IMG/VR virus record: IMGVR_UViG_3300008448_000056
Coordinates: 1-64,000 of that record
Direction: 5' to 3' (one strand)
Length of the DNA stretch: 64,000 nt
Source: a virus
The notes beneath the pieces were generated by a model. It had not been told where the DNA came from, did no database searches, and saw only the letters and a list, made by a program, of their open reading frames with translations. Below are positions 1-64,000 of this stretch, piece after piece (position 1 is the first letter of the stretch; each line of letters opens with the position of its first letter). The translations under genes were made by a program, and so were the position numbers.

Positions 1-455
1 ATGTTGTCTTTACTAGATAAAGTAGGGTAGTGGACGATAAACTCGATGTATCCGGCGGAGCTGTTGACCCACCTCTTAGAAATCGAGTGGTAGTGCGCGA
101 TTTTCTTGTCTTCAACTAAGAGCGCATCTTCTACAGCTTTGAGCAAATTTGAAAGGTCTGGGCGTTGTTGGTGCAGCTGTCCATTCATTTCTTTTTTCTT
201 ATAATTCGTCCAGCTTTTGGGGGTAGGTATGTAGAAATGTATTTCTAATCCTTGTTCAGGGAACTCAAAGTTTTTTCTTCTGGCAATCTCTCTTAGGTCA
301 GCTTTATAATCGTTGTATCTTTCAAGCTGGTTTCTTCTCCTAAGACCAGAAGGGTAGAGCTTATCCTTTGGTATACGAAAAAATATCCGGTCATTTTGCG
401 TGGCCCGGATATTCGTTTGAGGAGTGATGTTAAAGAAGTATTTCTTAGGCTTCAC
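1..455 (-). CDS. RusA-like Holliday junction resolvase (3' end cut by window edge)
   Basis: An open frame of 151 codons runs leftward from a GTG at 453-455 to the window edge, so the C-terminus is missing. The protein shows IPTPKSW, then RPDLSNLLKAVEDAL and a KRWV segment, the order found in RusA-family resolvases, which cut four-way DNA junctions. Most family members have PDxDN where this one has PDLSN, so one conserved acidic position appears to be Ser; activity cannot be assumed. The start overlaps the end of the upstream nuclease gene by 11 nt, indicating translational coupling. With the next two genes it forms a recombination module. The family call is from motif recognition only. Confidence 0.8.
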   Translation of the reverse strand, partial: MKPKKYFFNITPQTNIRATQNDRIFFRIPKDKLYPSGLRRRNQLERYNDYKADLREIARRKNFEFPEQGLEIHFYIPTPKSWTNYKKKEMNGQLHQQRPDLSNLLKAVEDALLVEDKKIAHYHSISKRWVNSSAGYIEFIVHYPTLSSKDN

Positions 456-1239
456 CTGTATGTATTTTTTCAAATTCTTGTAACCATTCGCGGCATTGTT
501 CGACTCGCTGGTATATATTGTTTATTAGCTCTTCGTCACGCTCTACTTTAAATCTAACCAGACGTTCTTGAAGAGGTATTTCATCAAATGTCATATTGTT
601 TTCAAGACGATTGATTACTCGCTTATAGTCGGCATTCTCTTCAGTAGCCGGGTTCATTGTACGAAAGATTCGGTTCTTTTCTCCGTTAATGATTTCTTGC
701 GGCATATTGACTAGAACATAACATACTTCGGCTTCCTTAGCTCCGGTAAGAGCCATATAACCTTGGACTTGGTAGAAATATAATGGGTTGAGTGGGGAAC
801 CGATGTTACTCAATAGGCTTGCACCATCCCAAGATGATTTAATGTCGATAATTTTTTCAGGGTTACCATTTTGGGAACTCACGATAATGTCTGGTTCGCC
901 AGTTAAATATTGATTCTGGAATCTTTCTTCGTTTTTTGAATAGGGAATTCCATCTACTCGGCTTAACAGCATTATTGATTCGTCTTCAACGGAGCGTCCT
1001 TTGATTGTGTACTTACTTCTTTCAGAACCACCTACTGATTCCTTACCGTATTTGTAGTACATATACACTTCTTTGAGGTAAGTTTTGCAAGTGTCTGATA
1101 GTGAGGGAATTGCAGATTTCTTCTCAAGCAAAAGTTGAAGTGTTTCTTCCTGCTTATCTGTGCGTTTCTCAAGAAGCTGCAATCTTTCAAGTTCTAAAGC
1201 CTGTTTTTCTGTAAGTACAGACCCTCGGCCATTAGCCAT
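445..1239 (-). CDS. YqaJ/lambda-exonuclease-like PD-(D/E)XK nuclease
   Basis: 264 residues from the ATG encoding MANGRG; an in-frame ATG at 1290 would add 17 residues but gives a less typical N-terminus. The core has GEPDIIV, then IIDIKSSW, then YFYQVQGYMALTG, matching the PD-(D/E)XK core (Asp in GEPD, Asp-x-Lys in DIKSS) and the following glutamine helix of viral recombinases. Such enzymes resect double-stranded ends to leave single strands for an annealing protein, and the neighbouring Rad52-like gene supplies that partner. The N-terminal 60 residues are charged and probably helical. Role inferred from family and context. Confidence 0.8.
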   Translation of the reverse strand: MANGRGSVLTEKQALELERLQLLEKRTDKQEETLQLLLEKKSAIPSLSDTCKTYLKEVYMYYKYGKESVGGSERSKYTIKGRSVEDESIMLLSRVDGIPYSKNEERFQNQYLTGEPDIIVSSQNGNPEKIIDIKSSWDGASLLSNIGSPLNPLYFYQVQGYMALTGAKEAEVCYVLVNMPQEIINGEKNRIFRTMNPATEENADYKRVINRLENNMTFDEIPLQERLVRFKVERDEELINNIYQRVEQCREWLQEFEKIHTGEA

Positions 1240-1328
1240 AATTTTTCCGATGCAGCTACAGCGGATAAATGCGTTGTTCCAGTTTGTCATTGTATTAAAA
1301 TTTGGTAATTATCGGTATTTTTCCTGTT

Positions 1329-2024
1329 TTAGCCAATAATTTTAGCAGTTTTTGCAAGCTCACGAAGCCGTGTTTCATACAAATCACGCAATTCGTTGGG
1401 AGTTTTCTTATCGTAAACCACCAATCTATATGATTTTAGCTCATCGTAAGTAGCACATTGAGACAACTGGCGCGATAATTGGGCTGCAAATTCTTCTGGA
1501 GTGAGTTTTACTTCTGTTGGTTCGATGGGAACTTCTGATTCTTCCACTGTTTTGTTAAGATTCTTGCCAAATAACCCGCCAAGTTGCTTCAAGGCGTTCT
1601 TTACAGCCATTGAAGAGGCTTTTGGAGTGGCTAGTTCAAGTAATGTGATGTCATTACAGGGAACTGTTGCTATTCCATCCAGTGTTTTAGAGAATTCTGG
1701 GATAATAAATGAGCGGAATATGTATTCGACCCGTACAGTGGCCGCAAATCGACCATTTTTATCTTGGTCTATTCGGTAGTCTTTTATTATTACTTGACCC
1801 TTTTTGCCAAATATGCGCGTTAAACACGCCTCCATGATGTCTAATGGAATTGTCTTAAATGATTCACCGGGTCTAGCCTTAGACGGAAGCTCAATAATCC
1901 ACGAAGCAGGTGGTTCAGACTTATCAATTAGGTCGTAAGCTTCGTCAAATTTCTCTTCGGCAACCAATTTGTCAATCTTGGAGAATATCTTCTCTCCCAG
2001 CTTGAGCTGTTCTTGAATGTTCAT
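1329..2024 (-). CDS. Rad52-family single-strand annealing protein (Sak-like)
   Basis: 231 residues from the ATG at 2022-2024 (MNIQEQL). The middle contains ASSMAVKNALKQLGGLFGKN, very like the conserved helix-turn segment of Rad52/Sak annealing proteins, preceded by a beta-rich stretch with YRIDQDKNGRFAATVRVEY. These proteins form rings that pair complementary strands. The C-terminal 70 residues are acidic and probably flexible. It is first in a leftward operon with the exonuclease and RusA-like genes, a standard phage recombination set. A promoter lies just upstream (2046-2078). Confidence 0.8.
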   Translation of the reverse strand: MNIQEQLKLGEKIFSKIDKLVAEEKFDEAYDLIDKSEPPASWIIELPSKARPGESFKTIPLDIMEACLTRIFGKKGQVIIKDYRIDQDKNGRFAATVRVEYIFRSFIIPEFSKTLDGIATVPCNDITLLELATPKASSMAVKNALKQLGGLFGKNLNKTVEESEVPIEPTEVKLTPEEFAAQLSRQLSQCATYDELKSYRLVVYDKKTPNELRDLYETRLRELAKTAKIIG

Positions 2025-2045
2025 GGTTAAATGATTTAGGTATTG

Positions 2046-2078
2046 CAAATGTAGGGAAGTGTATACTTAACTTCCAAA
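2046..2078 (-). promoter_or_regulatory. Bacteroidota-type promoter for the recombination operon
   Basis: On the minus strand TTTG (2075-2078) is followed after 21 nt by TACATTTG (2046-2053), matching the TTTG/TAnnTTTG consensus. Transcription would begin near 2040, about 16 nt before the annealing-protein start codon. Confidence 0.6.
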
Positions 2079-2090
2079 TATTTTTTTACC

Positions 2091-2122
2091 AAAAAAAGAG
2101 CCCCCTGTAGAAACAGGCGGCC
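2091..2122 (-). terminator. Hairpin with T-tract, leftward terminator; copy 1 of 3
   Basis: In the minus direction a stem (GCC-x-CCTGT / ACAGG-x-GGC, tetraloop TTCT) is followed by seven T. It has the same loop and layout as hairpins at 5635-5665 and 63067-63096. No minus-strand gene ends just before it, so here it may insulate the recombination operon from read-through. Just to its right on the plus strand is a five-codon ORF (ATG at 2145). Confidence 0.5.
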
Positions 2123-2205
2123 CCATTACCTAAAACATTAAACAATGAAAACAACTGCGTAGTAAAGGTAACGAATTTTTCGGGGTCGGGCGCAGTGTTG
2201 TAGTA

Positions 2206-2229
2206 GACCCCCGCAAAAATGCGGGGGTC
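2206..2229. other. Perfect 9-bp GC-rich hairpin
   Basis: GACCCCCGC (2206-2214) and GCGGGGGTC (2221-2229) are perfect inverted arms around AAAAAT. Neither side has a T-tract, so a simple intrinsic terminator is unlikely. It sits in the gene-free divergent region 2049-2621, next to the G-rich cluster. Confidence 0.6.
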
Positions 2230-2324
2230 GGATTCGTGGGGTTTTAACAAAACTTTAACTGGGTGGGTGCAATATTTCTATTTGCCAAGATTATGTTAAA
2301 TGTTTAAGATTTAACAAAGTATTA

Positions 2325-2472
2325 GGGGGTGGGAAGTGGGCATGGCGGGTTTGCCATACATTGCGGGGTTGGGTGGTGGTGGGTTGGCTATCTCTCTCCT
2401 ATGTGGTAGGGTTGGGTATGGGGCGGGAAGTGGAGGGGCAAGGTCGGGGTCGGGATGCCAAGGGTCGGGGGG
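2325..2472 (+). repeat. Cluster of G-quadruplex motifs in a divergent intergenic region
   Basis: Three stretches fit four G-runs of at least three with loops up to 7: 2325-2349 (loops 1, 4, 6), 2409-2427 (loops 2, 3, 1) and 2446-2472 (loops 2, 7, 2). A weaker G-rich block lies near 2370-2388. All are on the plus strand, and the base composition is far from the AT-rich surroundings. Open frames crossing this block are low-complexity and unconvincing. Possible roles are regulation of the divergent promoters, a replication pause or start, or packaging. Confidence 0.7.
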
Positions 2473-2576
2473 AATGGCTCGGCTTCTCCCTTTGGTGTAT
2501 GTTTGTATGTTATGGAGGGGGGGAAGTAAACAAAATTGTTTATTTAAATGGGTTAACAAAACTTTAGTAAATAAAA

Positions 2577-2607
2577 TTTGTTTTAATTCTAAACATATAT
2601 ATTTTTG
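2577..2607 (+). promoter_or_regulatory. Bacteroidota-type promoter for the rightward small-gene cluster
   Basis: TTTG (2577-2580), 19 nt, then TATTTTTG (2600-2607): an exact match to TTTG-N19-TAnnTTTG. Transcription would begin around 2613, leaving a leader of under 10 nt before the ATG at 2622. Confidence 0.75.
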
Positions 2608-2621
2608 TCAAAACATTAAAC

Positions 2622-2834
2622 ATGAGCAAATTCAAAGAACTACCAGCAGACGTAGACCTAAATACTTGGGTAACTCAAAAAGCTTTGGCGGATGAGTTAA
2701 ATAAGACAATTCATACCGTACACAATTGGGTACAGAGAGGTAAAATTGAATGGGGTTTCTTACCGGGGAGCACTATTAAACTTGTAAACAAGGATACTAT
2801 ATCCATTAACTTCAATCACCACAAAAACAAATGA
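2622..2834 (+). CDS. Small helix-turn-helix DNA-binding protein
   Basis: 70 residues. The segment TQKALADELNKTIHTVHNWV followed by QRGKIEWGF reads as a helix-turn-helix with a small wing, as in excisionase/MerR-like phage regulators. It is the first gene behind a strong promoter and faces the recombination operon across the G-rich control region, so it may regulate one or both. The start is set by the promoter spacing. The stop overlaps the next ATG (ATGA). Confidence 0.65.
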   Translation: MSKFKELPADVDLNTWVTQKALADELNKTIHTVHNWVQRGKIEWGFLPGSTIKLVNKDTISINFNHHKNK

Positions 2835-2995
2835 TTAAACAACTTAAAGAAAACTGGGCTATATTTTTATTGATTTGGTTTTCCCTATATATGGTTTATG
2901 TATCTAGCAACAAGGTTGATATTGCAGAGCGGGAAGTCAAAAAATATAAAGCTGAATTAGATTCTATAAAAAACTTAAATAAATCTATAAAATGA
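2831..2995 (+). CDS. Small single-span membrane protein
   Basis: 54 residues; ATG overlaps the previous stop. Residues about 9-25 (WAIFLLIWFSLYMVYV) form one hydrophobic helix, followed by a lysine-rich tail with heptad-like spacing. Topology suggests a short membrane anchor with a cytoplasmic coil. No family recognised. Coupled on both sides (ATGA overlaps), which supports a real gene. Confidence 0.6.
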   Translation: MIKQLKENWAIFLLIWFSLYMVYVSSNKVDIAEREVKKYKAELDSIKNLNKSIK

Positions 2996-3168
2996 TAAAA
3001 ATTATTGACCCACCATCTGGATGGCTTTACGGGTTCCCCAAAGAAATACCTGAAGACATTAAAGACGTAAAAGGTTGGCTAATTCAAAATGGATACCCCA
3101 TTGAAGAAATAGAGTCATTGGGTGAGACTTTTATGTATAGATGCTGGTATGAGGGAGATGATGATTAA
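2992..3168 (+). CDS. Conserved-looking small phage protein, function unknown
   Basis: 58 residues beginning IIDPPSGWLYGFPKEIP, with an acidic C-terminus ending in EGDDD. Proteins starting with this DPPSGWxYGFP pattern are a style I associate with Bacteroidota phage accessory genes, but I know no function. ATG overlaps the previous stop, so it belongs to the same early transcript. Confidence 0.6.
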   Translation: MIKIIDPPSGWLYGFPKEIPEDIKDVKGWLIQNGYPIEEIESLGETFMYRCWYEGDDD

Positions 3169-3195
3169 TGATTGTCATCTTATATATTGACAAAA

Positions 3196-3212
3196 GTTTA
3201 CCAATTGTAAAC
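3196..3212. promoter_or_regulatory. 17-bp inverted repeat, candidate operator (copy 1)
   Basis: GTTTACCAATTGTAAAC is a dyad of 6-bp arms around 5 bp. A second site with the same design occurs at 3774-3790, differing by changes that keep both arms complementary. It lies in the 181-bp gap before the 3350 gene. Confidence 0.45.
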
Positions 3213-3276
3213 CTATAGCCTGACGTGTATAATGTGTATTAAAAAGCACAAAACTGTACCCGTTTGGGTATTACAT

Positions 3277-3294
3277 ATCACATTAAAGTGTGAT
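3277..3294. promoter_or_regulatory. 18-bp inverted repeat upstream of the 3350 gene
   Basis: ATCACA (3277-3282) and TGTGAT (3289-3294) flank TTAAAG. The dyad is 56 bp upstream of the next ATG. It could be a regulator site or an RNA hairpin; no T-tract follows. Confidence 0.35.
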
Positions 3295-3349
3295 TGAATA
3301 AAAAAGAAGGCATTTAATGTTTGAGATAACACAAAAACCACATTAAACT

Positions 3350-3622
3350 ATGAAACAAACAGACAATCCATTAGATGAAAATGGTTATCCTGTGTACGGA
3401 GGTTTTAAATATACAAAACAAACAGCAGTAGAATGGTTGGTTGAGCAAATAAAAAAAGACCCAAATTTGAGATTAAGAGGCTTCGATATTGATGGAATAG
3501 CAGAACAAGCCAAACAAATGGAGAAAGAGCAGATGAAAGATGCTTACGTTACGGGTCAGTATGATTTGGCAGATAAAAAGTTTAGACCACAAGAATACTA
3601 CAACGAAACATATAACAAATGA
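3350..3622 (+). CDS. Small phage protein, function unknown
   Basis: 90 hydrophilic residues with TAVEWLVEQIKKDP and AKQMEKEQMKDAYVTGQYD, then EYYNETY near the C-terminus. This arrangement recurs in small phage proteins of unknown role; I cannot name a domain. It has its own upstream gap with two dyads, so it may be regulated separately from 2622-3168. Its stop overlaps the next ATG. Confidence 0.65.
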   Translation: MKQTDNPLDENGYPVYGGFKYTKQTAVEWLVEQIKKDPNLRLRGFDIDGIAEQAKQMEKEQMKDAYVTGQYDLADKKFRPQEYYNETYNK

Positions 3623-3774
3623 CTATAAGTAAATATACTAGTCTTAACTCAATAAGCATACTTCCAGAAATTCATATAAGCTATGACTGGTCTTATGAAG
3701 GGAGTTTATGGTATTTGAGCTTAGATATTGGTTGGTTGAAATGGGGTATATGTTTCATATTTATAGAAAGTTAG
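3619..3774 (+). CDS. Short hypothetical protein
   Basis: 51 residues starting at the ATG that overlaps the previous stop (ATGA). It is rich in Trp, Tyr and Ile (YDWSYEGSLWYLSLDIGWLK) and ends in a hydrophobic stretch. The sequence is compatible with membrane or protein contact. No homology recognised. The overlap with its neighbour is the main support. Confidence 0.45.
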   Translation: MTISKYTSLNSISILPEIHISYDWSYEGSLWYLSLDIGWLKWGICFIFIES

Positions 3775-3790
3775 TTTGCTGATTGCAAAC
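3774..3790. promoter_or_regulatory. 17-bp inverted repeat, candidate operator (copy 2)
   Basis: GTTTGCTGATTGCAAAC matches 3196-3212 as GTTTRCYRATTGYAAAC; the arm changes are compensatory. It lies between convergent genes, so it could also act as a small hairpin at the end of the rightward transcript. Confidence 0.45.
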
Positions 3791-3830
3791 AGAGAACTGT
3801 AACAAATTTTTACCATTTTTGTTACAAGAG

Positions 3831-4088
3831 TTATTTTATCTCAACCCAACGAAAATCGTTGTCCCAAAGGAATCTGGCTGTTTTGCTTGATTCCTTTCTT
3901 ACTTTGGTTTCGGACCAATCTGGATGCTTAATGTGATAGAATTCGTGGATAATGTACAGCAAATGCCTGTACCCTTCTAGTTTGGTATCTAATTCTATCG
4001 TATTTCTTGTAGTATCAGCTAGCCCGTATGCCCTTTCCTTACCTAATGGCCTGTAAATAACCTTGGTTTTTTTATAGGCGCGTGGCAT
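3831..4088 (-). CDS. Small HExxH zinc-metalloprotease-like protein
   Basis: 85 residues with LLYIIHEFYHIKHPDW, a clear HExxH motif in a hydrophobic helix, preceded by ELDTKLEGYRH. The layout resembles minimal IrrE/SprT-like zinc proteins in phages. A third metal ligand could come from a Glu or His after the motif, but it cannot be fixed by eye. Distal gene of the leftward early operon, 1 nt from its upstream neighbour. Substrate unknown; cleavage of a host regulator is one possibility. Confidence 0.6.
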   Translation of the reverse strand: MPRAYKKTKVIYRPLGKERAYGLADTTRNTIELDTKLEGYRHLLYIIHEFYHIKHPDWSETKVRKESSKTARFLWDNDFRWVEIK

Positions 4089-4089
4089 A

Positions 4090-4278
4090 TCAAAGTTTTT
4101 TTATAGCTGCTTTTAAGTATATACACTTATCTAAACATTCTTCGTAGGCTTCTTGTAGCCAATCTTTGAGTTCATAATCTTCACGGTCGACGGTTGTGCC
4201 ATAAGTCTCTAGCCCTTTATTTTCTCTGGAAATCATGTCGTCTATTACCTCTTGTAATATCTTACTAGTCTTCATCAT
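4090..4278 (-). CDS. Small helical phage protein
   Basis: 62 residues with RENKGLETYGTTVDREDYEL and DWLQEAYEECLDKCIYLKAA. Acidic residues spaced along a helix (W-L-x-E-A-x-E-E-x-x-D) resemble small all-alpha NTP-pyrophosphohydrolase-like or related phage proteins, but the protein is too short for confident assignment. It overlaps the 3' end of the preceding gene, so it is translated from the same message. Confidence 0.55.
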   Translation of the reverse strand: MMKTSKILQEVIDDMISRENKGLETYGTTVDREDYELKDWLQEAYEECLDKCIYLKAAIKKL

Positions 4279-4546
4279 CGTCTTCGGTTAGGTGTTCTAG
4301 GGAAGTAATGAAATTAGACATATCATCATAACTTTCCCTGATTAATAACTCTTCCCCTCCGTACAATCTTACCTTACACTCAAGTTCACTTTCTGGGATT
4401 TCTATTATACGCTCAATGTCATCAAAATGTACGTTTACTCGTCTGGTGCAATATTTACGCCTTACGGGTAAACCCAAACGCTCTAACGTATCATCTTCTT
4501 GGCCAGATTCTACGTACTTTTCTACAAGTTCTATCCGTAGTCCCAT
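4265..4546 (-). CDS. Small acidic protein, function unknown
   Basis: 93 residues from the ATG at 4544-4546 (MGLRIEL); an upstream in-frame ATG at 4639 would run deep into the metallophosphoesterase gene. The middle is beta-rich (VNVHFDDIERIIEI, ECKVRLYGGEELLIRESYDD), a strand-turn-strand pattern, and the C-terminus is very acidic (HLTEDDDED). No function recognised. The acidic tail could mimic DNA or bind a partner. Confidence 0.55.
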   Translation of the reverse strand: MGLRIELVEKYVESGQEDDTLERLGLPVRRKYCTRRVNVHFDDIERIIEIPESELECKVRLYGGEELLIRESYDDMSNFITSLEHLTEDDDED

Positions 4547-4565
4547 GACCAAATTTAACCATTTA

Positions 4566-5576
4566 TTACAGGACTTTGCCCTTAAATATCCTTTTGTTCC
4601 TAACTTCAAAACCGTCTTCAGCAGATTCGATAATGGCAAATCCGTGATTCCATTTGTTTATAGGGGAATAGGCGGGATGCAACTCGCTCAAACAGCCTGT
4701 AGACCAAGTAGTTGTGATTTTACCGTTCATATCGCTTTCAGTGTGCTCTGATGTCTGATGGTTATGGCCCTGAATGGCAGATGTCTTAGCTCTAAGGAAT
4801 AGACCCCTAGCCACGTTTACTGGGCTAAAAAAGCCACTAGAAAACTCATGACCGTGGATTATGTTTAATCCATTAAGGTTAATTATACGCTTATCTGAAA
4901 CATATTCTATCCCTTCAGCACGTGCCTTAATAATATTCTCAAAATCAAATTCTGCAACATCAGTAAGTTCGGCAGCTTTCGACCACAAGAAATGCTGATA
5001 CCTTTCTTCGTGATTTCCCACTTTAAATATAATTCTTGCACTTGGGAATACAGTCTTTAAAATATCCATGAATTGTTTAAATGCCCCCAACTCATGTGAT
5101 ACACTTCTTTTTTTAGGGTCTCTTACAAATCTAGATAAACCATGAAAATCCAGTGTGTCACCGTTTAGCAAAATACAATCTGGATTTTCTTTTTCAGCAA
5201 ATTCTAATGCTGCCGTAAGTGCTTCAATAGAATGATATGGTATATGTATATCCGACAAAAGCAAAACCCGTTTAGCATTCAAAATAAACGGGTCGTAATT
5301 TGTTTCATCACTTTCTGGAAGAGCGTATGGATTAGAACTTCTGTTTTTTTCCATATAATACTTTGTATTTTGAGTATACGTTTTTATATTTTTTGTGCCC
5401 AATTTCCCTTCTATATACCTTAAAGCATACCTTGCGTCTTCTTTGTCTTTAAATAGAAGTTTATTTTCTTCATATATAATTTTGGCCAGTTTAGCCGTAG
5501 AAATATCCATTCCATATTTATCTCTATATGACCTACAACAATCTAATCTTGCGCTTTTTTGTTGTCCAATTGGCAT
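4566..5576 (-). CDS. Calcineurin-like metallophosphoesterase
   Basis: 336 residues from the ATG encoding MPIGQQ. All signature blocks are in order: LSDIHIPYH (about residue 105), NGDTLDF (about 139), GNHEERY (about 187), HGHE (about 242) and GHNHQ (about 269), giving the Asp, Asn and His ligands of a two-metal phosphoesterase. Residues 1-85 form a separate charged N-terminal part. Phage enzymes of this family act on nucleic acids, phosphoproteins or cyclic nucleotides; the substrate here is unknown. A terminator-like hairpin sits between it and the upstream gene, so it may have its own transcript. Confidence 0.85.
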   Translation of the reverse strand: MPIGQQKSARLDCCRSYRDKYGMDISTAKLAKIIYEENKLLFKDKEDARYALRYIEGKLGTKNIKTYTQNTKYYMEKNRSSNPYALPESDETNYDPFILNAKRVLLLSDIHIPYHSIEALTAALEFAEKENPDCILLNGDTLDFHGLSRFVRDPKKRSVSHELGAFKQFMDILKTVFPSARIIFKVGNHEERYQHFLWSKAAELTDVAEFDFENIIKARAEGIEYVSDKRIINLNGLNIIHGHEFSSGFFSPVNVARGLFLRAKTSAIQGHNHQTSEHTESDMNGKITTTWSTGCLSELHPAYSPINKWNHGFAIIESAEDGFEVRNKRIFKGKVL

Positions 5577-5634
5577 AACGTAACATTTGGTTACCAAAGC
5601 TACAAACCAAAATTCAATTAAACAAATTTTGGAC

Positions 5635-5665
5635 AAAAAACCCCCACCGTAGAAACGGCAGGGGG
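5635..5665 (-). terminator. Leftward intrinsic terminator; copy 2 of 3
   Basis: Minus-strand stem CCCCC-x-CCGT / ACGG-x-GGGGG (tetraloop TTCT) followed by six T. It lies 35 bp past the stop of the 5700-6008 gene and before the metallophosphoesterase start. On the plus strand it is followed by a four-codon ORF (5689-5703), as in the other two copies. Confidence 0.75.
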
Positions 5666-5699
5666 CGTTAACCAAAAACAAACACTATATGAGAAAGGG

Positions 5700-6008
5700 T
5701 TAGTCTATGTCATATTTGTAGTGATTATCTGTATTATATATGCTCTTGTACTCAGCTTTTGGTCTTTTAAATGATAGTTTTTTAATTTCCGGCTCTTGGC
5801 CATCTAATTTCTTCTCAATATAATCATAATCTAAGTCATCTGATATTTCTGGGGAAATAACGATATAACATCTGTAGAAACCAGCAGCATATCTTTTTCT
5901 CCAGTCATCTATTATTTTTTTTCTATTTGTCCTATCTGAGTATTTTCTTACTGAAATAGGAGCATTTGTATCTGAGTCGTATAGATAAACCAAACCTTTA
6001 CTAGACAT
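5700..6008 (-). CDS. Hypothetical early protein
   Basis: 102 residues, charged and Tyr-rich, with an N-terminal strand (GLVYLYDSDTNAPISVRKYS) and a basic middle (RTNRKKIIDDWRKRYAAGFY). No motif recognised. The start overlaps the end of the upstream gene by 8 nt, and the stop is followed by a terminator, making it the last gene of this operon segment. Confidence 0.6.
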   Translation of the reverse strand: MSSKGLVYLYDSDTNAPISVRKYSDRTNRKKIIDDWRKRYAAGFYRCYIVISPEISDDLDYDYIEKKLDGQEPEIKKLSFKRPKAEYKSIYNTDNHYKYDID

Positions 6009-6327
6009 CTGTTATATTCTTTTTTAATACTTGTATTATTTCATCTAATGATTCTTCGGACAAACCAAAAACTGTATCAAACAATTCAGCCAACATCATT
6101 ACCTCATTACCTTTAAATTCTTTTTTAAATATTTCACGGTAATCGCTGGTACTGTATTGATTATGCAAAAACCAATTTTCTACTGATTGAACTGATTTTA
6201 TTACAGAATTTACTCTATGGCGCAAATCATACTTAGTTGAGTCTAACATTTGACGTGCCCCATATTCTGCAATTATGCAGCCTATAACCATTTTTTTAAT
6301 TGCTGATACAGCATTGGCTTGTTCCAT
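6001..6327 (-). CDS. Hypothetical helical early protein
   Basis: 108 residues, predicted mostly alpha-helical, beginning MEQANAVSAIKKMVIGCIIA with a weakly hydrophobic N-terminal helix. No recognised domain. It is separated from its upstream neighbour by one base and overlaps the downstream gene, so it is part of the same early operon. Confidence 0.6.
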   Translation of the reverse strand: MEQANAVSAIKKMVIGCIIAEYGARQMLDSTKYDLRHRVNSVIKSVQSVENWFLHNQYSTSDYREIFKKEFKGNEVMMLAELFDTVFGLSEESLDEIIQVLKKNITDV

Positions 6328-6328
6328 A

Positions 6329-6559
6329 CTATTTGTGTATTTTAATTAGAGTAAACCTTTTTATAAGAACCAATTCATCCCCTTTAACATCATCAAAAAT
6401 GTCAGGGATAAGCCTTATTCTTTTAGGGATTGGAACAAGTTTGCCATCCTTATACACGCATTTTACTCCAACCAAAACTTCATCCCCATCAGCTAATTCA
6501 ACGGTGCCTTTAGCTTCAACAGCTACAGCGCTACCATTTGGTAATTCAGATAATTTCAT
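6329..6559 (-). CDS. Small beta-rich early protein
   Basis: 76 residues with alternating strands (GSAVAVEAKGTVELADGDEV, LVGVKCVYKDGKLVPIP). The pattern would suit a small barrel or OB-like fold, perhaps nucleic-acid binding. That is inference from pattern only. Located between the SSB-like gene and the 6001-6327 gene. Confidence 0.55.
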   Translation of the reverse strand: MKLSELPNGSAVAVEAKGTVELADGDEVLVGVKCVYKDGKLVPIPKRIRLIPDIFDDVKGDELVLIKRFTLIKIHK

Positions 6560-6569
6560 TTGTTATTAT

Positions 6570-6890
6570 TTAAAATGGCAAATCAGATTCATTTGGGATA
6601 ATATTCTTCAAGTCAGAATTGCTGATTGAAGACTGGGTGTTCTTTTTTTCAATTGGCTTAAAGTTGCCAACATAAACTTTCCCTTCTTTATCCTTAACTT
6701 CTTTTTTAGAATTCAATTGTAGCGAATGGCTATTATTGTATTTATCAAGCTCTGAGTTTTCCCAAAGCAAAACATTACAATAAATCTTCCCATTACTAGC
6801 AATCTTAATAAAAGAACTGTGGCCGTTCTTTAATTGCTCTAACAAGTCTGTTACGCAGATGCTTCCTGAATAAAGTTTGTTCTCTTTCAT
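6570..6890 (-). CDS. SSB-like single-stranded DNA-binding protein
   Basis: 106 residues from the ATG encoding MKENKLYSG; an upstream ATG at 6917 would overlap the preceding gene. The N-terminal 75 residues are beta-rich (LYSGSICVTDLL, FIKIASNGKIYCNVLLWENS, KVYVGNFKPI), as in small OB folds. A Ser/Asn linker leads to the tail ESDLPF, close to the acidic DIPF tip by which bacterial SSBs bind partners. Position within the replication operon supports the call. It is shorter than bacterial SSB and the sequence match is distant. Confidence 0.65.
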   Translation of the reverse strand: MKENKLYSGSICVTDLLEQLKNGHSSFIKIASNGKIYCNVLLWENSELDKYNNSHSLQLNSKKEVKDKEGKVYVGNFKPIEKKNTQSSISNSDLKNIIPNESDLPF

Positions 6891-6900
6891 TTTTGTTTTT

Positions 6901-7119
6901 TTAATTATTATTATCAATTGTTAATCCAAGCTCAGATATAAGTGTTTGTACAATAGGGAAATCATGTATGATTTTCGTGGCTTGCAAGTTAATCTTAAAT
7001 ATCTTCTTAGCCATTTCATCTGATACTTCCCCTTCTACACCAGTTATTAGGTTTTTATACTTGTTGCCACCTAAATACTGATATAGCTGATTGTTTTGTA
7101 TGTTTCTAACTATTGCCAT
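6901..7119 (-). CDS. Hypothetical early protein
   Basis: 72 residues with LYQYLGGNKYKNLITGVEGE, a compact strand-turn pattern, then a helical half. No family recognised. The ATG overlaps the stop of the upstream gene by 1 nt, so it is coupled within the replication operon. Confidence 0.55.
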   Translation of the reverse strand: MAIVRNIQNNQLYQYLGGNKYKNLITGVEGEVSDEMAKKIFKINLQATKIIHDFPIVQTLISELGLTIDNNN

Positions 7120-7373
7120 TAGAAATAATCTTCACAGAGAATTGGTGTCATATCGCCAAGATGAGCCCCGGCAATGTTAAATTCATAAAACTCTACAGCA
7201 TCTTCTTCACTCATATCATTCATCAAATTCTTAATTATTGAATTTACAGAATATATAAGTCTCATTGATTTCAAATCAACACCAATTACCGCATTATCGT
7301 GACCATCAATTTTCAAAAACGTGTCATCGTCAAAAGCGTTTAAAATAGTTTCAAGCATTTTTTCTTTTTTCAT
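7119..7373 (-). CDS. Conserved phage protein of unknown function
   Basis: 84 residues from the ATG encoding MKKEKML. It carries FLKIDGHDNAVIGVDLKSMR, LIYSVNSIIKNLMNDMSEED and FNIAGAHLGDMTPI, a pattern common to a widespread small phage protein whose role I do not know. The start lies inside the 3' end of the methyltransferase gene (23-nt overlap). Confidence 0.7.
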   Translation of the reverse strand: MKKEKMLETILNAFDDDTFLKIDGHDNAVIGVDLKSMRLIYSVNSIIKNLMNDMSEEDAVEFYEFNIAGAHLGDMTPILCEDYF

Positions 7374-7908
7374 AAATCCAACAGTTTTCTTTGTTTTTAA
7401 TATTTGATTCTCCAAAAATCTCGTTTACAGCTTGTCTAACTCCATCTGAACTTTCATAATCATGTCCAGCTATAACACCGTCATATTTTACTTTTACAAA
7501 CCAAGAATTTATGTCAGTCTTTACACTTACATAATCATGAGCAGCATCAATAAAAACAAAATCTAAAGATTCATCTTTATAATATTTAGAAACTACCTTA
7601 GATTCTCCCTTTACCGGATTAACTATATGCCTAACTGGTTTTATATTAGCCAATAATTGACCGTATATATTTTCATACTTATCCTCAGTTATATCTGATT
7701 GTGTTTTTGAATACTCAAATATATCTACACAATCAATTTTTATATTTTTATTAGAATTCAGTATTTCTACTGCCATATAACAAACACTTCTACCTTTCCA
7801 GCATCCAACTTCTACAAAATGTGCATTATCAAATCTCTCAACTATAGACTTATAAAAGTCTTTATATGTAAACCAATCTTCTCCTATGTTTTGATAATAA
7901 TGTTCCAT
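7351..7908 (-). CDS. Class I SAM-dependent methyltransferase (Methyltransf_24-like)
   Basis: 185 residues. VEVGCWKGRSVCYMA is motif I for SAM binding, IDCVDIFE carries the ribose-binding acid, and FVFIDAAHDYVSVKTDI followed by GVIAGHDY matches the small-molecule/glycan methyltransferases related to class 24. No DNA-methyltransferase DPPY motif is present. The substrate is unknown; glycan modification with the late glycosyltransferases is possible, but this gene lies in the early operon. It begins 1 nt after the primase-helicase gene ends. Confidence 0.8.
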   Translation of the reverse strand: MEHYYQNIGEDWFTYKDFYKSIVERFDNAHFVEVGCWKGRSVCYMAVEILNSNKNIKIDCVDIFEYSKTQSDITEDKYENIYGQLLANIKPVRHIVNPVKGESKVVSKYYKDESLDFVFIDAAHDYVSVKTDINSWFVKVKYDGVIAGHDYESSDGVRQAVNEIFGESNIKNKENCWIYEKRKNA

Positions 7909-7909
7909 T

Positions 7910-9757
7910 TTAAAAATTTATATCAGTATTAGGTATTTCTTTCCATATCTCCTGCATAGTATAATTTGTATCCTGTTTTAGCTTTTTCAATTTAGCATAA
8001 TCAGGGTCACAAGGCATATCTCCAGATGCCTCAACATACCTCTTTTTTGCCCAATTCAAAACTAATGGGAAATTGCCAAGTTTACCCCCAGTTCTTTTTC
8101 TTTTAAGCTTTTGTATGTATACATCAACGTCTGGACTATTTTTATCTTCATGAAACTTGGGTCTGTAATAAGATATGATTTGGTCTGATTTATTGGCCCA
8201 CATACTGCCCCCATGCAAATCGTAACTATCAGGAACGGGAAGTGAGCGGTCTTGGTTATACGTAGGATTTTTGGGGTGTGCAATAATACAATATACTATG
8301 TTATTTAACAAAGCAAATCGTTTGATATCTTTTAAAACCCAGCTCAAATATTGGTCATCGCGCTCATAAGCTTTTTGGGTTTTATCTAATTGATTGAATG
8401 GGTCAATCATAACACCATCAATACCCTTTTTCAGAATTAAATACCTAAACTTCTCATGTATAGATGCAATATCATGCTCATTCTCAGGATATACGTAGTA
8501 TATGTGCTCAGATATGAACTTGCAGGCTTCTGTATATTCTTCTACTGTCATCTTATCTAGCCACTTCCCAGCATACATCTCAACCAAGTCATCATAAAAG
8601 TCATTTGGAGGGTAGTTTTCAGGGGAAAATATGGCCCACTTCCACCCGTCCCAAATTGATTTGGTTAACATAAGCTGAAGCATAAAGAATGATTTGCCAT
8701 GATTACCATACCCTGTACATAAAGTAATATCACCCTTCTTCCATCTAAAATATTCATCCATTGAATCAAATCTGGTTGTAGGAGCCAATTGAACACCTTC
8801 CTTAAATGCTTCAAGCATATCAGGGAAAATCTGCTCTAAGTAATAAACACCATCTACTGGGATAGATGAAGAATTAAGTAATAAATTTATTACCTGTTCT
8901 TTTCCAAACTTCAACAATACTTCATTTAAGTCCTTACATCCTTCTGGGTATTCAACTACTCGGCATTTCTCAACACCAAGTCTTCTAACTAATTCATCTT
9001 TTAACTTTCTTCCCGCCTCATCACCATCTGCTGCAATAATAAATTCATCGATAGAAGAAAGCCATTCACTGCAATTATCAAGATACTCTAATTGTTGATT
9101 CCCTTTACTAGCTCCATTGGGAACTGATAGTATTGCCCAACGGCCAAGTTCGTGTTCTACCACTTCCCCATCATCATCGGCGACTGGTTCGTATTCTTTT
9201 GAAAATCCACATTCATATGCAGCAAGCATATCCCATTCACCTTCGGTTATGATTGCACAATGTCTGCCATTTAAAGTTTGCATACCGAAAAATATCAATT
9301 CAGCATCTTTGACTAGACGAAAGTTTTTTGCACCATCACGATACTTTGCATTTACAATTTCACCATCACGTATGTATGGGAACACAATGCATCTTTCTTT
9401 TTTCTGGGTTGCTGGCATCCATTCTTCACGACCATGTATAAAAAATTTTTTTAATGTTTCATGTGAAATACCTCGGCTTGTTGCGTAGGCAATAATTCGG
9501 TCGTTAAGTTCGATGCTTGACAGCATCGATTTATCGGGTCTCAAATATTTTTTGGCAGACTCTTTTCTTTCAAAAGTTTTGACGTTACCTTTCCAACCAC
9601 AATGATGGCAATTGTAAGTTCCCTCAGTCACATTAACGGATAAACAAGGGTCTTTTTTATTTCGGCGAGAATCTGAGCACTTTGGACAAACTGTTTTTTC
9701 TTGGCCACTACGGCGACGAATCTTAATCCCAAGTTTTGAGAGCTGGTTGTAGTACAT
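7910..9757 (-). CDS. T7 gp4/Twinkle-like primase-helicase
   Basis: 615 residues. A zinc finger (Cys24, Cys27, Cys50, Cys53 with HH between) begins the primase half. The Toprim domain shows ITEGEWD (about 169) and FIIAADGDEAG (about 244). The helicase half shows GYGNHGKS as Walker A (about 350), with MIDPFNQLD and IIAHPKN as later motifs of the DnaB/Twinkle ring helicase. It would unwind DNA and lay primers at the fork. The zinc finger normally sets the priming trinucleotide, which is relevant to the GGGAA enrichment. No DNA polymerase is visible in the window. Confidence 0.92.
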   Translation of the reverse strand: MYYNQLSKLGIKIRRRSGQEKTVCPKCSDSRRNKKDPCLSVNVTEGTYNCHHCGWKGNVKTFERKESAKKYLRPDKSMLSSIELNDRIIAYATSRGISHETLKKFFIHGREEWMPATQKKERCIVFPYIRDGEIVNAKYRDGAKNFRLVKDAELIFFGMQTLNGRHCAIITEGEWDMLAAYECGFSKEYEPVADDDGEVVEHELGRWAILSVPNGASKGNQQLEYLDNCSEWLSSIDEFIIAADGDEAGRKLKDELVRRLGVEKCRVVEYPEGCKDLNEVLLKFGKEQVINLLLNSSSIPVDGVYYLEQIFPDMLEAFKEGVQLAPTTRFDSMDEYFRWKKGDITLCTGYGNHGKSFFMLQLMLTKSIWDGWKWAIFSPENYPPNDFYDDLVEMYAGKWLDKMTVEEYTEACKFISEHIYYVYPENEHDIASIHEKFRYLILKKGIDGVMIDPFNQLDKTQKAYERDDQYLSWVLKDIKRFALLNNIVYCIIAHPKNPTYNQDRSLPVPDSYDLHGGSMWANKSDQIISYYRPKFHEDKNSPDVDVYIQKLKRKRTGGKLGNFPLVLNWAKKRYVEASGDMPCDPDYAKLKKLKQDTNYTMQEIWKEIPNTDINF

Positions 9758-9828
9758 TACAAATATTTATTTGGCTAACGATTTTAAGGCGATTCTAGCC
9801 CCTCAAATTTTTGAGCGGGGTCTTGGTA

Positions 9829-10575
9829 TTACTTTTCATTTTGAGGCGAAATTTGGGCCGTTTCCGTGCGTCTGGTGCGATTGTGGTGCTCGGATTCAAC
9901 CTCAGAAAGCGGTCTGGCCACCAAAAAGTCTTTTTTGAAGTGCCAGCTGTTCATCTGCCCGGAAGTCAGGAGTTTGATTTCGCGTTCGTCAAGCGGCTGG
10001 CAGGTTTCATCCTCGAAAACTACAACCCCAAATTTTGGCAAAAAATAGTGTCCAAAATCTTTGGGTATGGGAAACCGTGGTTTGAGCTCCCGAAAAATCT
10101 CAACCTTTTCTTTTTCTTTTTTATTTATTTTTTCTTTTTCTTTTGGAGAATCCTTAGTTAGTACATTTCCTTTACTTTCCTTTACTTTCCTTTCCTTTAT
10201 AGCATTGCGGTCGCTCTCCGGTCGCAATGCGTTCGCATTCGACCACCTGTAAGACGCTGATTCCCTTGCTTTTACAGATTTGAAATTTCTCTCATCTAAT
10301 CGTCTTTTTACTGATTCCGAACCGAAAAAATTTCCCGAAATTTGGAACAAATCAAAATCCTGCACTACGCTCGCAACAATGTCGCATTGCGTTCGCAAAT
10401 CAAACGCAATGCCTTCGTAATCCGTTCGCAATGCGTTCGCATTATTGTATAAATCTTCGACAATTGACCAGTAAATTCCGTACCCAATCATGCCGTGTCG
10501 ACGTATCAAAATCTTGATTTTTTCGTCGTTTCTGGCGTTATAATCGTGGCTAAAATAGAAGGTTTGTTTTGCCAT
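9829..10575 (-). CDS. DUF4373-type replication-initiator-like protein
   Basis: 248 residues from the ATG encoding MAKQTF; a longer reading from 10623 is less likely. The N-terminus (FYFSHDYNARNDEKIKILIR then GMIGYGIYWSIVEDLYNN) is the Lin1244/DUF4373 domain, a winged-helix-like domain in phage replication proteins. A Lys/Glu-rich low-complexity linker follows and then a C-terminal part of unknown fold. It lies just upstream of the primase-helicase. NANALR occurs twice because the DNA iterons at 10202-10443 lie inside the gene. Role as origin binder is inference from domain, neighbours and iterons. Confidence 0.75.
   Translation of the reverse strand: MAKQTFYFSHDYNARNDEKIKILIRRHGMIGYGIYWSIVEDLYNNANALRTDYEGIAFDLRTQCDIVASVVQDFDLFQISGNFFGSESVKRRLDERNFKSVKARESASYRWSNANALRPESDRNAIKERKVKESKGNVLTKDSPKEKEKINKKEKEKVEIFRELKPRFPIPKDFGHYFLPKFGVVVFEDETCQPLDEREIKLLTSGQMNSWHFKKDFLVARPLSEVESEHHNRTRRTETAQISPQNEK
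10095..10200. other. AT-rich pyrimidine tract and short tandem repeats beside the iterons
   Basis: 10095-10145 is almost pure T/C with A on the plus strand. 10168-10198 contains tandem CTTTACTTTC / CTTTCCTTTA units. It codes for the Lys/Glu-rich linker of the initiator-like gene. Its position directly next to five iterons matches the DNA-unwinding element of lambda-type origins. Confidence 0.45.
10202..10443. repeat. Five iterons with 22-bp phasing inside the initiator-like gene; candidate origin
   Basis: Units beginning GCAWTGC start at 10202, 10224, 10384, 10406 and 10428. Spacing within each group is exactly 22 bp (two helical turns). The 16-mer GCAATGCGTTCGCATT is exact at 10224 and 10428; the others are GCATTGCGGTCGCT, GCATTGCGTTCGCA and GCAATGCCTTCGTA. 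Twenty-two is not a multiple of 3, so adjacent copies fall in different reading frames and the repetition is a property of the DNA, not the protein. Confidence 0.75.
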
Positions 10576-10584
10576 AAAAAAAGG

Positions 10585-10655
10585 TGGCTTGCCTGCACTT
10601 TTGCTAAAGATATAATACACCAAAAATGGGGTAAAAATCTAGCGCAGGACAAGCC
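10585..10655 (-). promoter_or_regulatory. Long-range inverted repeat in the leader of the initiator-like gene
   Basis: GGCTTGCCTGC (10585-10595) pairs with GCAGGACAAGCC (10644-10655), 11 bp with one bulged A and about 48 nt between. On the minus transcript it would fold just before the start codon at 10575 and could limit translation. The 10624-10746 gap contains no other recognised element. Confidence 0.4.
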
Positions 10656-10746
10656 GTATTTTTAAATAAATTAAATGAAAAAGTGGGCATATTATATGTC
10701 TTTAGCAGCATCAAAATTAATGGCGTGAGCAATACCAAAAAAATTT

Positions 10747-10956
10747 TTATTCACCCCCTTTATTTGCAAAATTTGGGAGCTCATTTAGTATCTTTTCCCA
10801 CTTATTAATTCGGTCTGTAGAAGCGAACCCTTGGAAGTTTTCATCAAGTTCTTTAATAACCCATTTGCTTGCAAGTATTGAAGCTCTACGGGCTAATTCT
10901 ACATCACCTAGTTCGATTACCATTTCCATAAAAATCCAAGCTGTTGTAGTTTCCAT
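10747..10956 (-). CDS. Hypothetical early protein
   Basis: 69 residues, mostly helical (METTTAWIFMEMVIELGDVE, RRASILASKWVIKELDE). No recognised motif. Separated by 17 nt from the secreted-protein gene upstream, so probably on the transcript starting near 11896. Confidence 0.5.
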   Translation of the reverse strand: METTTAWIFMEMVIELGDVELARRASILASKWVIKELDENFQGFASTDRINKWEKILNELPNFANKGGE

Positions 10957-10973
10957 TATTGTTTGTTTTTTAA

Positions 10974-11384
10974 TTACCAGTTTTTAGTTATACCTAATTT
11001 AAATCCAAACCTCATATTCGTATTTTTTTCAATCATACACCCAATGGTTGCCATACCATCTAGATAATAAATAGTCATTTCATAATCTTCTTTATTCTTG
11101 TCTACTAGTTTATATACTACAGTTACAACTCCAGTATCCTTAGTTGGACAGTTTGTTTTATACAAAATAGGGAATTCGGTATCATTAATGTATAAGGAAT
11201 TGTTGTATTCGTAAAAAAATATTTTTTCTGAAATAGTATTAACTAATTTTAAATTTTCAAACACATTTATTGTTTCAAAATAAGCTACATTCTTTTTAGG
11301 AGTTTGAATAGCAGATAAAAACTGCGCATCTAAGTTTAGATGAATAATGATGATTGCGCAAATTGATAAGATTACTTTTTTCAT
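10974..11384 (-). CDS. Exported protein with signal peptide, unknown
   Basis: 136 residues. MKKVILSICAIIIIHLNLDA then Q is a typical Bacteroidota signal peptide (Lys-Lys, hydrophobic core, A-Q cleavage). The mature part is beta-rich, with two Cys (CPTK, IGCMI) that might form a disulphide. A secreted product in an early operon suggests action in the periplasm or outer envelope, perhaps altering the surface against superinfection; that role is speculation. Confidence 0.6.
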   Translation of the reverse strand: MKKVILSICAIIIIHLNLDAQFLSAIQTPKKNVAYFETINVFENLKLVNTISEKIFFYEYNNSLYINDTEFPILYKTNCPTKDTGVVTVVYKLVDKNKEDYEMTIYYLDGMATIGCMIEKNTNMRFGFKLGITKNW

Positions 11385-11398
11385 TGTTTTATTTTTGG

Positions 11399-11896
11399 TT
11401 ATTGAAAATTTTTAAATGGGTCGTTATATTCTAGTATCTTTTGAAAAAAATCTGGTATTCGTGATGTTTCTTTAATATCTGGTGATATCATAACAAACCT
11501 GTCCGTAGCCTCTTTAAATATTGGCATTTTTCTAGCAGCCTCCCAATTATTATCGTATGTGCCGTGGCAATTACACCACTTCCCTAGAATCATATAATTA
11601 AGAGGATGTGTAGCCACTGAGGGAAATATTGACTTGGGGATGACGTGAGCTATACAGGCGTGCCAATCCTGTTTATTATAATGTGCAAGCGATTCCCCGC
11701 AATTCCAACATTGCTTGTCTTCCCGGGCCATAATACCATCATACCATTTCTGTAGTTCAGAGGGAAGTCCTGCCTCTTTGAATTCTAGCTCTTGGGCAAT
11801 CTTCTTCGCTGACTTCTTAGGGATACGGTACACCTTTTTCTGCTTTTCTGGCTTACCGTTCAGTTTTTGATTAAAGCGTTGTTCTAGGTAACTCAT
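11399..11896 (-). CDS. HNH-like zinc nuclease, first gene of leftward operon
   Basis: 165 residues. CWNCGESLAHY gives one Cys pair, HACIAHVIPKS resembles the catalytic His region, and PLNYMILGKWCNCHGTYDNN supplies more ligands and the Asn. The layout (CxxC, then AHxxPKS, then HPLNYxxL, then CHxxYD) is that of a diverged HNH protein, compare NinG-type recombination factors. The first 45 residues are basic. A promoter element ends 5 nt before its ATG. Confidence 0.55.
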   Translation of the reverse strand: MSYLEQRFNQKLNGKPEKQKKVYRIPKKSAKKIAQELEFKEAGLPSELQKWYDGIMAREDKQCWNCGESLAHYNKQDWHACIAHVIPKSIFPSVATHPLNYMILGKWCNCHGTYDNNWEAARKMPIFKEATDRFVMISPDIKETSRIPDFFQKILEYNDPFKNFQ

Positions 11897-11900
11897 GATG

Positions 11901-11932
11901 CAAACATAAAGTATCTAAACAATCAAACCAAA
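11901..11932 (-). promoter_or_regulatory. Promoter of the leftward early operon, probably leaderless
   Basis: On the minus strand TTTG (11929-11932), 20 nt, then TATGTTTG (11901-11908). The ATG at 11896 lies only 5 nt beyond, where transcription itself should start, so the first message would begin at or next to its start codon. Confidence 0.7.
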
Positions 11933-11977
11933 ATTTATTTGTTAAAAAAATTATTTTTTTTGTGATTCGTTTGCGCA

Positions 11978-11985
11978 TATATTTG
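11978..11985 (+). promoter_or_regulatory. -7 element of a rightward promoter
   Basis: TATATTTG matches TAnnTTTG. The best upstream TTTG (11959-11962) is at 15 nt, shorter than usual. It is divergent from the leftward promoter and drives the HTH gene at 12076 with a leader of about 80 nt. Confidence 0.5.
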
Positions 11986-12024
11986 CAATTCATAGCAATC
12001 AAAACCGTTGTTTGGCAAGATTTC

Positions 12025-12049
12025 CCGCCTGTATTTCAATACTGGGCGG
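12025..12049 (+). promoter_or_regulatory. 5' leader hairpin before the HTH gene
   Basis: CCGCC-T-GTATT pairs with AATAC-TG-GGCGG around TC. It falls in the leader between the promoter at 11978 and the ATG at 12076. It is followed by TTTG and an A-rich tract rather than a T-tract, so control of message stability or translation is more likely than termination. Confidence 0.45.
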
Positions 12050-12075
12050 CATTTGTTAAAAAAAACTAAAAAATT

Positions 12076-12300
12076 ATGAGCATCGAAGCAACAATGACAA
12101 TTGACGTAACTCCTACAGAAGAGGAAAAAGTTTGGGTAAAAGCATTAGCGTCTGGCGAAAAAGCTGGAGCAATCGCAGAGAAGCTTGGGATGAACCGCAA
12201 TACGTTCGCATACCATTTGCGTTTTTTGCGTGCTAAATTTCAATGCAAAAACACAAACCAGCTTATTTCATATTTTTTACGAAATAATCTGATTGACTAA
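12076..12300 (+). CDS. Small LuxR/GerE-type helix-turn-helix regulator
   Basis: 74 residues. PTEEEKVWVKALASGEKAGA followed by IAEKLGMNRNTFAYHLRFLR has the GerE/sigma-region-4 pattern, with no receiver or ligand domain. It would bind DNA through MNRNTFAYH. It lies between the leftward early operon and the rightward late genes, so a switch role is plausible but not shown. Its stop precedes the next open frame directly. Confidence 0.7.
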   Translation: MSIEATMTIDVTPTEEEKVWVKALASGEKAGAIAEKLGMNRNTFAYHLRFLRAKFQCKNTNQLISYFLRNNLID

Positions 12301-12338
12301 TGTGTAAATTCCCATTTAAAATAAAAATTGAAATTACA

Positions 12339-12551
12339 ATGAAAATTCGTTTAGAAAAACTGCAAAAAGAGCTATCTCGTGGAACTGCAAAAGAACAATT
12401 TGTTGCTCTTAAAGAATTGAAGGATTTTGTTCTAAAGTCCTTAGAGCAAGAGCAGGCTGGTCTTCAGGGAAGTGTTTCTGGAATTCAAGATTTGATTAAT
12501 GAGATTAATGGCAACATTTACGGTAATGTGCCATCTGGTGGTGAAAATTAA
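12339..12551 (+). CDS. Small coiled-coil protein
   Basis: 70 residues from ATG 12339 (MKIRLEKL); reading from 12300 adds an unlikely basic extension. LEKLQKELSRGTAKEQFVAL and LKDFVLKSLEQEQAGL have heptad spacing. The C-terminus ends SGGEN. No function recognised. It converges with the 12548 gene, their ends overlapping by 4 nt. Confidence 0.5.
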   Translation: MKIRLEKLQKELSRGTAKEQFVALKELKDFVLKSLEQEQAGLQGSVSGIQDLINEINGNIYGNVPSGGEN

Positions 12552-12790
12552 TTATTACTACCAGAAATCAGTGTGTAAGCTGTTTCTGCTGCATAGTATA
12601 TCGGGAATGGTGGTTGAGTTGTAACTATTTGTATTGCCGAATTGCAGGTTACTCCTTGGAATGTTTGTGTAGGGTTTAATGGTCTTATAATAACATTTCC
12701 CGGATTAAACCCCATTACAACTCCATAAGAGTCTGTAAAAGCTGGATTAGCTTGGTATGAATAGATTGAAGCAGTTATCAAATTTGCCAT
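12548..12790 (-). CDS. Stand-alone copy of a fibre N-terminal domain
   Basis: 80 residues. MANLITASIYSYQANPAFTD, then GVVMGFNPGNVIIRP, FQGVTCNSAIQIV and YYAAETAYTLIS align along their length with the N-terminus of the 14018-16966 fibre. It is probably a virion protein that occupies or shares the docking site used by that fibre. It is encoded alone on the opposite strand, with a terminator between it and the related 12850 gene. Confidence 0.65.
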   Translation of the reverse strand: MANLITASIYSYQANPAFTDSYGVVMGFNPGNVIIRPLNPTQTFQGVTCNSAIQIVTTQPPFPIYYAAETAYTLISGSNN

Positions 12791-12804
12791 TTAGCAAAAA
12801 TAAA

Positions 12805-12832
12805 AAATCCGAGGTCAACCCCCGGATTTTTC
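12805..12832. terminator. Bidirectional intrinsic terminator
   Basis: AAAAATCCG pairs with CGGATTTTT around a G/C-containing loop, giving T-tracts on both strands. It lies between the two minus-strand structural genes, so it ends the 12850-13116 transcript. Confidence 0.75.
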
Positions 12833-12849
12833 TAAAACCGATGAAAATG

Positions 12850-13116
12850 TTAAGCCAACGGAGCGTTAGCCAAAGCCAGAACTTGAGCAACGGTTTTGTC
12901 GGTAAAGAACTTGGTCGATACCTGATTCAAACCTTGAGGCAAAAGCTCAATTACGGAGTTACAGGTTACGTTAGCCTGACCACGCTGTTGTGTGGTTGGG
13001 TAAACGTGAACGCCAAGAGATGGTAACAGATTGTACTGTCCGCCAGCAGCAGCAATTTCGGTTTGTCCGCCGGGGCCATCAATTCCGTAAACATAAACAG
13101 CAATAAGTTGTGCCAT
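12850..13116 (-). CDS. Small virion-type protein, same domain family
   Basis: 88 residues (MAQLIAVYVYGIDGPGGQTE, then VTCNSVIELLPQG and FFTDKTVAQVLALANA). It shares the MAxLIxxxVY start, the VTCNS core and the final helix with 12548 and with the fibre N-terminus, but is more diverged. Codons are more GC-rich than in the neighbours, as in the capsid gene, suggesting high expression. A single-gene unit with its own terminator. An abundant decoration or tail protein is the best guess. Confidence 0.6.
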   Translation of the reverse strand: MAQLIAVYVYGIDGPGGQTEIAAAGGQYNLLPSLGVHVYPTTQQRGQANVTCNSVIELLPQGLNQVSTKFFTDKTVAQVLALANAPLA

Positions 13117-13145
13117 GTTTTAAAATTTGATTGTGAAGAAAACTC

Positions 13146-13163
13146 TTCGCAAACGCTTGCGAA
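13146..13163. promoter_or_regulatory. Palindrome between divergent genes, candidate operator
   Basis: TTCGCAA-ACGC-TTGCGAA lies between the 12850 gene (minus) and the 13180 gene (plus). The half-site TTCGCA is also found in the iterons at 10202-10443, so one protein could bind both; that link is speculative. Confidence 0.45.
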
Positions 13164-13179
13164 ATATCAATGTAAAATT

Positions 13180-13995
13180 ATGAATATCCCTTTAAAGTAC
13201 AAAACATCGTCTCCGGCTGGAGATTTAATTAGTTTTTTGGCTGGTATCAAAAAAATGTGGGAAGACACGGGACGAAAGGCTATTATATATCAGCGGGTAG
13301 GTATGCAGGGAATCGGGTATGATGGCAGTATACACCCTTTTCAAAATAGTGAAGGGGAACCTGTCTGTATGTCTGAGTATATGTTTGATATGCTAAAGCC
13401 ATTAATTGAAGAACAGGAGTATGTTGAATCTTTTCTAATTTGGAAAGGGGAAGATTTTGATGTTGATTTTGACTTGATAAGGCTTGAAAGATATACTAAT
13501 CAACCCAAGGGTTCATTGAATAGATGGTTTAATTATGTCTTCCCACAGATGGCTTCGGACTTATCTAAGCCTTGGCTAACACTTCCCGAAACCATAAATT
13601 TTGCTTTTCCTTGGCAGGATAAGATTTTAATAAACTTTACGCAACGATATAGAAATTATGTAATTACGTATCATTTTTTGAAGAAACATCAAAAAGACAT
13701 AATGTTTTTGGGTCTTGCAAAAGAAAAAGACATTTTTTGTAAAACTTGGGACTTAGAACTTGACCATTATCAACCTGATAATTTTTACCAATTAGCGCAA
13801 GCCATAAAAAATTGTAGATTCTTCTTGGGTAATCAAAGTTTTTGTTTTCAGTTGGCTGAAGCTTTAAAAACGCCAAGGATTTTAGAGACATTTACAATGA
13901 TGCCAAATGTAATACCAATAGGTGAAAAAGCTTACGATTTCTATCATCAAGGCGGGGTTGAATACTATTTTGAAAGACTTAACAAGGGCAAATAA
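13180..13995 (+). CDS. Glycosyltransferase-like protein (GT-B/GT9-like C-terminal half)
   Basis: 271 residues from ATG 13180. DKILINFTQRYRN begins a Rossmann half, and QLAQAIKNCRFFLGNQSFCF then QLAEALKTPRIL reproduces the donor-site region of GT9-like enzymes (A-x-x-I-x-N-x-x-x-x-x-G-N/D-x-S). The N-terminal part is short, so it may act on a small acceptor. First gene of the rightward late block, just before a fibre gene; three more glycosyltransferases follow at 18128-21062. Acceptor unknown. Confidence 0.65.
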   Translation: MNIPLKYKTSSPAGDLISFLAGIKKMWEDTGRKAIIYQRVGMQGIGYDGSIHPFQNSEGEPVCMSEYMFDMLKPLIEEQEYVESFLIWKGEDFDVDFDLIRLERYTNQPKGSLNRWFNYVFPQMASDLSKPWLTLPETINFAFPWQDKILINFTQRYRNYVITYHFLKKHQKDIMFLGLAKEKDIFCKTWDLELDHYQPDNFYQLAQAIKNCRFFLGNQSFCFQLAEALKTPRILETFTMMPNVIPIGEKAYDFYHQGGVEYYFERLNKGK

Positions 13996-14005
13996 AAAAT
14001 ATTTG

Positions 14006-14013
14006 TAACTTTG
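14006..14013 (+). promoter_or_regulatory. -7 element 4 nt before the fibre start codon
   Basis: TAACTTTG matches TAnnTTTG and ends 4 nt before ATG 14018, so a transcript from it would be leaderless. No clear TTTG is found at the expected upstream distance, so activity is uncertain. Confidence 0.4.
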
Positions 14014-14017
14014 GTTT

Positions 14018-16966
14018 ATGGCAAATGTATTAACAGCTTCAATATATAGTTATCAGGCAAACCCTGATTTTACTGACCAATATGGGGTTCAAATGGGATT
14101 CCCGGTCGAAAATATAGTAATCAGGGGATTAACTACTCCAATCCCATTTCAAGGTGTTGATTGTAATTCAACAATTGAAGTTATATCTGATACTAACCCA
14201 TTCCCAACATATTATGCATCTGAAAATGTAACAACACTAATATCTGATGCAAATGCAACATCTTCAGCATCTGAAGTTGTTGTTTCAAACATATCAAACG
14301 ATATGTTTGAGCAAACAGTTACAGTTGGTAGATATAATCAAGTTGAAATTAGTTTTGACCAAACTGACCCTGATTTAATTACTGATGTAACTGTAACAAA
14401 AACAAATGGGGGCGATGCGATAAATTCTGGTGGTCAAGCTGTTTTTAGCACTGGGGTAAATACAAATGGAGGTATTAAGTGTGTTACAAATTCTAATGTA
14501 GTTTATAGGCCAAATGCTGAAATATACGCGGAATTTACTTGCATATTTACAGATGGTGTTGCGTTATCTTATCAAAGAATCGGACCTTATGATTCTAATA
14601 ATGGATTTTATATAGGATATGAGGGAACTTCTTTTGGTGTTACGATAAGAAAAGCTGGTGTTGATGTTACAACTCCTAGGGCTTCTTTTAATGTAGATAC
14701 TCTTATTGGTGCTGCAACTTCAAAGTTTACAAGAAACGGAATTCCAGAAGCATTAGATACTACAAAAGATAATTTATATAGAATTAGGTATGGTTGGCTT
14801 GGGGCTGCACCTGTCGTATTTGAGGTAATGTCGCCAGATGGTGAATGGGTTCTTTTTAACATTTATAGACACCCAAATACTGTTGCTGCTACATCAATAA
14901 ATAACCCAGACTTACCAATTACGTTAGATGCGCAAAAAACAGCAGCTGGTGCTACTGATTTGGTTATGTCAACTGCTTGCTGGGCACTTGGTACTAGCAG
15001 TGATTTGCAAAAAGTATCTTCTACATTAACAGACAATACTCTAGTAAAACCAGTTCGTTCTGTTTTGGTTGCCAAACAACCAAGCGGTTCTTATACTAAT
15101 ATTGACGCTACTACTGGTGGTAATTTGAAAGTTTCTGTTGAAGAAATTGATGGGGCTGTTATCGTTCCTGTAACTGGTTCTGTTTCTTTAAATGCGGGAA
15201 CTAATTATGTAGGTAAAGTTCGTCTTACAGATGGCACAACAGATGCTGAGGTTGTACCATTGGCTGGTTATAGTGCTCAAGCTGTTGCTATTGTAGATGG
15301 TTCTGGTAATCAGGTGACAAGTTTTGGTGGTGGTACGCAATATGCTGATGGAACGGCCGTAGCAACTCCAACGGGTACTGTTGCTCTTGGTTTTGATGGA
15401 ACAAATGTTCAAGCTTTAAGCTCAACAGCGGCAGGATTATTGAATGTTGCAGATGGAGGCGGAAGTATAACGGTAGATGGTACTGTTACAGCTAACGCTG
15501 GTACAGGAAACTTTACTGTAGTTCAGGCTAGTGCTGCAAATCTTAACGCAACTGTTACTGGTTCCGTATCAGTATCAAATTTTCCCGCAACACAACCAAT
15601 TAGTGGTACGGTAACTGCTAACGCTGGTACAGGTACATTTAATGTATCTGGTAATGTAAGCCTTGACTCTGGAACTAACTATGTTGGCAAGGTGAGACTC
15701 ACAGATGGCACAACAGATGCTGAGGTTGTACCTTTAGCAAACTATAATGCCCAAGCCGTAGCGATTGTTGATGGCTCTGGTAACCAAGTAACAAGTTTTG
15801 GTGGGGGAACACAATATGTTGATGGAACAGCTGTAGCTACGCCAACAGGTACTGTATCTCTAGGGTTTGATGGAACAAATGTTCAAGCTCTTAGTACAAC
15901 AGCAGCAGGTCTATTGAATATAGCTGATGGTGGTGGTTCAATCACTGTTGATGGCACTGTTACAGCTAATGCAGGTACTGGAAATTTTACTGTTGTTCAA
16001 GCAACAGCGGCAAATTTAAACGCTACAGTTACTGGAACTGTAACTGCTGACACAGAACTTCCCACAGCAGCGGCATTATCGGACTCAACCGCTAACCCGA
16101 CAACTCCTCTTATTGGTGCTGCATTAGAAGCTTATAACGGTACAACATGGGATAGGTTAAAAACAGACTCCGCACTTGCGGGTACATCTTCAAATGATAC
16201 TACAGTTGGTATTCTTGCGGCTGGGATAGGTCCGGGTTTTTCAATAAGGCTGAATCCCACAAACTTAGGTACTGCCGTAAACTCTGCATCAACTATCAAT
16301 GTTGATGGCGCAACAACTATGTCAATTGGTGTAGGTACAACAACTACTGGTACATTTATTTTTGAAGGTACTGCTGATGCTACTAACTGGTTTTCTGTTG
16401 AAGTTTTTGATGCAACTTCTGATTTGTGGGTATCAGGACAAAATATAACACCTACATTGGGCAAAACCTACCATATTGCATCAGGCGGTTTAAGGCAAAT
16501 TAGGTTAAGAACAGTTACTACACTTGGAGCAACAATGGCCCATGTTGTTAATCTTAGTTTATCTCAGCAGTTAATTGCAGGTATAGATACTGGGGCTGCT
16601 CCTCATAACTTTGGTTATTCAAACTTGCATAAAGATGGGGAATATACAACACAGCAAACAGGAACAGCATTGTGGACACCAACTTCTGGTAAAAAATTTG
16701 TAGTTACGGATATTACAATAACAACTGGCGGTACAACTTCTGGGGTTGTTACTTTATGGCAAGGAGCAGTTGCAGATACTACTTATACTGTTGGCACAGA
16801 CCCTGCTGTATTTAGGGGAGAATTTGCTCCTTCTGCAAACTCAAAGCCGGGCGTTGTAAAATCATTTAATGTGCCATATGTTTCTACAACTGCTGACCAT
16901 ATTTTACGTGTTACAACTTCCGCTGCAATGACTGTATATGTTCAGTGTAATGGATATGAAATATAA
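14018..16966 (+). CDS. Large fibre/appendage protein with duplicated repeat block
   Basis: 982 residues. Residues 1-80 are the domain shared with the 12548 and 12850 genes. A globular part follows to about 350, then two near-identical blocks of about 125 residues (about 390-515 and 548-675) containing DGTTDAEVVPLA, QAVAIVDGSGNQVTSFGGGT and DGTVTANAGTGNFTVVQA. The C-terminal 300 residues are beta-rich. It is probably a trimeric head or tail fibre. The two blocks are protein-conserved but carry many silent differences. Confidence 0.65.
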   Translation: MANVLTASIYSYQANPDFTDQYGVQMGFPVENIVIRGLTTPIPFQGVDCNSTIEVISDTNPFPTYYASENVTTLISDANATSSASEVVVSNISNDMFEQTVTVGRYNQVEISFDQTDPDLITDVTVTKTNGGDAINSGGQAVFSTGVNTNGGIKCVTNSNVVYRPNAEIYAEFTCIFTDGVALSYQRIGPYDSNNGFYIGYEGTSFGVTIRKAGVDVTTPRASFNVDTLIGAATSKFTRNGIPEALDTTKDNLYRIRYGWLGAAPVVFEVMSPDGEWVLFNIYRHPNTVAATSINNPDLPITLDAQKTAAGATDLVMSTACWALGTSSDLQKVSSTLTDNTLVKPVRSVLVAKQPSGSYTNIDATTGGNLKVSVEEIDGAVIVPVTGSVSLNAGTNYVGKVRLTDGTTDAEVVPLAGYSAQAVAIVDGSGNQVTSFGGGTQYADGTAVATPTGTVALGFDGTNVQALSSTAAGLLNVADGGGSITVDGTVTANAGTGNFTVVQASAANLNATVTGSVSVSNFPATQPISGTVTANAGTGTFNVSGNVSLDSGTNYVGKVRLTDGTTDAEVVPLANYNAQAVAIVDGSGNQVTSFGGGTQYVDGTAVATPTGTVSLGFDGTNVQALSTTAAGLLNIADGGGSITVDGTVTANAGTGNFTVVQATAANLNATVTGTVTADTELPTAAALSDSTANPTTPLIGAALEAYNGTTWDRLKTDSALAGTSSNDTTVGILAAGIGPGFSIRLNPTNLGTAVNSASTINVDGATTMSIGVGTTTTGTFIFEGTADATNWFSVEVFDATSDLWVSGQNITPTLGKTYHIASGGLRQIRLRTVTTLGATMAHVVNLSLSQQLIAGIDTGAAPHNFGYSNLHKDGEYTTQQTGTALWTPTSGKKFVVTDITITTGGTTSGVVTLWQGAVADTTYTVGTDPAVFRGEFAPSANSKPGVVKSFNVPYVSTTADHILRVTTSAAMTVYVQCNGYEI

Positions 16967-16971
16967 TTTAT

Positions 16972-17178
16972 ATGATTACTCAAGAAATATTATTAGTAGA
17001 AAAGGTTGATAATGGCGATGGCACTATTTCTCTTATAGCCGAATTGGCTGTATATAAAAATGGAATATTTACCCATCACGATAGTAGAAGTCCATTTAAT
17101 TTCCCAAGCGATATGACAGACCAAGAAATAATTGATTATATATGGGAAAACGAATATTTGAAGTATAAAATAGTTTAA
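16972..17178 (+). CDS. Small protein linked to fibre genes
   Basis: 68 residues (ITQEILLVEKVDNGDGTISL then FPSDMTDQEIIDYIWENEYL). Reads as a strand pair followed by a helix, like small fibre-associated or assembly proteins, but I recognise no family. It starts 5 nt after the fibre gene and its stop overlaps the next ATG. Confidence 0.55.
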   Translation: MITQEILLVEKVDNGDGTISLIAELAVYKNGIFTHHDSRSPFNFPSDMTDQEIIDYIWENEYLKYKIV

Positions 17179-17906
17179 TGGCTGTATTTAATTTACACGG
17201 TGTAACATCTGTACCTGCTGATAATGGTACAAATGCTACCACTACAATCACTCTTACTCCTCCAACCTTAATGTTAGATGGAGATTTAGTGGTTGTATAT
17301 CTTCAGCAAAGAGGTACTGCTACTTTTTCTGTAGGTGTTACAGGCGGTCAGACTTGGACTCCTATAGGAAGAAATGCTGTAACAGCAACAGTAGCATTAG
17401 AAACTTATTGGGCTAGATTTAATGGCACATGGGCTGCTAATCCAAGATTTGACTTTTCTGCTGGTACAAACACGTCAGCCCAGATGCTTGTTTTTAGGTC
17501 AGACGTACCTACAAATCAGTGGGGTACATCAAACATACAAACAACCAATGCTGCTGCTGCTGCCACTATTACCATCACTGGTTTAACACCAGCAAATCCT
17601 GATAGTGTTACTGTAGGTAGCTGGATGACAGCAGATGATAATACATGGGGGAACTTAACAGGTGTTGGTTGGAGTAAATTAGGGTTGTCAAACCAATATA
17701 GAAACCTAGCAGGTAACGACCAATCATCAACTTACGCATATTACCTTCAAACAGGAGGACCATCTGCCATACCAAACGTATCGCAGCAACAGCTTACACT
17801 TGGTAATGATGCTACAGCTTGGAGAAGAATTACATTTTATAATTTTGCTGCCGCAGCATTTACCCCATCCGACCCTATGGGTATGATGGGAATATTTGGA
17901 ATTTAA
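17178..17906 (+). CDS. Beta-rich virion/appendage protein
   Basis: 242 residues rich in Thr, Ala, Asn and Gly with no charged clusters, e.g. TTITLTPPTLMLDGDLVVVY and TGGQTWTPIGRNAV. This jelly-roll-like composition is common in phage receptor-binding or decoration proteins. It ends with a Met/Gly-rich tail (GMMGIFGI). The ATG overlaps the previous stop. Function beyond structural role not identifiable. Confidence 0.55.
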   Translation: MAVFNLHGVTSVPADNGTNATTTITLTPPTLMLDGDLVVVYLQQRGTATFSVGVTGGQTWTPIGRNAVTATVALETYWARFNGTWAANPRFDFSAGTNTSAQMLVFRSDVPTNQWGTSNIQTTNAAAAATITITGLTPANPDSVTVGSWMTADDNTWGNLTGVGWSKLGLSNQYRNLAGNDQSSTYAYYLQTGGPSAIPNVSQQQLTLGNDATAWRRITFYNFAAAAFTPSDPMGMMGIFGI

Positions 17907-17909
17907 TAT

Positions 17910-18131
17910 ATGATTCATCATTTCCCAACACCAATACCCGTTCACACCCCACATGGGTATGGAGATGCAATACTATTAATTGATTATGGAATAGACGTAA
18001 ATACTGTTTGGTTAATTAGATTAGAGGGGGGAAGTGTTAAGCATTACCTATCAGATGATATAAGAATATATGGGAATCCTATGTATGGAAAGTCATTTGA
18101 CATTGATATACCTGAAAATTGGAAACAATGA
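17910..18131 (+). CDS. Small hypothetical protein
   Basis: 73 residues (MIHHFPTPIPVHTPHGYGDA, LIDYGIDVNTVWLIRLEGGS). Beta-rich with a proline-rich start; could be an accessory of the preceding appendage gene. Its stop overlaps the ATG of the glycosyltransferase downstream, tying appendage and sugar genes into one translational chain. Confidence 0.55.
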   Translation: MIHHFPTPIPVHTPHGYGDAILLIDYGIDVNTVWLIRLEGGSVKHYLSDDIRIYGNPMYGKSFDIDIPENWKQ

Positions 18132-19567
18132 GACCAAATCTTAAAAATGTAACATTAATAGCAGTAGATTGTCATAATTATAAAGCAGCTGCTGATGCTT
18201 TAAAGAAAAGCATGGAACAGTGCGATTTTGCTTCTGTTAAACTAATTACGGACATAGATATTAAAATAAAAGATGTAGAAGTAATAAAAATTGATTCAAT
18301 TAAATCAAAAGAAGAGTATTCTGAATTTATAATTAAAAAACTTAATTATTTTTTTCAGACTGAATATGTTCTTGTTTGCCAACATGATGGTTATGTTTTA
18401 GATGGGAATTGCTGGGATGATGAATTTTTTAAATATGATTATATAGGCGCGCCTTGGCTGTATATTGATGGCAAAAATGTTGGCAATGGTGGTTTTTCTT
18501 TAAGGTCAAAAAAACTTCAACACGCTTTAGCTACTGACGATTTTATTACAGCTACAGACCCAGAAGACCAAGCTATTGGTAGGTTGTATCGCGATTATTT
18601 AATTAAAAAATATGAAATTAGATTTCCTACAGAAGAATTAGCTGATAAGTTTTCATTTGAGTTGAGGAAGCCAGCACAACCAACATTTGGTTTTCATGGT
18701 AAATTCCATGAGCCATATAAGCCTGTTGTTGTATTAAAAAGATTGGGTGCAATGGGTGATGTAATAAGACTAGAGCCAGTCATGAGGTATTTCCATGATA
18801 CTGGGCATATGGTAGTTCTGCACACGACAAATAATTTCTACAATTTATTTATAAATCATCATTATAAAATACACAATATTTACTCTGTAGACGGGAGGAT
18901 TCTAAAAAATGCAAAACATTTCGACTTAGATATGTCGTATGAGAATAACCCAAAAGTTCCCCATTTAATATCATATTTTGAAGCTTGCGGAATCAGTAAA
19001 GATGATTACAAAAAATACCTAGTCAAGCAAAAGTTGTCATTAGGATTTCAGATTAACCAATATACTAAATTATTTAAAAAATATGTGGTATTACATATAG
19101 ATGATAGGCCGCAGCTAAGTAGAAATATCAGTGGCATTGATTGGGATATTGTTGTGTATGAATTAAAATATAATGGGTATGAGGTAATACAGCTTGGATT
19201 TCAAGATAAAAACATTGTTGGTGCTATACATATGAAAACTATAAATGAAAATTTATTGTCATATGTTGTTGCTGGTGCTGATATGTTTATTGGCATAGAT
19301 AGCGGTATTAGTCATATAGCAGCTGGGTTTAATGTACCAAGTATGATATTTTTTGGCAGCGTAGACCCAGATATAATTCACGTCGACTTTGAGAATATTG
19401 TTATTATGACTAATCACGATGATAAAAACCCGATTTGCGAAAAACCATATTGTTGGCATTCTGTAATTGGCTGCGCAGGAGCACCTTGTTACATAAATGA
19501 AAATAATCCTCCTTGTGTTAGTTTTTCTACAAAACAAGTTGTTGATTTTATAAAACTAGTAGTATGA
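18128..19567 (+). CDS. Two-domain glycosyltransferase (DUF5672 + GT9-like)
   Basis: 479 residues from ATG 18128. The first half (VTLIAVDCHNYKAAADALKK, YVLVCQHDGYVL, YDYIGAPWLY, NGGFSLRSKKL) matches DUF5672 glycosyltransferases. The second half (VVVLKRLGAMGDVIRLEPVM, later GADMFIGIDSGISHIAAGFN) matches GT9 heptosyltransferase-like enzymes. A Cys-rich segment near the end (CEKPYCWHSVIGCAGAPC) could bind metal. The fusion suggests two successive sugar transfers by one polypeptide. Coupled to neighbours by 4-nt overlaps. Confidence 0.8.
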   Translation: MRPNLKNVTLIAVDCHNYKAAADALKKSMEQCDFASVKLITDIDIKIKDVEVIKIDSIKSKEEYSEFIIKKLNYFFQTEYVLVCQHDGYVLDGNCWDDEFFKYDYIGAPWLYIDGKNVGNGGFSLRSKKLQHALATDDFITATDPEDQAIGRLYRDYLIKKYEIRFPTEELADKFSFELRKPAQPTFGFHGKFHEPYKPVVVLKRLGAMGDVIRLEPVMRYFHDTGHMVVLHTTNNFYNLFINHHYKIHNIYSVDGRILKNAKHFDLDMSYENNPKVPHLISYFEACGISKDDYKKYLVKQKLSLGFQINQYTKLFKKYVVLHIDDRPQLSRNISGIDWDIVVYELKYNGYEVIQLGFQDKNIVGAIHMKTINENLLSYVVAGADMFIGIDSGISHIAAGFNVPSMIFFGSVDPDIIHVDFENIVIMTNHDDKNPICEKPYCWHSVIGCAGAPCYINENNPPCVSFSTKQVVDFIKLVV

Positions 19568-20301
19568 TTTGGGATTGCTTTACATATAATGGAGAAGAGG
19601 ATTTGCTTAAAATAAGATGTGAAGAGCTTTCTGGCTTTGACGTGACCCACGTATTGGTTGAGAGCAATTATACATTTACTGGTAAATGGAAGCCACTTAG
19701 TTATAAAAATAAACTTCCATATAAAATTGAACATTTTGTAGCTAACCATTTGCCAAATAATGGCGATGCTTGGGAAAATGAAAAAGAGCAACGCAATCAC
19801 ATACTATTTGCCCTAAAACAATTGGGTGCATCAGATAATGATATTGTAATAATATCCGATGCGGATGAAATTGTTAGACGTTATACTGTTGAACATTACA
19901 ATCCCATCAGTTCCCTTACCGCCATTAAGATGGACACATATAGGTATTACTTCAATTGCCTAGAGGGGAAACAGAACTGGGATAAGGCTAGAATGATGAA
20001 TTTTTCATATTTAAAAGACAGAACGCCTAATGAGGTAAGAAACAGCGGATTTGAACGCGTTCTTCAAGATTCCGGTTGGCATTTTAGTTATATGGGTGGT
20101 TATGATAAAATCATTGAGAAAATAGAATCATTTTCGCATACTGAGTTTAATACAGAAGAATTTAAATCTAAGATTAAATACAAACAGGAAAATTGTCAAT
20201 CTTTGTTTGGGGACGATTTTTGGCAAGTTGTCCAATTAGATAACTCATTCCCTAGGGAAATAGTAAACAATATTGAAGCATATAAAAAGCATATAAAGTG
20301 A
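19564..20301 (+). CDS. GT17-family glycosyltransferase
   Basis: 245 residues. DCFTYNGEEDLLKIRCEEL, THVLVESNYTFTGKWKPL, WENEKEQRNHI and IIISDADEI (the DxD-type site) follow the family-17 pattern (beta-1,4-mannosyl-glycoprotein N-acetylglucosaminyltransferase type). In bacteria and phages the acceptor differs and is unknown. The ATG overlaps the previous stop and its stop overlaps the next GTG. Confidence 0.8.
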   Translation: MIWDCFTYNGEEDLLKIRCEELSGFDVTHVLVESNYTFTGKWKPLSYKNKLPYKIEHFVANHLPNNGDAWENEKEQRNHILFALKQLGASDNDIVIISDADEIVRRYTVEHYNPISSLTAIKMDTYRYYFNCLEGKQNWDKARMMNFSYLKDRTPNEVRNSGFERVLQDSGWHFSYMGGYDKIIEKIESFSHTEFNTEEFKSKIKYKQENCQSLFGDDFWQVVQLDNSFPREIVNNIEAYKKHIK

Positions 20302-21062
20302 AATTAGCTGGAACTACATTTATTAGAAATGGTGAGACTTATGACTATTGTTATATGGAGACAATATCTTGTCTTTTAGAGTTTTGCGACCATGTTTTTG
20401 TTGTTGATGCGGGAAGTGATGATGGTACTTGCGAAAAAATAGAAGCCATCAATTCCCCTAATTTAACATTAATAAAGCGTTCTAAAGAAGAGTGGGATTT
20501 GCAGAAAGGAAAAGGTAAAACAAAGCTTTGTTATTTTACTGATATTGCTCTTTATGCAGCACATGAGGCTGGTTATGATTACAGTTTTTATCTGCAATGT
20601 GACGAAATACTTCATGAGCGGTCATATAATATTGTTCGGGAGGCCATAAAATCAAATATTGCTGGTTATTTATGTAAAAGAGTTAATCTTTGGGATAGCC
20701 CTTACAAACAGTTAAATGTTCCCCAAAATAGAATGCCATGCTCTACAGAGGTAGTACGTTTGACTCAAGCCGAATACCGTTCTTATGGAGATGCTGAGAG
20801 TATTGCTGTGCCAACACTTGACAAAAGATGGGTTGATAAGATATGCATCTATCACATGGGCTTTGTAAGGAAGCGGGAATTAATGAAGGATAAGGTTATA
20901 AATATGCAGGAAAATGTATTTGAACTTGGGCATCACGACCCTAAATTGGACTTAGATACAGTATTCCAGCCTAAATTCTGGTTTGGGGAAGATGAACTAG
21001 AACTAATTGAGGAGCCACTTCCCAAGATTATAAAAAAATGGGCAGCAGAGCGGGTGTATTGA
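20298..21062 (+). CDS. GT2-like glycosyltransferase
   Basis: 254 residues from a GTG that overlaps the previous stop. The N-terminus (MKLAGTTFIRNGETYDYCYM, DHVFVVDAGSDDGTCEKIEA) has the GT-A nucleotide-binding fold, and FYLQCDEILHE contains the acidic site. Compatible with transfer of a sugar to a glycan or protein. Last of three coupled sugar genes between two virion blocks, so a virion protein or capsid surface is a plausible acceptor. Confidence 0.75.
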   Translation: MKLAGTTFIRNGETYDYCYMETISCLLEFCDHVFVVDAGSDDGTCEKIEAINSPNLTLIKRSKEEWDLQKGKGKTKLCYFTDIALYAAHEAGYDYSFYLQCDEILHERSYNIVREAIKSNIAGYLCKRVNLWDSPYKQLNVPQNRMPCSTEVVRLTQAEYRSYGDAESIAVPTLDKRWVDKICIYHMGFVRKRELMKDKVINMQENVFELGHHDPKLDLDTVFQPKFWFGEDELELIEEPLPKIIKKWAAERVY

Positions 21063-21082
21063 AAAATTAAATAATTTTGGGT

Positions 21083-21394
21083 ATGGCAAAGATTAGAGTA
21101 AAATCAGCTGCTTGGCAGCGCAAGGAGGGTAAAAACCCTGAAGGAGGTCTTAACGCTAAAGGTAGAGCTTCGTATAAGGCTCAGACTGGCGGCACTTTAA
21201 AGGCTCCTGTTAAGTCTGGCGACAACCCTCGTCGTGCTAGTTTTTTGGCTAGAATGGGGGGAATGCCCGGGCCAGAATATAAAGATGGGAAGCCAACTCG
21301 TTTGTTGCTATCTTTGAAAGCTTGGGGAGCTTCATCAAAAGCTGACGCAAAAGCTAAGGCTAAAAACATTTCTGAACGCAATAAAAGCAAATAA
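21083..21394 (+). CDS. Small basic protein (DUF6321-like)
   Basis: 103 residues from ATG 21083. AAWQRKEGKNPEGGLNAKGR, RRASFLARMGGMPGP and LLLSLKAWGASSKADAKAKA give a strongly basic, low-hydrophobic protein of a type seen beside phage terminase genes. It may bind packaged DNA or the terminase complex. The family name is from memory of the motif and is uncertain. Confidence 0.65.
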   Translation: MAKIRVKSAAWQRKEGKNPEGGLNAKGRASYKAQTGGTLKAPVKSGDNPRRASFLARMGGMPGPEYKDGKPTRLLLSLKAWGASSKADAKAKAKNISERNKSK

Positions 21395-21395
21395 A

Positions 21396-21566
21396 ATGAC
21401 TGAAAATCCTATTAAAAAAACGATGGTTAAGGTTTCGGTTATGCCAAAACAGAAAATTGATAAATCTATAGCTGATAAGATGAGAAAAGAGGCGGTTGAT
21501 AATATGAAAAAAGAAGCCTCAAAGCAAATTGGTAAACGGATATTTAATAGTTTAAAATCCAAATAA
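21396..21566 (+). CDS. Short basic coiled protein
   Basis: 56 residues, Lys-rich (MTENPIKKTMVKVSVMPKQK, SIADKMRKEAVDNMKKEASK). Starts 1 nt after the previous stop and ends 1 nt before the next start, which supports reality. It might join the basic proteins bound to packaged DNA. No family recognised. Confidence 0.55.
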   Translation: MTENPIKKTMVKVSVMPKQKIDKSIADKMRKEAVDNMKKEASKQIGKRIFNSLKSK

Positions 21567-21567
21567 A

Positions 21568-22233
21568 GTGGCTAAAGTTAAAATTACAAAGACAGTTAAA
21601 GCTGTTGATGGTCCGTCTGGTAAAATACTTACAGATGACCAAGTAGAAACTTGGTCTGATTTTGCACAAAAAAATCAGAACTTGAACTTTGACCAAAAAT
21701 GGGATGCTTTTTCTAAAAATAATCCAAAGTTTGGAGCTACAAAGCAAGATTTGAGGAAAGCATTAGATATGCATGAAGATTGGCTTACAAACACTGAAAA
21801 CGAACGTCGTGAGGCTGCTATGAATCAGGGTTTTAGAACTAGTATGTTAGGCGAAAAACAACGTGTTCGTTCTGGAGATGTTTTTATGCCTCTTTATGAG
21901 AATGGTAAATTAGTGGGAAGATATGGCGCAGAAGGGAAATTGCTTGATAAGTATGTAAAACCTTCTCAAATTACTTCTGGCATTTTGCCATATCGTCAAA
22001 TCCCAAATATTGGGGATGTTGATATGGGAAGTTTTTATGTTGATAGGGAAAAGGGCATAGCTAAAGTTATTACAGGTAAAGACAAAGATGTCACAATGAA
22101 TTTAAATGATTTGCGCCAGCATCCTGAATGGAAAGGAATTATGCTAAAAATAGATACTGAAGATTTACGTAATAAGGCTAAATCTAATCCAGTCATTTTT
22201 AATAGCCAAATGCCATCAATATTTAAACAATAA
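21568..22233 (+). CDS. Virion-associated protein, unknown
   Basis: 221 residues from a GTG start (MAKVKITKTVKAVDGPSGKI). Mixed helix and strand; contains DMHEDWLTNTENERREAAMN, RTSMLGEKQRVRSGDVFM and DVTMNLNDLRQHPEWK. No known domain. Placed between small basic proteins and the pre-terminase genes, so packaging or head assembly is likely. Confidence 0.6.
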   Translation: MAKVKITKTVKAVDGPSGKILTDDQVETWSDFAQKNQNLNFDQKWDAFSKNNPKFGATKQDLRKALDMHEDWLTNTENERREAAMNQGFRTSMLGEKQRVRSGDVFMPLYENGKLVGRYGAEGKLLDKYVKPSQITSGILPYRQIPNIGDVDMGSFYVDREKGIAKVITGKDKDVTMNLNDLRQHPEWKGIMLKIDTEDLRNKAKSNPVIFNSQMPSIFKQ

Positions 22234-22246
22234 AACATGAATAGGT

Positions 22247-22912
22247 ATGATTCAACTGCAAGCTGTAGAAGGTAAAGTAATAATCAGCGTTGACCTAGAA
22301 AGTAAAAATAGCCACACATTCTCTGACGGAACTAAAATAAGACTAGAAAGACAATACAATAATTTAAATAAAAGGGAAACGCATCCTGTCAATGCTACCG
22401 TAGTTAGTGGTGATGGAATGAAATCTGGAAGTCAGATTTTAATTCACCCTAATATGACGCATGAAACGTATAGGATATATGATTATGCTCCTCTTTCTGG
22501 GGAAATAGAGGGTAGTGATATAAAATATTATTCAATACCTGAAGAACAATGTTTTGGTTGGCTGGATGGTGAAGAATGGAAACCTTTAAAAAACTTTGAT
22601 TTTGCTTTAAGAGTTTTTAAGCCCTATAGTGGATTTATTGAGGGTATAGAGCCGGAATTGGTTAAAGATGTTTTATATGTGACTACCGGGGAATTGAAGG
22701 GTAAAGTAGTACACACATTAAAGGCTTGTGATTATGAAATAATTTTCCAAGGTCTTAATGGGCAAGAAGAAAGGTTGATAAGATTCCGCCATTTCCCTGA
22801 TTCTGAAAATGAAAGGGAAGAGGTTATAGCAATAGACGATTACTTAACTGATAAAGTAAATAACGGTAAATTACTTGTTGGATTATCACCTACTAAAGCA
22901 AAAACAATATGA
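22247..22912 (+). CDS. Beta-rich head/packaging protein, possibly GroES-fold
   Basis: 221 residues. HPVNATVVSGDGMKSGSQIL followed by IHPNM recalls the GroES barrel (V-S-G-D-G, then G-x-x-I/V) and a second half (VLYVTTGELKGKVVHTLKAC) may repeat the fold. I rate this weak. It overlaps the following gene by 4 nt and precedes terminase. A true GroES homologue is at 37946. Confidence 0.5.
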   Translation: MIQLQAVEGKVIISVDLESKNSHTFSDGTKIRLERQYNNLNKRETHPVNATVVSGDGMKSGSQILIHPNMTHETYRIYDYAPLSGEIEGSDIKYYSIPEEQCFGWLDGEEWKPLKNFDFALRVFKPYSGFIEGIEPELVKDVLYVTTGELKGKVVHTLKACDYEIIFQGLNGQEERLIRFRHFPDSENEREEVIAIDDYLTDKVNNGKLLVGLSPTKAKTI

Positions 22913-23247
22913 CAGACGCAGCAAAAAGTATTTTAGAAAAAGAAATTAATGACTTAGAAAATAAACTTAAAGCTTACGAACAAAACGGGGCTGCTAAGTT
23001 ATTTTATAGTCTACAGCGTAAGGCCAATGAAATGGCTGATTTGCTTAATGGCAATAGCTTGTCTAAGATTAATATTGACGACCCAAAAGACAAGAGTTTT
23101 GAACGTATTTTTAAGATATTAGAAAAAAGCGCAACCGTAAGCGAATCAATTAAATCATTAAGGGATGCTGCTGGAATTACTGGTAATGAGAAAGCTGATA
23201 TAGAGAAAAAACCATTTTTGGACAGAATAGCTGAAAAAAGAGATTAA
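22909..23247 (+). CDS. Candidate small terminase or terminase-associated protein
   Basis: 112 helical residues (ILEKEINDLENKLKAYEQNG, FYSLQRKANEMADLLNGNS) without an obvious helix-turn-helix. It lies just before the large terminase with only a 40-residue ORF between, the usual place for the small subunit. Sequence alone does not prove it. Overlaps the upstream gene by 4 nt. Confidence 0.45.
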   Translation: MTDAAKSILEKEINDLENKLKAYEQNGAAKLFYSLQRKANEMADLLNGNSLSKINIDDPKDKSFERIFKILEKSATVSESIKSLRDAAGITGNEKADIEKKPFLDRIAEKRD

Positions 23248-23248
23248 C

Positions 23249-23371
23249 ATGGCAAAAGCAAATAGCTCCGCTAATAAAATTATATTTGGCCGCCGTAAAG
23301 GTGGTAAGGCTAAGAAAAGCCACAACAAAAACGACCGCAGAGAACGTAATTATCGCGGGCAAGGAAGATAA
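23249..23371 (+). CDS. 40-residue highly basic protein before terminase
   Basis: IIFGRRKGGKAKKSHNKNDR is followed by RERNYRGQGR; about half the residues are Lys, Arg, Asn or His. Fits exactly between the 22909 gene (1 nt gap) and the terminase ATG. A nucleic-acid contact is likely, but no family is known to me. Confidence 0.55.
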   Translation: MAKANSSANKIIFGRRKGGKAKKSHNKNDRRERNYRGQGR

Positions 23372-23373
23372 TA

Positions 23374-25437
23374 ATGTCTGACTTTGAAATCATATATGGC
23401 GTTCGGGTAAAACTTCCCGAAATGCCAAACGATGAAGAAATACTTAACTACGGACTGCCTGAAGAAGAGCAGCTGTGGAATAGGGAAGAACTGCCATCTT
23501 ATTTTGAGAAAGTAGAGTATAATAAGGCGGGCGATTTGATTCTTACAGATAGCCAAGAACAATATGCTGTCAGGGAATTGTTAAGATGTAAGAAAGGAGT
23601 TTGGATTTTTATCAAGGGTAAGCCTTATTACATTACTAGAAAATATTACTTCTACTTACAATGGTGGACACTTGAGGATGGTACAAGGCCAGAATATCGA
23701 GATTGTGACAGACGGTATTTCTTGTATTTGGAGCATTGGGAAAATATGCTCTGGTGTTTGGGCGTAATTCGTGGTAAAAAGCGACGTGAAGGTGCGTCTT
23801 CCCAAGCCACATCAAATCTAGTATACGAGGCTATATTCTATAAGAATTCTAACTGCGGTTTAATTTCTAAGTCAAATGAAGACGGTCGTGCTACGTTTAC
23901 GGAGATGGTGGCCTATGGGTATAGGCAACTACCTGCTTTTTTGAAGCCAAAGCAGTTGAACCGGGAAGATACGGTAACCGAGCTTGTTTTCGCCCAGAAA
24001 ACATCAAACGTAAAAGATGGGGTAACGGCTACCCAAAAGGATGATGAAGGCAATCGGTCTAAGATTAACTATCGTGCACCTGTACTAAACGCCTACGACC
24101 GTGGTCGTATGAGCCGTATTCTTTTGGACGAGTTTGGTAAACTTGAAAAGGATGTCCCAGCTTCTCAATTATTTGCGATTGTTTCAAAAACGCTTGTAAA
24201 GGGTGTTAAGAGAGTCGGTTTTGTGGAAATGCCATCTACCGTCAATAAAATGACCAAAGGTGGTTCTGAGTTTAAAATGATTTGGGAAAAGGCGGATTTG
24301 GGCAAGAAAGTGCCTACCGTAAACCGTCTTGTTAGATATTTTAGCCCAGCATTCGATGGTTATGAGGGTTTCATTGACAAGTACGGTTTTAGTGTCATGG
24401 ATTCCCCGACAGAAGAACAAGCCCAATATTTAATCGAAAAATGGGTCAGAAAAGACGAAGAAGGTAACACAATAAGTGAACTTTCTGAAGAAGACATCCG
24501 TCTTGGGGCTAGGGCATATATTCAAAAAAGAAGAGAGGGAAGAGAAGGGGATGACCTAGAGGAAGAGATTCGTATGAACCCTTGCAACGAGGTTGAGCTG
24601 TTTATGTCGGCCAACGCGGATTGCATTTTCAACGTAGTAAAGATTAACGAACAGGTAGAATATCTTAAAAATAACCCCATCTATAAAAGAAAGGTTTTAT
24701 TCTACCGTGATATAGACCAAAAGGTAAAATGGAGGGACGCAAGGGCTGGGGAAGAGAGTTTTTGCTGGGAATTTGTGGGAGATTTGAATCTAAAGGGGGA
24801 AGACAATAAATCTTATTGGGATGGTCCCTTTAAAAAGCCAGCCAGAACAGATATAGGGGTTATAGGACTCGATAGTTATTCAAACAGTCAAGGCGGTAAA
24901 CGTTATGGCTCAAAAGCCGCTGCTTGGATATATTCAAAATATGACATTCGTGACCCAAATAATACCGGGCTTTTTACAGGGCATTTATACGGTCGACCTA
25001 GCGAAAAAGACGATTTGCACAACCAAGTATTACTTTGTGCAGAATATTTGGGGTATCAGATTTACATAGAATTTGTGGCAGACGACTATTACTCATATTA
25101 TAAGGACAGGGGTAAGCTTGGTTATTTGGCTAAATTCCCGTTGAGCGCAATTGACCCAAATAAACGGAAAATTGGTAGCTCAGAAAGGCATTACGGATTC
25201 CCTGTAACGGACTTTGCCATGACTAAGCAAAACGATGCAATGATTAGCTACATCGAGCATTATTGCGATAAAATATATTGGATTGAACTTTTAGAAGATT
25301 TGAAAGTCTTTGACCCTAGTAAACGTACACCTAGTGACCGAACTGTTAGTGCGATGATTGCGTTAGTCGGGGGATTGGAGCCAGTTTACAAACCACCACC
25401 TCCCCCATCACCACTTGTAAAGGTTTACGCCCGGTAA
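23374..25437 (+). CDS. terL: Terminase large subunit
   Basis: 687 residues. GKKRREGASS (about 134-143) is the deviant Walker A, ILLDEFGKL (about 249) the Walker B with catalytic Glu, and IGLDSYSN (about 498) the first acid of the RNase H-like nuclease; VADDYYSYYK (about 568) holds later acids. It would pump DNA into the prohead and cut the concatemer. The sequence style (YYITRKYYFYLQWW near the start) resembles TerL of crAss-like and other Bacteroidota podoviruses. The C-terminus is proline-rich (PPPPPSP). Confidence 0.88.
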   Translation: MSDFEIIYGVRVKLPEMPNDEEILNYGLPEEEQLWNREELPSYFEKVEYNKAGDLILTDSQEQYAVRELLRCKKGVWIFIKGKPYYITRKYYFYLQWWTLEDGTRPEYRDCDRRYFLYLEHWENMLWCLGVIRGKKRREGASSQATSNLVYEAIFYKNSNCGLISKSNEDGRATFTEMVAYGYRQLPAFLKPKQLNREDTVTELVFAQKTSNVKDGVTATQKDDEGNRSKINYRAPVLNAYDRGRMSRILLDEFGKLEKDVPASQLFAIVSKTLVKGVKRVGFVEMPSTVNKMTKGGSEFKMIWEKADLGKKVPTVNRLVRYFSPAFDGYEGFIDKYGFSVMDSPTEEQAQYLIEKWVRKDEEGNTISELSEEDIRLGARAYIQKRREGREGDDLEEEIRMNPCNEVELFMSANADCIFNVVKINEQVEYLKNNPIYKRKVLFYRDIDQKVKWRDARAGEESFCWEFVGDLNLKGEDNKSYWDGPFKKPARTDIGVIGLDSYSNSQGGKRYGSKAAAWIYSKYDIRDPNNTGLFTGHLYGRPSEKDDLHNQVLLCAEYLGYQIYIEFVADDYYSYYKDRGKLGYLAKFPLSAIDPNKRKIGSSERHYGFPVTDFAMTKQNDAMISYIEHYCDKIYWIELLEDLKVFDPSKRTPSDRTVSAMIALVGGLEPVYKPPPPPSPLVKVYAR

Positions 25438-25462
25438 AAAAAATTTTTTTGATAAAATAACT

Positions 25463-25470
25463 TATATTTG
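25463..25470 (+). promoter_or_regulatory. -7 element upstream of the portal gene
   Basis: TATATTTG in the 72-bp gap between terminase and portal; the predicted transcript would have a leader of about 33 nt. No good TTTG at 19 nt; the nearest is at 11 nt (25448-25451). Confidence 0.45.
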
Positions 25471-25509
25471 TTCTGGAATAGTGGGATAATTTTTATTAAA
25501 AAATAATAA

Positions 25510-27963
25510 ATGCAGCAGAATTCTGCTCAAATATTAAAGGATTTCCAGCTCAATAATCTTTCTATTAAAGATAAATCTGACTGGGGTTACGGCAAGCAAC
25601 TTGCCCAATATATTAATAGCACTATAACCGGAGGTATCTCTAGTTATTTTTGGGTGCGAAATGCTCGCTGGCGTACCAATCGAGGATACGCTAATGGGCG
25701 TGTGCCAATGAGTAAATTCCAAGACCTTCTTGAATTCAATGGGAAGGTTAACTATGTAAATATTAATTGGCAGTCAATTAATGTTGTGAATCGGGTTGTA
25801 TCTGGTTTAGTTGGTCGTTGGATGGGGCGTAGTGAAAAGGTGAAAGTGTCAGCTACGGATTCCCTTTCAACAAAAAAGAAAAAAGAACAGTTAGAAGAGA
25901 TTGAGTTTATTATTAGTAATCGGGAAATGCTTGAGCAGCTTGAAGCTGAATCAGGTGTGCAAATGATTCCAAAAGGAGAAGAACTTCCCGCCGACAAAGA
26001 AGAATTGCTTATTTGGAAAGACCAATTCCAGCGTCTTCCCGAAGAAATCGAATATGAAATGGGCTGCAACGATGTTCTGGCAGCTAATGGGTTCTTCGAC
26101 GTGATGAAAGAAAAGATGTTGCACGATTCTGCGGAAACTGGATTTGTGGGCACTTATACATATATGGATGATGATGGAGTTGTCCACGTGGAACTATTGA
26201 AGCCAGAAAACTGCTTCTATTCTTATTCAAACTTTAACGATTTCCGTGATACCACATGGCGTGGTGTTTTGCGTACATTAAAGATTAGCGAAATCCGTCG
26301 CCGTTATGGTAAGGAATTTGGTGGTAAACTTACCGAAGAAGAAATCTGGAAGATTGCGCAATTTGCAAAAGAATTTCAGCTTTACGATAATATTACTTGG
26401 CTTACAGAGTGGAACGTAACATTCTTGCGTCCTTATGACGAATGGAATATTGACATTCTTGAGTTTGAGTTGAAGACCGTTGATAGTGAGCCTTATACAG
26501 TTGTAACTACCAAAAAGAACAAAAGCACAATTGTAAAGAAAGGTCGTCCTGATAAGAGAGGGGAAAACGAGGAAGTTATTTCTGACACTAAGTGGAACAT
26601 CTACCGTGGTGTTTTTTGCCGTCAGTTGAATATGATGCTTGAGTGGGGAATTAAAAAGAATATGATTCGCCCTCAAGACCCCAAAGAGATTGGTAATGCG
26701 GAGTTCTCGTATAGCTTCTATATGGTTCAGAACTACGACATGACTTCCCTCGCCATCCCAGAAAAGATTCAAGAGCCAGTAGACCAAATGATTATTGCTC
26801 GTCTGAAGATGCAGCAATTGGTGGCTAAAATGCGTCCAGTAGGTTCCCTGATTAACTGGGATGCTCTTCAAAATATTGATTATGGTCTTGGAGATGGTAA
26901 TAAAGCCATCGACGTTAAGAAGCTATACGACCAAACAGGTGATTTGTATTATCGGGGAAGAGATGCCGAAGGTAACCCTGTCCCAGTCCCTGTAACTGAA
27001 CTCGCAAACTCTGGATTCCTTAGCCAGCTTCAAGGTCTTATTATGCTTTACGATAAGCATTATTCTATCCTTAAAGATGAACTTGGCGAAGACCCGAACT
27101 TGATTTCTCAGGCAATCCAGCCACGCGTAGCCGTATCAAATATTGATACCGCACAGCAAGCTGCCCAATTTGCTACAGATTACTTCTATTGGGCTTATAC
27201 AAACTGTTTGGCTGACACAGCTAAGAAGATTTCTTGCTTGCTGAAAAACTCTGTAACATACGGAGCTCAGGTATACCGTAATGTAACTAAGGATAAGGTC
27301 GAGAACCGTATTTTCTCTACTCGGATACAAGTACTTCCCGACCAAGCAGAACTTATGCGTTTTGAAGCCTTGTTGAATCAAACATTGGCTACAAACCCTG
27401 ACTTCGTAATGTACGTAGACCCGTTCCAAATTATGCGGGTTGCAAAAGAAGATGTTAAACTTGCTGAAGCCTTATTCCGCCGTGCTCAAAAGAAAATGAT
27501 TACTACTCAGCAACAAATCTCAATGCAGAATCAGCAAATGACTTTCCAAGGTCAAATGCAAGCTGCTCAAGCTGCTGAAGAAGCTAAGCGTCAGACCAAA
27601 GAACTGGAAGGGCAAATTGATGTCAAGCGTGCTCAAATGACCGCCGAAGCTCAAAACCGTACAAGCGTTTTGCAGATGGCTACAGCTTTGTATTTGAAGC
27701 AACAAGAGACTGGACAGCCAATTCCCGCAGAACTACAACCACTTATCCAAGCAGTTATGGAAAACGTAGGCTTGGCTGCGGTAGTTTCAACAGACGAACA
27801 AAAGCAGCAAATTGCAGCTCAAATGCAAGCAGCACAACAGCAAGCAATGATGCAGCAACAAGCTATGCAAGAACAAGGTCAAATGCCTAAAGGGGAAATA
27901 CCTCCACAAGAAGAGGTTTTAGCTCAAGGGGATGCGATGAGTGCAGAAAACAATAATGGCTAA
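25510..27963 (+). CDS. Portal protein
   Basis: 817 residues. VNYVNINWQSINVVNRVVSG near residue 80, DSAETGFVGTYTYMDDDGVV near 200 and HVELLKPENCFYSYSNFNDF are portal-like in layout and resemble crAss-like portals. The last 150 residues are Gln/Ala/Met-rich (IQAVMENVG, AAQMQAAQQQAMMQQQAMQE), a long helical barrel or flexible tail. It would form the dodecameric vertex ring through which DNA passes. Position right after terminase supports it. Confidence 0.8.
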   Translation: MQQNSAQILKDFQLNNLSIKDKSDWGYGKQLAQYINSTITGGISSYFWVRNARWRTNRGYANGRVPMSKFQDLLEFNGKVNYVNINWQSINVVNRVVSGLVGRWMGRSEKVKVSATDSLSTKKKKEQLEEIEFIISNREMLEQLEAESGVQMIPKGEELPADKEELLIWKDQFQRLPEEIEYEMGCNDVLAANGFFDVMKEKMLHDSAETGFVGTYTYMDDDGVVHVELLKPENCFYSYSNFNDFRDTTWRGVLRTLKISEIRRRYGKEFGGKLTEEEIWKIAQFAKEFQLYDNITWLTEWNVTFLRPYDEWNIDILEFELKTVDSEPYTVVTTKKNKSTIVKKGRPDKRGENEEVISDTKWNIYRGVFCRQLNMMLEWGIKKNMIRPQDPKEIGNAEFSYSFYMVQNYDMTSLAIPEKIQEPVDQMIIARLKMQQLVAKMRPVGSLINWDALQNIDYGLGDGNKAIDVKKLYDQTGDLYYRGRDAEGNPVPVPVTELANSGFLSQLQGLIMLYDKHYSILKDELGEDPNLISQAIQPRVAVSNIDTAQQAAQFATDYFYWAYTNCLADTAKKISCLLKNSVTYGAQVYRNVTKDKVENRIFSTRIQVLPDQAELMRFEALLNQTLATNPDFVMYVDPFQIMRVAKEDVKLAEALFRRAQKKMITTQQQISMQNQQMTFQGQMQAAQAAEEAKRQTKELEGQIDVKRAQMTAEAQNRTSVLQMATALYLKQQETGQPIPAELQPLIQAVMENVGLAAVVSTDEQKQQIAAQMQAAQQQAMMQQQAMQEQGQMPKGEIPPQEEVLAQGDAMSAENNNG

Positions 27964-27983
27964 TGGCGTAAAAATTAATAAAA

Positions 27984-29471
27984 ATGCCTACATTATTATT
28001 ACAAACAACAGTTGCTTCCCAAGCATTAAGGGGCGAAGATGTAATAGTTACATTGAGTGATTCTGATACGGTTTATTTATCATCTATTGAAGTTGGACAA
28101 CAATGTAGAATTCAAGGAGTTGATATTTTTGGAACAGTTTCACACGTGGATTATTATGGTAATACCTTCAAAATAAGACCTTTACAACCTGATTTTTCTT
28201 TTGAATCTCCGACGCTTCCCGGTTATTTATCTGTATCAGATTATATTATTATTTACCAAGATGATTCCGTTATATTAAATCTTGAAACATTTACTGGGTA
28301 TTTAACACCTAGTTACCCAGTAGGAGTGTTTAATATTGATGGTAATTATGTGGGAATTGCAAACGACCAGTATGAATATATTACTGTCTGGAATTCAGAC
28401 CCTGTAAACAGTGCTGTTGCAACAATATCCGAAGGGCCGACAACTATGACATTTGATTCTACAAATACTTTGAATACTGGGTCTCTTCGCGGAATGCGTT
28501 TCTGGCAAGTAGATGTTCGTGGATGGGCTAACCTTGCCGTTGCTTCTGAAGATAAAATTTTGGTTGACTCCACCATATATGATGGTAGTTCTTTTACTAG
28601 AGAGTTTAGGCAATCTGGTTTTTATGCAATAGGGGCATCATATTTTTATGCAAAAACTTATAATCCATTCCCAAATCCAACGCCTTGGGTTGGTTATGCC
28701 AAACAAGCAAATATTAATGTAGGAGCTACACAAAAAGTGGTAACCGTATTTCACAATGACACTACATATTTTGCTGGATTTTGTTCAAATCCCGGTATTA
28801 GTCAGGGTAGCGGAGTAAGTAATTATATTAGTCCAACATATAAGGATTCTGAAATTAAAAATGTTAGAGGTAATTTTCCAATTGCCACTGAATATATTCT
28901 TATTGGATGTAATGGTATTGTGAATGATAACCATTATCCTTCTAATATTAATATGTCAGAGTTAACTAATGTTATATTTGTTATAACAGGATTTGGTGAC
29001 CAAGTTTCTACAGCATATTTTACAGCTGGGACAAAGGCTGCTATAGAATACAACTTTGATATTTGGTATACATCTTTACCAAATAAGTCTAAGTTATTAG
29101 CCATGAATAGTAATCTTTATAGAGTAAATACTAATACAACATCGTTTGATGGAACTGGTGTTAGTTTTGGCGATTTCCCAAATGTTAAACAGGTTGGTTT
29201 CCAAAGTATGCAAAAGCCATTTACAGTAAATGCTGCAACTTTCCCTAAAATTAACAACCTACTTGATATGATTCATGGAAATGCATTTGGGTCTCAAGGA
29301 TGGACTCCTGCTGAAATAGATGATATTTATAATATGCTTGGTACAGTTCTTGTTGGAATCATTCCAGTAGGATGGGCTTGGTTACGTGTGCAATATTATA
29401 ATGCTAATGCTACAGCTGCTTCATTAACAGCCAGAACATATCTAGCATCACAAGGGTGGACAATACAATAA
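27984..29471 (+). CDS. Appendage protein with ASQALRGEDVIVTLS N-terminal domain
   Basis: 495 residues. Residues 1-90 (ASQALRGEDVIVTLSDSD, VGQQCRIQGVDIFGTVSHVD, PGYLSVSDYIII) are paralogous to the stand-alone 29788 gene. The rest is beta-rich with many Asn, Tyr and Thr, ending with a helix (TPAEIDDIYNMLGTVLVGII). Probably a head or vertex fibre mounted by its first domain. Located between portal and capsid genes rather than with the tail genes. Confidence 0.6.
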   Translation: MPTLLLQTTVASQALRGEDVIVTLSDSDTVYLSSIEVGQQCRIQGVDIFGTVSHVDYYGNTFKIRPLQPDFSFESPTLPGYLSVSDYIIIYQDDSVILNLETFTGYLTPSYPVGVFNIDGNYVGIANDQYEYITVWNSDPVNSAVATISEGPTTMTFDSTNTLNTGSLRGMRFWQVDVRGWANLAVASEDKILVDSTIYDGSSFTREFRQSGFYAIGASYFYAKTYNPFPNPTPWVGYAKQANINVGATQKVVTVFHNDTTYFAGFCSNPGISQGSGVSNYISPTYKDSEIKNVRGNFPIATEYILIGCNGIVNDNHYPSNINMSELTNVIFVITGFGDQVSTAYFTAGTKAAIEYNFDIWYTSLPNKSKLLAMNSNLYRVNTNTTSFDGTGVSFGDFPNVKQVGFQSMQKPFTVNAATFPKINNLLDMIHGNAFGSQGWTPAEIDDIYNMLGTVLVGIIPVGWAWLRVQYYNANATAASLTARTYLASQGWTIQ

Positions 29472-29481
29472 ACTAAAATAT

Positions 29482-29748
29482 ATGAATTTCTACAAAACAC
29501 CTACAGGAACCTACATGGGTCTCAATGCTACAGACCTATACCAAGTTACATTTGGTAAGCGTCAGGATGGTACATTTTATTTTTCTCAAGAGACATTTAC
29601 TATTGAAATGCTACCTCAACTGGAAGAAATTTACAACAATCCTGAGTCTCAACTCACTCCTGTAGATTGGACAGATAGCCCAGTTTCTCAAGTTCAGGTA
29701 GAATCTGCATTAGAAAATATTTATCAATTAGGACAAGAAATTTCATAA
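29482..29748 (+). CDS. Small appendage-associated protein
   Basis: 88 residues (MNFYKTPTGTYMGLNATDLY, FGKRQDGTFYFSQETFTIEM, SQVQVESALENIYQLGQEIS). Short strands, then a C-terminal helix. Starts 10 nt after the preceding fibre gene. Possibly a chaperone or cap for it; no family recognised. Confidence 0.55.
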   Translation: MNFYKTPTGTYMGLNATDLYQVTFGKRQDGTFYFSQETFTIEMLPQLEEIYNNPESQLTPVDWTDSPVSQVQVESALENIYQLGQEIS

Positions 29749-29753
29749 ATTTG
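29746..29753 (+). promoter_or_regulatory. -7 element overlapping the end of the 29482 gene
   Basis: TAAATTTG overlaps the stop codon and precedes the 29788 gene by 34 nt. The palindrome CGGGAATTCCCG (29760-29771) lies at or just after the predicted transcription start and contains GGGAA on both strands. No TTTG at the expected distance. Confidence 0.4.
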
Positions 29754-29787
29754 TAATGCCGGGAATTCCCGATAAAATAATAATACG

Positions 29788-30066
29788 ATGCCTACAATAT
29801 CAGTTACTAATCAAAAAGCATCTCAAGCACTAAGGGGAGAAGATGTTATTGTAACACTTAGTGCAGCTGAGCAATCTAATTTATCATCTATTTTACCCGG
29901 ACAATCCTGTTCTATTTCAGGTGTTGCTGTTTATGGAACAGTTACTCGGGTCGATAGTTATGGTGTGAGTTTTGAAATTTCACCTTCACAGCCAAACTCT
30001 GCTTTTGCTTCAACATCTAGTCCGGGGTATTTAGCAGCAAGTGAAACAATAGTAATAACATTATAA
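29788..30066 (+). CDS. Stand-alone fibre-docking domain
   Basis: 92 residues. KASQALRGEDVIVTLSAAEQ, CSISGVAVYGTVTRVDSYG and SPGYLAASETIVITL align with residues 1-90 of the 27984 protein, then the protein stops. It is probably a small virion protein that occupies the same capsid or vertex site without a fibre. It may have its own promoter. Confidence 0.65.
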   Translation: MPTISVTNQKASQALRGEDVIVTLSAAEQSNLSSILPGQSCSISGVAVYGTVTRVDSYGVSFEISPSQPNSAFASTSSPGYLAASETIVITL

Positions 30067-30076
30067 ATAATATAAG

Positions 30077-30454
30077 ATGTCAGTTCAAATTGTTTTAGAT
30101 GTAACTAACGAATATACAAGTGGTTCCGAATCCGGAACTGCACGCCTAGTAAAATTAGATGTAGGCGGGTTTGATTATGCTGTTGTTCAGCTTGTCAGTC
30201 CTACCGCAGCAGTGTCATTTACTCATACAAATGATTCTGGAGATATCCAGAGTGTATCAGACGGTAGTGCTGTTTCATCTACGAATGCAGTTACTGTACA
30301 AGGCGTAAATTTGGCTAGTGGTACAGCGGTATCTTCTTTGGCCGCAAGTGGACTTGTTCGTTTTGAGTCAATTGGACGCTATTTGTTTATTGATGGTACT
30401 TCGACTAGTGCAGATGTTACAAAAGCTCTTGTTCGTCTTTATAAAATTCATTAA
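30077..30454 (+). CDS. Small beta-rich virion protein
   Basis: 125 residues without Cys or Trp and rich in Ser, Thr, Ala and Val (VSPTAAVSFTHTNDSGDIQS, VTVQGVNLASGTAVSSLAAS). The pattern resembles head decoration or stabilising proteins. It follows the docking domain by 10 nt. No specific family. Confidence 0.55.
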   Translation: MSVQIVLDVTNEYTSGSESGTARLVKLDVGGFDYAVVQLVSPTAAVSFTHTNDSGDIQSVSDGSAVSSTNAVTVQGVNLASGTAVSSLAASGLVRFESIGRYLFIDGTSTSADVTKALVRLYKIH

Positions 30455-30455
30455 T

Positions 30456-30620
30456 ATGTCAAAGGTTATAAAAATTAAAGTAAAGAAGCAGGAACCAGTT
30501 CCCGCTAAAGTTAAATCAGCCATGGGTCGTCCTTTATCTCAAAAAGAAAGGGAAATGGAGATGATGAAAGAGCTTAACAAAAAAGGGGCTATGCCTCCCT
30601 CACAAAAAAATGTTGGGTGA
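30456..30620 (+). CDS. Short basic protein
   Basis: 54 residues from ATG 30456 (MSKVIKIKVKKQEPVPAKVK, then MGRPLSQKEREMEMMKELNK). Lysine-rich strand followed by a charged helix. It overlaps the next small gene by 11 nt. A DNA or scaffold contact is possible. Confidence 0.5.
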   Translation: MSKVIKIKVKKQEPVPAKVKSAMGRPLSQKEREMEMMKELNKKGAMPPSQKNVG

Positions 30621-30771
30621 TATGAAAGAAATGATTAAGCGCGCTGATGGTTCTTATTCTCAAAGAGGTCTTTGGGATAATATTCGTGCGAATAAGGGAA
30701 GTGGTAAGGCTCCGACAAAGGAAATGTTGAAGCAAGAAAAAAAGATTAAGTTAAAAGTAAAAAAGAAATAA
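30610..30771 (+). CDS. Short conserved-looking basic protein
   Basis: 53 residues (MLGDMKEMIKRADGSYSQRG, LWDNIRANKGSGKAPTKEML, then a Lys-rich end). The DGSYSxRGLWDNIRANKGSGKxPTKEML pattern is one I recall from Bacteroidota podovirus-like genomes near the capsid gene; function unknown. ATG 30622 is an alternative start. Confidence 0.6.
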   Translation: MLGDMKEMIKRADGSYSQRGLWDNIRANKGSGKAPTKEMLKQEKKIKLKVKKK

Positions 30772-30772
30772 A

Positions 30773-31198
30773 ATGGCAGCTTTGTTGAAAGTCCGTAAGG
30801 AAGATGATGATAAAGGGAAATCGAAGCTGAATCCTGAAGCGATTCAGTCTAAGCTTTTTTACTTATCTGATGCTGCCCACAAATTGCATTTGGATACTAA
30901 GTCTTTTGCCCAACATCAAGCTCTTAAAGGTTTGTATGATGGCTTGGTAGATTTTCGTGATGAAATCTCAGAAAAGCTGATGGGTTATATGGATGGAAAG
31001 CGTATCGGTTCAATTAAAGTAGGAGCACTTCCCGAATATACAGAAAAAGCACCTATGGAACTTGCTAAAGAAGTACGAGAATTCGGTAGTGAACTATGTG
31101 AGTTTGCTGATGAAAACGGGTACTCTGATGTAGAAAATGTAGCTCAAGCCCTTTCTGGACTTGGAGCCAAGACCGTGTATTTACTAACCTTAACATAA
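30773..31198 (+). CDS. DUF5856-like ferritin-fold protein
   Basis: 141 residues. YLSDAAHKLHLDTKSFAQHQ and ALKGLYDGLVDFRDEISEKL give the His/Glu-bearing helices of Dps/ferritin-like proteins, followed by REFGSELCEFADENGYSDVE. In crAss-like phages a DUF5856 gene stands beside the capsid genes, as here. A role in virion assembly or iron/oxidative protection is unproven. Confidence 0.7.
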   Translation: MAALLKVRKEDDDKGKSKLNPEAIQSKLFYLSDAAHKLHLDTKSFAQHQALKGLYDGLVDFRDEISEKLMGYMDGKRIGSIKVGALPEYTEKAPMELAKEVREFGSELCEFADENGYSDVENVAQALSGLGAKTVYLLTLT

Positions 31199-31202
31199 AC
31201 GT

Positions 31203-32396
31203 ATGTCTGAAACAACAAATCAAGCTTCTCAAGAAACAATTGAACAAAGCCAGCCACAACAATCATTCAATCCATTTGATGATAGTAGTTGGTCGTCTAG
31301 TCCTGTAGCTCCTAGTGAGCCTACTGCTAGTGTTCAAGATGTTTCTGGTGGAGCTGCTGCAAGCACTTCCCAAGAAACAGAAGAAGAAGTACTAGATTCT
31401 AACGAATGGTTGAAAAGAGAATTTAGCTGGGATAGTGTAGATGCAGCAAAACAAGAATTAGAGGAGCTTCGAAAACTTCGTGAATCTAAAAACAGCGGCG
31501 TAGAAGAAGTAGAATTTGAAAACGAAGAAAGCTTAAACCTTTTCCGTCTTTTCAAAGAAGGAAAGCAAGATGAGGTATATAGCTATCTTGAGACACGTCG
31601 CAAACTTGATAATCTTATTAATGGGGAACTGAGCCGTGACTCTGCTGCTGAACTCATTAAAATGAATATGCAGAAGTCTTATCCTGATTTAACAAAGGAT
31701 GAGATTGAGTTTAAGTTTAATCGGGAATTCAGTATCCCCGCAAAACCTGTGCAACAAGATATTGAAACAGACGAAGAATATCAAGAGCGTCTCGATTCTT
31801 GGCAAAGCAAGGTTAAAGATGTTGAAACAGAATTAATGATTGAAGCAAAACTGGTTAAGCCAGATTTGCAGAAGTTTCGTAATGAGCTAGTTTTACCAGA
31901 GATAGAAAATGGTCAAAGTTCCTATGAGCCTACCCAAGAGGAATTGGAAGCGCAGAAGAAATTTGTTGACCATTTCAAGCAGTCAGTTAACAGTGCACTG
32001 TCATCTTTTGACGGATTTAGCGTTTCGGTTAAGGACGAAGAAGTAGATATACCGTTGTCTTACGCTATTTCCCAAGAAGAAAAAGGCATTGTGGCTCAAC
32101 AGCTTGAACGATTTGCTGATTCAAATTTTGACGCAAACGTAATCTTGGCTGAACGGTGGTTGGATAGTAATGGCGATATCAATACTTCCCAAGTCGTAAA
32201 AGATTTGGCGTTGCTGTTAAGCGAAGGGAAGATGAGCCAGAAGTTCGTAAACGAGGCAGCTTCTAAGCGTCTCGCAGAACATATCCGTCGGACAAGCAAC
32301 ATTAGCTTGAATTCCCGCACACCACAACAAACATTCAGCCCTGAAGCAAAGTCAGAAGTAGATAAGCAAATTGAATATATCTGGAAGAACAGTTGA
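31203..32396 (+). CDS. Scaffolding-type protein
   Basis: 397 residues, highly acidic, low in aromatic residues, beginning with a disordered Ser/Gln/Pro region (ASQETIEQSQPQQSFNPFDD). The middle is helical with many Glu/Lys pairs (EEVEFENEESLNLFRLFKEG). The C-terminus is basic-helical (ASKRLAEHIRRTSNISLNSR), the usual capsid-binding end of scaffolds. It sits directly before the capsid gene. Assignment rests on composition and position. Confidence 0.7.
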   Translation: MSETTNQASQETIEQSQPQQSFNPFDDSSWSSSPVAPSEPTASVQDVSGGAAASTSQETEEEVLDSNEWLKREFSWDSVDAAKQELEELRKLRESKNSGVEEVEFENEESLNLFRLFKEGKQDEVYSYLETRRKLDNLINGELSRDSAAELIKMNMQKSYPDLTKDEIEFKFNREFSIPAKPVQQDIETDEEYQERLDSWQSKVKDVETELMIEAKLVKPDLQKFRNELVLPEIENGQSSYEPTQEELEAQKKFVDHFKQSVNSALSSFDGFSVSVKDEEVDIPLSYAISQEEKGIVAQQLERFADSNFDANVILAERWLDSNGDINTSQVVKDLALLLSEGKMSQKFVNEAASKRLAEHIRRTSNISLNSRTPQQTFSPEAKSEVDKQIEYIWKNS

Positions 32397-32428
32397 TATA
32401 TATTCAATAACAATTAAAATTCAGAAAA

Positions 32429-33862
32429 ATGGCTGGTATCCCTACGTCGAATATTCTGCAACCGGGTAATATTAGTATCTCCGGTGGCGTAACTCGGCAA
32501 CTTGTGTCGGACCTACAACTCCTGACACCTCAGTATTACAAGAACTATGTTGAAAAATATGGTTCTGAAGATTTCACTTGGTGGCTCGCTACCTACGCTG
32601 GAATGGAAGAGGTTAAAAACCGTGACTTCTTCTGGTTTGAAAACCGTGGTAAACTTATCACTGGTATTCAGGCCGCCTCTAACGTAGCTGCTGCTGCTGG
32701 TGCTACAATCACTTTGACTCTGGCTTCTGGTTATCACTATAACAGTGGTACTCAGGCTCCTCTGCGTCCCGGTGAAACTGTACGCGTAGCTTCTACCAAC
32801 GTGGAAGGTCAAATTTTGGCTATCACAGGTACTACACCTAACGCCTTCACTTTCACCGTTCGTCCAAAGATTTCTACCCAATCTCTGGCTTCTGCTGGTA
32901 GCACAGATTTTCTGGCTACTGACGTGCTGATTTTTGGTGGTATTATGGACGCTGGTGAAGCTTCTCAAACTAACCAACCAATGATTCAGTTGGATGAGAA
33001 GTACACTAACACTATCACAGAGATGCGCGAAACTTTCAGCGCAACTGACCTCGCCGAGATGACCGAAGTGTATTACACTGGTGGTTTCTCTGGTGATGTT
33101 CCTGCTGGTGGTGCTCAAGCTGGTACTTCCCTCTTCACATTGAAAGGGCTGGTAAAATCTAACATTCGTTTTAAAGACGATGTTGAGATGAAGCTGATGC
33201 GCGGTAATATCGTAAACAACAGTGGTCTGTCTACTACAACTTCAGTAGGTTCTGAGGGTATCATCCCGAAAGTACTGGCTGATGGTGAAACAGTAGGTTA
33301 TACCGCTGGTAACCTCGATATCGCCAAGATTCACGAAATCACCCGTATCATGGACGTGAACGGTTGTACTAGTGAGAATATGTGGCTGCAAGACATCTAT
33401 CAGAACCAAAACTTCTCTGATGGTCTGTTTGCTGCATATCCTGCTGGTGCTTGGGTTTGGGGAAGTAACGAAAAATCTGAAGAGGCTGCAATCAGCTATG
33501 GTTGCAAATCTATCGCTATCGATGGATACCACTTCAAGGTTAAGAAGTATCGTCCCTTCAACTCTGAGTTCCTGACTGGAGTTACTCCCACTAACGACTT
33601 CTTCCGCAATTTCGGTATGATTTGCCCTCAAGGTGAAACCCGCGATGCGAAAGATGCAAGCAAAACATACAAGAATATCTCCATCATGTACCAACAACCT
33701 CCCAAAGGTGGTACTGTAGGAAACGGTATCCGTGTATGGCAGTGGGGTGGTGGTTCTCAGAATCCTACCACAGGAACCATGAACGATAACGTGGAAATGA
33801 TTACTTACCGTGGTAGCCGCGTAGTTGCAGCTAACCAGTTCGTAATCGTACAAGCTTCCTAA
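32429..33862 (+). CDS. Major capsid protein (HK97-fold type)
   Basis: 477 residues. Starts MAGIPTSNILQPGNISISGG and includes FTWWLATYAGMEEVKNRDFF (N-arm and spine), a beta region (VRVASTNVEGQILAITGTTP), EMRETFSATDLAEMTEVYYT and a C-terminal MYQQPPKGGTVGNGIRVWQW. The pattern is like crAss-like major capsid proteins. Codons are clearly richer in C and G at third positions than in its neighbours, as expected for the most abundant protein. A strong terminator follows. Confidence 0.82.
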   Translation: MAGIPTSNILQPGNISISGGVTRQLVSDLQLLTPQYYKNYVEKYGSEDFTWWLATYAGMEEVKNRDFFWFENRGKLITGIQAASNVAAAAGATITLTLASGYHYNSGTQAPLRPGETVRVASTNVEGQILAITGTTPNAFTFTVRPKISTQSLASAGSTDFLATDVLIFGGIMDAGEASQTNQPMIQLDEKYTNTITEMRETFSATDLAEMTEVYYTGGFSGDVPAGGAQAGTSLFTLKGLVKSNIRFKDDVEMKLMRGNIVNNSGLSTTTSVGSEGIIPKVLADGETVGYTAGNLDIAKIHEITRIMDVNGCTSENMWLQDIYQNQNFSDGLFAAYPAGAWVWGSNEKSEEAAISYGCKSIAIDGYHFKVKKYRPFNSEFLTGVTPTNDFFRNFGMICPQGETRDAKDASKTYKNISIMYQQPPKGGTVGNGIRVWQWGGGSQNPTTGTMNDNVEMITYRGSRVVAANQFVIVQAS

Positions 33863-33878
33863 TAATTAGGAAAACCAA

Positions 33879-33908
33879 GGGGGCGGTGAAATATCCGCCC
33901 CCATTTTT
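33879..33908 (+). terminator. Strong intrinsic terminator after the capsid gene
   Basis: GGGGGCGG pairs with CCGCCCCC around TGAAATAT and is followed by ATTTTT. A second hairpin CCCTGA-TAT-TCAGGG follows at 33920-33934. They would limit read-through from the capsid gene into the connector genes. Confidence 0.85.
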
Positions 33909-33969
33909 AAATAACACCGCCCTGATATTCAGGGGGCATTAGTCCTTAAATGGTATAAAATCAAATAAA

Positions 33970-34860
33970 ATGGCAAAATTGTCAGATGTCCAGTATTCAC
34001 TGAGCGGGGAGTCCAAAAATTCTGGACCATCGGAAGGGGAGAAATTAGTTATTAATGAGATTCGGGATGTCACGCCTACTGGTGTTCGATTCCACATATT
34101 TAAGCTTGTATCAAATACAAGAAAAGGTGGAGTTCATGTCCCGGGAATTGATGACGTAATTAATCCCAAGACAGGTAAAATGGAGCGTATTCGTTTGCTG
34201 ACTGGTGTTGACACTATTTGGTTAAAAGAGCAAAAAGATGTTACACCGGATTATGCAAAAATGAATCAAAGAAATTTAAGCTTTGTTCGTGGTACTAAGA
34301 TTCTACGAATTCCCGACTACGACCATACAGCTATTGAATTTGCACGGCTGACACGACATAACATCGGAAGCCCCGCAAACAAAACTGGAAGTCATTTTGA
34401 GTTCTATGAGTACAACCCTGAGCGCGAACAGCAAGAACTGCTCCGTAAAGAAGAACTTGAGATAAAAATGGCTATCTTAGCACAAGGAATGCAAGCGGAC
34501 AAAATGAAAAAACACGCAGCATTCTTGGGAATCCGACTCATTGATGACCTCGGATTGCCTAAAACGGAAGATGGTTTGCGTAGAGAGTATATGATTTACG
34601 CAAAACGTAATCCTGAGTACTTTGAAAAGACGGTAGAATCTAAAGAGGTAGAAGTCGCATGGTTGGTGAAACGAGCCATTTTGGATTCTAAGCTTGAGAT
34701 TGGACGGGAAGCTGGTAAAGTTTATTGGGCTAACGGTGGTGGTTTCATCACAGCAATTCCCAAGAATGAAAACATAGAAAGCTACCTAGTTAATCTCGCG
34801 CTTACAAATACCGAAGAAGGACGTGAATTTAAAGATAGATTAACGAAAGTAACATCCTAA
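33970..34860 (+). CDS. Head-associated protein after the capsid gene
   Basis: 296 residues. N-terminal beta part (GVRFHIFKLVSNTRKGGVHV then PGIDDVINPKTGKMERIRLL), middle helix (REQQELLRKEELEIKMAILA) and mixed C-terminus. No known domain visible. Position between capsid and the first connector-like gene suggests a head completion or auxiliary capsid protein. Confidence 0.6.
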   Translation: MAKLSDVQYSLSGESKNSGPSEGEKLVINEIRDVTPTGVRFHIFKLVSNTRKGGVHVPGIDDVINPKTGKMERIRLLTGVDTIWLKEQKDVTPDYAKMNQRNLSFVRGTKILRIPDYDHTAIEFARLTRHNIGSPANKTGSHFEFYEYNPEREQQELLRKEELEIKMAILAQGMQADKMKKHAAFLGIRLIDDLGLPKTEDGLRREYMIYAKRNPEYFEKTVESKEVEVAWLVKRAILDSKLEIGREAGKVYWANGGGFITAIPKNENIESYLVNLALTNTEEGREFKDRLTKVTS

Positions 34861-34866
34861 TAGAAA

Positions 34867-35544
34867 ATGGCATACACTGTTGATGACGTTTACCAGATAG
34901 TCCAATACGCCTGCGGGAAAAACTTGCAGCAAGGCTACATTTCCCCGGCGGACTTCAATTTAACCATCAATCAGGCTCAGAAATCGTATGCCTCTTACCT
35001 ACTAGGTAACTTTCAACAATATCAACCGGGAAGACCCCAAGCAAGGGTTGAATTTGGGCAGAACACAGTAATCCGTCAGCGTTTGACTCCCATTATTTAT
35101 GGGTACAATCTTACGATTGATGCTACTGGGTTCTCCCCATACCCCGGTGATTATTTGCAACAAGATGCAATGTGGAGCTTCTACGGGTATAATAGAATCC
35201 GGAAAGTGCAGCAACAGTATTTTTACTCTATTTACAACTCCGTTATTGACCCAGTTAATAGCTGGCCAGTATATATGCTTGAGTATGACGGATTTCGGTT
35301 CTTCCCGAACAATACAAGCCAAGCAAAACTTTCTTACGTTCGTAACCCTCCAGACATGGTTTGGGGTTACACATTAGATGGAAATGGAATCCCCGTTTAC
35401 AATCCTGCGTCAAGTACTCAACCAGTTTGGGACGACGCTTCAATCCTTGAAATCATTGTGCGCGCACTTCGTATAATTGGAGTAAATTTGCAATACAACG
35501 ATGTGAACGCATACGCTACTGAAATAAAACAAATCGGGCAGTAA
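34867..35544 (+). CDS. Connector/ring-like protein 1
   Basis: 225 residues. AYTVDDVYQIVQYACGKNLQ, FNLTINQAQKSYASYLLGNF, LEYDGFRFFPNNTSQAKLSY and DASILEIIVRALRIIGVNLQ. Helical ends around a beta middle match head-tail connector/ring proteins of podoviruses. The last base overlaps the next ATG. Two similar-sized candidates follow (37204, 38221), suggesting stacked rings below the portal. Confidence 0.6.
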   Translation: MAYTVDDVYQIVQYACGKNLQQGYISPADFNLTINQAQKSYASYLLGNFQQYQPGRPQARVEFGQNTVIRQRLTPIIYGYNLTIDATGFSPYPGDYLQQDAMWSFYGYNRIRKVQQQYFYSIYNSVIDPVNSWPVYMLEYDGFRFFPNNTSQAKLSYVRNPPDMVWGYTLDGNGIPVYNPASSTQPVWDDASILEIIVRALRIIGVNLQYNDVNAYATEIKQIGQ

Positions 35545-37202
35545 TGGCAAATCTTATTCAAGCTACGGTATATCAAATTGATGGGTCACCACTCCCCTCA
35601 GCGTCAACATTTGATTTTCAGACGAGTAATATTGTAATCCGGGAAGCGATAGTACCCACTATTGCAGCTGTACAATCTGCTATTTTATATTACAATGTGC
35701 CCAATAATAGTCTTAGCGTACAGACATTTTTTGTAAGCGAAACTATTGCAGACCTAGTCGCAGCATCAAATGTAAGTGTAACTACACAAGTACAAGCTAC
35801 TGTTCTTGAGATTAACGAAGACCCACAAGTTCCCGGTGGCGTACAATATAGCTTCCCCGCAAATGAAATTTTAGTCGGTGAATCAATTAATGCAGTAACT
35901 GGGGTAAACGCATATATTCAATTCAAAAATGTAAAGTATTTTGTATCTGAAACACAAAGCGATATTTTACTTTATTCAAATTTAGCTGGTTCTGGGATTC
36001 AAATTACTAAATCTGAATTAGATTTATTAGTAGCATCTAATGATTTAGTTCCCTCGGCAACGTATATTATTTCTGGTGTAGACACTCCTTTATACGGAGG
36101 AACTACAATTATTATCAAAGCTGCTACCACCAACAAACTGGAGCTTGCTGGACATGGTGTATTCTATAATCCTAAATACATCAATTTACAAGCCCCTAAC
36201 AATGGGTATGGCATCTGGCAGAGTGGAAATACTTATGCTATTGGAGATGATGCTATTTGGGGTGGTAAGCATTGGACAAACAAGACTGGTGTAGCTGGTT
36301 CTTCTGTAGATAAGTATACACTTGACTCCACCAACTGGGATGTTGTTGCATTCAACTCCACAGACTATAATGTTGTGTCTGATGTAATACATTATGACCA
36401 AGAACATGACATGATTATCCGTAGAAAGGATAAGTGGGATAATGATGTTGATGGTAACTATTTAGTATTTATAGAATTTTCTGACTATAATGGAAGCAAT
36501 TTAGGTAACCCTATTAAGGATTTTCAATGGGGAAATGGACCTGAAGGCTTTAACACTTCTACATATTATTATAGAGGAGTATTTTCAAACTATGTAAAAG
36601 ATAGTTATTTAGAATGTATTAATTTTATTGGGGATTTTTTATCTTCTAATACATTAACTCAATTTTCCAAAATACACTCCAATATTATTGATTATACTTC
36701 TAGTATTTCTAGTAATAATTTAGAATCAGGGTCAGCAATTCATAGCAATACAATAACTCAAACTTCAGGTATCACAGGGAATAATTTACATTTTTATAGT
36801 TCAATTGCACAAAATCAAATTAATGACTCTGTGTATGTAGTTGAAAATGTTTTAAATTCAACATCTAATATATCTGTTAATCAACTCAGCAGTAGTGCTA
36901 GTATTAGAAGAAATACATTAAATAGTCAATCTACTATATATGGTAATATACTTTCTAACGTTAGTTCCATAAGTTCAAACATTTTATCTAACAGTATTTT
37001 TGGCTTTGGGTATGGAACATTGTCTGGTAAAACAATAGAAAATATTGAAGCAAACTACGCCAATGCTACATTTAACATATCTGCTGCTACAATCATTTAT
37101 GGAGACTATTCCAAACAAATGTTCAGAAACAGTGCTGGAACAACAAGGCTAGCCTATTACAATGCTTCTAGTGTATTAACAGTTGTAAACGTAAACGCAT
37201 AA
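35544..37202 (+). CDS. Fibre with two docking domains and beta-helix repeats
   Basis: 552 residues. Residues 1-75 and about 80-150 are two diverged copies of the MANLIxAxxY domain of 12548 and 14018 (MANLIQATVYQIDGSPLPSA; then VQATVLEINEDPQVPGGVQY). After a central globular part, residues about 350-490 are short Ser/Asn/Ile repeats (SSNTL, IHSNTI, ITGNNL, SSNILSNS), the pattern of a parallel beta-helix. Probably a vertex or tail fibre encoded among the connector genes. Confidence 0.65.
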   Translation: MANLIQATVYQIDGSPLPSASTFDFQTSNIVIREAIVPTIAAVQSAILYYNVPNNSLSVQTFFVSETIADLVAASNVSVTTQVQATVLEINEDPQVPGGVQYSFPANEILVGESINAVTGVNAYIQFKNVKYFVSETQSDILLYSNLAGSGIQITKSELDLLVASNDLVPSATYIISGVDTPLYGGTTIIIKAATTNKLELAGHGVFYNPKYINLQAPNNGYGIWQSGNTYAIGDDAIWGGKHWTNKTGVAGSSVDKYTLDSTNWDVVAFNSTDYNVVSDVIHYDQEHDMIIRRKDKWDNDVDGNYLVFIEFSDYNGSNLGNPIKDFQWGNGPEGFNTSTYYYRGVFSNYVKDSYLECINFIGDFLSSNTLTQFSKIHSNIIDYTSSISSNNLESGSAIHSNTITQTSGITGNNLHFYSSIAQNQINDSVYVVENVLNSTSNISVNQLSSSASIRRNTLNSQSTIYGNILSNVSSISSNILSNSIFGFGYGTLSGKTIENIEANYANATFNISAATIIYGDYSKQMFRNSAGTTRLAYYNASSVLTVVNVNA

Positions 37203-37203
37203 A

Positions 37204-37836
37204 ATGACAAGAGCTGAATTTATAGAAAGAACTCTTCGCCAGATTTATGGCGGGTATGTGTCGGAAGATTCTTCGATTACTCCCATGCTAGTAAATTCTT
37301 GGCTAAATGATGCTATTGCTCTTGCTGCAAAAACAAACTATACTGACAACTTAAAGTTGGATGGTATAGGTTATGTTAACAATGCTTTTTATACTACATT
37401 TAAGGGAATTGCTCCTACACTAGACGAGCAGAATCTTTGGAAGCTACAGCTTCCCCAAGTGCCCGTAGGTATTGGTACAAATGAGGGAATTTCTACCATT
37501 GTGTTCAAAGATGCAAATGGGACTCTCAGCTTCCCACTAATTCCCTTGTCTGCAAACCAAAAGACGTACTTCCAAACTATGCGTCCAATTCCCAACAAAA
37601 CTTTGTATTACAATGAAGGGGGATTTGTATACGTAATTACAAATGTATTATTGAGTAACTATAGTGCTAGCGTTACAATGGTTAGCGGAGGGAACTCGTC
37701 AGACTTGAGCAGTACGCTGAACGTACCATCTGACTACTTCCCTGCAATGGTAGCCTATGTACAACAGCAATTAAACTTGATGAAAGCTGCTCCTAAAGAC
37801 TTAGCTAATGATGGCCAAGATTTATCAGTAAACTAA
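37204..37836 (+). CDS. Connector/ring-like protein 2
   Basis: 210 residues (MTRAEFIERTLRQIYGGYVS, SWLNDAIALAAKTNY; near the end VPSDYFPAMVAYVQQQLNLM). A helical N-terminus, beta middle and long C-terminal helix fit tail-connector proteins. It begins 1 nt after the preceding gene. Assignment by architecture and position. Confidence 0.6.
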   Translation: MTRAEFIERTLRQIYGGYVSEDSSITPMLVNSWLNDAIALAAKTNYTDNLKLDGIGYVNNAFYTTFKGIAPTLDEQNLWKLQLPQVPVGIGTNEGISTIVFKDANGTLSFPLIPLSANQKTYFQTMRPIPNKTLYYNEGGFVYVITNVLLSNYSASVTMVSGGNSSDLSSTLNVPSDYFPAMVAYVQQQLNLMKAAPKDLANDGQDLSVN

Positions 37837-37847
37837 AATTTAAGTAT

Positions 37848-37949
37848 ATGTTTTCATGGGGAATTATCACAGGAATGGCTCTTACCCTTCTATTTGCAGA
37901 AATCGGTAAGGCTGGTCTTACATGGTTTAAACAAAAATTTTTTAAATGA
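37848..37949 (+). CDS. 33-residue membrane peptide
   Basis: MFSWGIITGMALTLLFAEIG is a hydrophobic helix, followed by a basic tail (WFKQKFFK). The stop overlaps the GroES-like ATG (ATGA), which supports translation. Its role among connector genes is unknown. Confidence 0.5.
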   Translation: MFSWGIITGMALTLLFAEIGKAGLTWFKQKFFK

Positions 37950-38209
37950 AACCAATACGTTCAAACGTACTTGTAAAACCATTTCCCCCATCAGAGATTT
38001 CTGAAGGGGGAATTTTCGTACCTTTATCAGCAAGAAAGGAAAACAATCGGGTAACAATTGTAGCGGTGGGAAATGGAACCCCTAAAAAGCCAATGCAATT
38101 CAAGCCCGGTCAGGTTGCCTACCGTGTGAAAGAATGGGGTACTCCTGTTGAAATTCAAGGGGAGATGCATTACATAATGGATGACTCTGCGATTTTGGCA
38201 ACTGAATAA
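37946..38209 (+). CDS. GroES (Cpn10)-like co-chaperonin
   Basis: 87 residues. MKPIRSNVLVKPFPPSEISE then GGIFVPL, VTIVAVGNGTP, KPGQVAYRVKEWGTPVEI and a C-terminal MDDSAILATE match the GroES barrel (KPI-x-x-x-V-L-V-K-P, IVAVG-x-G, G-T-x-V). The mobile loop is at EISEGGIFVP. It probably works with host GroEL on capsid or connector folding, like T4 gp31 in function. Embedded in the connector genes. Confidence 0.82.
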   Translation: MKPIRSNVLVKPFPPSEISEGGIFVPLSARKENNRVTIVAVGNGTPKKPMQFKPGQVAYRVKEWGTPVEIQGEMHYIMDDSAILATE

Positions 38210-38220
38210 TAGTTACAAAG

Positions 38221-38991
38221 ATGCCTTTACAGAATAGACAATGGGTTAATTTGGATGATTGCATAACGTCGTATTTGGACGAATCTGAGCAATCAAACAC
38301 AAAATACTTTAAGCTTTGGAACTTGGCTTTTCGTGCCATGACTGAACTTGGACTGGACTTCTTCTATTCTGTTAAATCTGTAAAGCTACCTGTAAATCCA
38401 AACCTTACAGTAACACTTCCCGAAGATTATCTTAATTATACAAAGGTGGGAATCCTTGACAATCAAGGACAAATAATTCCCCTCTCAGTAAACAATAACC
38501 TCACTACCTCATTCGACCTTCAACCTACACGACTTTCTCAGGTTGTAGACCCATCAATTGTAACAGCATATAGCCCACAGGGAATTGTTTGGTGGAACTA
38601 CTGGAATGGATATGGCCTTAGCAACCTTTACGGTCTGCCTTCTGGTAGCCCATTTGTAGGCCAGTTTAAGATGGATGCCGCAAACGGTGTCATCGTACTT
38701 GACATCAATTACAACTTTGAATACATCATGTTGGAGTATATCGCTGCCCCTATTGCGGGTGGTGAGTATTTTGTCCCCGTTCAATTCAAAGAAGCAGTTA
38801 TCGCATATTTGCGTTGGAAGGACATCATTTCCCTCCCAACATCAAGAAAAGGCTCTCTAGGTGACAAACGTGACCGTAGAAACGACTATTATAATGAACG
38901 TCGTTTGGCTATCGCTCGTTACGATGCAGTTAATCTGACTGACTTGTACGAATGGAACCTGAAAAATCAAAGGATTACGGTAAAAGGATAA
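38221..38991 (+). CDS. Connector/ring-like protein 3
   Basis: 256 residues. WVNLDDCITSYLDESEQSNT, LPEDYLNYTKVGILDNQGQI, VIVLDINYNFEYIMLEYIAA and DKRDRRNDYYNERRLAIARY. The LPxDYxxYxKVG strand and basic C-terminal helix are typical of podovirus ring/tubular proteins. With 34867 and 37204 it probably builds the neck. Confidence 0.65.
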   Translation: MPLQNRQWVNLDDCITSYLDESEQSNTKYFKLWNLAFRAMTELGLDFFYSVKSVKLPVNPNLTVTLPEDYLNYTKVGILDNQGQIIPLSVNNNLTTSFDLQPTRLSQVVDPSIVTAYSPQGIVWWNYWNGYGLSNLYGLPSGSPFVGQFKMDAANGVIVLDINYNFEYIMLEYIAAPIAGGEYFVPVQFKEAVIAYLRWKDIISLPTSRKGSLGDKRDRRNDYYNERRLAIARYDAVNLTDLYEWNLKNQRITVKG

Positions 38992-39005
38992 AATACAAAA
39001 AAAGA

Positions 39006-39057
39006 TTACAATTCCAGAAAATACAAAAAATACAAATCTGGAATCAATGAATTGTAA
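39006..39057. other. Inverted repeat with split arm between neck genes
   Basis: TTACAATTCCAG (39006-39017) is complementary to CTGGAA (39038-39043) plus TTGTAA (39052-39057), with an 8-nt bulge between the halves. It lies in the 79-bp gap 38992-39070. It may shape message ends or processing; no T-tract follows. Confidence 0.4.
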
Positions 39058-39070
39058 ATAAAATTAGAAT

Positions 39071-39343
39071 ATGTCACTTTCCGCAATACTTGGTCCGGGG
39101 TTGGTTTCGATATACGGTGCGGGAAGTAATACCAGCACAGTAACAGGAGCAATAGTTCCCAATAATACATTTTTTTTTGGGGTAGTAGACCAAACTTGGA
39201 ATGGATTAAACGGGAATGTATCTGTAGGACAATCTGTTTTATTCCAAGAATCAGATGTATTTACTCGTTTAGTTTATTCAAATCAAACATATACTTTAAT
39301 TCAAGAAGATAAAGTAATTTTGATAGAAGTTACCCCACCATGA
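39071..39343 (+). CDS. Small beta-rich neck/tail protein
   Basis: 90 residues (MSLSAILGPGLVSIYGAGSN, VDQTWNGLNGNVSVGQSVLF, YTLIQEDKVILIEVTPP). All-beta, like a single small barrel. The stop overlaps the ATG of the large nozzle-like gene by 4 nt, so the two are made together and may be partners. Confidence 0.6.
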   Translation: MSLSAILGPGLVSIYGAGSNTSTVTGAIVPNNTFFFGVVDQTWNGLNGNVSVGQSVLFQESDVFTRLVYSNQTYTLIQEDKVILIEVTPP

Positions 39344-42300
39344 TAGACGCAAAAAGATTTTCTGGAGTCCTAAATACCGACGATAAGCCGGAAAACGTCG
39401 CTGGCCCTCAGCACATCGACGCAAAAAATGTTCGTTTTTATGGCGGCCCTAGCGGGTTAACAGCAGAAAATATTAAGGGTAATTACTTAATTAATAACGC
39501 ACAACTTCCCGACGGATTAAATGAATGTATTGGCTCTTTCTTTGATTCAGTAAACCAAAGAATTATTTGGTTTAATTACAATAGTGCGGGAAATAATGGT
39601 ATTTATAAACTTGACCTTCAGACCGAAACTGTATCTAAGATTTTTTTGTGCAATACTGATACCGCAACTGATATTCTGAACTTTAGCCCAGATTATCCAG
39701 TACATTCTTGCAACCTTGTATATAGAACTCCGGGAGATGGCGACCTTCTCTACTGGACAGACGGTAACAATCGTCCTCGTTATCTAAACTTGGATACCGT
39801 GTCTTCCCTTGCGCCATTTACAGAGGATATGATTAATGCGGCAAAGAATGCTCCTCTTACGCCACCTGATTTGGAATATCAGGATGATGTAAATTTTAAA
39901 ACAAACAATTTAAGAAAGAAATTATTTAGAGCTTGTTATCGTTGGGTTTATAGTAATGGAGAAAAATCTACATTTTCTCCTATATCAAAAGTTCCCCTAC
40001 CTGTAAATGGATATGACGTAACAACAAACGCCATAGATACTTACAACAATAGAATACAAATAACAGTAACTGGAGGTGGAGATGATTACACAGCAATTGA
40101 AGTTGCTGGTCAATTTAATATAAATAATGTATGGAGTGATTTCTTTTTAATTGATAGCTTAGATGCTACTCAATACAATATTGCTCCGGGTGGTACATAT
40201 AATTACAGATTTTATAACGATTCTACATACACCCCAATAGACCCTCAAGAAACTGACTTATATTTTAGCTGGCTACCAAACAAAGCTAATACGCTTGAGC
40301 TGCTAAACGGTAATGTTCTTATTTACGGGGGAATTACTGATGGTTATGATTTGTTGCAAAGAGATGAAGTTGACGTAGTAATTACATCAAGCTTATCTTC
40401 AAGCGGCGGAAGTGTACCTACAATAACTTACGGATATTCTGGGCCTCGTTCTATTTATGTTTATATTGGCCCAGTAATTCAAACTGGTGCAGTATATAAT
40501 GTAACATTTAATTATACTAATTCGGTAACTCCGCCAGTTATAACTTATACATCTAACGATAGCTATACAACTATTGGTGGCGATACTCAGGCAAGCATTG
40601 CGACTTCCCTAGCTGCGTTAATAAACAACCCCGGATTCATTACTGCTACAGCAACTGGTGGAGGTTATATATTTATTACTGTCTCTAGCGGTATCGGTAG
40701 TATTACAAATGTAGTTGTTACTGCCACGGGAACTGGTGGTGTTGTAACTCCGGGACCGTCTTGGAAATGGAGTTGTCCCGGAAGACTTGGACTGGTTTAT
40801 TTTGATGATAGAGGGAAAACAAATGGAGTAATATCTTACGTTGCAGATAACGTATTGGATAATACAGATTTTGCATTTTATACTCCAGCGTTCGGTACGT
40901 CTGGAGGTGTCCCTCAAACTCCAGTTGTTAATGCATCAATAAATCACACACCACCAACTTGGGCGACTAGTTATCAATGGGTACGGGCAAACTTGTTGCC
41001 TACTAGTTTTATATATTGGGTGACTTCTGATTATCAAACGGATTCAACATATTTATATTTTTGTATACAAAACTTAACTGAACAAAAGGAAAAAGATACA
41101 GGTTTTGTGCCAAGTTATGAGTTTACACAAGGTGATAGAGTTCGAGTAATAGCATCATATACTGGTTCTGCATTTTCTCCATACGTTGATGGTAGCGGAC
41201 AGCCATTCCAGCAGGATATGGCTATTTTGGGGACTGTTGAAAGAACGATGGCTTCTCCAGCAACAAACGGTACATTTTTGAAAGTATATAATACTGGCTC
41301 ATTCCCTACCGCATCTTATCAACAAAAAATGTTGATTGAGATTTATAGCCCAAGACAGAAAAATACTAGTGAAACTGAACTGTTTTTTGAGTGGGGCGAA
41401 AAATATGATATTTATACTTTGCTTGGTAACAGATACCATAGAGGGCAAATAGCAGACCAAACATCAACTCAACCAGCTACATTTGAATGGAAAGAAGGTG
41501 ATGTTTATTTTAAGCCAAGAACATTTTATACTAATGTAGGTTCTCCGGCTGTTGTAAATACCCAATATTTCCAAGACGCTAATTACAGCGATTATTTTGT
41601 AAGTGCGGTAAATTCTAATGGAAGAGCTTGGGTTGTTGATTCTTTGGCCGCAGAAGAATATAATTCTGTTATGATTAGATGGGGTGGGAAGTATCAAGAT
41701 GGAACTACAATAAATGAACTCCCAATTTTTAGACCTAATGACTTGGATATGGCTGATAGGTCTAAAGGTGATATACAAAGATTTAAATCACGTGATAGGA
41801 TTTTGCGTGTATTCCAAGACCGGGGAACTGGTCAGTATGGAGTTTATATGCGTTTTATTCAGAATAATCAAGGTCAATCTGAGCTGGTTACTACGAATGA
41901 AATTATTACAACAAATAACATTCAATACTATCAAGGTGTATATGGGGTATCAGGATACCCGACAAACTTAGTAAGTACCCAAAATGCTGACTATTTTGTA
42001 GATGTGGTAACTGGTCGTGCAATTAGATTGGGGGGAAATGGACTCACAGACTTGGGCTTGGCTTACAAAGGTCAATTCTTCTTGAGTCAGTTAGTACTTC
42101 CCTACAATAAATCAATAACAAGAGCTGGCGGTTTTACATCTAAGATAATGGGGTTATTTAACTACTTTGACAATCAATATAATGTATTGTTGCAGGGAAG
42201 TATTAGCCAACTTATTATCCAAAGCCAATCTCCTTTTGAATTATCAGCTACTTACGAATTGTATTTAAACGGAGAGCCTAAAACTGGGGACGTTATAAGT

Positions 42301-43056
42301 ATTGAATTGACAGATAGTTTATCAACTACTCAAACATATTCATACACCGTATTGGCTGGTGACACTGTTGATGATATAATTACTGGCTTGGTTGCAGACA
42401 TTAACGGTGGAATTGACTTTGTTGCTACCTCAATATCGGGTTCCCCTTATTCTCACCTAGAAGTAGTATCTGCTTACCCGCTTATTACAGTAGAGGGAAT
42501 TACTGCCATAACATATAATACAACAGGAGACGTAACCCCATACAATTTCAGCTTCAACGAAACTCGTAACGGGTTCTGCTCATTTTACGATTTCCATCCA
42601 GAATGGGCTACAGGGGCTAACGATATGGTCTACACTTGGAAAAACGGGGAAATCTGGAAGCACGACGACCCAACATACTGTAATTTCTACGGAGACCAGT
42701 ATAACGCATCCGTAACCGTTGTTTTTAACAATAATTTGTTGGGTAAAAAGTCTTGGCATAGTATTAACGAAATTGCCAGCGGTATATGGGCAGTTCCCTC
42801 AATGTATACCAACACCAAATCCTACGGAAGTACTAATCAATTATCCAATCTGGTAGACGCAGAATTTACCATTTTGGAAGGGAATCCGTCATCCGCCATC
42901 AAGAGAGACTCCAATTCCCAAGGCGGAAAAATCAACGGGGACTTCATGAAAGGCAACTATTTAGTTGCTAAATTTGAGAAACAAAATGCTTCAAATTATA
43001 TAACTTTGTCAGAGGTCTCTGTCCGAACTACGGATAGCCCGTTGACAGCAAAATAA
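39340..43056 (+). CDS. Tail nozzle/tubular protein B-like
   Basis: 1238 residues. The N-terminus (RFSGVLNTDDKPENVAGPQH, ARNV-like DAKNVRFYGGPSGLTAENIK) and repeated strands such as RIIWFNYNSAGNNGIYKLDL and DLLYWTDGNNRPRYLNL suggest beta-propeller blades, as in T7 gp12-type tail nozzles and the corresponding crAss-like protein. Middle immunoglobulin-like inserts (about 350-480 and 950-1060) are Thr/Ser-rich. It would form the end of the short tail. Confidence 0.68.
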   Translation: MIDAKRFSGVLNTDDKPENVAGPQHIDAKNVRFYGGPSGLTAENIKGNYLINNAQLPDGLNECIGSFFDSVNQRIIWFNYNSAGNNGIYKLDLQTETVSKIFLCNTDTATDILNFSPDYPVHSCNLVYRTPGDGDLLYWTDGNNRPRYLNLDTVSSLAPFTEDMINAAKNAPLTPPDLEYQDDVNFKTNNLRKKLFRACYRWVYSNGEKSTFSPISKVPLPVNGYDVTTNAIDTYNNRIQITVTGGGDDYTAIEVAGQFNINNVWSDFFLIDSLDATQYNIAPGGTYNYRFYNDSTYTPIDPQETDLYFSWLPNKANTLELLNGNVLIYGGITDGYDLLQRDEVDVVITSSLSSSGGSVPTITYGYSGPRSIYVYIGPVIQTGAVYNVTFNYTNSVTPPVITYTSNDSYTTIGGDTQASIATSLAALINNPGFITATATGGGYIFITVSSGIGSITNVVVTATGTGGVVTPGPSWKWSCPGRLGLVYFDDRGKTNGVISYVADNVLDNTDFAFYTPAFGTSGGVPQTPVVNASINHTPPTWATSYQWVRANLLPTSFIYWVTSDYQTDSTYLYFCIQNLTEQKEKDTGFVPSYEFTQGDRVRVIASYTGSAFSPYVDGSGQPFQQDMAILGTVERTMASPATNGTFLKVYNTGSFPTASYQQKMLIEIYSPRQKNTSETELFFEWGEKYDIYTLLGNRYHRGQIADQTSTQPATFEWKEGDVYFKPRTFYTNVGSPAVVNTQYFQDANYSDYFVSAVNSNGRAWVVDSLAAEEYNSVMIRWGGKYQDGTTINELPIFRPNDLDMADRSKGDIQRFKSRDRILRVFQDRGTGQYGVYMRFIQNNQGQSELVTTNEIITTNNIQYYQGVYGVSGYPTNLVSTQNADYFVDVVTGRAIRLGGNGLTDLGLAYKGQFFLSQLVLPYNKSITRAGGFTSKIMGLFNYFDNQYNVLLQGSISQLIIQSQSPFELSATYELYLNGEPKTGDVISIELTDSLSTTQTYSYTVLAGDTVDDIITGLVADINGGIDFVATSISGSPYSHLEVVSAYPLITVEGITAITYNTTGDVTPYNFSFNETRNGFCSFYDFHPEWATGANDMVYTWKNGEIWKHDDPTYCNFYGDQYNASVTVVFNNNLLGKKSWHSINEIASGIWAVPSMYTNTKSYGSTNQLSNLVDAEFTILEGNPSSAIKRDSNSQGGKINGDFMKGNYLVAKFEKQNASNYITLSEVSVRTTDSPLTAK

Positions 43057-43062
43057 TATATT

Positions 43063-43731
43063 ATGCCACCAGTATCAGGAGCTAGTGCAACCCCTTGGGG
43101 GGCGATAATTCAGGGAGGTCTTGGACTTGCTCAAATGGTTGGCGGCGCAATTGGAGCCGCTAAGGGTCGTAAAGAACTTAAAGGGCTATTGGCTCAGTCA
43201 CCTCAGTACAAAGCTGATGAAGGAATTATGAGCTATTACAACCAAGCCCTTCAGCGTGCAGGCATTTCCCCTACAGAATCAGCTCTCTACAAACGTCAGA
43301 TGCAAAACATAGGTCGTAGCGCAGCTACTGGACTCCGTGCAGCGCAACAAGAAGGTGGTGGGTTAGCAGCTGCTTCTAGTATTGCTAGAGGTATGAGTGA
43401 TTCTGCTTTAAACGCAGAAACTGCTGCTGAACAACAACAAGCTCAGAGATTTGGGGCACTTGGAGCCGCTGCTCAAATGGCTGCTGGCGAACGTCAGCGC
43501 GCTTTTGATATCAATGTAATGCAGCCTTGGCAGACAAAAGCTCAAATGGCTGGGCAACGTGCAGCTGGTGGGGCTCAGACATTCAATATCGGAGCTGGTA
43601 ATATTTTTGGTGCGGGAAGTAGCCTTGCAACTGCTGATTTGTACAAACAGCTTTATGGTAAAGGCGGAAACAAGTATGGTGCAATAGGTGGTTTGCTTGG
43701 ACGATATGGCGGTGGTTTACTGGGTCAGTAA
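43063..43731 (+). CDS. Internal virion (ejection) protein, Gly/Ala-rich
   Basis: 222 residues, Ala/Gly/Gln-rich with hydrophobic patches (GAIIQGGLGLAQMVGGAIGA, FGALGAAAQMAAGERQRAFD). This composition is that of small podovirus ejection proteins (T7 gp14, P22 gp7 types), which insert into the host envelope. First of three internal-protein genes after the nozzle. Confidence 0.65.
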   Translation: MPPVSGASATPWGAIIQGGLGLAQMVGGAIGAAKGRKELKGLLAQSPQYKADEGIMSYYNQALQRAGISPTESALYKRQMQNIGRSAATGLRAAQQEGGGLAAASSIARGMSDSALNAETAAEQQQAQRFGALGAAAQMAAGERQRAFDINVMQPWQTKAQMAGQRAAGGAQTFNIGAGNIFGAGSSLATADLYKQLYGKGGNKYGAIGGLLGRYGGGLLGQ

Positions 43732-43748
43732 TATTAATTTTATATAAA

Positions 43749-45029
43749 ATGGCGTTGCAACTTCCCAACATATATACCCTAGGTCAAGTACAAGTTAATA
43801 GTCAACCATTAGCTCAACTACAAGGACAGCTGATTGCTAAACAACAAGCTAAGCAAGAAGCTTTGGATAAGTATTTTGAGAAGCAAATGAGTGATTTGTC
43901 TAGAGATGGAATTGCAGAAAATGATATGCCTGATTGGGATGCTGAAGTTACTGGTTTAAAAAATTATTGGAAACAAAATAAAGATGATATTGCGAGGGGG
44001 GGAGATGCAAAGTTTCAGTTTGATAAAAAAGTTCAAGAAATAAGAACCTTAGCTTCCCAATCTAAAGAGAAAAAAAGAGATTTACTTGAACTTGGTCGTC
44101 AAGCAACAATTGCTGGCAAGAATTTTACAGATACAGATATGACTGTAATTGATAAAATGTCATTGCCAATAAGAAGTAAGGATAGGATTAACCCTGAAAC
44201 TGGTAAAGCTTGGGGGTATTGGGATTTATCTACTCAAGTCCCTGCATTCGATGCAAGTAAAAGAAATTCTTGGTTTAATAATATATCTTCTGATATAGAG
44301 CCTGAAATTGCTAAAGCAGTACCAAAAACTAGAAAAACATTGCCGGGAGGAGATATACAAGAAGATATTGAATATTTTTATGGGGACAGGCAGCTCCAAT
44401 TCATGGAAAATAAAGCCATGTCTCTTTTAGCGTCTGATAGGACCGCAATGAATGATTACGAAAAACTTAAAGCTAACCCAACAGACCCTAGATTAGCAGA
44501 ATTACAAAAAGCATGGGATGCTGCGCCTTGGCATAAAGGTAAGCCTATGACTACTTTACAGGATTTGGCTGCTGCTGATGTTTTACGCGAATATTATTTG
44601 AGACCTCCTGTAAGAAAGCTTAAAACATATCAAGTAAGTCAAGGTAGTGGAGGTACTACTAAGGCTGTTGATGCTGATATTCGTCCTTATTTAGTATTCC
44701 CTAAGTATACCGCATCTACAGTAACATTGCCAGATGGTAGAAAAGCAGTTCCCTCCACTGAAATATCACCTAACGATTTGTCAAAAATTAAAGTAGTTCC
44801 TGAGTTTATTGGAGGAAAAGATTACTATATTGTGGAGTCTGATGGTGTATGGAGGGGAGAAGGAGGTCAAAGAATTGTAGACGAAGATTTGGCTGTGCAA
44901 GCTGCACCTTCAGATATTAGAGAATCATATTTAAAAAAGAAAATGTCTGGCGGGAAACCAAGCCAAACTAAAAAAACAACTACTCCTGCTGGAACTAAAA
45001 AGAAAACTGGGGCTAGTGGATTAAATTAA
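43749..45029 (+). CDS. Internal virion protein 2
   Basis: 426 residues. LQGQLIAKQQAKQEALDKYF, FQFDKKVQEIRTLASQSKEK and other helical charged stretches; C-terminal 30 residues are Lys/Thr/Ser-rich and disordered (KTTTPAGTKKKTGASG). No enzymatic motif seen. The order between a Gly/Ala-rich ejection protein and a giant internal protein suggests packaging inside the head. Confidence 0.6.
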   Translation: MALQLPNIYTLGQVQVNSQPLAQLQGQLIAKQQAKQEALDKYFEKQMSDLSRDGIAENDMPDWDAEVTGLKNYWKQNKDDIARGGDAKFQFDKKVQEIRTLASQSKEKKRDLLELGRQATIAGKNFTDTDMTVIDKMSLPIRSKDRINPETGKAWGYWDLSTQVPAFDASKRNSWFNNISSDIEPEIAKAVPKTRKTLPGGDIQEDIEYFYGDRQLQFMENKAMSLLASDRTAMNDYEKLKANPTDPRLAELQKAWDAAPWHKGKPMTTLQDLAAADVLREYYLRPPVRKLKTYQVSQGSGGTTKAVDADIRPYLVFPKYTASTVTLPDGRKAVPSTEISPNDLSKIKVVPEFIGGKDYYIVESDGVWRGEGGQRIVDEDLAVQAAPSDIRESYLKKKMSGGKPSQTKKTTTPAGTKKKTGASGLN

Positions 45030-45034
45030 TACTA

Positions 45035-48000
45035 ATGGCTGAAAATACATATACAGGACAAAACGAAGACCCGAAATATCGTAAAAAAGTATATGATATT
45101 TTATCTTCAAATTTTGAAGACTTCAAATTGTCTGAATCTGATTTTTACAAAAAGTTAGATTCAGATACTGGGTATGCTCCTAAAGTGTATAAAGTATTAA
45201 AAGATAATTTTTCTGATTTTCAAAAGCCGGAAAAAGATTTTATGTCTTTAGTCGGCCCTTCTAAAAAAAAAGGCCTTTTTGGAGAAATTACTACTTACGT
45301 TGGCCAATTGCAAAAAGAGGCTGGTGAGGCTCTTGGTGGGGTAAAGAAAGGATTGGAGACAGTAGCAGCAACTGCTGCTCATTATGAAAGAAAGGTCCCA
45401 AGGATATCTGGTCCTGTTGAAGAAAAAGTAAAGGTAGAAGTAGAGGAGAAGCTTGACCCTAATGATTTGGTGGGAAGTTTGCAGAAAACAATGCCTCCAT
45501 TGTTTAAACAAACAGTTCCCACATCAGATGCTACTTATATTAGGCCAAATGCAGTAAATATATTTAACGAGCAAGAACGTCAGCGACCAGAGGTAATAAA
45601 AGGATTAGAGAGGGAAAAGAAATTAAAAGATTTAAAGGCAGCTTTTACTAGTGATGTAAATTTATCTACTACGCAGTTGATGCGTGCTACTGGTAGAAGT
45701 GCAAATGAAATACAGGGTGCTAGTCGGGAAGAGCTTGCTCAAATGGTTCGTGAAGGGAATCAGTCAGATAGATTGGCCGCACAAACTGTTGCTGATGCAA
45801 GAGATATTCGTCAGGCTTTTACTGAATCTGAAAATTTAGAGCAAGCTGCTATTAAATTAGCTGCATTAAAGGACCCGCAAGTAGCTCGTCAAATAGAAAT
45901 TACTGCGTCAAAACTTCCCGCACGTAATCTTGGTGAAGTAGTATCGGGAACTCGCAATGTAATGGGTGACCCTAAAAGTCTTTTTGGGGAAGCTACGCTT
46001 GGCCGGATGATTTATCAGTTGGCATCAAATCCAGTTGCAGTACAAGAGATTGAGAAGAATCCTGAACTTAAAAAGCAATTCCGGGAAGCTATCCCCTTGC
46101 TAATTAATAAATATCCTTCTTTCGGTAAAAGCTATTTGGGTAATGTTATTTCCCAAAAGATGGAAGATATGGGCATGAATAATGCTCTGTTGAATATAGT
46201 TACCAAAGAAGAAACAGATAAAGTCGTAGATGAATTGGTCTCTGAAGGGAAGATGAGCCCCTTGGAAATCCAATTCTACAAAGACAATATGCGCGAAGGC
46301 GGTATTAGAAATTTTGCAAAAACAATTATCGGTGAGCAGTTGTATAAAACGCCGGGATTGATAGAGCGCACAGCCGAAAGCGCAGTTTCTGCAATCAAAT
46401 CTACTGGAGCTGGGGCTGCTGAAGTAACTGGTCTACGTCCGTTGTTGGTTGGGGAAAGAGCGATGGTCGCTCGCGATGTTGCTGCTAGAGATGAGGCAGT
46501 AAACATTCGTCCTCGTGGTACTATTAACGAAATATCTGCATTTGGTGGTGATTTCCTAGGACAAGTATTGCCTACAGGTCTTTTGGGAAAAGGTCTTACG
46601 GCGGCCAAAGTATTCCAAAACCCAGACAACGCTATTAAAGCTCTGTTCGGTCTGCAAGCTTTTGGTAATTATATGCCTCAAGCGCGTGCTATGTTCCCCG
46701 GAGAAGGGTTAAAGCAAAGAGCTTATGCTGGTATTTTAGCAGGTTTAGAGCTTGCCACAGAGAATATATTTAGAGATAAAAAGGTAATAGACGGTTTATT
46801 AGGGAAAGTAAAGCCTGAAATTGCATCCGTAATTAATAAGTTTACTGCTAAAGAGATATCTGCTGCTACTGCTCGGGAAGCCGTGGAAGGAACTATTGCA
46901 AAAGCAATACGGTCAGTTCCCCAATTCACAAAATACTTCGCTAAAGGCGTAGGCGAAAACACATTTGAAGAGACGGTAACACAATTAGGCCAGCAACTTA
47001 CTGATGGAGTATTCACTGGTAAGAAGTTTAATGATTGGGTAAATGGGGAAGAGCTGCTTGAAACAGCACGCACATCTGCTCTAGGAAGTACATTTATTGC
47101 AGGTTTGTCAGCTCGCGCTGATATGCTTGCTTCAAAGGGTATGACCGCTAAGATGGTGTATGATATGGCAGAAAAGCCTGAGTACTGGATTGAGAAGATT
47201 AGAGAGAATGCAGAAACCGACCCAGATTTGCAAGCTGATGCGGAAGATAAAATAGCAAACTTAGAATATGCTACCAAAGTCCGTCAAGACCTAGAAAAAA
47301 CTAATCTGACCGAAAAGCAAAAGATTAAGTTTTTAATTAATGCACTGGATGCTCATGTGAAAGGGAAGACTTCCCAATCAATCACAGACCCTGTATTAAA
47401 GAAACGAGCAGAACAAGAAGCTAAAGTAGTAGAACAACAACAAGAGGCTATATTGAATGGTGATGACCAAGGGGAAATAGAGGGAGACCTATCTGATGAA
47501 GTTGTAGAACCTGCCGGGGAAGTCGCACCAGAAGTTCCCGCAGCACCAAAAGAAATAACAGAGCAAGAGTATAGTGATTTTATTGACAAGGGAATTGTTA
47601 TCCCTGAAAGATTAAATGACATAGCTCAAAAAGTAAAGAATCAAGAAAAGTTATCTGAAAGGGAACAAGAGATATTTACTGATAAGACGGCTGATATTAA
47701 TAAAATTATCGCCGAAGAAGTCAAGCCAGAAGTTCCCCAAACAGTAAAACAACTAAGAGCAGCAGAACAAGCAGAATATGCTGCTATGGCTGACCCTAAC
47801 GACGAAATAAAAAGACAAGAAATTTACGATAAGTACGATAAGCTGATTACTCCGTTATTGGAGAAAGAAAAAGAAGTCCCAGCAGCACCAACAGAAGGGG
47901 TAGGGGCAAAACCACAGGTTAGGTCAAATACTGATGGTGGGAAGTATGTTAAATATAACCCAGATGACGTATTGCCTCTTCTTAAAGATTTTGAGCCAAC

Positions 48001-51000
48001 AAATACTTTAGAGGTAGAAAATTATGTAACTCAGGTTGTGCCAAGTGATGCTTCGGTAGAAGCATACAAAATGGTTCCTGTAGATAACATAAAGCCATCA
48101 GAAAAATTAAGCGAAAAAGATAGGGCTGAAATAGATAGAATAAAAGATGCTATTAAAAATAATGAGGACATACCACCTGTTGTTTTGGAATTCGCTCCAG
48201 TAATTGATAATAACTCAGAATATAAATTTGGTTTAGCGGATGGCCACCACAGATACATAGCTTACAAAGAATTGGGATATAATGAAATACCTTCTGCTAT
48301 TATAACGTCTAGAGAGGATTATACTTTTAATACTAATGATAAGGATGTATCTACTTTATTCAAAAAAGTAGTTCCATCAGGGGTTACGCCACAAGCCCCC
48401 GCACAGGCTCCAGTTCCCTCCATCATAGAAGTAAAATCTCCAAAAGAAGTAAAACAAGGAGATACTGTAGTATGGAGAGGGGAAGAGTTTGTAGTTGATG
48501 CAGTAAACAATAAGGGTGGGTTTAATCTTCGCAATAAGAAAGAACCCACTTGGACTGTAACAGACGCAAGAATAACCGATGAAGAGTTCCAAGGTAAGCG
48601 TGGGGAAGCTGTACCAGAAGCCAAATTGGAGGTAGAGACAGCTCCAGAAATTCCAGCAGCGGCTCCAGTTCCCTCAGTTCAAACTGAACAAGTTGGTTAT
48701 ACTTCAAAAAATCTTCCCAAACCAATTGGCAATTTTGAAGTAGTAGAAGTTATTCCTTATACTGAAGTTGATAAAAATAAATTTAAACCAGAACAGCAAT
48801 TAAAATTTAATCAAGGTGATTATTATGAACCAGTAAGAATCGTGGGGGATTCTGATTTAATTGAACTTATACAAATGGGTTCACGACTTATAAATAATCT
48901 TAAAGCTGGTTATGAAAAAAAACCTATAAATAAATACAGGAAAGAAAAACTTGAAAAACAATTCGGTATTACTTCTTATGAGGCGTACAATAAAGCCCGA
49001 CAATTAGCAAAAGACAACAGGGGTAATATTGAGAATATAATTATTATAGGTGAGCCTGTATCTGAAATTAAATCAGAAGTTCCCGCAAAAACAACATCTG
49101 ACGTAGTAGCTGATGATTTGCTTAATTTCTTAGGCATAAAGCCAGAAGGAGGTGAAGTTAAATTTAGCAAAAGAACAGGCCAGCCTGAAGTAATTAAGCC
49201 AGTTGATGAGAAAGAAAAGGAAGTAATTGACCAAATGAATGCTATGGAATTGGTCAATGAAGGCGTTGAATTGGGTGCTCCATCAACTACAAATGAAAAG
49301 ATTGACGTTGACGAGTTAAACTCTCGTCTTGATACACCTTTGGCGAAAGTAAATTGGGATGATTATGAGGGAATTCCTTTTGCTTTTACCATATCTGACC
49401 AACTTCGTTCTGGGGATGTAACAAATCCTGCAACTGGGGAAGTTATTGGAGACCTTAAAGGAGGTATCGGATTTAACGGTACTTCGGGAAATGAAGGTAA
49501 TTCTTGGGCCAACACAAGTAAGGATGAGGCTGAAGCTTTATTGAGTAAAGCATTAGACGTTTACAACGCAAATAAGCCATTGTTTGAAAAGCTTTGGGCT
49601 GAAGGTAAGCTTCCTGATGGGCATACCCCCGTAGCTGTTGTTAAAATGGCTGAAAGCTCAATACTTTCAAACGAAGCCGTATTCCGTGTTGGAATCCAAA
49701 ATATAAAAACACTTCCCGAGCGTAATAGACAAAAGGCTGTAACAGTATTAACAAAAACACTAAAGCAAAAAGCTGCCCAAATTAGTAAGGATATTAAAAG
49801 GGGAGCTGATGCTAAAACTGGTGCGCCTTATAGTGAGAATACATTAAAAGCCAAAAAGAAATTATTGGCTCAATATAACAGAATATTAGATGTCGTAAAC
49901 AAGTACGGGTATAAGGATATTGTAGAGGTTTTAGAAGATAGTAAACACTTCTCACTTCCCGAAAAAGCTATTATTACCGGGGAAGTATTCTATGGTGCTC
50001 CTACCCCAATAGGAACTAAGCCTATCGATATTAATAGAAGCCGCCCAAGTACTCCTGTATCTGTTGCATTGATAGGAAATAAAAATCCTGAATTAATTAA
50101 TATCGGTCGGATAACTGATTTGTTGACTGAACCTTCAATGAAGAATGTGCCCAATATGCACGTTGTATCAATTGTAGGTGTAGATGTCAAAAACCCACAG
50201 ACCACTGAAACAAATCATCCCAATTATAAATTTGGTGTTAAAGGACAATCTATCGGAGTTTTAGAGAATCCTGTTCACATGAAGGATGCTTTTGGGGAAG
50301 CTTATGGTAGTGCCATTTCCCAAGTCACCAAAAATGAAGCTAGCAATGCGTCTATAAACGCAAAACAAGCTATGACACAGGGTATCCCTGTACAAGCTGG
50401 ACTTCCTAATAGGGTCTTAAAAGGTGCTGTTGCAAAGAAAAATTTGGACGCAATAGATAAGTTAACAGGATTTTTGCGTCAAGCTTTCCCGTCTACTACA
50501 TTCTTTTCTTCTCAAGAAGCTTGGGATGCAGCTATGGCTGACCCTTCAATAAAGAAAAAATTGAAACAAGGGGAAGTAGTATATGCATTTACCACTGATG
50601 GAAACGTATTTATAAATCCAAATCTTAAAACAACAAAAGCTGCTCTTCACGAAACTGGACATATTTGGATGGAATTTGTAAGGGATTCAAATCCTGAAAT
50701 TTATAAAAAGGGTCTTAGTTTAGTAGAAGGAACAAAAGAATTAGAAAAAGCCAAAGAACAATATGGTGATACTGAATTGGCTAGGGAAGAGGCACTTATG
50801 GAATTGATGTCATCGAAAGGAGACACGATTGTCAATGCTTCCCAAAAAGCTAAATTTAAAGAATGGTTATTATCCCTTTATAAATACATATCTGAAAGCT
50901 TTACATCTCTTTTAGGTTTGTCTCCAAAAGAAGTTGAAAATCTAACATTGGATAAGTTTATTGAAGGGATGTTGGCTGATATCTTATCTGGACGAGAGGT

Positions 51001-54000
51001 AACTTCAAAAAAAGTAAAAACTCAATTAAAACTTTCTGCTGAATCAAAATATGAAACAATTAAGAGATTTATTGATTTGCAACGTCAAAAAGGATTTAGC
51101 GATGAAGATATCAGAGCTGGTATAAAAAAGGTTGCTAAATCTATATTTCTTAGTGAATCTGATGTAGACAATTTAATGGCCGGGGAAATCCCCATAAAAA
51201 CAAAAGAAGATGCCGTTCAAGAGCAAGCAGCAGGTAAAGTTCCTGTACAGCCAGAAGCCGGAGTTAGCAAAGAAGTGGAGGGAGGAGTTCCCGGAGCAAA
51301 ACCTAAAGCAGCTCCCGAAGAAGGTAAAGCTGAAGGTGAAGAAGAAAAAGTAAGGGTATCTGGTATCAAGAAGGGCTTGGTTTCCCAAGAGGTATTATCA
51401 AGAGTAAATCTTAATACAGTTGGAGATAAAGAGCTTTTAGAGTCGGGAAGAGCTATCATTGAAAGTGGGGAAGTGAAGCCAAAGACTGTTGTCAATCGTG
51501 TAATTGATGGTGGTCAGGGTGTTCTTACCCCTGCTGAGGTAGTCGCTATGATTACTTATAAGGCTGATTTAGACACTAAACAAGAAGATTTTTCTAAAGA
51601 AATTGAAAGAAGAACAAAGGCTGGGGAAGACTTAGGTGACCTTTTGGTTGAATACAAGGACTTGCAGGTCGAAATAGACAACTACGACATTGCAGCTGTT
51701 ATCACAGCTCAGCAACAATCTTTGGCATTCCGTCTTCGCAGATATCTTCTTGACAGAGAGTATAACATTAGTGTACAAATTAATCGTTACAAGCAAACAA
51801 ACGGCGGAACAATCCCTGAATCTGTACTCGCTAAGTTTAATAAGCTTAATGAAACGATAAAGGATTTGCGTAAGAAGATTAAGGAGGCTGAAGCTGTTAA
51901 GTACGAAGAAGATTCTAAGGCTGCTATGCAAAACATCATTGAAGATGTAGAGCGTGAGAATCAGGCTAACGGTCCTAAATTATATACAGAGCAAGAGCTT
52001 GAGGATAAAGTTAAAGAAGGAGTTCAGAAGGAAATTGATGGTATCTACGCAAAGATGCCAGCTGAAAAGAAAAGCAAAGCTCAACGAGTTGTAGATGCTC
52101 TCGATAATATTCAACGTAAACTTCGTAGTAAAACATATGATGCTAGCTTAGGAGTTCCCGTAGCTTTCATTGATGCGGGAATTACTGCAATCAAGAATGC
52201 TATCAAGCTTGGTATAGAAGTAGAAAAGGCTATTGAGATTGGAATTAAAACAATCAAGGATAAGCTCAATGGTGCTAAGTGGGATAAGGAGGCTGACTTC
52301 CGTAAGGATATGATGGAAGGTTTTAAAGAGGAAGGAGTTGATGTTAAAAAAACAAAAGAAGTAAAGGCTAAGATTAATGATGATGGTACAATAACAATTC
52401 CAAACAAAGACATCCGTGATTTTGTATCTCAGGGGATTGAAGATATTGATGATTTGGCTGATGCTATATTAAATAAGTATCAAGCAGAACTTCCCGGCAT
52501 ATCATCAAGACAAGTAAGAGATGCCATCACCAAGTATGGTAAAGAAGTATCACAAACAAGAGATGATATTTCAATAAAGCTTGGAAGAGCGAAGAGAGTC
52601 GGAAGATTGCTTTCAGAACTTGAGGATTTAAGAACTATGGATAAGGGTGCTTTCTTGTTGAAGTACCAAAGAGTTAAGCCAGCCCAAGACAAGATATCTG
52701 AAAGAGAGAAGAATCTCAAATATCTCATTCGTCAATTGGGGCGGGAAATTATGGGTGATGAGCCACTTCCCGACAACTATGACGAACAAAAAGCCCTTGA
52801 TACAGCAAAGAATAGGGTTGGCCGTAGAATCGAAGAACTTAGAGACAAAGTAAGAAGAGGTGATTTCTCTAAAAAGCAAAAACGCAGAGTTCAGGCTGAC
52901 CAAGAACTATTGGACCTTCAGACTCAACTTGAAAATGCTAAATCTCAATTCGACTTGGAGCATGAAAAGAATGAGCAAAAGAATAAGAAGTGGTATCAGA
53001 AAGCTGGCGATTTTGTATTAGAGCTGTTTAGCGGAATACCAAGAACACTGGTTACTGGTTTTGACCTTGGTATCGTGTTTACTCAGGGTATACGAAAAGT
53101 ATTTACCAATCCTCGGATGTCTGCGAAGGCATTTGTAGAGGCTGGTAAGCAGTTCTTCTCAGAATCTAGACAAAGAAGAATGGAGCAAGAGCTTAAATTG
53201 TCTGGTTCTTACGCATTGATTAAGAATTCGGGTCTTGCAATATCGGAGGGGGCTGAAAAAGCATCTGCCCAAGAACAGATATTTATTGTCAATTATGTAA
53301 ACTTAATTTGGGATACATTCTCAAGAGTTATAACATTGAATTACAAGCCGGGAACTGATTTCGTAAAGGCATTAAATCCTTTCAAGGCTTCCCAAAGATT
53401 CTTTGATGGCTACTTAAATTACATAAGAATAAATTCATTCCTTGACTTGTCGAATGCTATCGACAAAGGCGGATATATGCCTGAAACTCATCCTGAAATT
53501 TACAAAGCTGCTGCTGAATTTGTAAATACTACTACTGGTAAAGGAGCAAAGAATATTCCAAAATCTCTTGGTTTCTTAATGTTCTCTGCATCCAAAGTTG
53601 CATCTGAATTAAAACTATATACACCTTATGCATTTTATTATTACGCTAAAATGCCTAAAGCTGTAAGGAAAAGAGCTATGTTGGAGTTTGGAACATTCGC
53701 TTTGAGTTTTGGTACAACTATGTTCTTAATGAGAGCTGCACTTGGCCAAGGTCAAGGCGGTGAAGATGATGATGAATTTTGGGATATCAATAGCAGTAAT
53801 TTCTTGACATTTAAGTTTGGGAATCAGCGGGTATCATTTGCGGCTGGTGCTCGTCCAACACTTGTGTTTATGGGTCGATTGTTTAGTGGTGTGTATGTCG
53901 ACCAGTATGGTCAAGAATCAAAATTGGGTGAAAGAACGGGTAAGCAAATTAATACTAGGTTCGACCTTATTGTTAGGTTCTTTACTGCTAAAGCGGCTCC

Positions 54001-54568
54001 AGTTCCCGCAGCTGTCATACAATACCTAGACAAGAAAGCTGGCGTAGAGGTAGAAGATAATGTCTTCCAAAATCTAGTCCTTCCCATGTGGCTTCAGGAC
54101 TCACAAGAATTGTACGCTCAGAATCCAAAAGAAATAGGGGCCCTTTATACCCTTCTTTCACTTATTGGGGCAAACATAAGAACCGTAGAGGAGTATACTC
54201 AGAAAGAACATAAGGTCCCTAAAAAGATAATATACAAGGAACAAATATTACCGTCGGGAACTAGAGAGCGGGAAGTGACTTTAACTGATGAGCAAAGAGC
54301 TGAATTCCAAAAAATATTTGACCAAAAATTTAAAGAGAATATTGACAATATACATAAGTCTGAAGCATACAAAAAGTTGAAAGGTAAAAATGATAGAATG
54401 CTTTTTGATGTAACATTTGGCAAGAAGGCTAAGGATGATGCTGAGACTGATGCTATAAATTTATTGGAAAGAATATATACAAGTGAATTCAAGAAGTTCC
54501 CAATAATAAGAGAAACCCCAGAAGAGAAAGAAATAAATAGAATTCTGAACATAGGGGAAAAGCGGTAA
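45035..54568 (+). CDS. Giant polyvalent-type internal virion protein
   Basis: 3177 residues. Two N-terminal repeats (VYDILSSNFEDFKLSESDFY; VYKVLKDNFSDFQKPEKDF). Around 1008-1095 a ParB/sulfiredoxin-like domain (MVPVDNIKPSEKLSE, GLADGHHRYIAYKELG). A conserved-looking block about 1445-1570 (GIGFNGTSGNEGNSWANTSK). At about 1870 a zincin motif ALHETGHIWMEF, an HExGH metallopeptidase signature. Coiled coil about 2190-2650. Hydrophobic helices about 2670-2910 (FGTFALSFGTTMFLMRAALG). This order fits polyvalent proteins injected with phage DNA to act on host factors. Individual activities are unproven. Confidence 0.75.
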   Translation: MAENTYTGQNEDPKYRKKVYDILSSNFEDFKLSESDFYKKLDSDTGYAPKVYKVLKDNFSDFQKPEKDFMSLVGPSKKKGLFGEITTYVGQLQKEAGEALGGVKKGLETVAATAAHYERKVPRISGPVEEKVKVEVEEKLDPNDLVGSLQKTMPPLFKQTVPTSDATYIRPNAVNIFNEQERQRPEVIKGLEREKKLKDLKAAFTSDVNLSTTQLMRATGRSANEIQGASREELAQMVREGNQSDRLAAQTVADARDIRQAFTESENLEQAAIKLAALKDPQVARQIEITASKLPARNLGEVVSGTRNVMGDPKSLFGEATLGRMIYQLASNPVAVQEIEKNPELKKQFREAIPLLINKYPSFGKSYLGNVISQKMEDMGMNNALLNIVTKEETDKVVDELVSEGKMSPLEIQFYKDNMREGGIRNFAKTIIGEQLYKTPGLIERTAESAVSAIKSTGAGAAEVTGLRPLLVGERAMVARDVAARDEAVNIRPRGTINEISAFGGDFLGQVLPTGLLGKGLTAAKVFQNPDNAIKALFGLQAFGNYMPQARAMFPGEGLKQRAYAGILAGLELATENIFRDKKVIDGLLGKVKPEIASVINKFTAKEISAATAREAVEGTIAKAIRSVPQFTKYFAKGVGENTFEETVTQLGQQLTDGVFTGKKFNDWVNGEELLETARTSALGSTFIAGLSARADMLASKGMTAKMVYDMAEKPEYWIEKIRENAETDPDLQADAEDKIANLEYATKVRQDLEKTNLTEKQKIKFLINALDAHVKGKTSQSITDPVLKKRAEQEAKVVEQQQEAILNGDDQGEIEGDLSDEVVEPAGEVAPEVPAAPKEITEQEYSDFIDKGIVIPERLNDIAQKVKNQEKLSEREQEIFTDKTADINKIIAEEVKPEVPQTVKQLRAAEQAEYAAMADPNDEIKRQEIYDKYDKLITPLLEKEKEVPAAPTEGVGAKPQVRSNTDGGKYVKYNPDDVLPLLKDFEPTNTLEVENYVTQVVPSDASVEAYKMVPVDNIKPSEKLSEKDRAEIDRIKDAIKNNEDIPPVVLEFAPVIDNNSEYKFGLADGHHRYIAYKELGYNEIPSAIITSREDYTFNTNDKDVSTLFKKVVPSGVTPQAPAQAPVPSIIEVKSPKEVKQGDTVVWRGEEFVVDAVNNKGGFNLRNKKEPTWTVTDARITDEEFQGKRGEAVPEAKLEVETAPEIPAAAPVPSVQTEQVGYTSKNLPKPIGNFEVVEVIPYTEVDKNKFKPEQQLKFNQGDYYEPVRIVGDSDLIELIQMGSRLINNLKAGYEKKPINKYRKEKLEKQFGITSYEAYNKARQLAKDNRGNIENIIIIGEPVSEIKSEVPAKTTSDVVADDLLNFLGIKPEGGEVKFSKRTGQPEVIKPVDEKEKEVIDQMNAMELVNEGVELGAPSTTNEKIDVDELNSRLDTPLAKVNWDDYEGIPFAFTISDQLRSGDVTNPATGEVIGDLKGGIGFNGTSGNEGNSWANTSKDEAEALLSKALDVYNANKPLFEKLWAEGKLPDGHTPVAVVKMAESSILSNEAVFRVGIQNIKTLPERNRQKAVTVLTKTLKQKAAQISKDIKRGADAKTGAPYSENTLKAKKKLLAQYNRILDVVNKYGYKDIVEVLEDSKHFSLPEKAIITGEVFYGAPTPIGTKPIDINRSRPSTPVSVALIGNKNPELINIGRITDLLTEPSMKNVPNMHVVSIVGVDVKNPQTTETNHPNYKFGVKGQSIGVLENPVHMKDAFGEAYGSAISQVTKNEASNASINAKQAMTQGIPVQAGLPNRVLKGAVAKKNLDAIDKLTGFLRQAFPSTTFFSSQEAWDAAMADPSIKKKLKQGEVVYAFTTDGNVFINPNLKTTKAALHETGHIWMEFVRDSNPEIYKKGLSLVEGTKELEKAKEQYGDTELAREEALMELMSSKGDTIVNASQKAKFKEWLLSLYKYISESFTSLLGLSPKEVENLTLDKFIEGMLADILSGREVTSKKVKTQLKLSAESKYETIKRFIDLQRQKGFSDEDIRAGIKKVAKSIFLSESDVDNLMAGEIPIKTKEDAVQEQAAGKVPVQPEAGVSKEVEGGVPGAKPKAAPEEGKAEGEEEKVRVSGIKKGLVSQEVLSRVNLNTVGDKELLESGRAIIESGEVKPKTVVNRVIDGGQGVLTPAEVVAMITYKADLDTKQEDFSKEIERRTKAGEDLGDLLVEYKDLQVEIDNYDIAAVITAQQQSLAFRLRRYLLDREYNISVQINRYKQTNGGTIPESVLAKFNKLNETIKDLRKKIKEAEAVKYEEDSKAAMQNIIEDVERENQANGPKLYTEQELEDKVKEGVQKEIDGIYAKMPAEKKSKAQRVVDALDNIQRKLRSKTYDASLGVPVAFIDAGITAIKNAIKLGIEVEKAIEIGIKTIKDKLNGAKWDKEADFRKDMMEGFKEEGVDVKKTKEVKAKINDDGTITIPNKDIRDFVSQGIEDIDDLADAILNKYQAELPGISSRQVRDAITKYGKEVSQTRDDISIKLGRAKRVGRLLSELEDLRTMDKGAFLLKYQRVKPAQDKISEREKNLKYLIRQLGREIMGDEPLPDNYDEQKALDTAKNRVGRRIEELRDKVRRGDFSKKQKRRVQADQELLDLQTQLENAKSQFDLEHEKNEQKNKKWYQKAGDFVLELFSGIPRTLVTGFDLGIVFTQGIRKVFTNPRMSAKAFVEAGKQFFSESRQRRMEQELKLSGSYALIKNSGLAISEGAEKASAQEQIFIVNYVNLIWDTFSRVITLNYKPGTDFVKALNPFKASQRFFDGYLNYIRINSFLDLSNAIDKGGYMPETHPEIYKAAAEFVNTTTGKGAKNIPKSLGFLMFSASKVASELKLYTPYAFYYYAKMPKAVRKRAMLEFGTFALSFGTTMFLMRAALGQGQGGEDDDEFWDINSSNFLTFKFGNQRVSFAAGARPTLVFMGRLFSGVYVDQYGQESKLGERTGKQINTRFDLIVRFFTAKAAPVPAAVIQYLDKKAGVEVEDNVFQNLVLPMWLQDSQELYAQNPKEIGALYTLLSLIGANIRTVEEYTQKEHKVPKKIIYKEQILPSGTREREVTLTDEQRAEFQKIFDQKFKENIDNIHKSEAYKKLKGKNDRMLFDVTFGKKAKDDAETDAINLLERIYTSEFKKFPIIRETPEEKEINRILNIGEKR

Positions 54569-54617
54569 TAAAATGAACGTAAAAAACCTTAATTTTGATA
54601 CATAAAATATAGGTAAA

Positions 54618-55145
54618 ATGCCATTAGTTCCCAATTTTACAACAAGCCAAACAGCGGGAAGTCCCTCTGTCATAAATATAGAGGATACGTCCACGGGAAG
54701 TGACGTGGCTATTACCCAACGTCGGGTTTATTTGGTTGACTGGCAGGGAAATTATGTCGTTCCCTCTGGAACTACAACTAACTACGTTCAATGGAGTATC
54801 CTAAACTCAACAATTGCAATTGATTGCCTTACCCAAGATACCGCTCTTGAGGTGACAGTTGAATGGTTGGACACAAACGATGTTGTTTTGTATGACAAAA
54901 CTGAATTAGTAGGATTTACTCTTTATAACGAGACCTTCTACTATTCCCTGACACAAGCCCAAGCTGCTGCATCAACTCCAACAACCATCCTTCAAGACAC
55001 TACGTTCTTGCAGAATAAATCTAATCTTCGTTTGTTTATTGATAGCGGGAATCAGGCGGTCACACTCGGGTATGATATCGTATCTGCTCAGCAATGTTAC
55101 AACTTGGCCACAAATCTTAATACTAATCAAGACCTATACTACTAA
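54618..55145 (+). CDS. Beta-rich tail/fibre-region protein
   Basis: 175 residues (MPLVPNFTTSQTAGSPSVIN, RRVYLVDWQGNYVVPSGTTT, LEVTVEWLDTNDVVLYDKTE). Strand pattern of a beta-sandwich, with a helical C-terminus. Probably a fibre base or adaptor, from its place before the fibre gene. The HNH endonuclease gene follows 5 nt later. Confidence 0.6.
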   Translation: MPLVPNFTTSQTAGSPSVINIEDTSTGSDVAITQRRVYLVDWQGNYVVPSGTTTNYVQWSILNSTIAIDCLTQDTALEVTVEWLDTNDVVLYDKTELVGFTLYNETFYYSLTQAQAAASTPTTILQDTTFLQNKSNLRLFIDSGNQAVTLGYDIVSAQQCYNLATNLNTNQDLYY

Positions 55146-55150
55146 GCCAA

Positions 55151-55723
55151 ATGGAGTTGTATTACACAAATAAAGATTTGGTTTCTCTGGAAGGTGAAAT
55201 TTGGAAGGATGTTCCAAATTACGAATCCTTATATCAGGTTAGTAATCTTGGGAGAGTAAAATCATTGATAAAAGGTGAATTGATATTGAACCAAATTTTT
55301 AATATAGACAAATATTTGTGTGTCAATTTGTATAAAAAAGGTAAAGTAAAGATGATGAAAGTCCATAGATTAATTGGATTTGCATTTTTAAATAATGAAT
55401 TAAATAAACCTACTATTAACCATATTGATGGTAACAAACAAAATAATATTTTGTCTAATTTAGAATGGTCATCTATAAAAGAAAATAATATACACGCATG
55501 GGAGATGGGCTTAAAAAAGCCATCTGAGTATCAGAAAAAAAGAGTTATTGAGTGCAATAGTGGTGAAAATAGCAAAAAAGCTAAATTAATTTTGAATACA
55601 GAAACAGGCATTTATTATTATACTATAAGAGAAGCGGCTTCTTCAATAAATATGAAGAGGCAAACTCTTAATGCAATGTTGGTTGGGAAAAACAGAAATA
55701 GAACTAATTTTGTTTACGCATAA
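55151..55723 (+). CDS. HNH homing endonuclease (NUMOD4-HNH)
   Basis: 190 residues. GEIWKDVPNYESLYQVSNLG and RVKSL is NUMOD4; VHRLIGFAFLNN, then NHIDGNKQNNILSNLEWSS is the HNH core (His, Asn-His, Asn); a C-terminal REAASSINMKRQTLNAMLVG is a NUMOD1-like DNA-binding helix. More AT-rich than the flanking structural genes. Free-standing, inserted between two structural genes, without intron signs. Confidence 0.88.
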   Translation: MELYYTNKDLVSLEGEIWKDVPNYESLYQVSNLGRVKSLIKGELILNQIFNIDKYLCVNLYKKGKVKMMKVHRLIGFAFLNNELNKPTINHIDGNKQNNILSNLEWSSIKENNIHAWEMGLKKPSEYQKKRVIECNSGENSKKAKLILNTETGIYYYTIREAASSINMKRQTLNAMLVGKNRNRTNFVYA

Positions 55724-55734
55724 AATCTATAAAA

Positions 55735-56256
55735 TTGCCACTGACAGTCGCTCAAATAATTGACATTGGGAAAATATCTCAATACCTAGCTCAAGTTGAT
55801 GTTAACAAGGGAAGTCTTTTTTCTCCCCGTGTAGCTCCTCTTACGCCACAGATTCTTTACTTGGAGCGTAAGGCGGTAGAATGGATGTACAATCTTGACC
55901 CTGCTGACACTTCCCTCTTCCAAACATCACAATATCTATATAGCCTTTGTAGGGGATATAATCTACAAGCTCAACAAATTTCGGGAACTGCTGGGGCTAT
56001 TTCCCCTGTTATACCATCACAGATTCCCAACCCTTATGATTTTGAAGTAACCGGAAGTTCTCTAATGGTAAACGGACAGTCTACCATAACATTAAGTGCT
56101 TTCATAGGATTCAATGTTCTTTTTGTTCGCAACGGAATCCCACAGTCAACAATTAATACAGGAGGTAGCTATTATTCTTGGGTAAAAGCTACAGGATTAT
56201 TTACCATTTCCCCAGCAGCCTCATTGGGCGAACAATTCCAAATCTATCCAGTATGA
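55735..56256 (+). CDS. Tail/fibre-region protein with TTG start
   Basis: 173 residues from a TTG at 55735 (MPLTVAQIIDIGKISQYLAQ). Middle: ILYLERKAVEWMYNLDPADT; C-terminal beta part VNGQSTITLSAFIGFNVLFV. The MPL start resembles the 54618 protein. No in-frame ATG offers a better start, so the TTG may be a scar of the endonuclease insertion. It overlaps the fibre gene by 4 nt. Confidence 0.6.
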   Translation: MPLTVAQIIDIGKISQYLAQVDVNKGSLFSPRVAPLTPQILYLERKAVEWMYNLDPADTSLFQTSQYLYSLCRGYNLQAQQISGTAGAISPVIPSQIPNPYDFEVTGSSLMVNGQSTITLSAFIGFNVLFVRNGIPQSTINTGGSYYSWVKATGLFTISPAASLGEQFQIYPV

Positions 56257-58853
56257 TGAAAAAAATATTCTTACTTGTAATTGGGTTTGTAATGTTTAAG
56301 ATGGGGTACTCGCAATACCCCATCCAACAATTTATTGGTGCGGACAGCGCAGTTGTGACATCCAAAGGTGGCTTGCAAGGCCGTTTGATTAATCACGTTT
56401 TTACAGATACCACTTCCGCCAATTCCCAACGAATCAAACAATATCCCGGTGCTATGATTTATGCATCAGGGAAGTTGTGGGTCAGAAACACTACAGCCAC
56501 AGGATGGACTGAACTTGCTTATGGGCCAATATCCACAACAAATATTTACAATTCAGATGGTACTCTTACTGGAAATCGTGAACTGGATGGTAATAGCAAT
56601 AATCTTACTTTCACAGCAGTAAAGAAATTTGAATTTTCTGGAGATAGCCTTTATTATCTTCTTGACCCAGCGGGAAACCTGAGATTGAAGCTTGGGAATC
56701 AGCAATTCACCATGCAGGGTGACACGGCTTCCCTTTCCAGAAGATTATCTTACACTGCAAATCTTGGTTCTTCATTTACTAAACATAGCCTAGTAGACAA
56801 AAATTATGTGGACAGTATTGGTGTGTTAAGCCCTACAGGTTCTGGAACTACCAACTACGTTTCCAAATGGACAGGTTCTACTGCATTGGGGAACTCACAG
56901 ATTTTTGATAATGGTACGAGTGTAGGGATAGGAACTGCGAGTCCGAGTTCAAAACTACACGTTGAAGGTGGCACGTTAACGGTAATCGGTAGCGGAACTT
57001 CAGTTAATGAGTTTAGGGCTAATGGTATTATTGCGATTGATTTAACACCAAACTTATCAGACGATTATAAGTTTAGAACATTGGTGGCGGTTAGTGGAGA
57101 TATAACTCAAACTGCCGTTAATAACTTCTCATTAAACTCGGGTGGTTATTTAGGTCTTGGTGGCGGTGGTAGTGAGAAAATGCGAATCACAAGTGCTGGG
57201 CGAGTTCTCATCGGAACACAAACCGAATCGACTTATGAGTTAGACGTAGTGGGCGACATCCGTTCTACCTTAGATGCCAACATAAACGGATTGACAGTAG
57301 GTAAAGGAGGGGGAAATGTTGCGGATAACACCGCCTTTGGTTATCAAGCAATCAACGGCACTTCAACTGGAACATCAAACACAGCCATCGGATATATTGC
57401 GTTAAAAAGTTTAACATCAGGTTCATACAATAGTGCACTCGGTCTTAATGCTGGTAACTCACTAACCACTGGAAACCAAAACGTATTTTTAGGCTCTTAT
57501 GCTGGTGGGAGTTTTACAACACAATCAAACAACGTAGCAATTGGATATTACTCGATGGTTAGCGCTACGTCATCCGATTTCAATACTGCTATTGGTCATT
57601 CAGCATTTCAAAACACAACAAGCGCCGGAGGAGGTGTAGCGGTTGGATACCAATCATTAAATGCAAACACGTCTGGAGATTACAATACTGGAATCGGTTA
57701 CCAATCATTACGAAGAAACACAACCGGAGCATACAATACAGCGATAGGGCATAGAACTTTGGATGCAGCGATTTCCGCAACTGGTAACACTTCTATCGGT
57801 TGGGCATCATTGATAAATGCAACTGGAGGATACAATACTGCAATAGGTAAAAATGCTGGTTATAGTACAACTACTGGCACATACAACATTTTCATAGGCT
57901 CAGACCCATCGCTGTCTTCTGGTAATGGTATCACAACTGGGAACTACAACACCATCATCGGTTCACAAATAACAGGTCTCTCCTCTTCCCTCTCAAATAC
58001 AATCATATTAGCAGATGGACAAGGGAATCAGAGGTTGTATATTAACAATATAGGAAATTTGGGAGTCAATACTACTTCTCCTACTTCACTCGGTTCTAAT
58101 ATTACAACTTTAGACATTGTAGGAAGGAGTGATGCTTTTACAGGTGGAATTTATTTTCGTTCTTCTGCAAACGCAGTAAGGGGATACATATACGGAACAA
58201 GTAGTTTGTTTACTATAGGTTCAGAAACATCTGTTCCTTTAACATTCCAAACGGCTGCAACTGAACAAGCAAGGATTTTTGCAAATGGAAACTTTGCCAT
58301 TGGCACAACCACAGACGGGGGTTACAAGTTACAAGTATCGGGAACAACTCAAACAACTGCTTTACGAATTTCAAATGGTAGTGTAGTTTGTGATAACACA
58401 TTTATTTCAGATGCCTTTGTTTTAGGAGGTTCTACCAATTTATGGTTCTACAATAATTCAAGTAAACAAATAAAAGCAAACGGAACTGATATTACTGTTT
58501 ATACAACTGTCCCACAATTAAACACTCAAACTACATTTGTAATCAATGACGCAGGTTCAGCACCTACAGGATATAAAATACAGAAATGGATGACAGGTAG
58601 CGTTGAAAAGGCGTTCCTTGATAAGGATGGGAACTTTACAACATTAACAAGCGGTTTATTTGGTTCTATTGGAACTGTTAATGCATCCGCAGTTTTGGAG
58701 GCAACAAGCACCACAAAAGGTTTCCTACCTCCGAGACAAACTCAAGCACAACGCACCGCCATAACTTCACCAGCGGTCGGATTGATTGTATATCAGACAG
58801 ATGCGACTGAAGGTTTGTATATTTACACCTCAACTGGGTGGGTACAATTATGA
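56253..58853 (+). CDS. Receptor-binding fibre with YadA-like repeats and signal peptide
   Basis: 866 residues from the ATG overlapping the previous stop. MKKIFLLVIGFVMFKMGYSQ reads as a Bacteroidota signal peptide. Middle residues (about 340-600) carry TAIGY/TGIGY/TSIGW-type repeats as in trimeric YadA-head proteins. The C-terminus (STTKGFLPPRQTQAQRTAI, PAVGLIVYQTDATEGLYIYT) is a module common in Bacteroidota surface proteins. A trimeric fibre contacting the host is likely; why a virion protein keeps a signal peptide is unclear. Confidence 0.72.
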   Translation: MMKKIFLLVIGFVMFKMGYSQYPIQQFIGADSAVVTSKGGLQGRLINHVFTDTTSANSQRIKQYPGAMIYASGKLWVRNTTATGWTELAYGPISTTNIYNSDGTLTGNRELDGNSNNLTFTAVKKFEFSGDSLYYLLDPAGNLRLKLGNQQFTMQGDTASLSRRLSYTANLGSSFTKHSLVDKNYVDSIGVLSPTGSGTTNYVSKWTGSTALGNSQIFDNGTSVGIGTASPSSKLHVEGGTLTVIGSGTSVNEFRANGIIAIDLTPNLSDDYKFRTLVAVSGDITQTAVNNFSLNSGGYLGLGGGGSEKMRITSAGRVLIGTQTESTYELDVVGDIRSTLDANINGLTVGKGGGNVADNTAFGYQAINGTSTGTSNTAIGYIALKSLTSGSYNSALGLNAGNSLTTGNQNVFLGSYAGGSFTTQSNNVAIGYYSMVSATSSDFNTAIGHSAFQNTTSAGGGVAVGYQSLNANTSGDYNTGIGYQSLRRNTTGAYNTAIGHRTLDAAISATGNTSIGWASLINATGGYNTAIGKNAGYSTTTGTYNIFIGSDPSLSSGNGITTGNYNTIIGSQITGLSSSLSNTIILADGQGNQRLYINNIGNLGVNTTSPTSLGSNITTLDIVGRSDAFTGGIYFRSSANAVRGYIYGTSSLFTIGSETSVPLTFQTAATEQARIFANGNFAIGTTTDGGYKLQVSGTTQTTALRISNGSVVCDNTFISDAFVLGGSTNLWFYNNSSKQIKANGTDITVYTTVPQLNTQTTFVINDAGSAPTGYKIQKWMTGSVEKAFLDKDGNFTTLTSGLFGSIGTVNASAVLEATSTTKGFLPPRQTQAQRTAITSPAVGLIVYQTDATEGLYIYTSTGWVQL

Positions 58854-59410
58854 TAGGAATATATAAAATAACATTCCCTAACGGGCATTATTATTATGGC
58901 CAAGCCATCAATATAAGCAGACGATTTTCACAACACAAAAGAGAATTCAAAAAAGGAACACATACAAATAAAAGGTTGCAAAATTGTTATCAAAAATATG
59001 GTGAGCCTATTTATGAAATCGTTGTAGAATGCGATAAATCCGAGTTAAACAAAATAGAATCAGAATATTTGTTTAAGCATATTGACAATGAATTGTGTTG
59101 CAATATGTGTAGAGAAGGAAGAAGCCCAAAAGGTATAAAAAGAAGTGATGAATTCAATAAAAAAATAAGTTTATACCAGCGAATGAATGGCAAGTCAAAG
59201 CCTGTTTATATGTTTAGCAGAGATAACATGGATATGCTTGGTAAATATGACACAATTCGTGATGCAGAAAAAGCTATCGGTGCCAATCCAAAAGATGTTC
59301 AAAAATCATGCAAATCAAATGGAAAATATAATGTTCGTGGTTACAAATTTATGTATGCTCAGCCTATTGATAATTTATTAAATCATATTACAAACATTGT
59401 AAACTTTTAA
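58850..59410 (+). CDS. GIY-YIG homing endonuclease
   Basis: 186 residues from ATG 58850. MIGIYKITFPNGHYYYGQAI has GIY and YYG of the catalytic module, with RRFSQHKREFKKG and a Glu (NKIESEYLFKHI) following. The C-terminal SLYQRMNGKSKPVYMFSRDN and IRDAEKAIGANPKDVQKSCK resemble NUMOD DNA-binding modules. Its ATG overlaps the fibre stop (ATGA). It could spread itself and neighbouring fibre sequence. Confidence 0.82.
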   Translation: MIGIYKITFPNGHYYYGQAINISRRFSQHKREFKKGTHTNKRLQNCYQKYGEPIYEIVVECDKSELNKIESEYLFKHIDNELCCNMCREGRSPKGIKRSDEFNKKISLYQRMNGKSKPVYMFSRDNMDMLGKYDTIRDAEKAIGANPKDVQKSCKSNGKYNVRGYKFMYAQPIDNLLNHITNIVNF

Positions 59411-59421
59411 ATAAAACACAA

Positions 59422-59787
59422 ATGAAAAAAGCAATCTTCATTCTTTTCCTTGCCTTTGGCTATGGTGCAAATGCACAAACCATTGACAGTACTGTAACTA
59501 GTATTACAGCCGTTTACATTCAGCCTATTAAAGCTCAGTTTACGGATTCCCTAATGTCAACAAATCTTGGTGTACGGGTTATCGCAGATGACCTTAAAAC
59601 AACCGCAACACTTTATTGGTGTTTGCTTATGTCAAATGGAGTTGTATCTGTTCAGGGAAATTATACTATGACAGGAGCTGACTACACTGCTTGGTGTGCT
59701 GCTTCAAACCCAGTTCCTTGTAACATCTGGCCGTTTACGGTAGTTGGCCGAGTATACAATCTAACATTTATTAACCCATCAAATTAA
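59422..59787 (+). CDS. Exported protein with signal peptide
   Basis: 121 residues. MKKAIFILFLAFGYGANAQT is a signal peptide with A-x-A cleavage. The mature 102 residues are beta-rich with three Cys. It lies between the fibre cassette and the lysis genes, so it may be a fibre accessory or envelope factor. No family recognised. Confidence 0.55.
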   Translation: MKKAIFILFLAFGYGANAQTIDSTVTSITAVYIQPIKAQFTDSLMSTNLGVRVIADDLKTTATLYWCLLMSNGVVSVQGNYTMTGADYTAWCAASNPVPCNIWPFTVVGRVYNLTFINPSN

Positions 59788-59809
59788 TAACCAAATAAAA
59801 TTAAACAAA

Positions 59810-60061
59810 ATGAAAACTGCAATTAAAATTTCCATTTCCCTTTTTGTACTCATTGTTGTATTGTCATCTTTCAGTAATTTTACGAAGGGAAATCAGGATA
59901 AAACCTTAAAGTTTGAATTTACTGTAGATGAAGTAAATGTAATCTTTGAGGGTCTTGGAGAACTTCCCGCAAAAAAATCAGAAGGTCTGAGAATTAAAAT
60001 TTATCAATCAGCACAGGAACAATTGAAATCGCAAGAGCAATCAGTTCCCAAGAAAAACTAA
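59810..60061 (+). CDS. Small membrane-anchored protein
   Basis: 83 residues. MKTAIKISISLFVLIVVLSS is an N-terminal hydrophobic anchor or signal, followed by a soluble part (FEFTVDEVNVIFEGLGELPA). Located at the beginning of the lysis region. Function unknown. Confidence 0.5.
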   Translation: MKTAIKISISLFVLIVVLSSFSNFTKGNQDKTLKFEFTVDEVNVIFEGLGELPAKKSEGLRIKIYQSAQEQLKSQEQSVPKKN

Positions 60062-60070
60062 TAAATAAAA

Positions 60071-60253
60071 ATGGATACTCCAGCATCAGTAGGTAACGCA
60101 CACGCAAGTTTATTGGTTTCAATTACTACAGCTGTTGTTTCTTTTGCTGACGCTGGGGAAGCCATGAAAAGCTTAGCCGGATTGATTTCAATTGTAGCTG
60201 GTATCATGGCTATTCGTTATTATTATCACGCAACTAAAAGTGTACAGAAATGA
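60071..60253 (+). CDS. Small membrane protein, holin candidate
   Basis: 60 residues with two hydrophobic segments (ASLLVSITTAVVSFADAGEA and LAGLISIVAGIMAIRYYYHA) and a charged tail. Size and position in the lysis cassette suit a holin. Its stop overlaps the next ATG (ATGA). Confidence 0.5.
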   Translation: MDTPASVGNAHASLLVSITTAVVSFADAGEAMKSLAGLISIVAGIMAIRYYYHATKSVQK

Positions 60254-60567
60254 ACTATACCAATTTAGTACTGTTTGCCCTTGGATTGTTCGGGATATTG
60301 ATTCACAACTTAATTAAGGTTGACACAATCAATCGACAGTCAGAAGGGCATTTCGATTTCAAGAAGTTTATTTCTTTGGAATGGCCTTCAATCGCCATCA
60401 GTTTCTCAGTAGTTGGCGTATGTTTGATTGCTAAACATGAAGTAAAGCAGCTTGAAGAGGTAGGGAATTGGCTGGGCTTAGCCTTTGTTACTATTGGTTA
60501 CACGGCTCAATCTATTGTATACAAATACTTGGGAACTGCCGAGAAAAAAATAAAGGGAGATGCATAA
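60250..60567 (+). CDS. Three-span membrane protein, holin candidate
   Basis: 105 residues. Hydrophobic segments: LVLFALGLFGILIHNLI, WPSIAISFSVVGVCLIA and WLGLAFVTIGYTAQSIVYKY; basic C-terminus. Three spans of this size fit a class I holin. Coupled to genes on both sides. Which of 60071, 60250, 61090, 61387 or 62332 is the true holin cannot be decided here. Confidence 0.5.
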   Translation: MNYTNLVLFALGLFGILIHNLIKVDTINRQSEGHFDFKKFISLEWPSIAISFSVVGVCLIAKHEVKQLEEVGNWLGLAFVTIGYTAQSIVYKYLGTAEKKIKGDA

Positions 60568-61093
60568 GAAAGCTATTATATACTTTCTGATTTCGGTTAC
60601 TTGTTTTTTTATTGCAACTAGTTGTAATACTGAAAAGCGTCTACAGAAAGCAGAAGTATTGTTAGCTTCAAAAGGCCGTCTACCCGAAGTTTGTGCCGCT
60701 CGATTTCCCCCAAAAGATTCTATAGTATACCGTGATAGCGTACATTTTGATACTCTGTATACGAGTATATATTCGGTTGACACATTGGTATCGAATGATA
60801 CTATTAAAGTGGTTACAACACTTCCCTCCAAAGTAGTAACAAAAGAAGTAATCAAGTTCCGTGAGATATATCGGGAAAACACGGCTAAAGTAAATGATTT
60901 AGAAAATAAATTGTCTGCGTGCAATTCCCAATCTGCAAATTACTCAATAGAACTAGTAAAGTTACGAGCTGAATCTAGTAAATTGGGTTCATTAGCTAAA
61001 CAAAGATTGTGGTTCTTGTGGATTTTCATTTTGGTTGCATTGGTCATTACCTTCCGTAAAAACATTATTAAACTAGTAAAAACAATTTTATGA
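60560..61093 (+). CDS. Probable unimolecular spanin (lipoprotein with C-terminal TM)
   Basis: 177 residues. MHKKAIIYFLISVTCFFIAT then SC is a lipoprotein signal with Cys after Ala-Thr-Ser, so the N-terminus would sit in the outer membrane. A periplasmic coiled-coil part follows (NDLENKLSACNSQSANYSIE). The C-terminal WFLWIFILVALVITF is an inner-membrane span. This N-lipid plus C-TM layout is that of a u-spanin (T1 gp11 type), which joins the two membranes during lysis. Lies in the lysis cassette before the endolysin. Confidence 0.68.
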   Translation: MHKKAIIYFLISVTCFFIATSCNTEKRLQKAEVLLASKGRLPEVCAARFPPKDSIVYRDSVHFDTLYTSIYSVDTLVSNDTIKVVTTLPSKVVTKEVIKFREIYRENTAKVNDLENKLSACNSQSANYSIELVKLRAESSKLGSLAKQRLWFLWIFILVALVITFRKNIIKLVKTIL

Positions 61094-61383
61094 AATTTAT
61101 TCCGAGCCTTGTTGCATTGGCTGTTGCTTTCCTATTTACGTATTTTGGATTTATTGAAACTCAGCCTTGTGATTTGGATGCGATTTTTTTAAGTTGCCGA
61201 CTGAACCCATTTACTTTGTTTGACCTTATCGGGTGCGTTTTGTTTTATGGAGGATGCCTATTGATTTCATCACTTCCCTTGCTTGAGAAAGTTGAGTTGT
61301 ATAATCCAGAGGGAAGTTCTGCTTGGAACATAGCGTTCTTTGTAGCAATGGTTGGAGGAGTAGTTTTAATTTGGAATTTGTAA
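61090..61383 (+). CDS. Multi-span membrane protein
   Basis: 97 residues with three hydrophobic segments (FIPSLVALAVAFLFTYFGFI, LIGCVLFYGGCLLISSLPLL, AFFVAMVGGVVLIWNL). ATG overlaps the spanin stop. Could be a holin or antiholin. Unlike known families I recall. Confidence 0.5.
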   Translation: MKFIPSLVALAVAFLFTYFGFIETQPCDLDAIFLSCRLNPFTLFDLIGCVLFYGGCLLISSLPLLEKVELYNPEGSSAWNIAFFVAMVGGVVLIWNL

Positions 61384-61386
61384 TGG

Positions 61387-61749
61387 ATGGTATACGTTGC
61401 CGAGATATTGATGTTGCTACTAAATGTAGCGATGGCTTGGCATCATTCTTCTCTCATTAAAGAGGGAAGACCTATTAAACATGGTTGGTGGGGGTTGCTA
61501 TATTTCGGTATAGCCTTCCCCATTTGTTTTTATTACAAGTCCGTATTATTATTTGTGTGCTTCTTGTTTATTCGCAAGATATTTTTTGATATCAGTTTGA
61601 ATCTATTTAGGGAACTGCCGACATTCTATGTAAGCAAATCCACCACTTCCCTTATTGACAGGTTACACAATAAATTATTTGGGTATAGTAGTGAAGTTTA
61701 TATGTTAATCTATTTAGGATTACTAATTACATTAAATCTATTCTTATGA
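61387..61749 (+). CDS. Multi-span membrane protein
   Basis: 120 residues, four hydrophobic stretches (EILMLLLNVAMAWH, LLYFGIAFPICFYY, SVLLFVCFLFI, LIYLGLLITLNLFL). Its stop overlaps the endolysin ATG (ATGA), so its translation is linked to endolysin, as for holins. No family recognised. Confidence 0.5.
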   Translation: MVYVAEILMLLLNVAMAWHHSSLIKEGRPIKHGWWGLLYFGIAFPICFYYKSVLLFVCFLFIRKIFFDISLNLFRELPTFYVSKSTTSLIDRLHNKLFGYSSEVYMLIYLGLLITLNLFL

Positions 61750-62348
61750 ACTTAAAATCCCTTGAACATAAATTACCGCCAGCTATCTTGGATGAGTTGC
61801 CATCGCTTGAGAAGTACGGATTAAATACGGATTTGAGGTTGGCGCATTTTCTTTCACAATGCCACCATGAAAGCGGAGGCTTCAAAACATTTAGAGAAAA
61901 CCTGAGTTATTCCGCAGAGGGGTTGATTAAGGTCTTCCCCAAATACTTCCCTACAATACAAGTTGCTAAACAATATGAACGCAACCAAGTAAAGATAGGT
62001 AGTAAGGTATATGGTAGCCGTATGGGAAATGGTGATGAGAAATCTGAAGACGGGTACAAGTACAAGGGAAGAGGTGCGCTCCAACTGACAGGTAAAGATA
62101 ATTACAAGGCGTTCAGTGATTTTGTGGGGGAAGATGTGGTAGCCAATCCAGACCTTGTGGCGTCTAAATTTCCCCTTACATCAGGGGCGTGGTTCTTTAA
62201 AAAGAATAACCTATGGGCTATCTGCGATTTGGGAAATGGTGACGAAGTAGTTAAACAATTGACCAAGCGAATCAACGGAGGTATGCACGGTTACGATGAC
62301 CGCCTCGCTAAATTCAAAATGTATTTAGGTTTTGTTCAGCCAAAGTAA
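61746..62348 (+). CDS. Endolysin, GH19 chitinase/muramidase-like
   Basis: 200 residues. LRLAHFLSQCHHESGGFKTF contains the catalytic Glu (HHESGGF), NLSYSAEGLIKVFPKYF follows, and YGSRMGNGDEKSEDGYKYKG then RGALQLTGKDNY is the family signature. GH19 endolysins hydrolyse glycan chains of peptidoglycan. No signal peptide, so release needs a holin. Single-domain, without an extra wall-binding module. Confidence 0.88.
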   Translation: MNLKSLEHKLPPAILDELPSLEKYGLNTDLRLAHFLSQCHHESGGFKTFRENLSYSAEGLIKVFPKYFPTIQVAKQYERNQVKIGSKVYGSRMGNGDEKSEDGYKYKGRGALQLTGKDNYKAFSDFVGEDVVANPDLVASKFPLTSGAWFFKKNNLWAICDLGNGDEVVKQLTKRINGGMHGYDDRLAKFKMYLGFVQPK

Positions 62349-62637
62349 CATATGGGTTGTTTCCCTTGCGGTATTTTTTAGCATGGTATTCGTAGGGCTA
62401 TCTGTTCATTACGTAAACAAGCTATTCGCTTCCCATACCAAAGACCTATTAGTTAGGTTTATACTAATCATATTCGCCTCGCTGGTTGCGGTCTTTATCA
62501 TTGACAAAGTGGTAGCGTTTAAGATTCCGCTTCTATCAGATAAACAGAACGATGAGTTGTTTGACCTTATCAAGACCCTGACCCTTATGATTTTTTCTTA
62601 TTACTTTGGTAGTCAAAAGAATTCTAAGTCGGACTAA
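62332..62637 (+). CDS. Two-span membrane protein after endolysin
   Basis: 101 residues from a TTG at 62332 inside the endolysin end; the internal ATG at 62383 would cut the first hydrophobic segment (VVSLAVFFSMVFVGLSVHYV). A second span is RFILIIFASLVAVFIIDKVV and a third weak one near the C-terminus (LTLMIFSYYFGSQ). Holin or antiholin possible. Confidence 0.5.
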   Translation: MFSQSNIWVVSLAVFFSMVFVGLSVHYVNKLFASHTKDLLVRFILIIFASLVAVFIIDKVVAFKIPLLSDKQNDELFDLIKTLTLMIFSYYFGSQKNSKSD

Positions 62638-62661
62638 TCCACGCATTATCACCAAGTATTA

Positions 62662-62689
62662 TTTGTTAAAAATTGTATAACTATATTTG
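62662..62689 (+). promoter_or_regulatory. Bacteroidota-type promoter for the last rightward gene
   Basis: TTTG (62662-62665), 16 nt, TATATTTG (62682-62689). Start of transcription near 62696. It overlaps the possible TTG at 62673, so translation must start further right. Confidence 0.6.
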
Positions 62690-62708
62690 TGTAGTTAACA
62701 CTTCCCAA

Positions 62709-63068
62709 TTGAAACATTCATCTTCATTCTATTACGACGTGGACTTCGGTACTGAAGCCGAGGACTGGGTGAAAGACATATTCACGGGCGGTTACAAGGT
62801 CGAAGTAAAGTGCGACCGAATCGCTCACAAAACAGGAAACATTTTCATTGAGGTTTATTCGCGTGGGAAGAAGTCAGGCATCTCAACAACCGAAGCCGAT
62901 TATTGGATTTATGTTATTCAAGAGCGGGAAGTCATGTATCTGATTCCCGTTGAACACCTGAAGGAACTATGCAAGAAGTTCCATGACCCGAATCGTGGGT
63001 TTGTAAAAGGGGGAGACAACAACACCTCGCTTGGGGTTTTGATTCCCGTAGTGGCGTTGGTAAAATAA
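62709..63068 (+). CDS. PD-(D/E)XK nuclease-like small protein
   Basis: 119 residues from TTG 62709 (the promoter rules out 62673). FGTEAEDWVKDIFTG then YKVEVKCDRIAHKTGNIFIE and YSRGKKSGISTTEADYW show the E-x-K core and the SGI-x-T-x-ADYW block of phage endonuclease/resolvase-like proteins. Predicted to bind and cut DNA; the site or partner is unknown. It has its own promoter and is the last gene of the rightward region. Confidence 0.65.
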   Translation: MKHSSSFYYDVDFGTEAEDWVKDIFTGGYKVEVKCDRIAHKTGNIFIEVYSRGKKSGISTTEADYWIYVIQEREVMYLIPVEHLKELCKKFHDPNRGFVKGGDNNTSLGVLIPVVALVK

Positions 63069-63096
63069 AAAGCCCCACCCGTAGAAACGGGCGGGG
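63067..63096 (-). terminator. Leftward intrinsic terminator; copy 3 of 3
   Basis: Minus-strand CCCC-x-CCCGT / ACGGG-x-GGGG with tetraloop TTCT, then a short T-rich tail (CTTTTTATTTT). It ends the minus-strand genes at 63129-64000. On the plus side a six-codon ORF (ATG 63112) follows, as in the other copies. Confidence 0.75.
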
Positions 63097-63128
63097 GTAA
63101 ACTAACACACTATGAAAACAAAACCTAA

Positions 63129-63224
63129 CTAAAATATCATTATGATTTCCCCTATCATCCAAGACCAATATGCAACACCAATAAGTAGGGAAGTCGCGCC
63201 TAAGAGCATAGATAGTATTTTCAT
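63129..63224 (-). CDS. 31-residue membrane peptide
   Basis: MKILSMLLGATSLLIGVAYW then SWMIGEIIMIF: one hydrophobic helix. ATG overlaps the stop of the upstream gene (ATGA), which supports translation. Last gene before the terminator at 63067. Confidence 0.5.
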   Translation of the reverse strand: MKILSMLLGATSLLIGVAYWSWMIGEIIMIF

Positions 63225-63376
63225 GTTGTTTCTTTGTTTTTGGTTAGCCAATCATAAAAGTAATCTGCAAGTTTTATCACATCGTCTGCGAATCCCTCAT
63301 GTTTCTGGGTTGCCAATATAAGTGCGAGTTGTCGGTCTGTTAGATTGCTAACAATGATGTTTTGTTTTTCTTTCAT
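63221..63376 (-). CDS. 51-residue early protein
   Basis: MKEKQNIIVSNLTDRQLALI, then LATQKHEGFADDVIKLADYF and YDWLTKNKETT. Helical and charged; no family recognised. Overlaps both neighbours by 4 nt. Confidence 0.55.
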   Translation of the reverse strand: MKEKQNIIVSNLTDRQLALILATQKHEGFADDVIKLADYFYDWLTKNKETT

Positions 63377-63588
63377 ACTACTTTTGTTTTGTCGGGGTTC
63401 TCGCCTTTGTAGTTGTCCAATGAGGCAACAATCTTCCCAGTGATTGGGAACTTGTCAAGGAACTGCTTTGGGGAGTAGGACTTCCCCTTATACACATACT
63501 TACGTTCTCCGTTAGTATCGTATACATATCCCGCAGTCCGATGAGCGGTCATGTTCTTGCAGTATTCTGAATAGGTTAATAGCTTCAT
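63373..63588 (-). CDS. Small hypothetical protein
   Basis: 71 residues (MKLLTYSEYCKNMTAHRTAG, YVYDTNGERKYVYKGKSYSP, KQFLDKFPITGKIVASLDNY). Basic and Tyr/Lys-rich, probably a small alpha/beta fold. Overlaps both neighbours by 4 nt, so it is part of a tight leftward operon. Confidence 0.55.
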   Translation of the reverse strand: MKLLTYSEYCKNMTAHRTAGYVYDTNGERKYVYKGKSYSPKQFLDKFPITGKIVASLDNYKGENPDKTKVV

Positions 63589-63797
63589 TGGTTTATCTTT
63601 TTTACTTTACGATAGACGGGGAATCCAAACACATAATAGGTTGTCTTTTTGTACCTATCAATCTCGGGGAAATTCCATACATCGAAATACGTCACGAACT
63701 TGTAATAGATTTTCCTATGTGCTATTCGTTCGTGCTTTCTGATGACCGATGGTTTGTCGTGCCAGTAGGTCATGTCGTCGGGGAAGTGGTTGTCCAT
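63585..63797 (-). CDS. Small hypothetical basic protein
   Basis: 70 residues rich in His, Tyr, Lys and Arg (MDNHFPDDMTYWHDKPSVIR, KHERIAHRKIYYKFVTYFDV). No recognised domain. It is 18 nt downstream of the partial gene at the right edge. Confidence 0.55.
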   Translation of the reverse strand: MDNHFPDDMTYWHDKPSVIRKHERIAHRKIYYKFVTYFDVWNFPEIDRYKKTTYYVFGFPVYRKVKKINQ

Positions 63798-63815
63798 TGG
63801 GTTAGTATTTAAGGG

Positions 63816-64000
63816 TTAATTGTAATTTATTTTTGGCGGTTGAGTTTCGTAAATGATGACATCAAAATCCCCTGCCACTCGAGATTCAATTTTAGTTGCA
63901 AGTTCCATTGCTTTTGCAAATGCCTTGGGTTCGTAATAGTAGTCATCAACTGAGGCATCAACGTCAAAGCTGAAACAATCAACGAATCTAAGCGTTTCTT
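63816..64000 (-). CDS. Partial gene at the right edge (C-terminal part)
   Basis: 61 codons are visible, ending at 63816; the start lies beyond the window. Visible part: ETLRFVDCFSFDVDASVDDY, YYEPKAFAKAMELATKIESR, VAGDFDVIIYETQPPKINYN. Soluble, acidic alpha/beta. Function cannot be judged from the fragment. Confidence 0.55.
   Translation of the reverse strand, partial: ETLRFVDCFSFDVDASVDDYYYEPKAFAKAMELATKIESRVAGDFDVIIYETQPPKINYN

Follow-up and report, generated by a model that had tools for sequence, protein, structure and literature searches.

A candidate replication origin of 11-bp iterons and a 5-bp purine array inside the initiator gene of a Lin1244_N phage

Origins located within initiator genes

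Some phages carry their origin of replication inside the gene of the protein that initiates replication. ORF13 of TP901-1 and Rep2009 of the lactococcal phage Tuc2009 bind to repeat-rich regions in their own genes, and these regions are the origins according to PMC8965321 (citing McGrath 1999 and Ostergaard 2001). The Tuc2009 rep record bears the annotation 'contains origin of replication'; this annotation and the later summary are the basis on which the Tuc2009 origin is used here for comparison. In lambda, ori is located in gene O, with the iterons inside the initiator gene and a helicase-loading gene next to it. The lambda iterons are followed by an AT-rich tract. Iteron plasmids also contain directly repeated, helix-phased initiator sites beside an AT-rich region, but their iterons usually measure ~17-22 bp and lie outside the rep coding sequence.

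The DNA analysed here, referred to as the window, covers positions 1-64000 of a virus record that is 70,567 bp long. One of its genes encodes a putative replication initiator and contains two clusters of 11-bp iterons and a 5-bp array (Table 1). Like Tuc2009 Rep2009 (orf16), it has the repeats inside the initiator gene and 11-bp iterons directly before a 5-bp array. With lambda it shares the iterons within the initiator gene, the AT-rich tract that follows them and the neighbouring gene concerned with the helicase, and with the iteron plasmids the helix-phased direct repeats beside AT-rich DNA; unlike the plasmid iterons, the units are 11 bp long and lie in the coding sequence. The region is very probably a phage origin of the lambda/Tuc2009 type inside the gene of its own initiator. 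Binding, melting and the start of replication are inferred from sequence features, namely the two iteron clusters together with the 5-bp array, their conservation at the DNA level across phyla and their fixed order.

The initiator gene and its surroundings

The protein consists of a winged-helix N-domain of the Lin1244_N type (PF14297, formerly DUF4373), a disordered linker and a small C-terminal domain. Its match to the Pfam profile (E 3.8e-10, 40.8 bits against a cut-off of 25) makes it a member of the Lin1244_N/DUF4373 phage replication initiators, for which a score above the curated cut-off is decisive, and PHROG 2562, 'replication initiation protein', matches it with E 2.6e-19. The gene had been called initiator-like from its sequence alone, and both matches bear this out. 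In the AlphaFold2 model the N-domain (pLDDT >90) displays helices 53-60 and 64-73 and a beta hairpin 78-85, a winged-helix arrangement. Linker residues 125-174 score mostly below 50; the linker, with the end of iteron cluster B and the pentamer codons, is probably disordered, as far as a model of such low confidence can tell. Sequence and fold searches of the PDB with the initiator protein gave no significant match, and the weak ones were largely winged-helix regulators. The phage initiator protein shows no AAA+ domain.

The next gene downstream, on the same strand, encodes a primase-helicase, as the sequence-only reading had stated; a helicase or helicase-loader gene adjacent to the initiator gene is thereby present. 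This enzyme is likely the helicase that is loaded at the origin. An isolated, near-perfect iteron word (GCAATACGTTCGCA, one mismatch) is found at 12197-12210 inside a small LuxR-type HTH gene (12076-12300). At ~1.8 kb from the arrays it might be a distal site or a chance occurrence.

Table 1. Features of the candidate origin and adjacent genes (window coordinates)
Feature	Position	Strand	Remarks
Primase-helicase (Toprim + DnaB_C)	7910-9757	minus	Pfam DnaB_C 1.9e-7, Toprim_2 2.1e-7; PHROG 239 E 1.3e-89
Initiator gene, 248 aa	9829-10575	minus	ATG at 10575, stop ends at 9829
Iteron cluster A, ~7 head-to-tail 11-bp units (AATGCGAACGC and variants)	10367-10443	minus	N-domain codons 45-70
Units of cluster A (coding strand)	10433-10443, 10422-10432, 10411-10421, 10400-10410, 10389-10399, 10378-10388, 10367-10377		later ones degenerate
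Iteron cluster B, three 11-bp units and a final AATGC core (~4 units), NANALRPESDRNAI	10196-10239	minus	linker
Units of cluster B	10229-10239, 10218-10228, 10207-10217		core AATGC 10202-10206
Pentamer array AAAGG AAAGG AAAGT AAAGG AAAGT AAAGG AAATG	10164-10198	minus	5-bp purine repeat
Second A-rich purine tract (KEKEKINKKEKEK)	10104-10144	minus	AT 0.77-0.80, coding-strand purine 0.77-0.83; probably extends the AT-rich melting zone, role uncertain

Iterons, pentamers and the AT-rich zone

The unit of the iterons is an 11-bp tandem word, AATGCGAACGC on the coding strand. The sequence-only reading had listed five words, starting at 10202, 10224, 10384, 10406 and 10428, with a spacing of 22 bp. 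All five are present at these positions, but the true period is 11 bp; a 22-bp unit is rejected, as 22 bp corresponds to every second unit. A search with mismatches for GCAWTGCGTTCGCA yielded 20 matches in the window, a number reached in none of 100 dinucleotide shuffles (5.55 +/- 2.46 matches), and half of the 20 fall in 10202-10441.

The pentamer array begins 3 bp past the last iteron core AATGC. The AT-rich pyrimidine tract with short tandem repeats, previously noted beside the iterons, does adjoin them; since the gene is encoded by the minus strand, the coding strand carries it as a purine tract, and its first part proved to be a second array with a 5-bp period. From 10096 to 10185 the AT content is 0.70-0.80 with a strong purine bias, which provides an AT-rich region beside the iterons. 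The role of the second A-rich tract remains uncertain because no clear synonymous constraint is seen there.

Selection acts on the DNA

The self-similarity of the gene at each lag was compared with that of synonymous-codon shuffles in which amino acids and codon usage were kept fixed. The lag-11 and lag-22 scores of the window gene were reached in 0 of 2000 shuffles and the lag-5 score in 1 of 2000. Its top z of 7.3 was the best of 50 window ORFs (the next reached 2.3), ORFs of at least 120 codons being compared. The iterons of cluster A gave z values of 6.8 at lag 22 and 4.5 at lag 11, the pentamers 5.7 at lag 5 and 6.6 at lag 10. When only the linker was shuffled, cluster B stood out with z 3.8 at lag 11 and 3.5 at lag 22. 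The same test recovers the annotated iterons of lambda ori (lags 20, 23 and 24), which served as a positive control.

Synonymous divergence among 71 close relatives amounts to ~0.7-1.8 of the expected value over most of the gene. It drops exactly at the arrays: to 0.15-0.37 at codons 47-53 in cluster A and to 0.10-0.31 at codons 116-134, where cluster B accounts for 0.14-0.31 and the pentamer array for 0.10-0.29. The 71 relatives do not represent independent samples, and a module exchanged recently could look conserved as well. The earlier claim that selection acts on the DNA is supported by two findings: codon choice makes the DNA period stronger than the amino acids alone demand, and synonymous divergence collapses at the arrays. 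The gene thus contains repeated helix-phased sites within the initiator coding sequence that are under DNA-level constraint.

These data bear on the possibility that the periodicity is merely a by-product of protein repeats of 11 and 5 residues in a basic flexible linker, or of replication slippage. The encoded peptides do look repetitive, since three 11-mers specify the 11 residues NANAMRTQCER and three pentamers the 5 residues KERKG. Protein repeats cannot, however, explain a signal that is lost in synonymous shuffles although the amino acids are kept, nor do they account for the strongly lowered synonymous divergence at the arrays; moreover, the iterons in the N-domain lie in what is predicted to be a folded domain and not in the linker. 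Neither period is a multiple of 3. Slippage in steps of 11 or 5 bp would shift the reading frame, and steps of 33 or 15 bp would not yield 11- and 5-bp periods. A by-product of this kind is therefore extremely unlikely.

The pattern among homologues

The survey included 174 homologous Lin1244_N genes, of which 77 remained after clustering below 70% identity; they came from IMG/VR contigs, from genomes mainly of Bacteroidota and Bacillota (phages and prophages) and from named phages. The mean z over the 77 homologues was 3.3, 3.1, 1.6, 1.5 and 1.3 at lags 5, 10, 15, 20 and 25, and 2.5, 1.8, 1.2 and 0.5 at lags 11, 22, 33 and 44, whereas every other lag gave ~0 to 0.6. In 136 control ORFs from the same loci the mean z was near 0 at every lag. 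Up to ~4% of the controls per lag exceed z > 2, so that single weak cases should not be over-read. Both signals remain when shuffling is confined to the linkers of the homologues. Both arrays were found in 39 homologues, only the 11-bp array in 10, only the 5-bp array in 19 and neither in 9. When the 9 homologues without arrays were searched for arrays relocated outside the gene, the only stretches found were close to a single gene (L139), and one of these was low-complexity A/G.

The order of the two arrays is invariant: in all 23 linkers in which both pass, the iterons precede the pentamers. Of the 47 homologues in which the distance from the last AATGC-type core to the first pentamer was measured, 19 have a gap of 3 nt and 4 a gap of 4 nt; in the remainder the gap is scattered, partly because the last iteron carries a different word. 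The iteron words vary by lineage (AATGCGAACGC, GCAATGCAAAC, ATAGCAATGCT, AATCGCCACCC, TTCAACCACAG, ATAACACTGTT), while spacing and order persist. The pentamers follow the profile A.90, A.91, A.95, G.66 and, at the fifth position, G.42, T.31 or A.25. Translated over 33 and 15 nt, such repeats encode tandem 11-aa (KAMAMPTETDS) or 5-aa (KESKV) peptides. It had been predicted that the iteron spacing should persist while the encoded linker varies; this is what is seen, in that the lag 11/22/33 series is retained across 77 diverse homologues with differing iteron words and peptides.

The genes downstream of the homologues encode DnaB_C helicases in 15 and IstB/DnaC-like ATPases in 6 of 55 cases. pCT01, a circular phage-like plasmid of 36.6 kb, possesses the arrays in canonical form, and its annotation lists no second replication initiator; as regards autonomous replication from such a layout, this is only circumstantial.

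Comparison with Tuc2009, lambda and bacterial origins

Applied to Tuc2009 rep, the lag test revealed 11-bp CAACCA iterons followed by GGATA-type 5-bp repeats. Among relatives of the Tuc2009 Rep protein in IMG/VR (22 clusters), lag 11 and lag 10 each stand out in 21 and lag 5 in 19. The words differ from those of the window gene (CAACCA against AATGC for the iterons, GGATA/AGAAT against AAAGG for the pentamers), as do the hosts. The Tuc2009 protein belongs to Rep_Org_C (PF06926) and has no match to PF14297, whereas the window protein matches PF14297 and not PF06926; hence two families without detectable homology share the layout. By analogy, the window protein may work like the Tuc2009-type replisome organisers; membership in that group is not shown. 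The layout is not universal, as neither TP901-1 rep (L187:3748-4566) nor A118 gp49 (L258:5609-6541), both DnaD-like initiators, displays the 11/5 periods. The linker of A118 gp49 contains an 8/16-bp repeat (AAGAATTA), which is perhaps another origin grammar.

The region had been likened to the lambda origin. The general design holds, but lambda iterons are spaced by ~20-23 bp and are not accompanied by a 5-bp array, which was not found in lambda ori (lag 5 z 1.1), so that Tuc2009 rep is the closer match. The lambda protein is unrelated to the window initiator, and lambda uses the host DnaB. Membership in the lambda O family was considered and rejected: an 11-bp period and a PF14297 protein stand against the ~20-23-bp spacing and the O-type protein.

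The repeats might serve as operator sites through which the initiator regulates its own gene or operon, rather than as an origin. A predicted winged-helix protein can repress its own gene, and plasmid iteron arrays often double as origin and operator. However, the arrays are situated within the coding sequence, where 132 and 336 nt separate them from the start codon, and the iterons are followed in fixed order by an AT-rich pentamer array. Furthermore, the matching layout of Tuc2009 sits in a gene region reported as the origin. We regard an operator without origin function as very unlikely.

A related proposal separates the purine pentamers from an origin that would consist of iterons only, and has them act in the mRNA as Shine-Dalgarno-like sequences, by ribosome pausing or in translational control. 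AAGGA resembles the Shine-Dalgarno core, and the tract is contained in the mRNA because it lies on the coding strand. Yet the Tuc2009-type pentamers AGAAT, AGTAT and AGAAG are not Shine-Dalgarno-like and still keep the 5-bp period, and the tract often keeps a constant distance to the last iteron. We know of no role of a 5-nt period in translation. A function confined to the mRNA is thus scarcely to be expected, and the interpretation of both arrays as parts of an origin is preferred.

In bacterial oriC, double-strand sites (DnaA boxes) likewise lie near a short-period array in the melting zone, represented by the DnaA-trios and the DnaD recognition element (DRE) TnnT, but that array has a period of 3 compared with 5 in the phages. 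TnnT is the motif bound as single strand by DnaD of B. subtilis (PMC10201434). On the complementary strand, AAANN pentamers yield a TnnT every 5 nt; since some Tuc2009-type pentamers (GGTAA) lack TnnT, the link to the DRE is no more than a lead.

Proposed mode of initiation

At the inferred origin, the N-domain would bind each 11-bp site. As 11 bp are about one helical turn, the protomers would sit along the same side of the double helix in a compact array, which would strain the neighbouring AT-rich tract. The pentamer tract would then open as the melting and loading zone, and the initiator or a helicase loader would keep one of its strands in register, with each protein contact taking one pentamer. 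At the opened tract the phage primase-helicase would be loaded.

GC skew does not contribute to the localization of the origin. Over the 70,567-bp record the cumulative skew reaches its lowest point at 11,139, and the skew tracks gene direction, with a switch of the genes near 12.0 kb; for pCT01 and EF62phi, detrending puts the minimum ~3 kb from the initiator gene. Confounded by gene direction, these values are uninformative. The 70,567-bp record showed no exact terminal repeat.

The suggestion that such an origin may be undescribed for this phage group agrees with the open literature searched, which contained no description of an origin of this kind for the Lin1244_N/DUF4373 family. In this literature DUF4373 appeared in two papers only, judged by title in connection with iron metabolism and not with replication, and Lin1244 was not mentioned. 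Targeted searches of titles and abstracts disclosed no description of the 5-bp array; the subscription literature, including the original Tuc2009 paper, was outside the scope, so that the pentamers may have been mentioned before. The intragenic iteron origin is a known kind, and the pentamer rule seems to be undescribed.

In a more far-reaching hypothesis, which we advance only tentatively, phage initiator families without detectable homology share an origin grammar of 11-bp iterons, a short gap and a 5-nt single-strand recognition repeat, the phage counterpart of the DnaA-trios and the DRE. The basic 5-aa (KESKV, KERKG) and 11-aa repeats of many phage replication proteins would be its translation.

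With the sequence rule, candidate origins can be located in many uncultivated phages and prophages, and odd low-complexity linkers of phage replication proteins are explained as translated origin DNA. With a 5-bp element beside the iterons, the melting step becomes directly testable.

Further members of the family

A few genes deserve separate mention. On a plasmid of Paenibacillus cellulosilyticus, the Lin1244_N gene (L184:2229-3069) is annotated as two pieces, its frame being broken in the pentamer tract, and an intact relative resides on another contig of this organism (L180). A Lin1244-like protein of a Vibrio phage (L020:2995-3753) has TCATGACTCAG repeats and, behind them, pentamers of the GATAA type (peptide DKIRLDKNRIEEN); the pattern may thus reach into the phages of gammaproteobacteria. 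Two Bacteroides plasmids (L185, L186) encode a divergent Lin1244_N subfamily (MKKDQYFNLEVN) in which purines recur with a 5-bp period and the strongest lags include no 11-bp iterons; one of the two genes is followed by a bifunctional primase/helicase.
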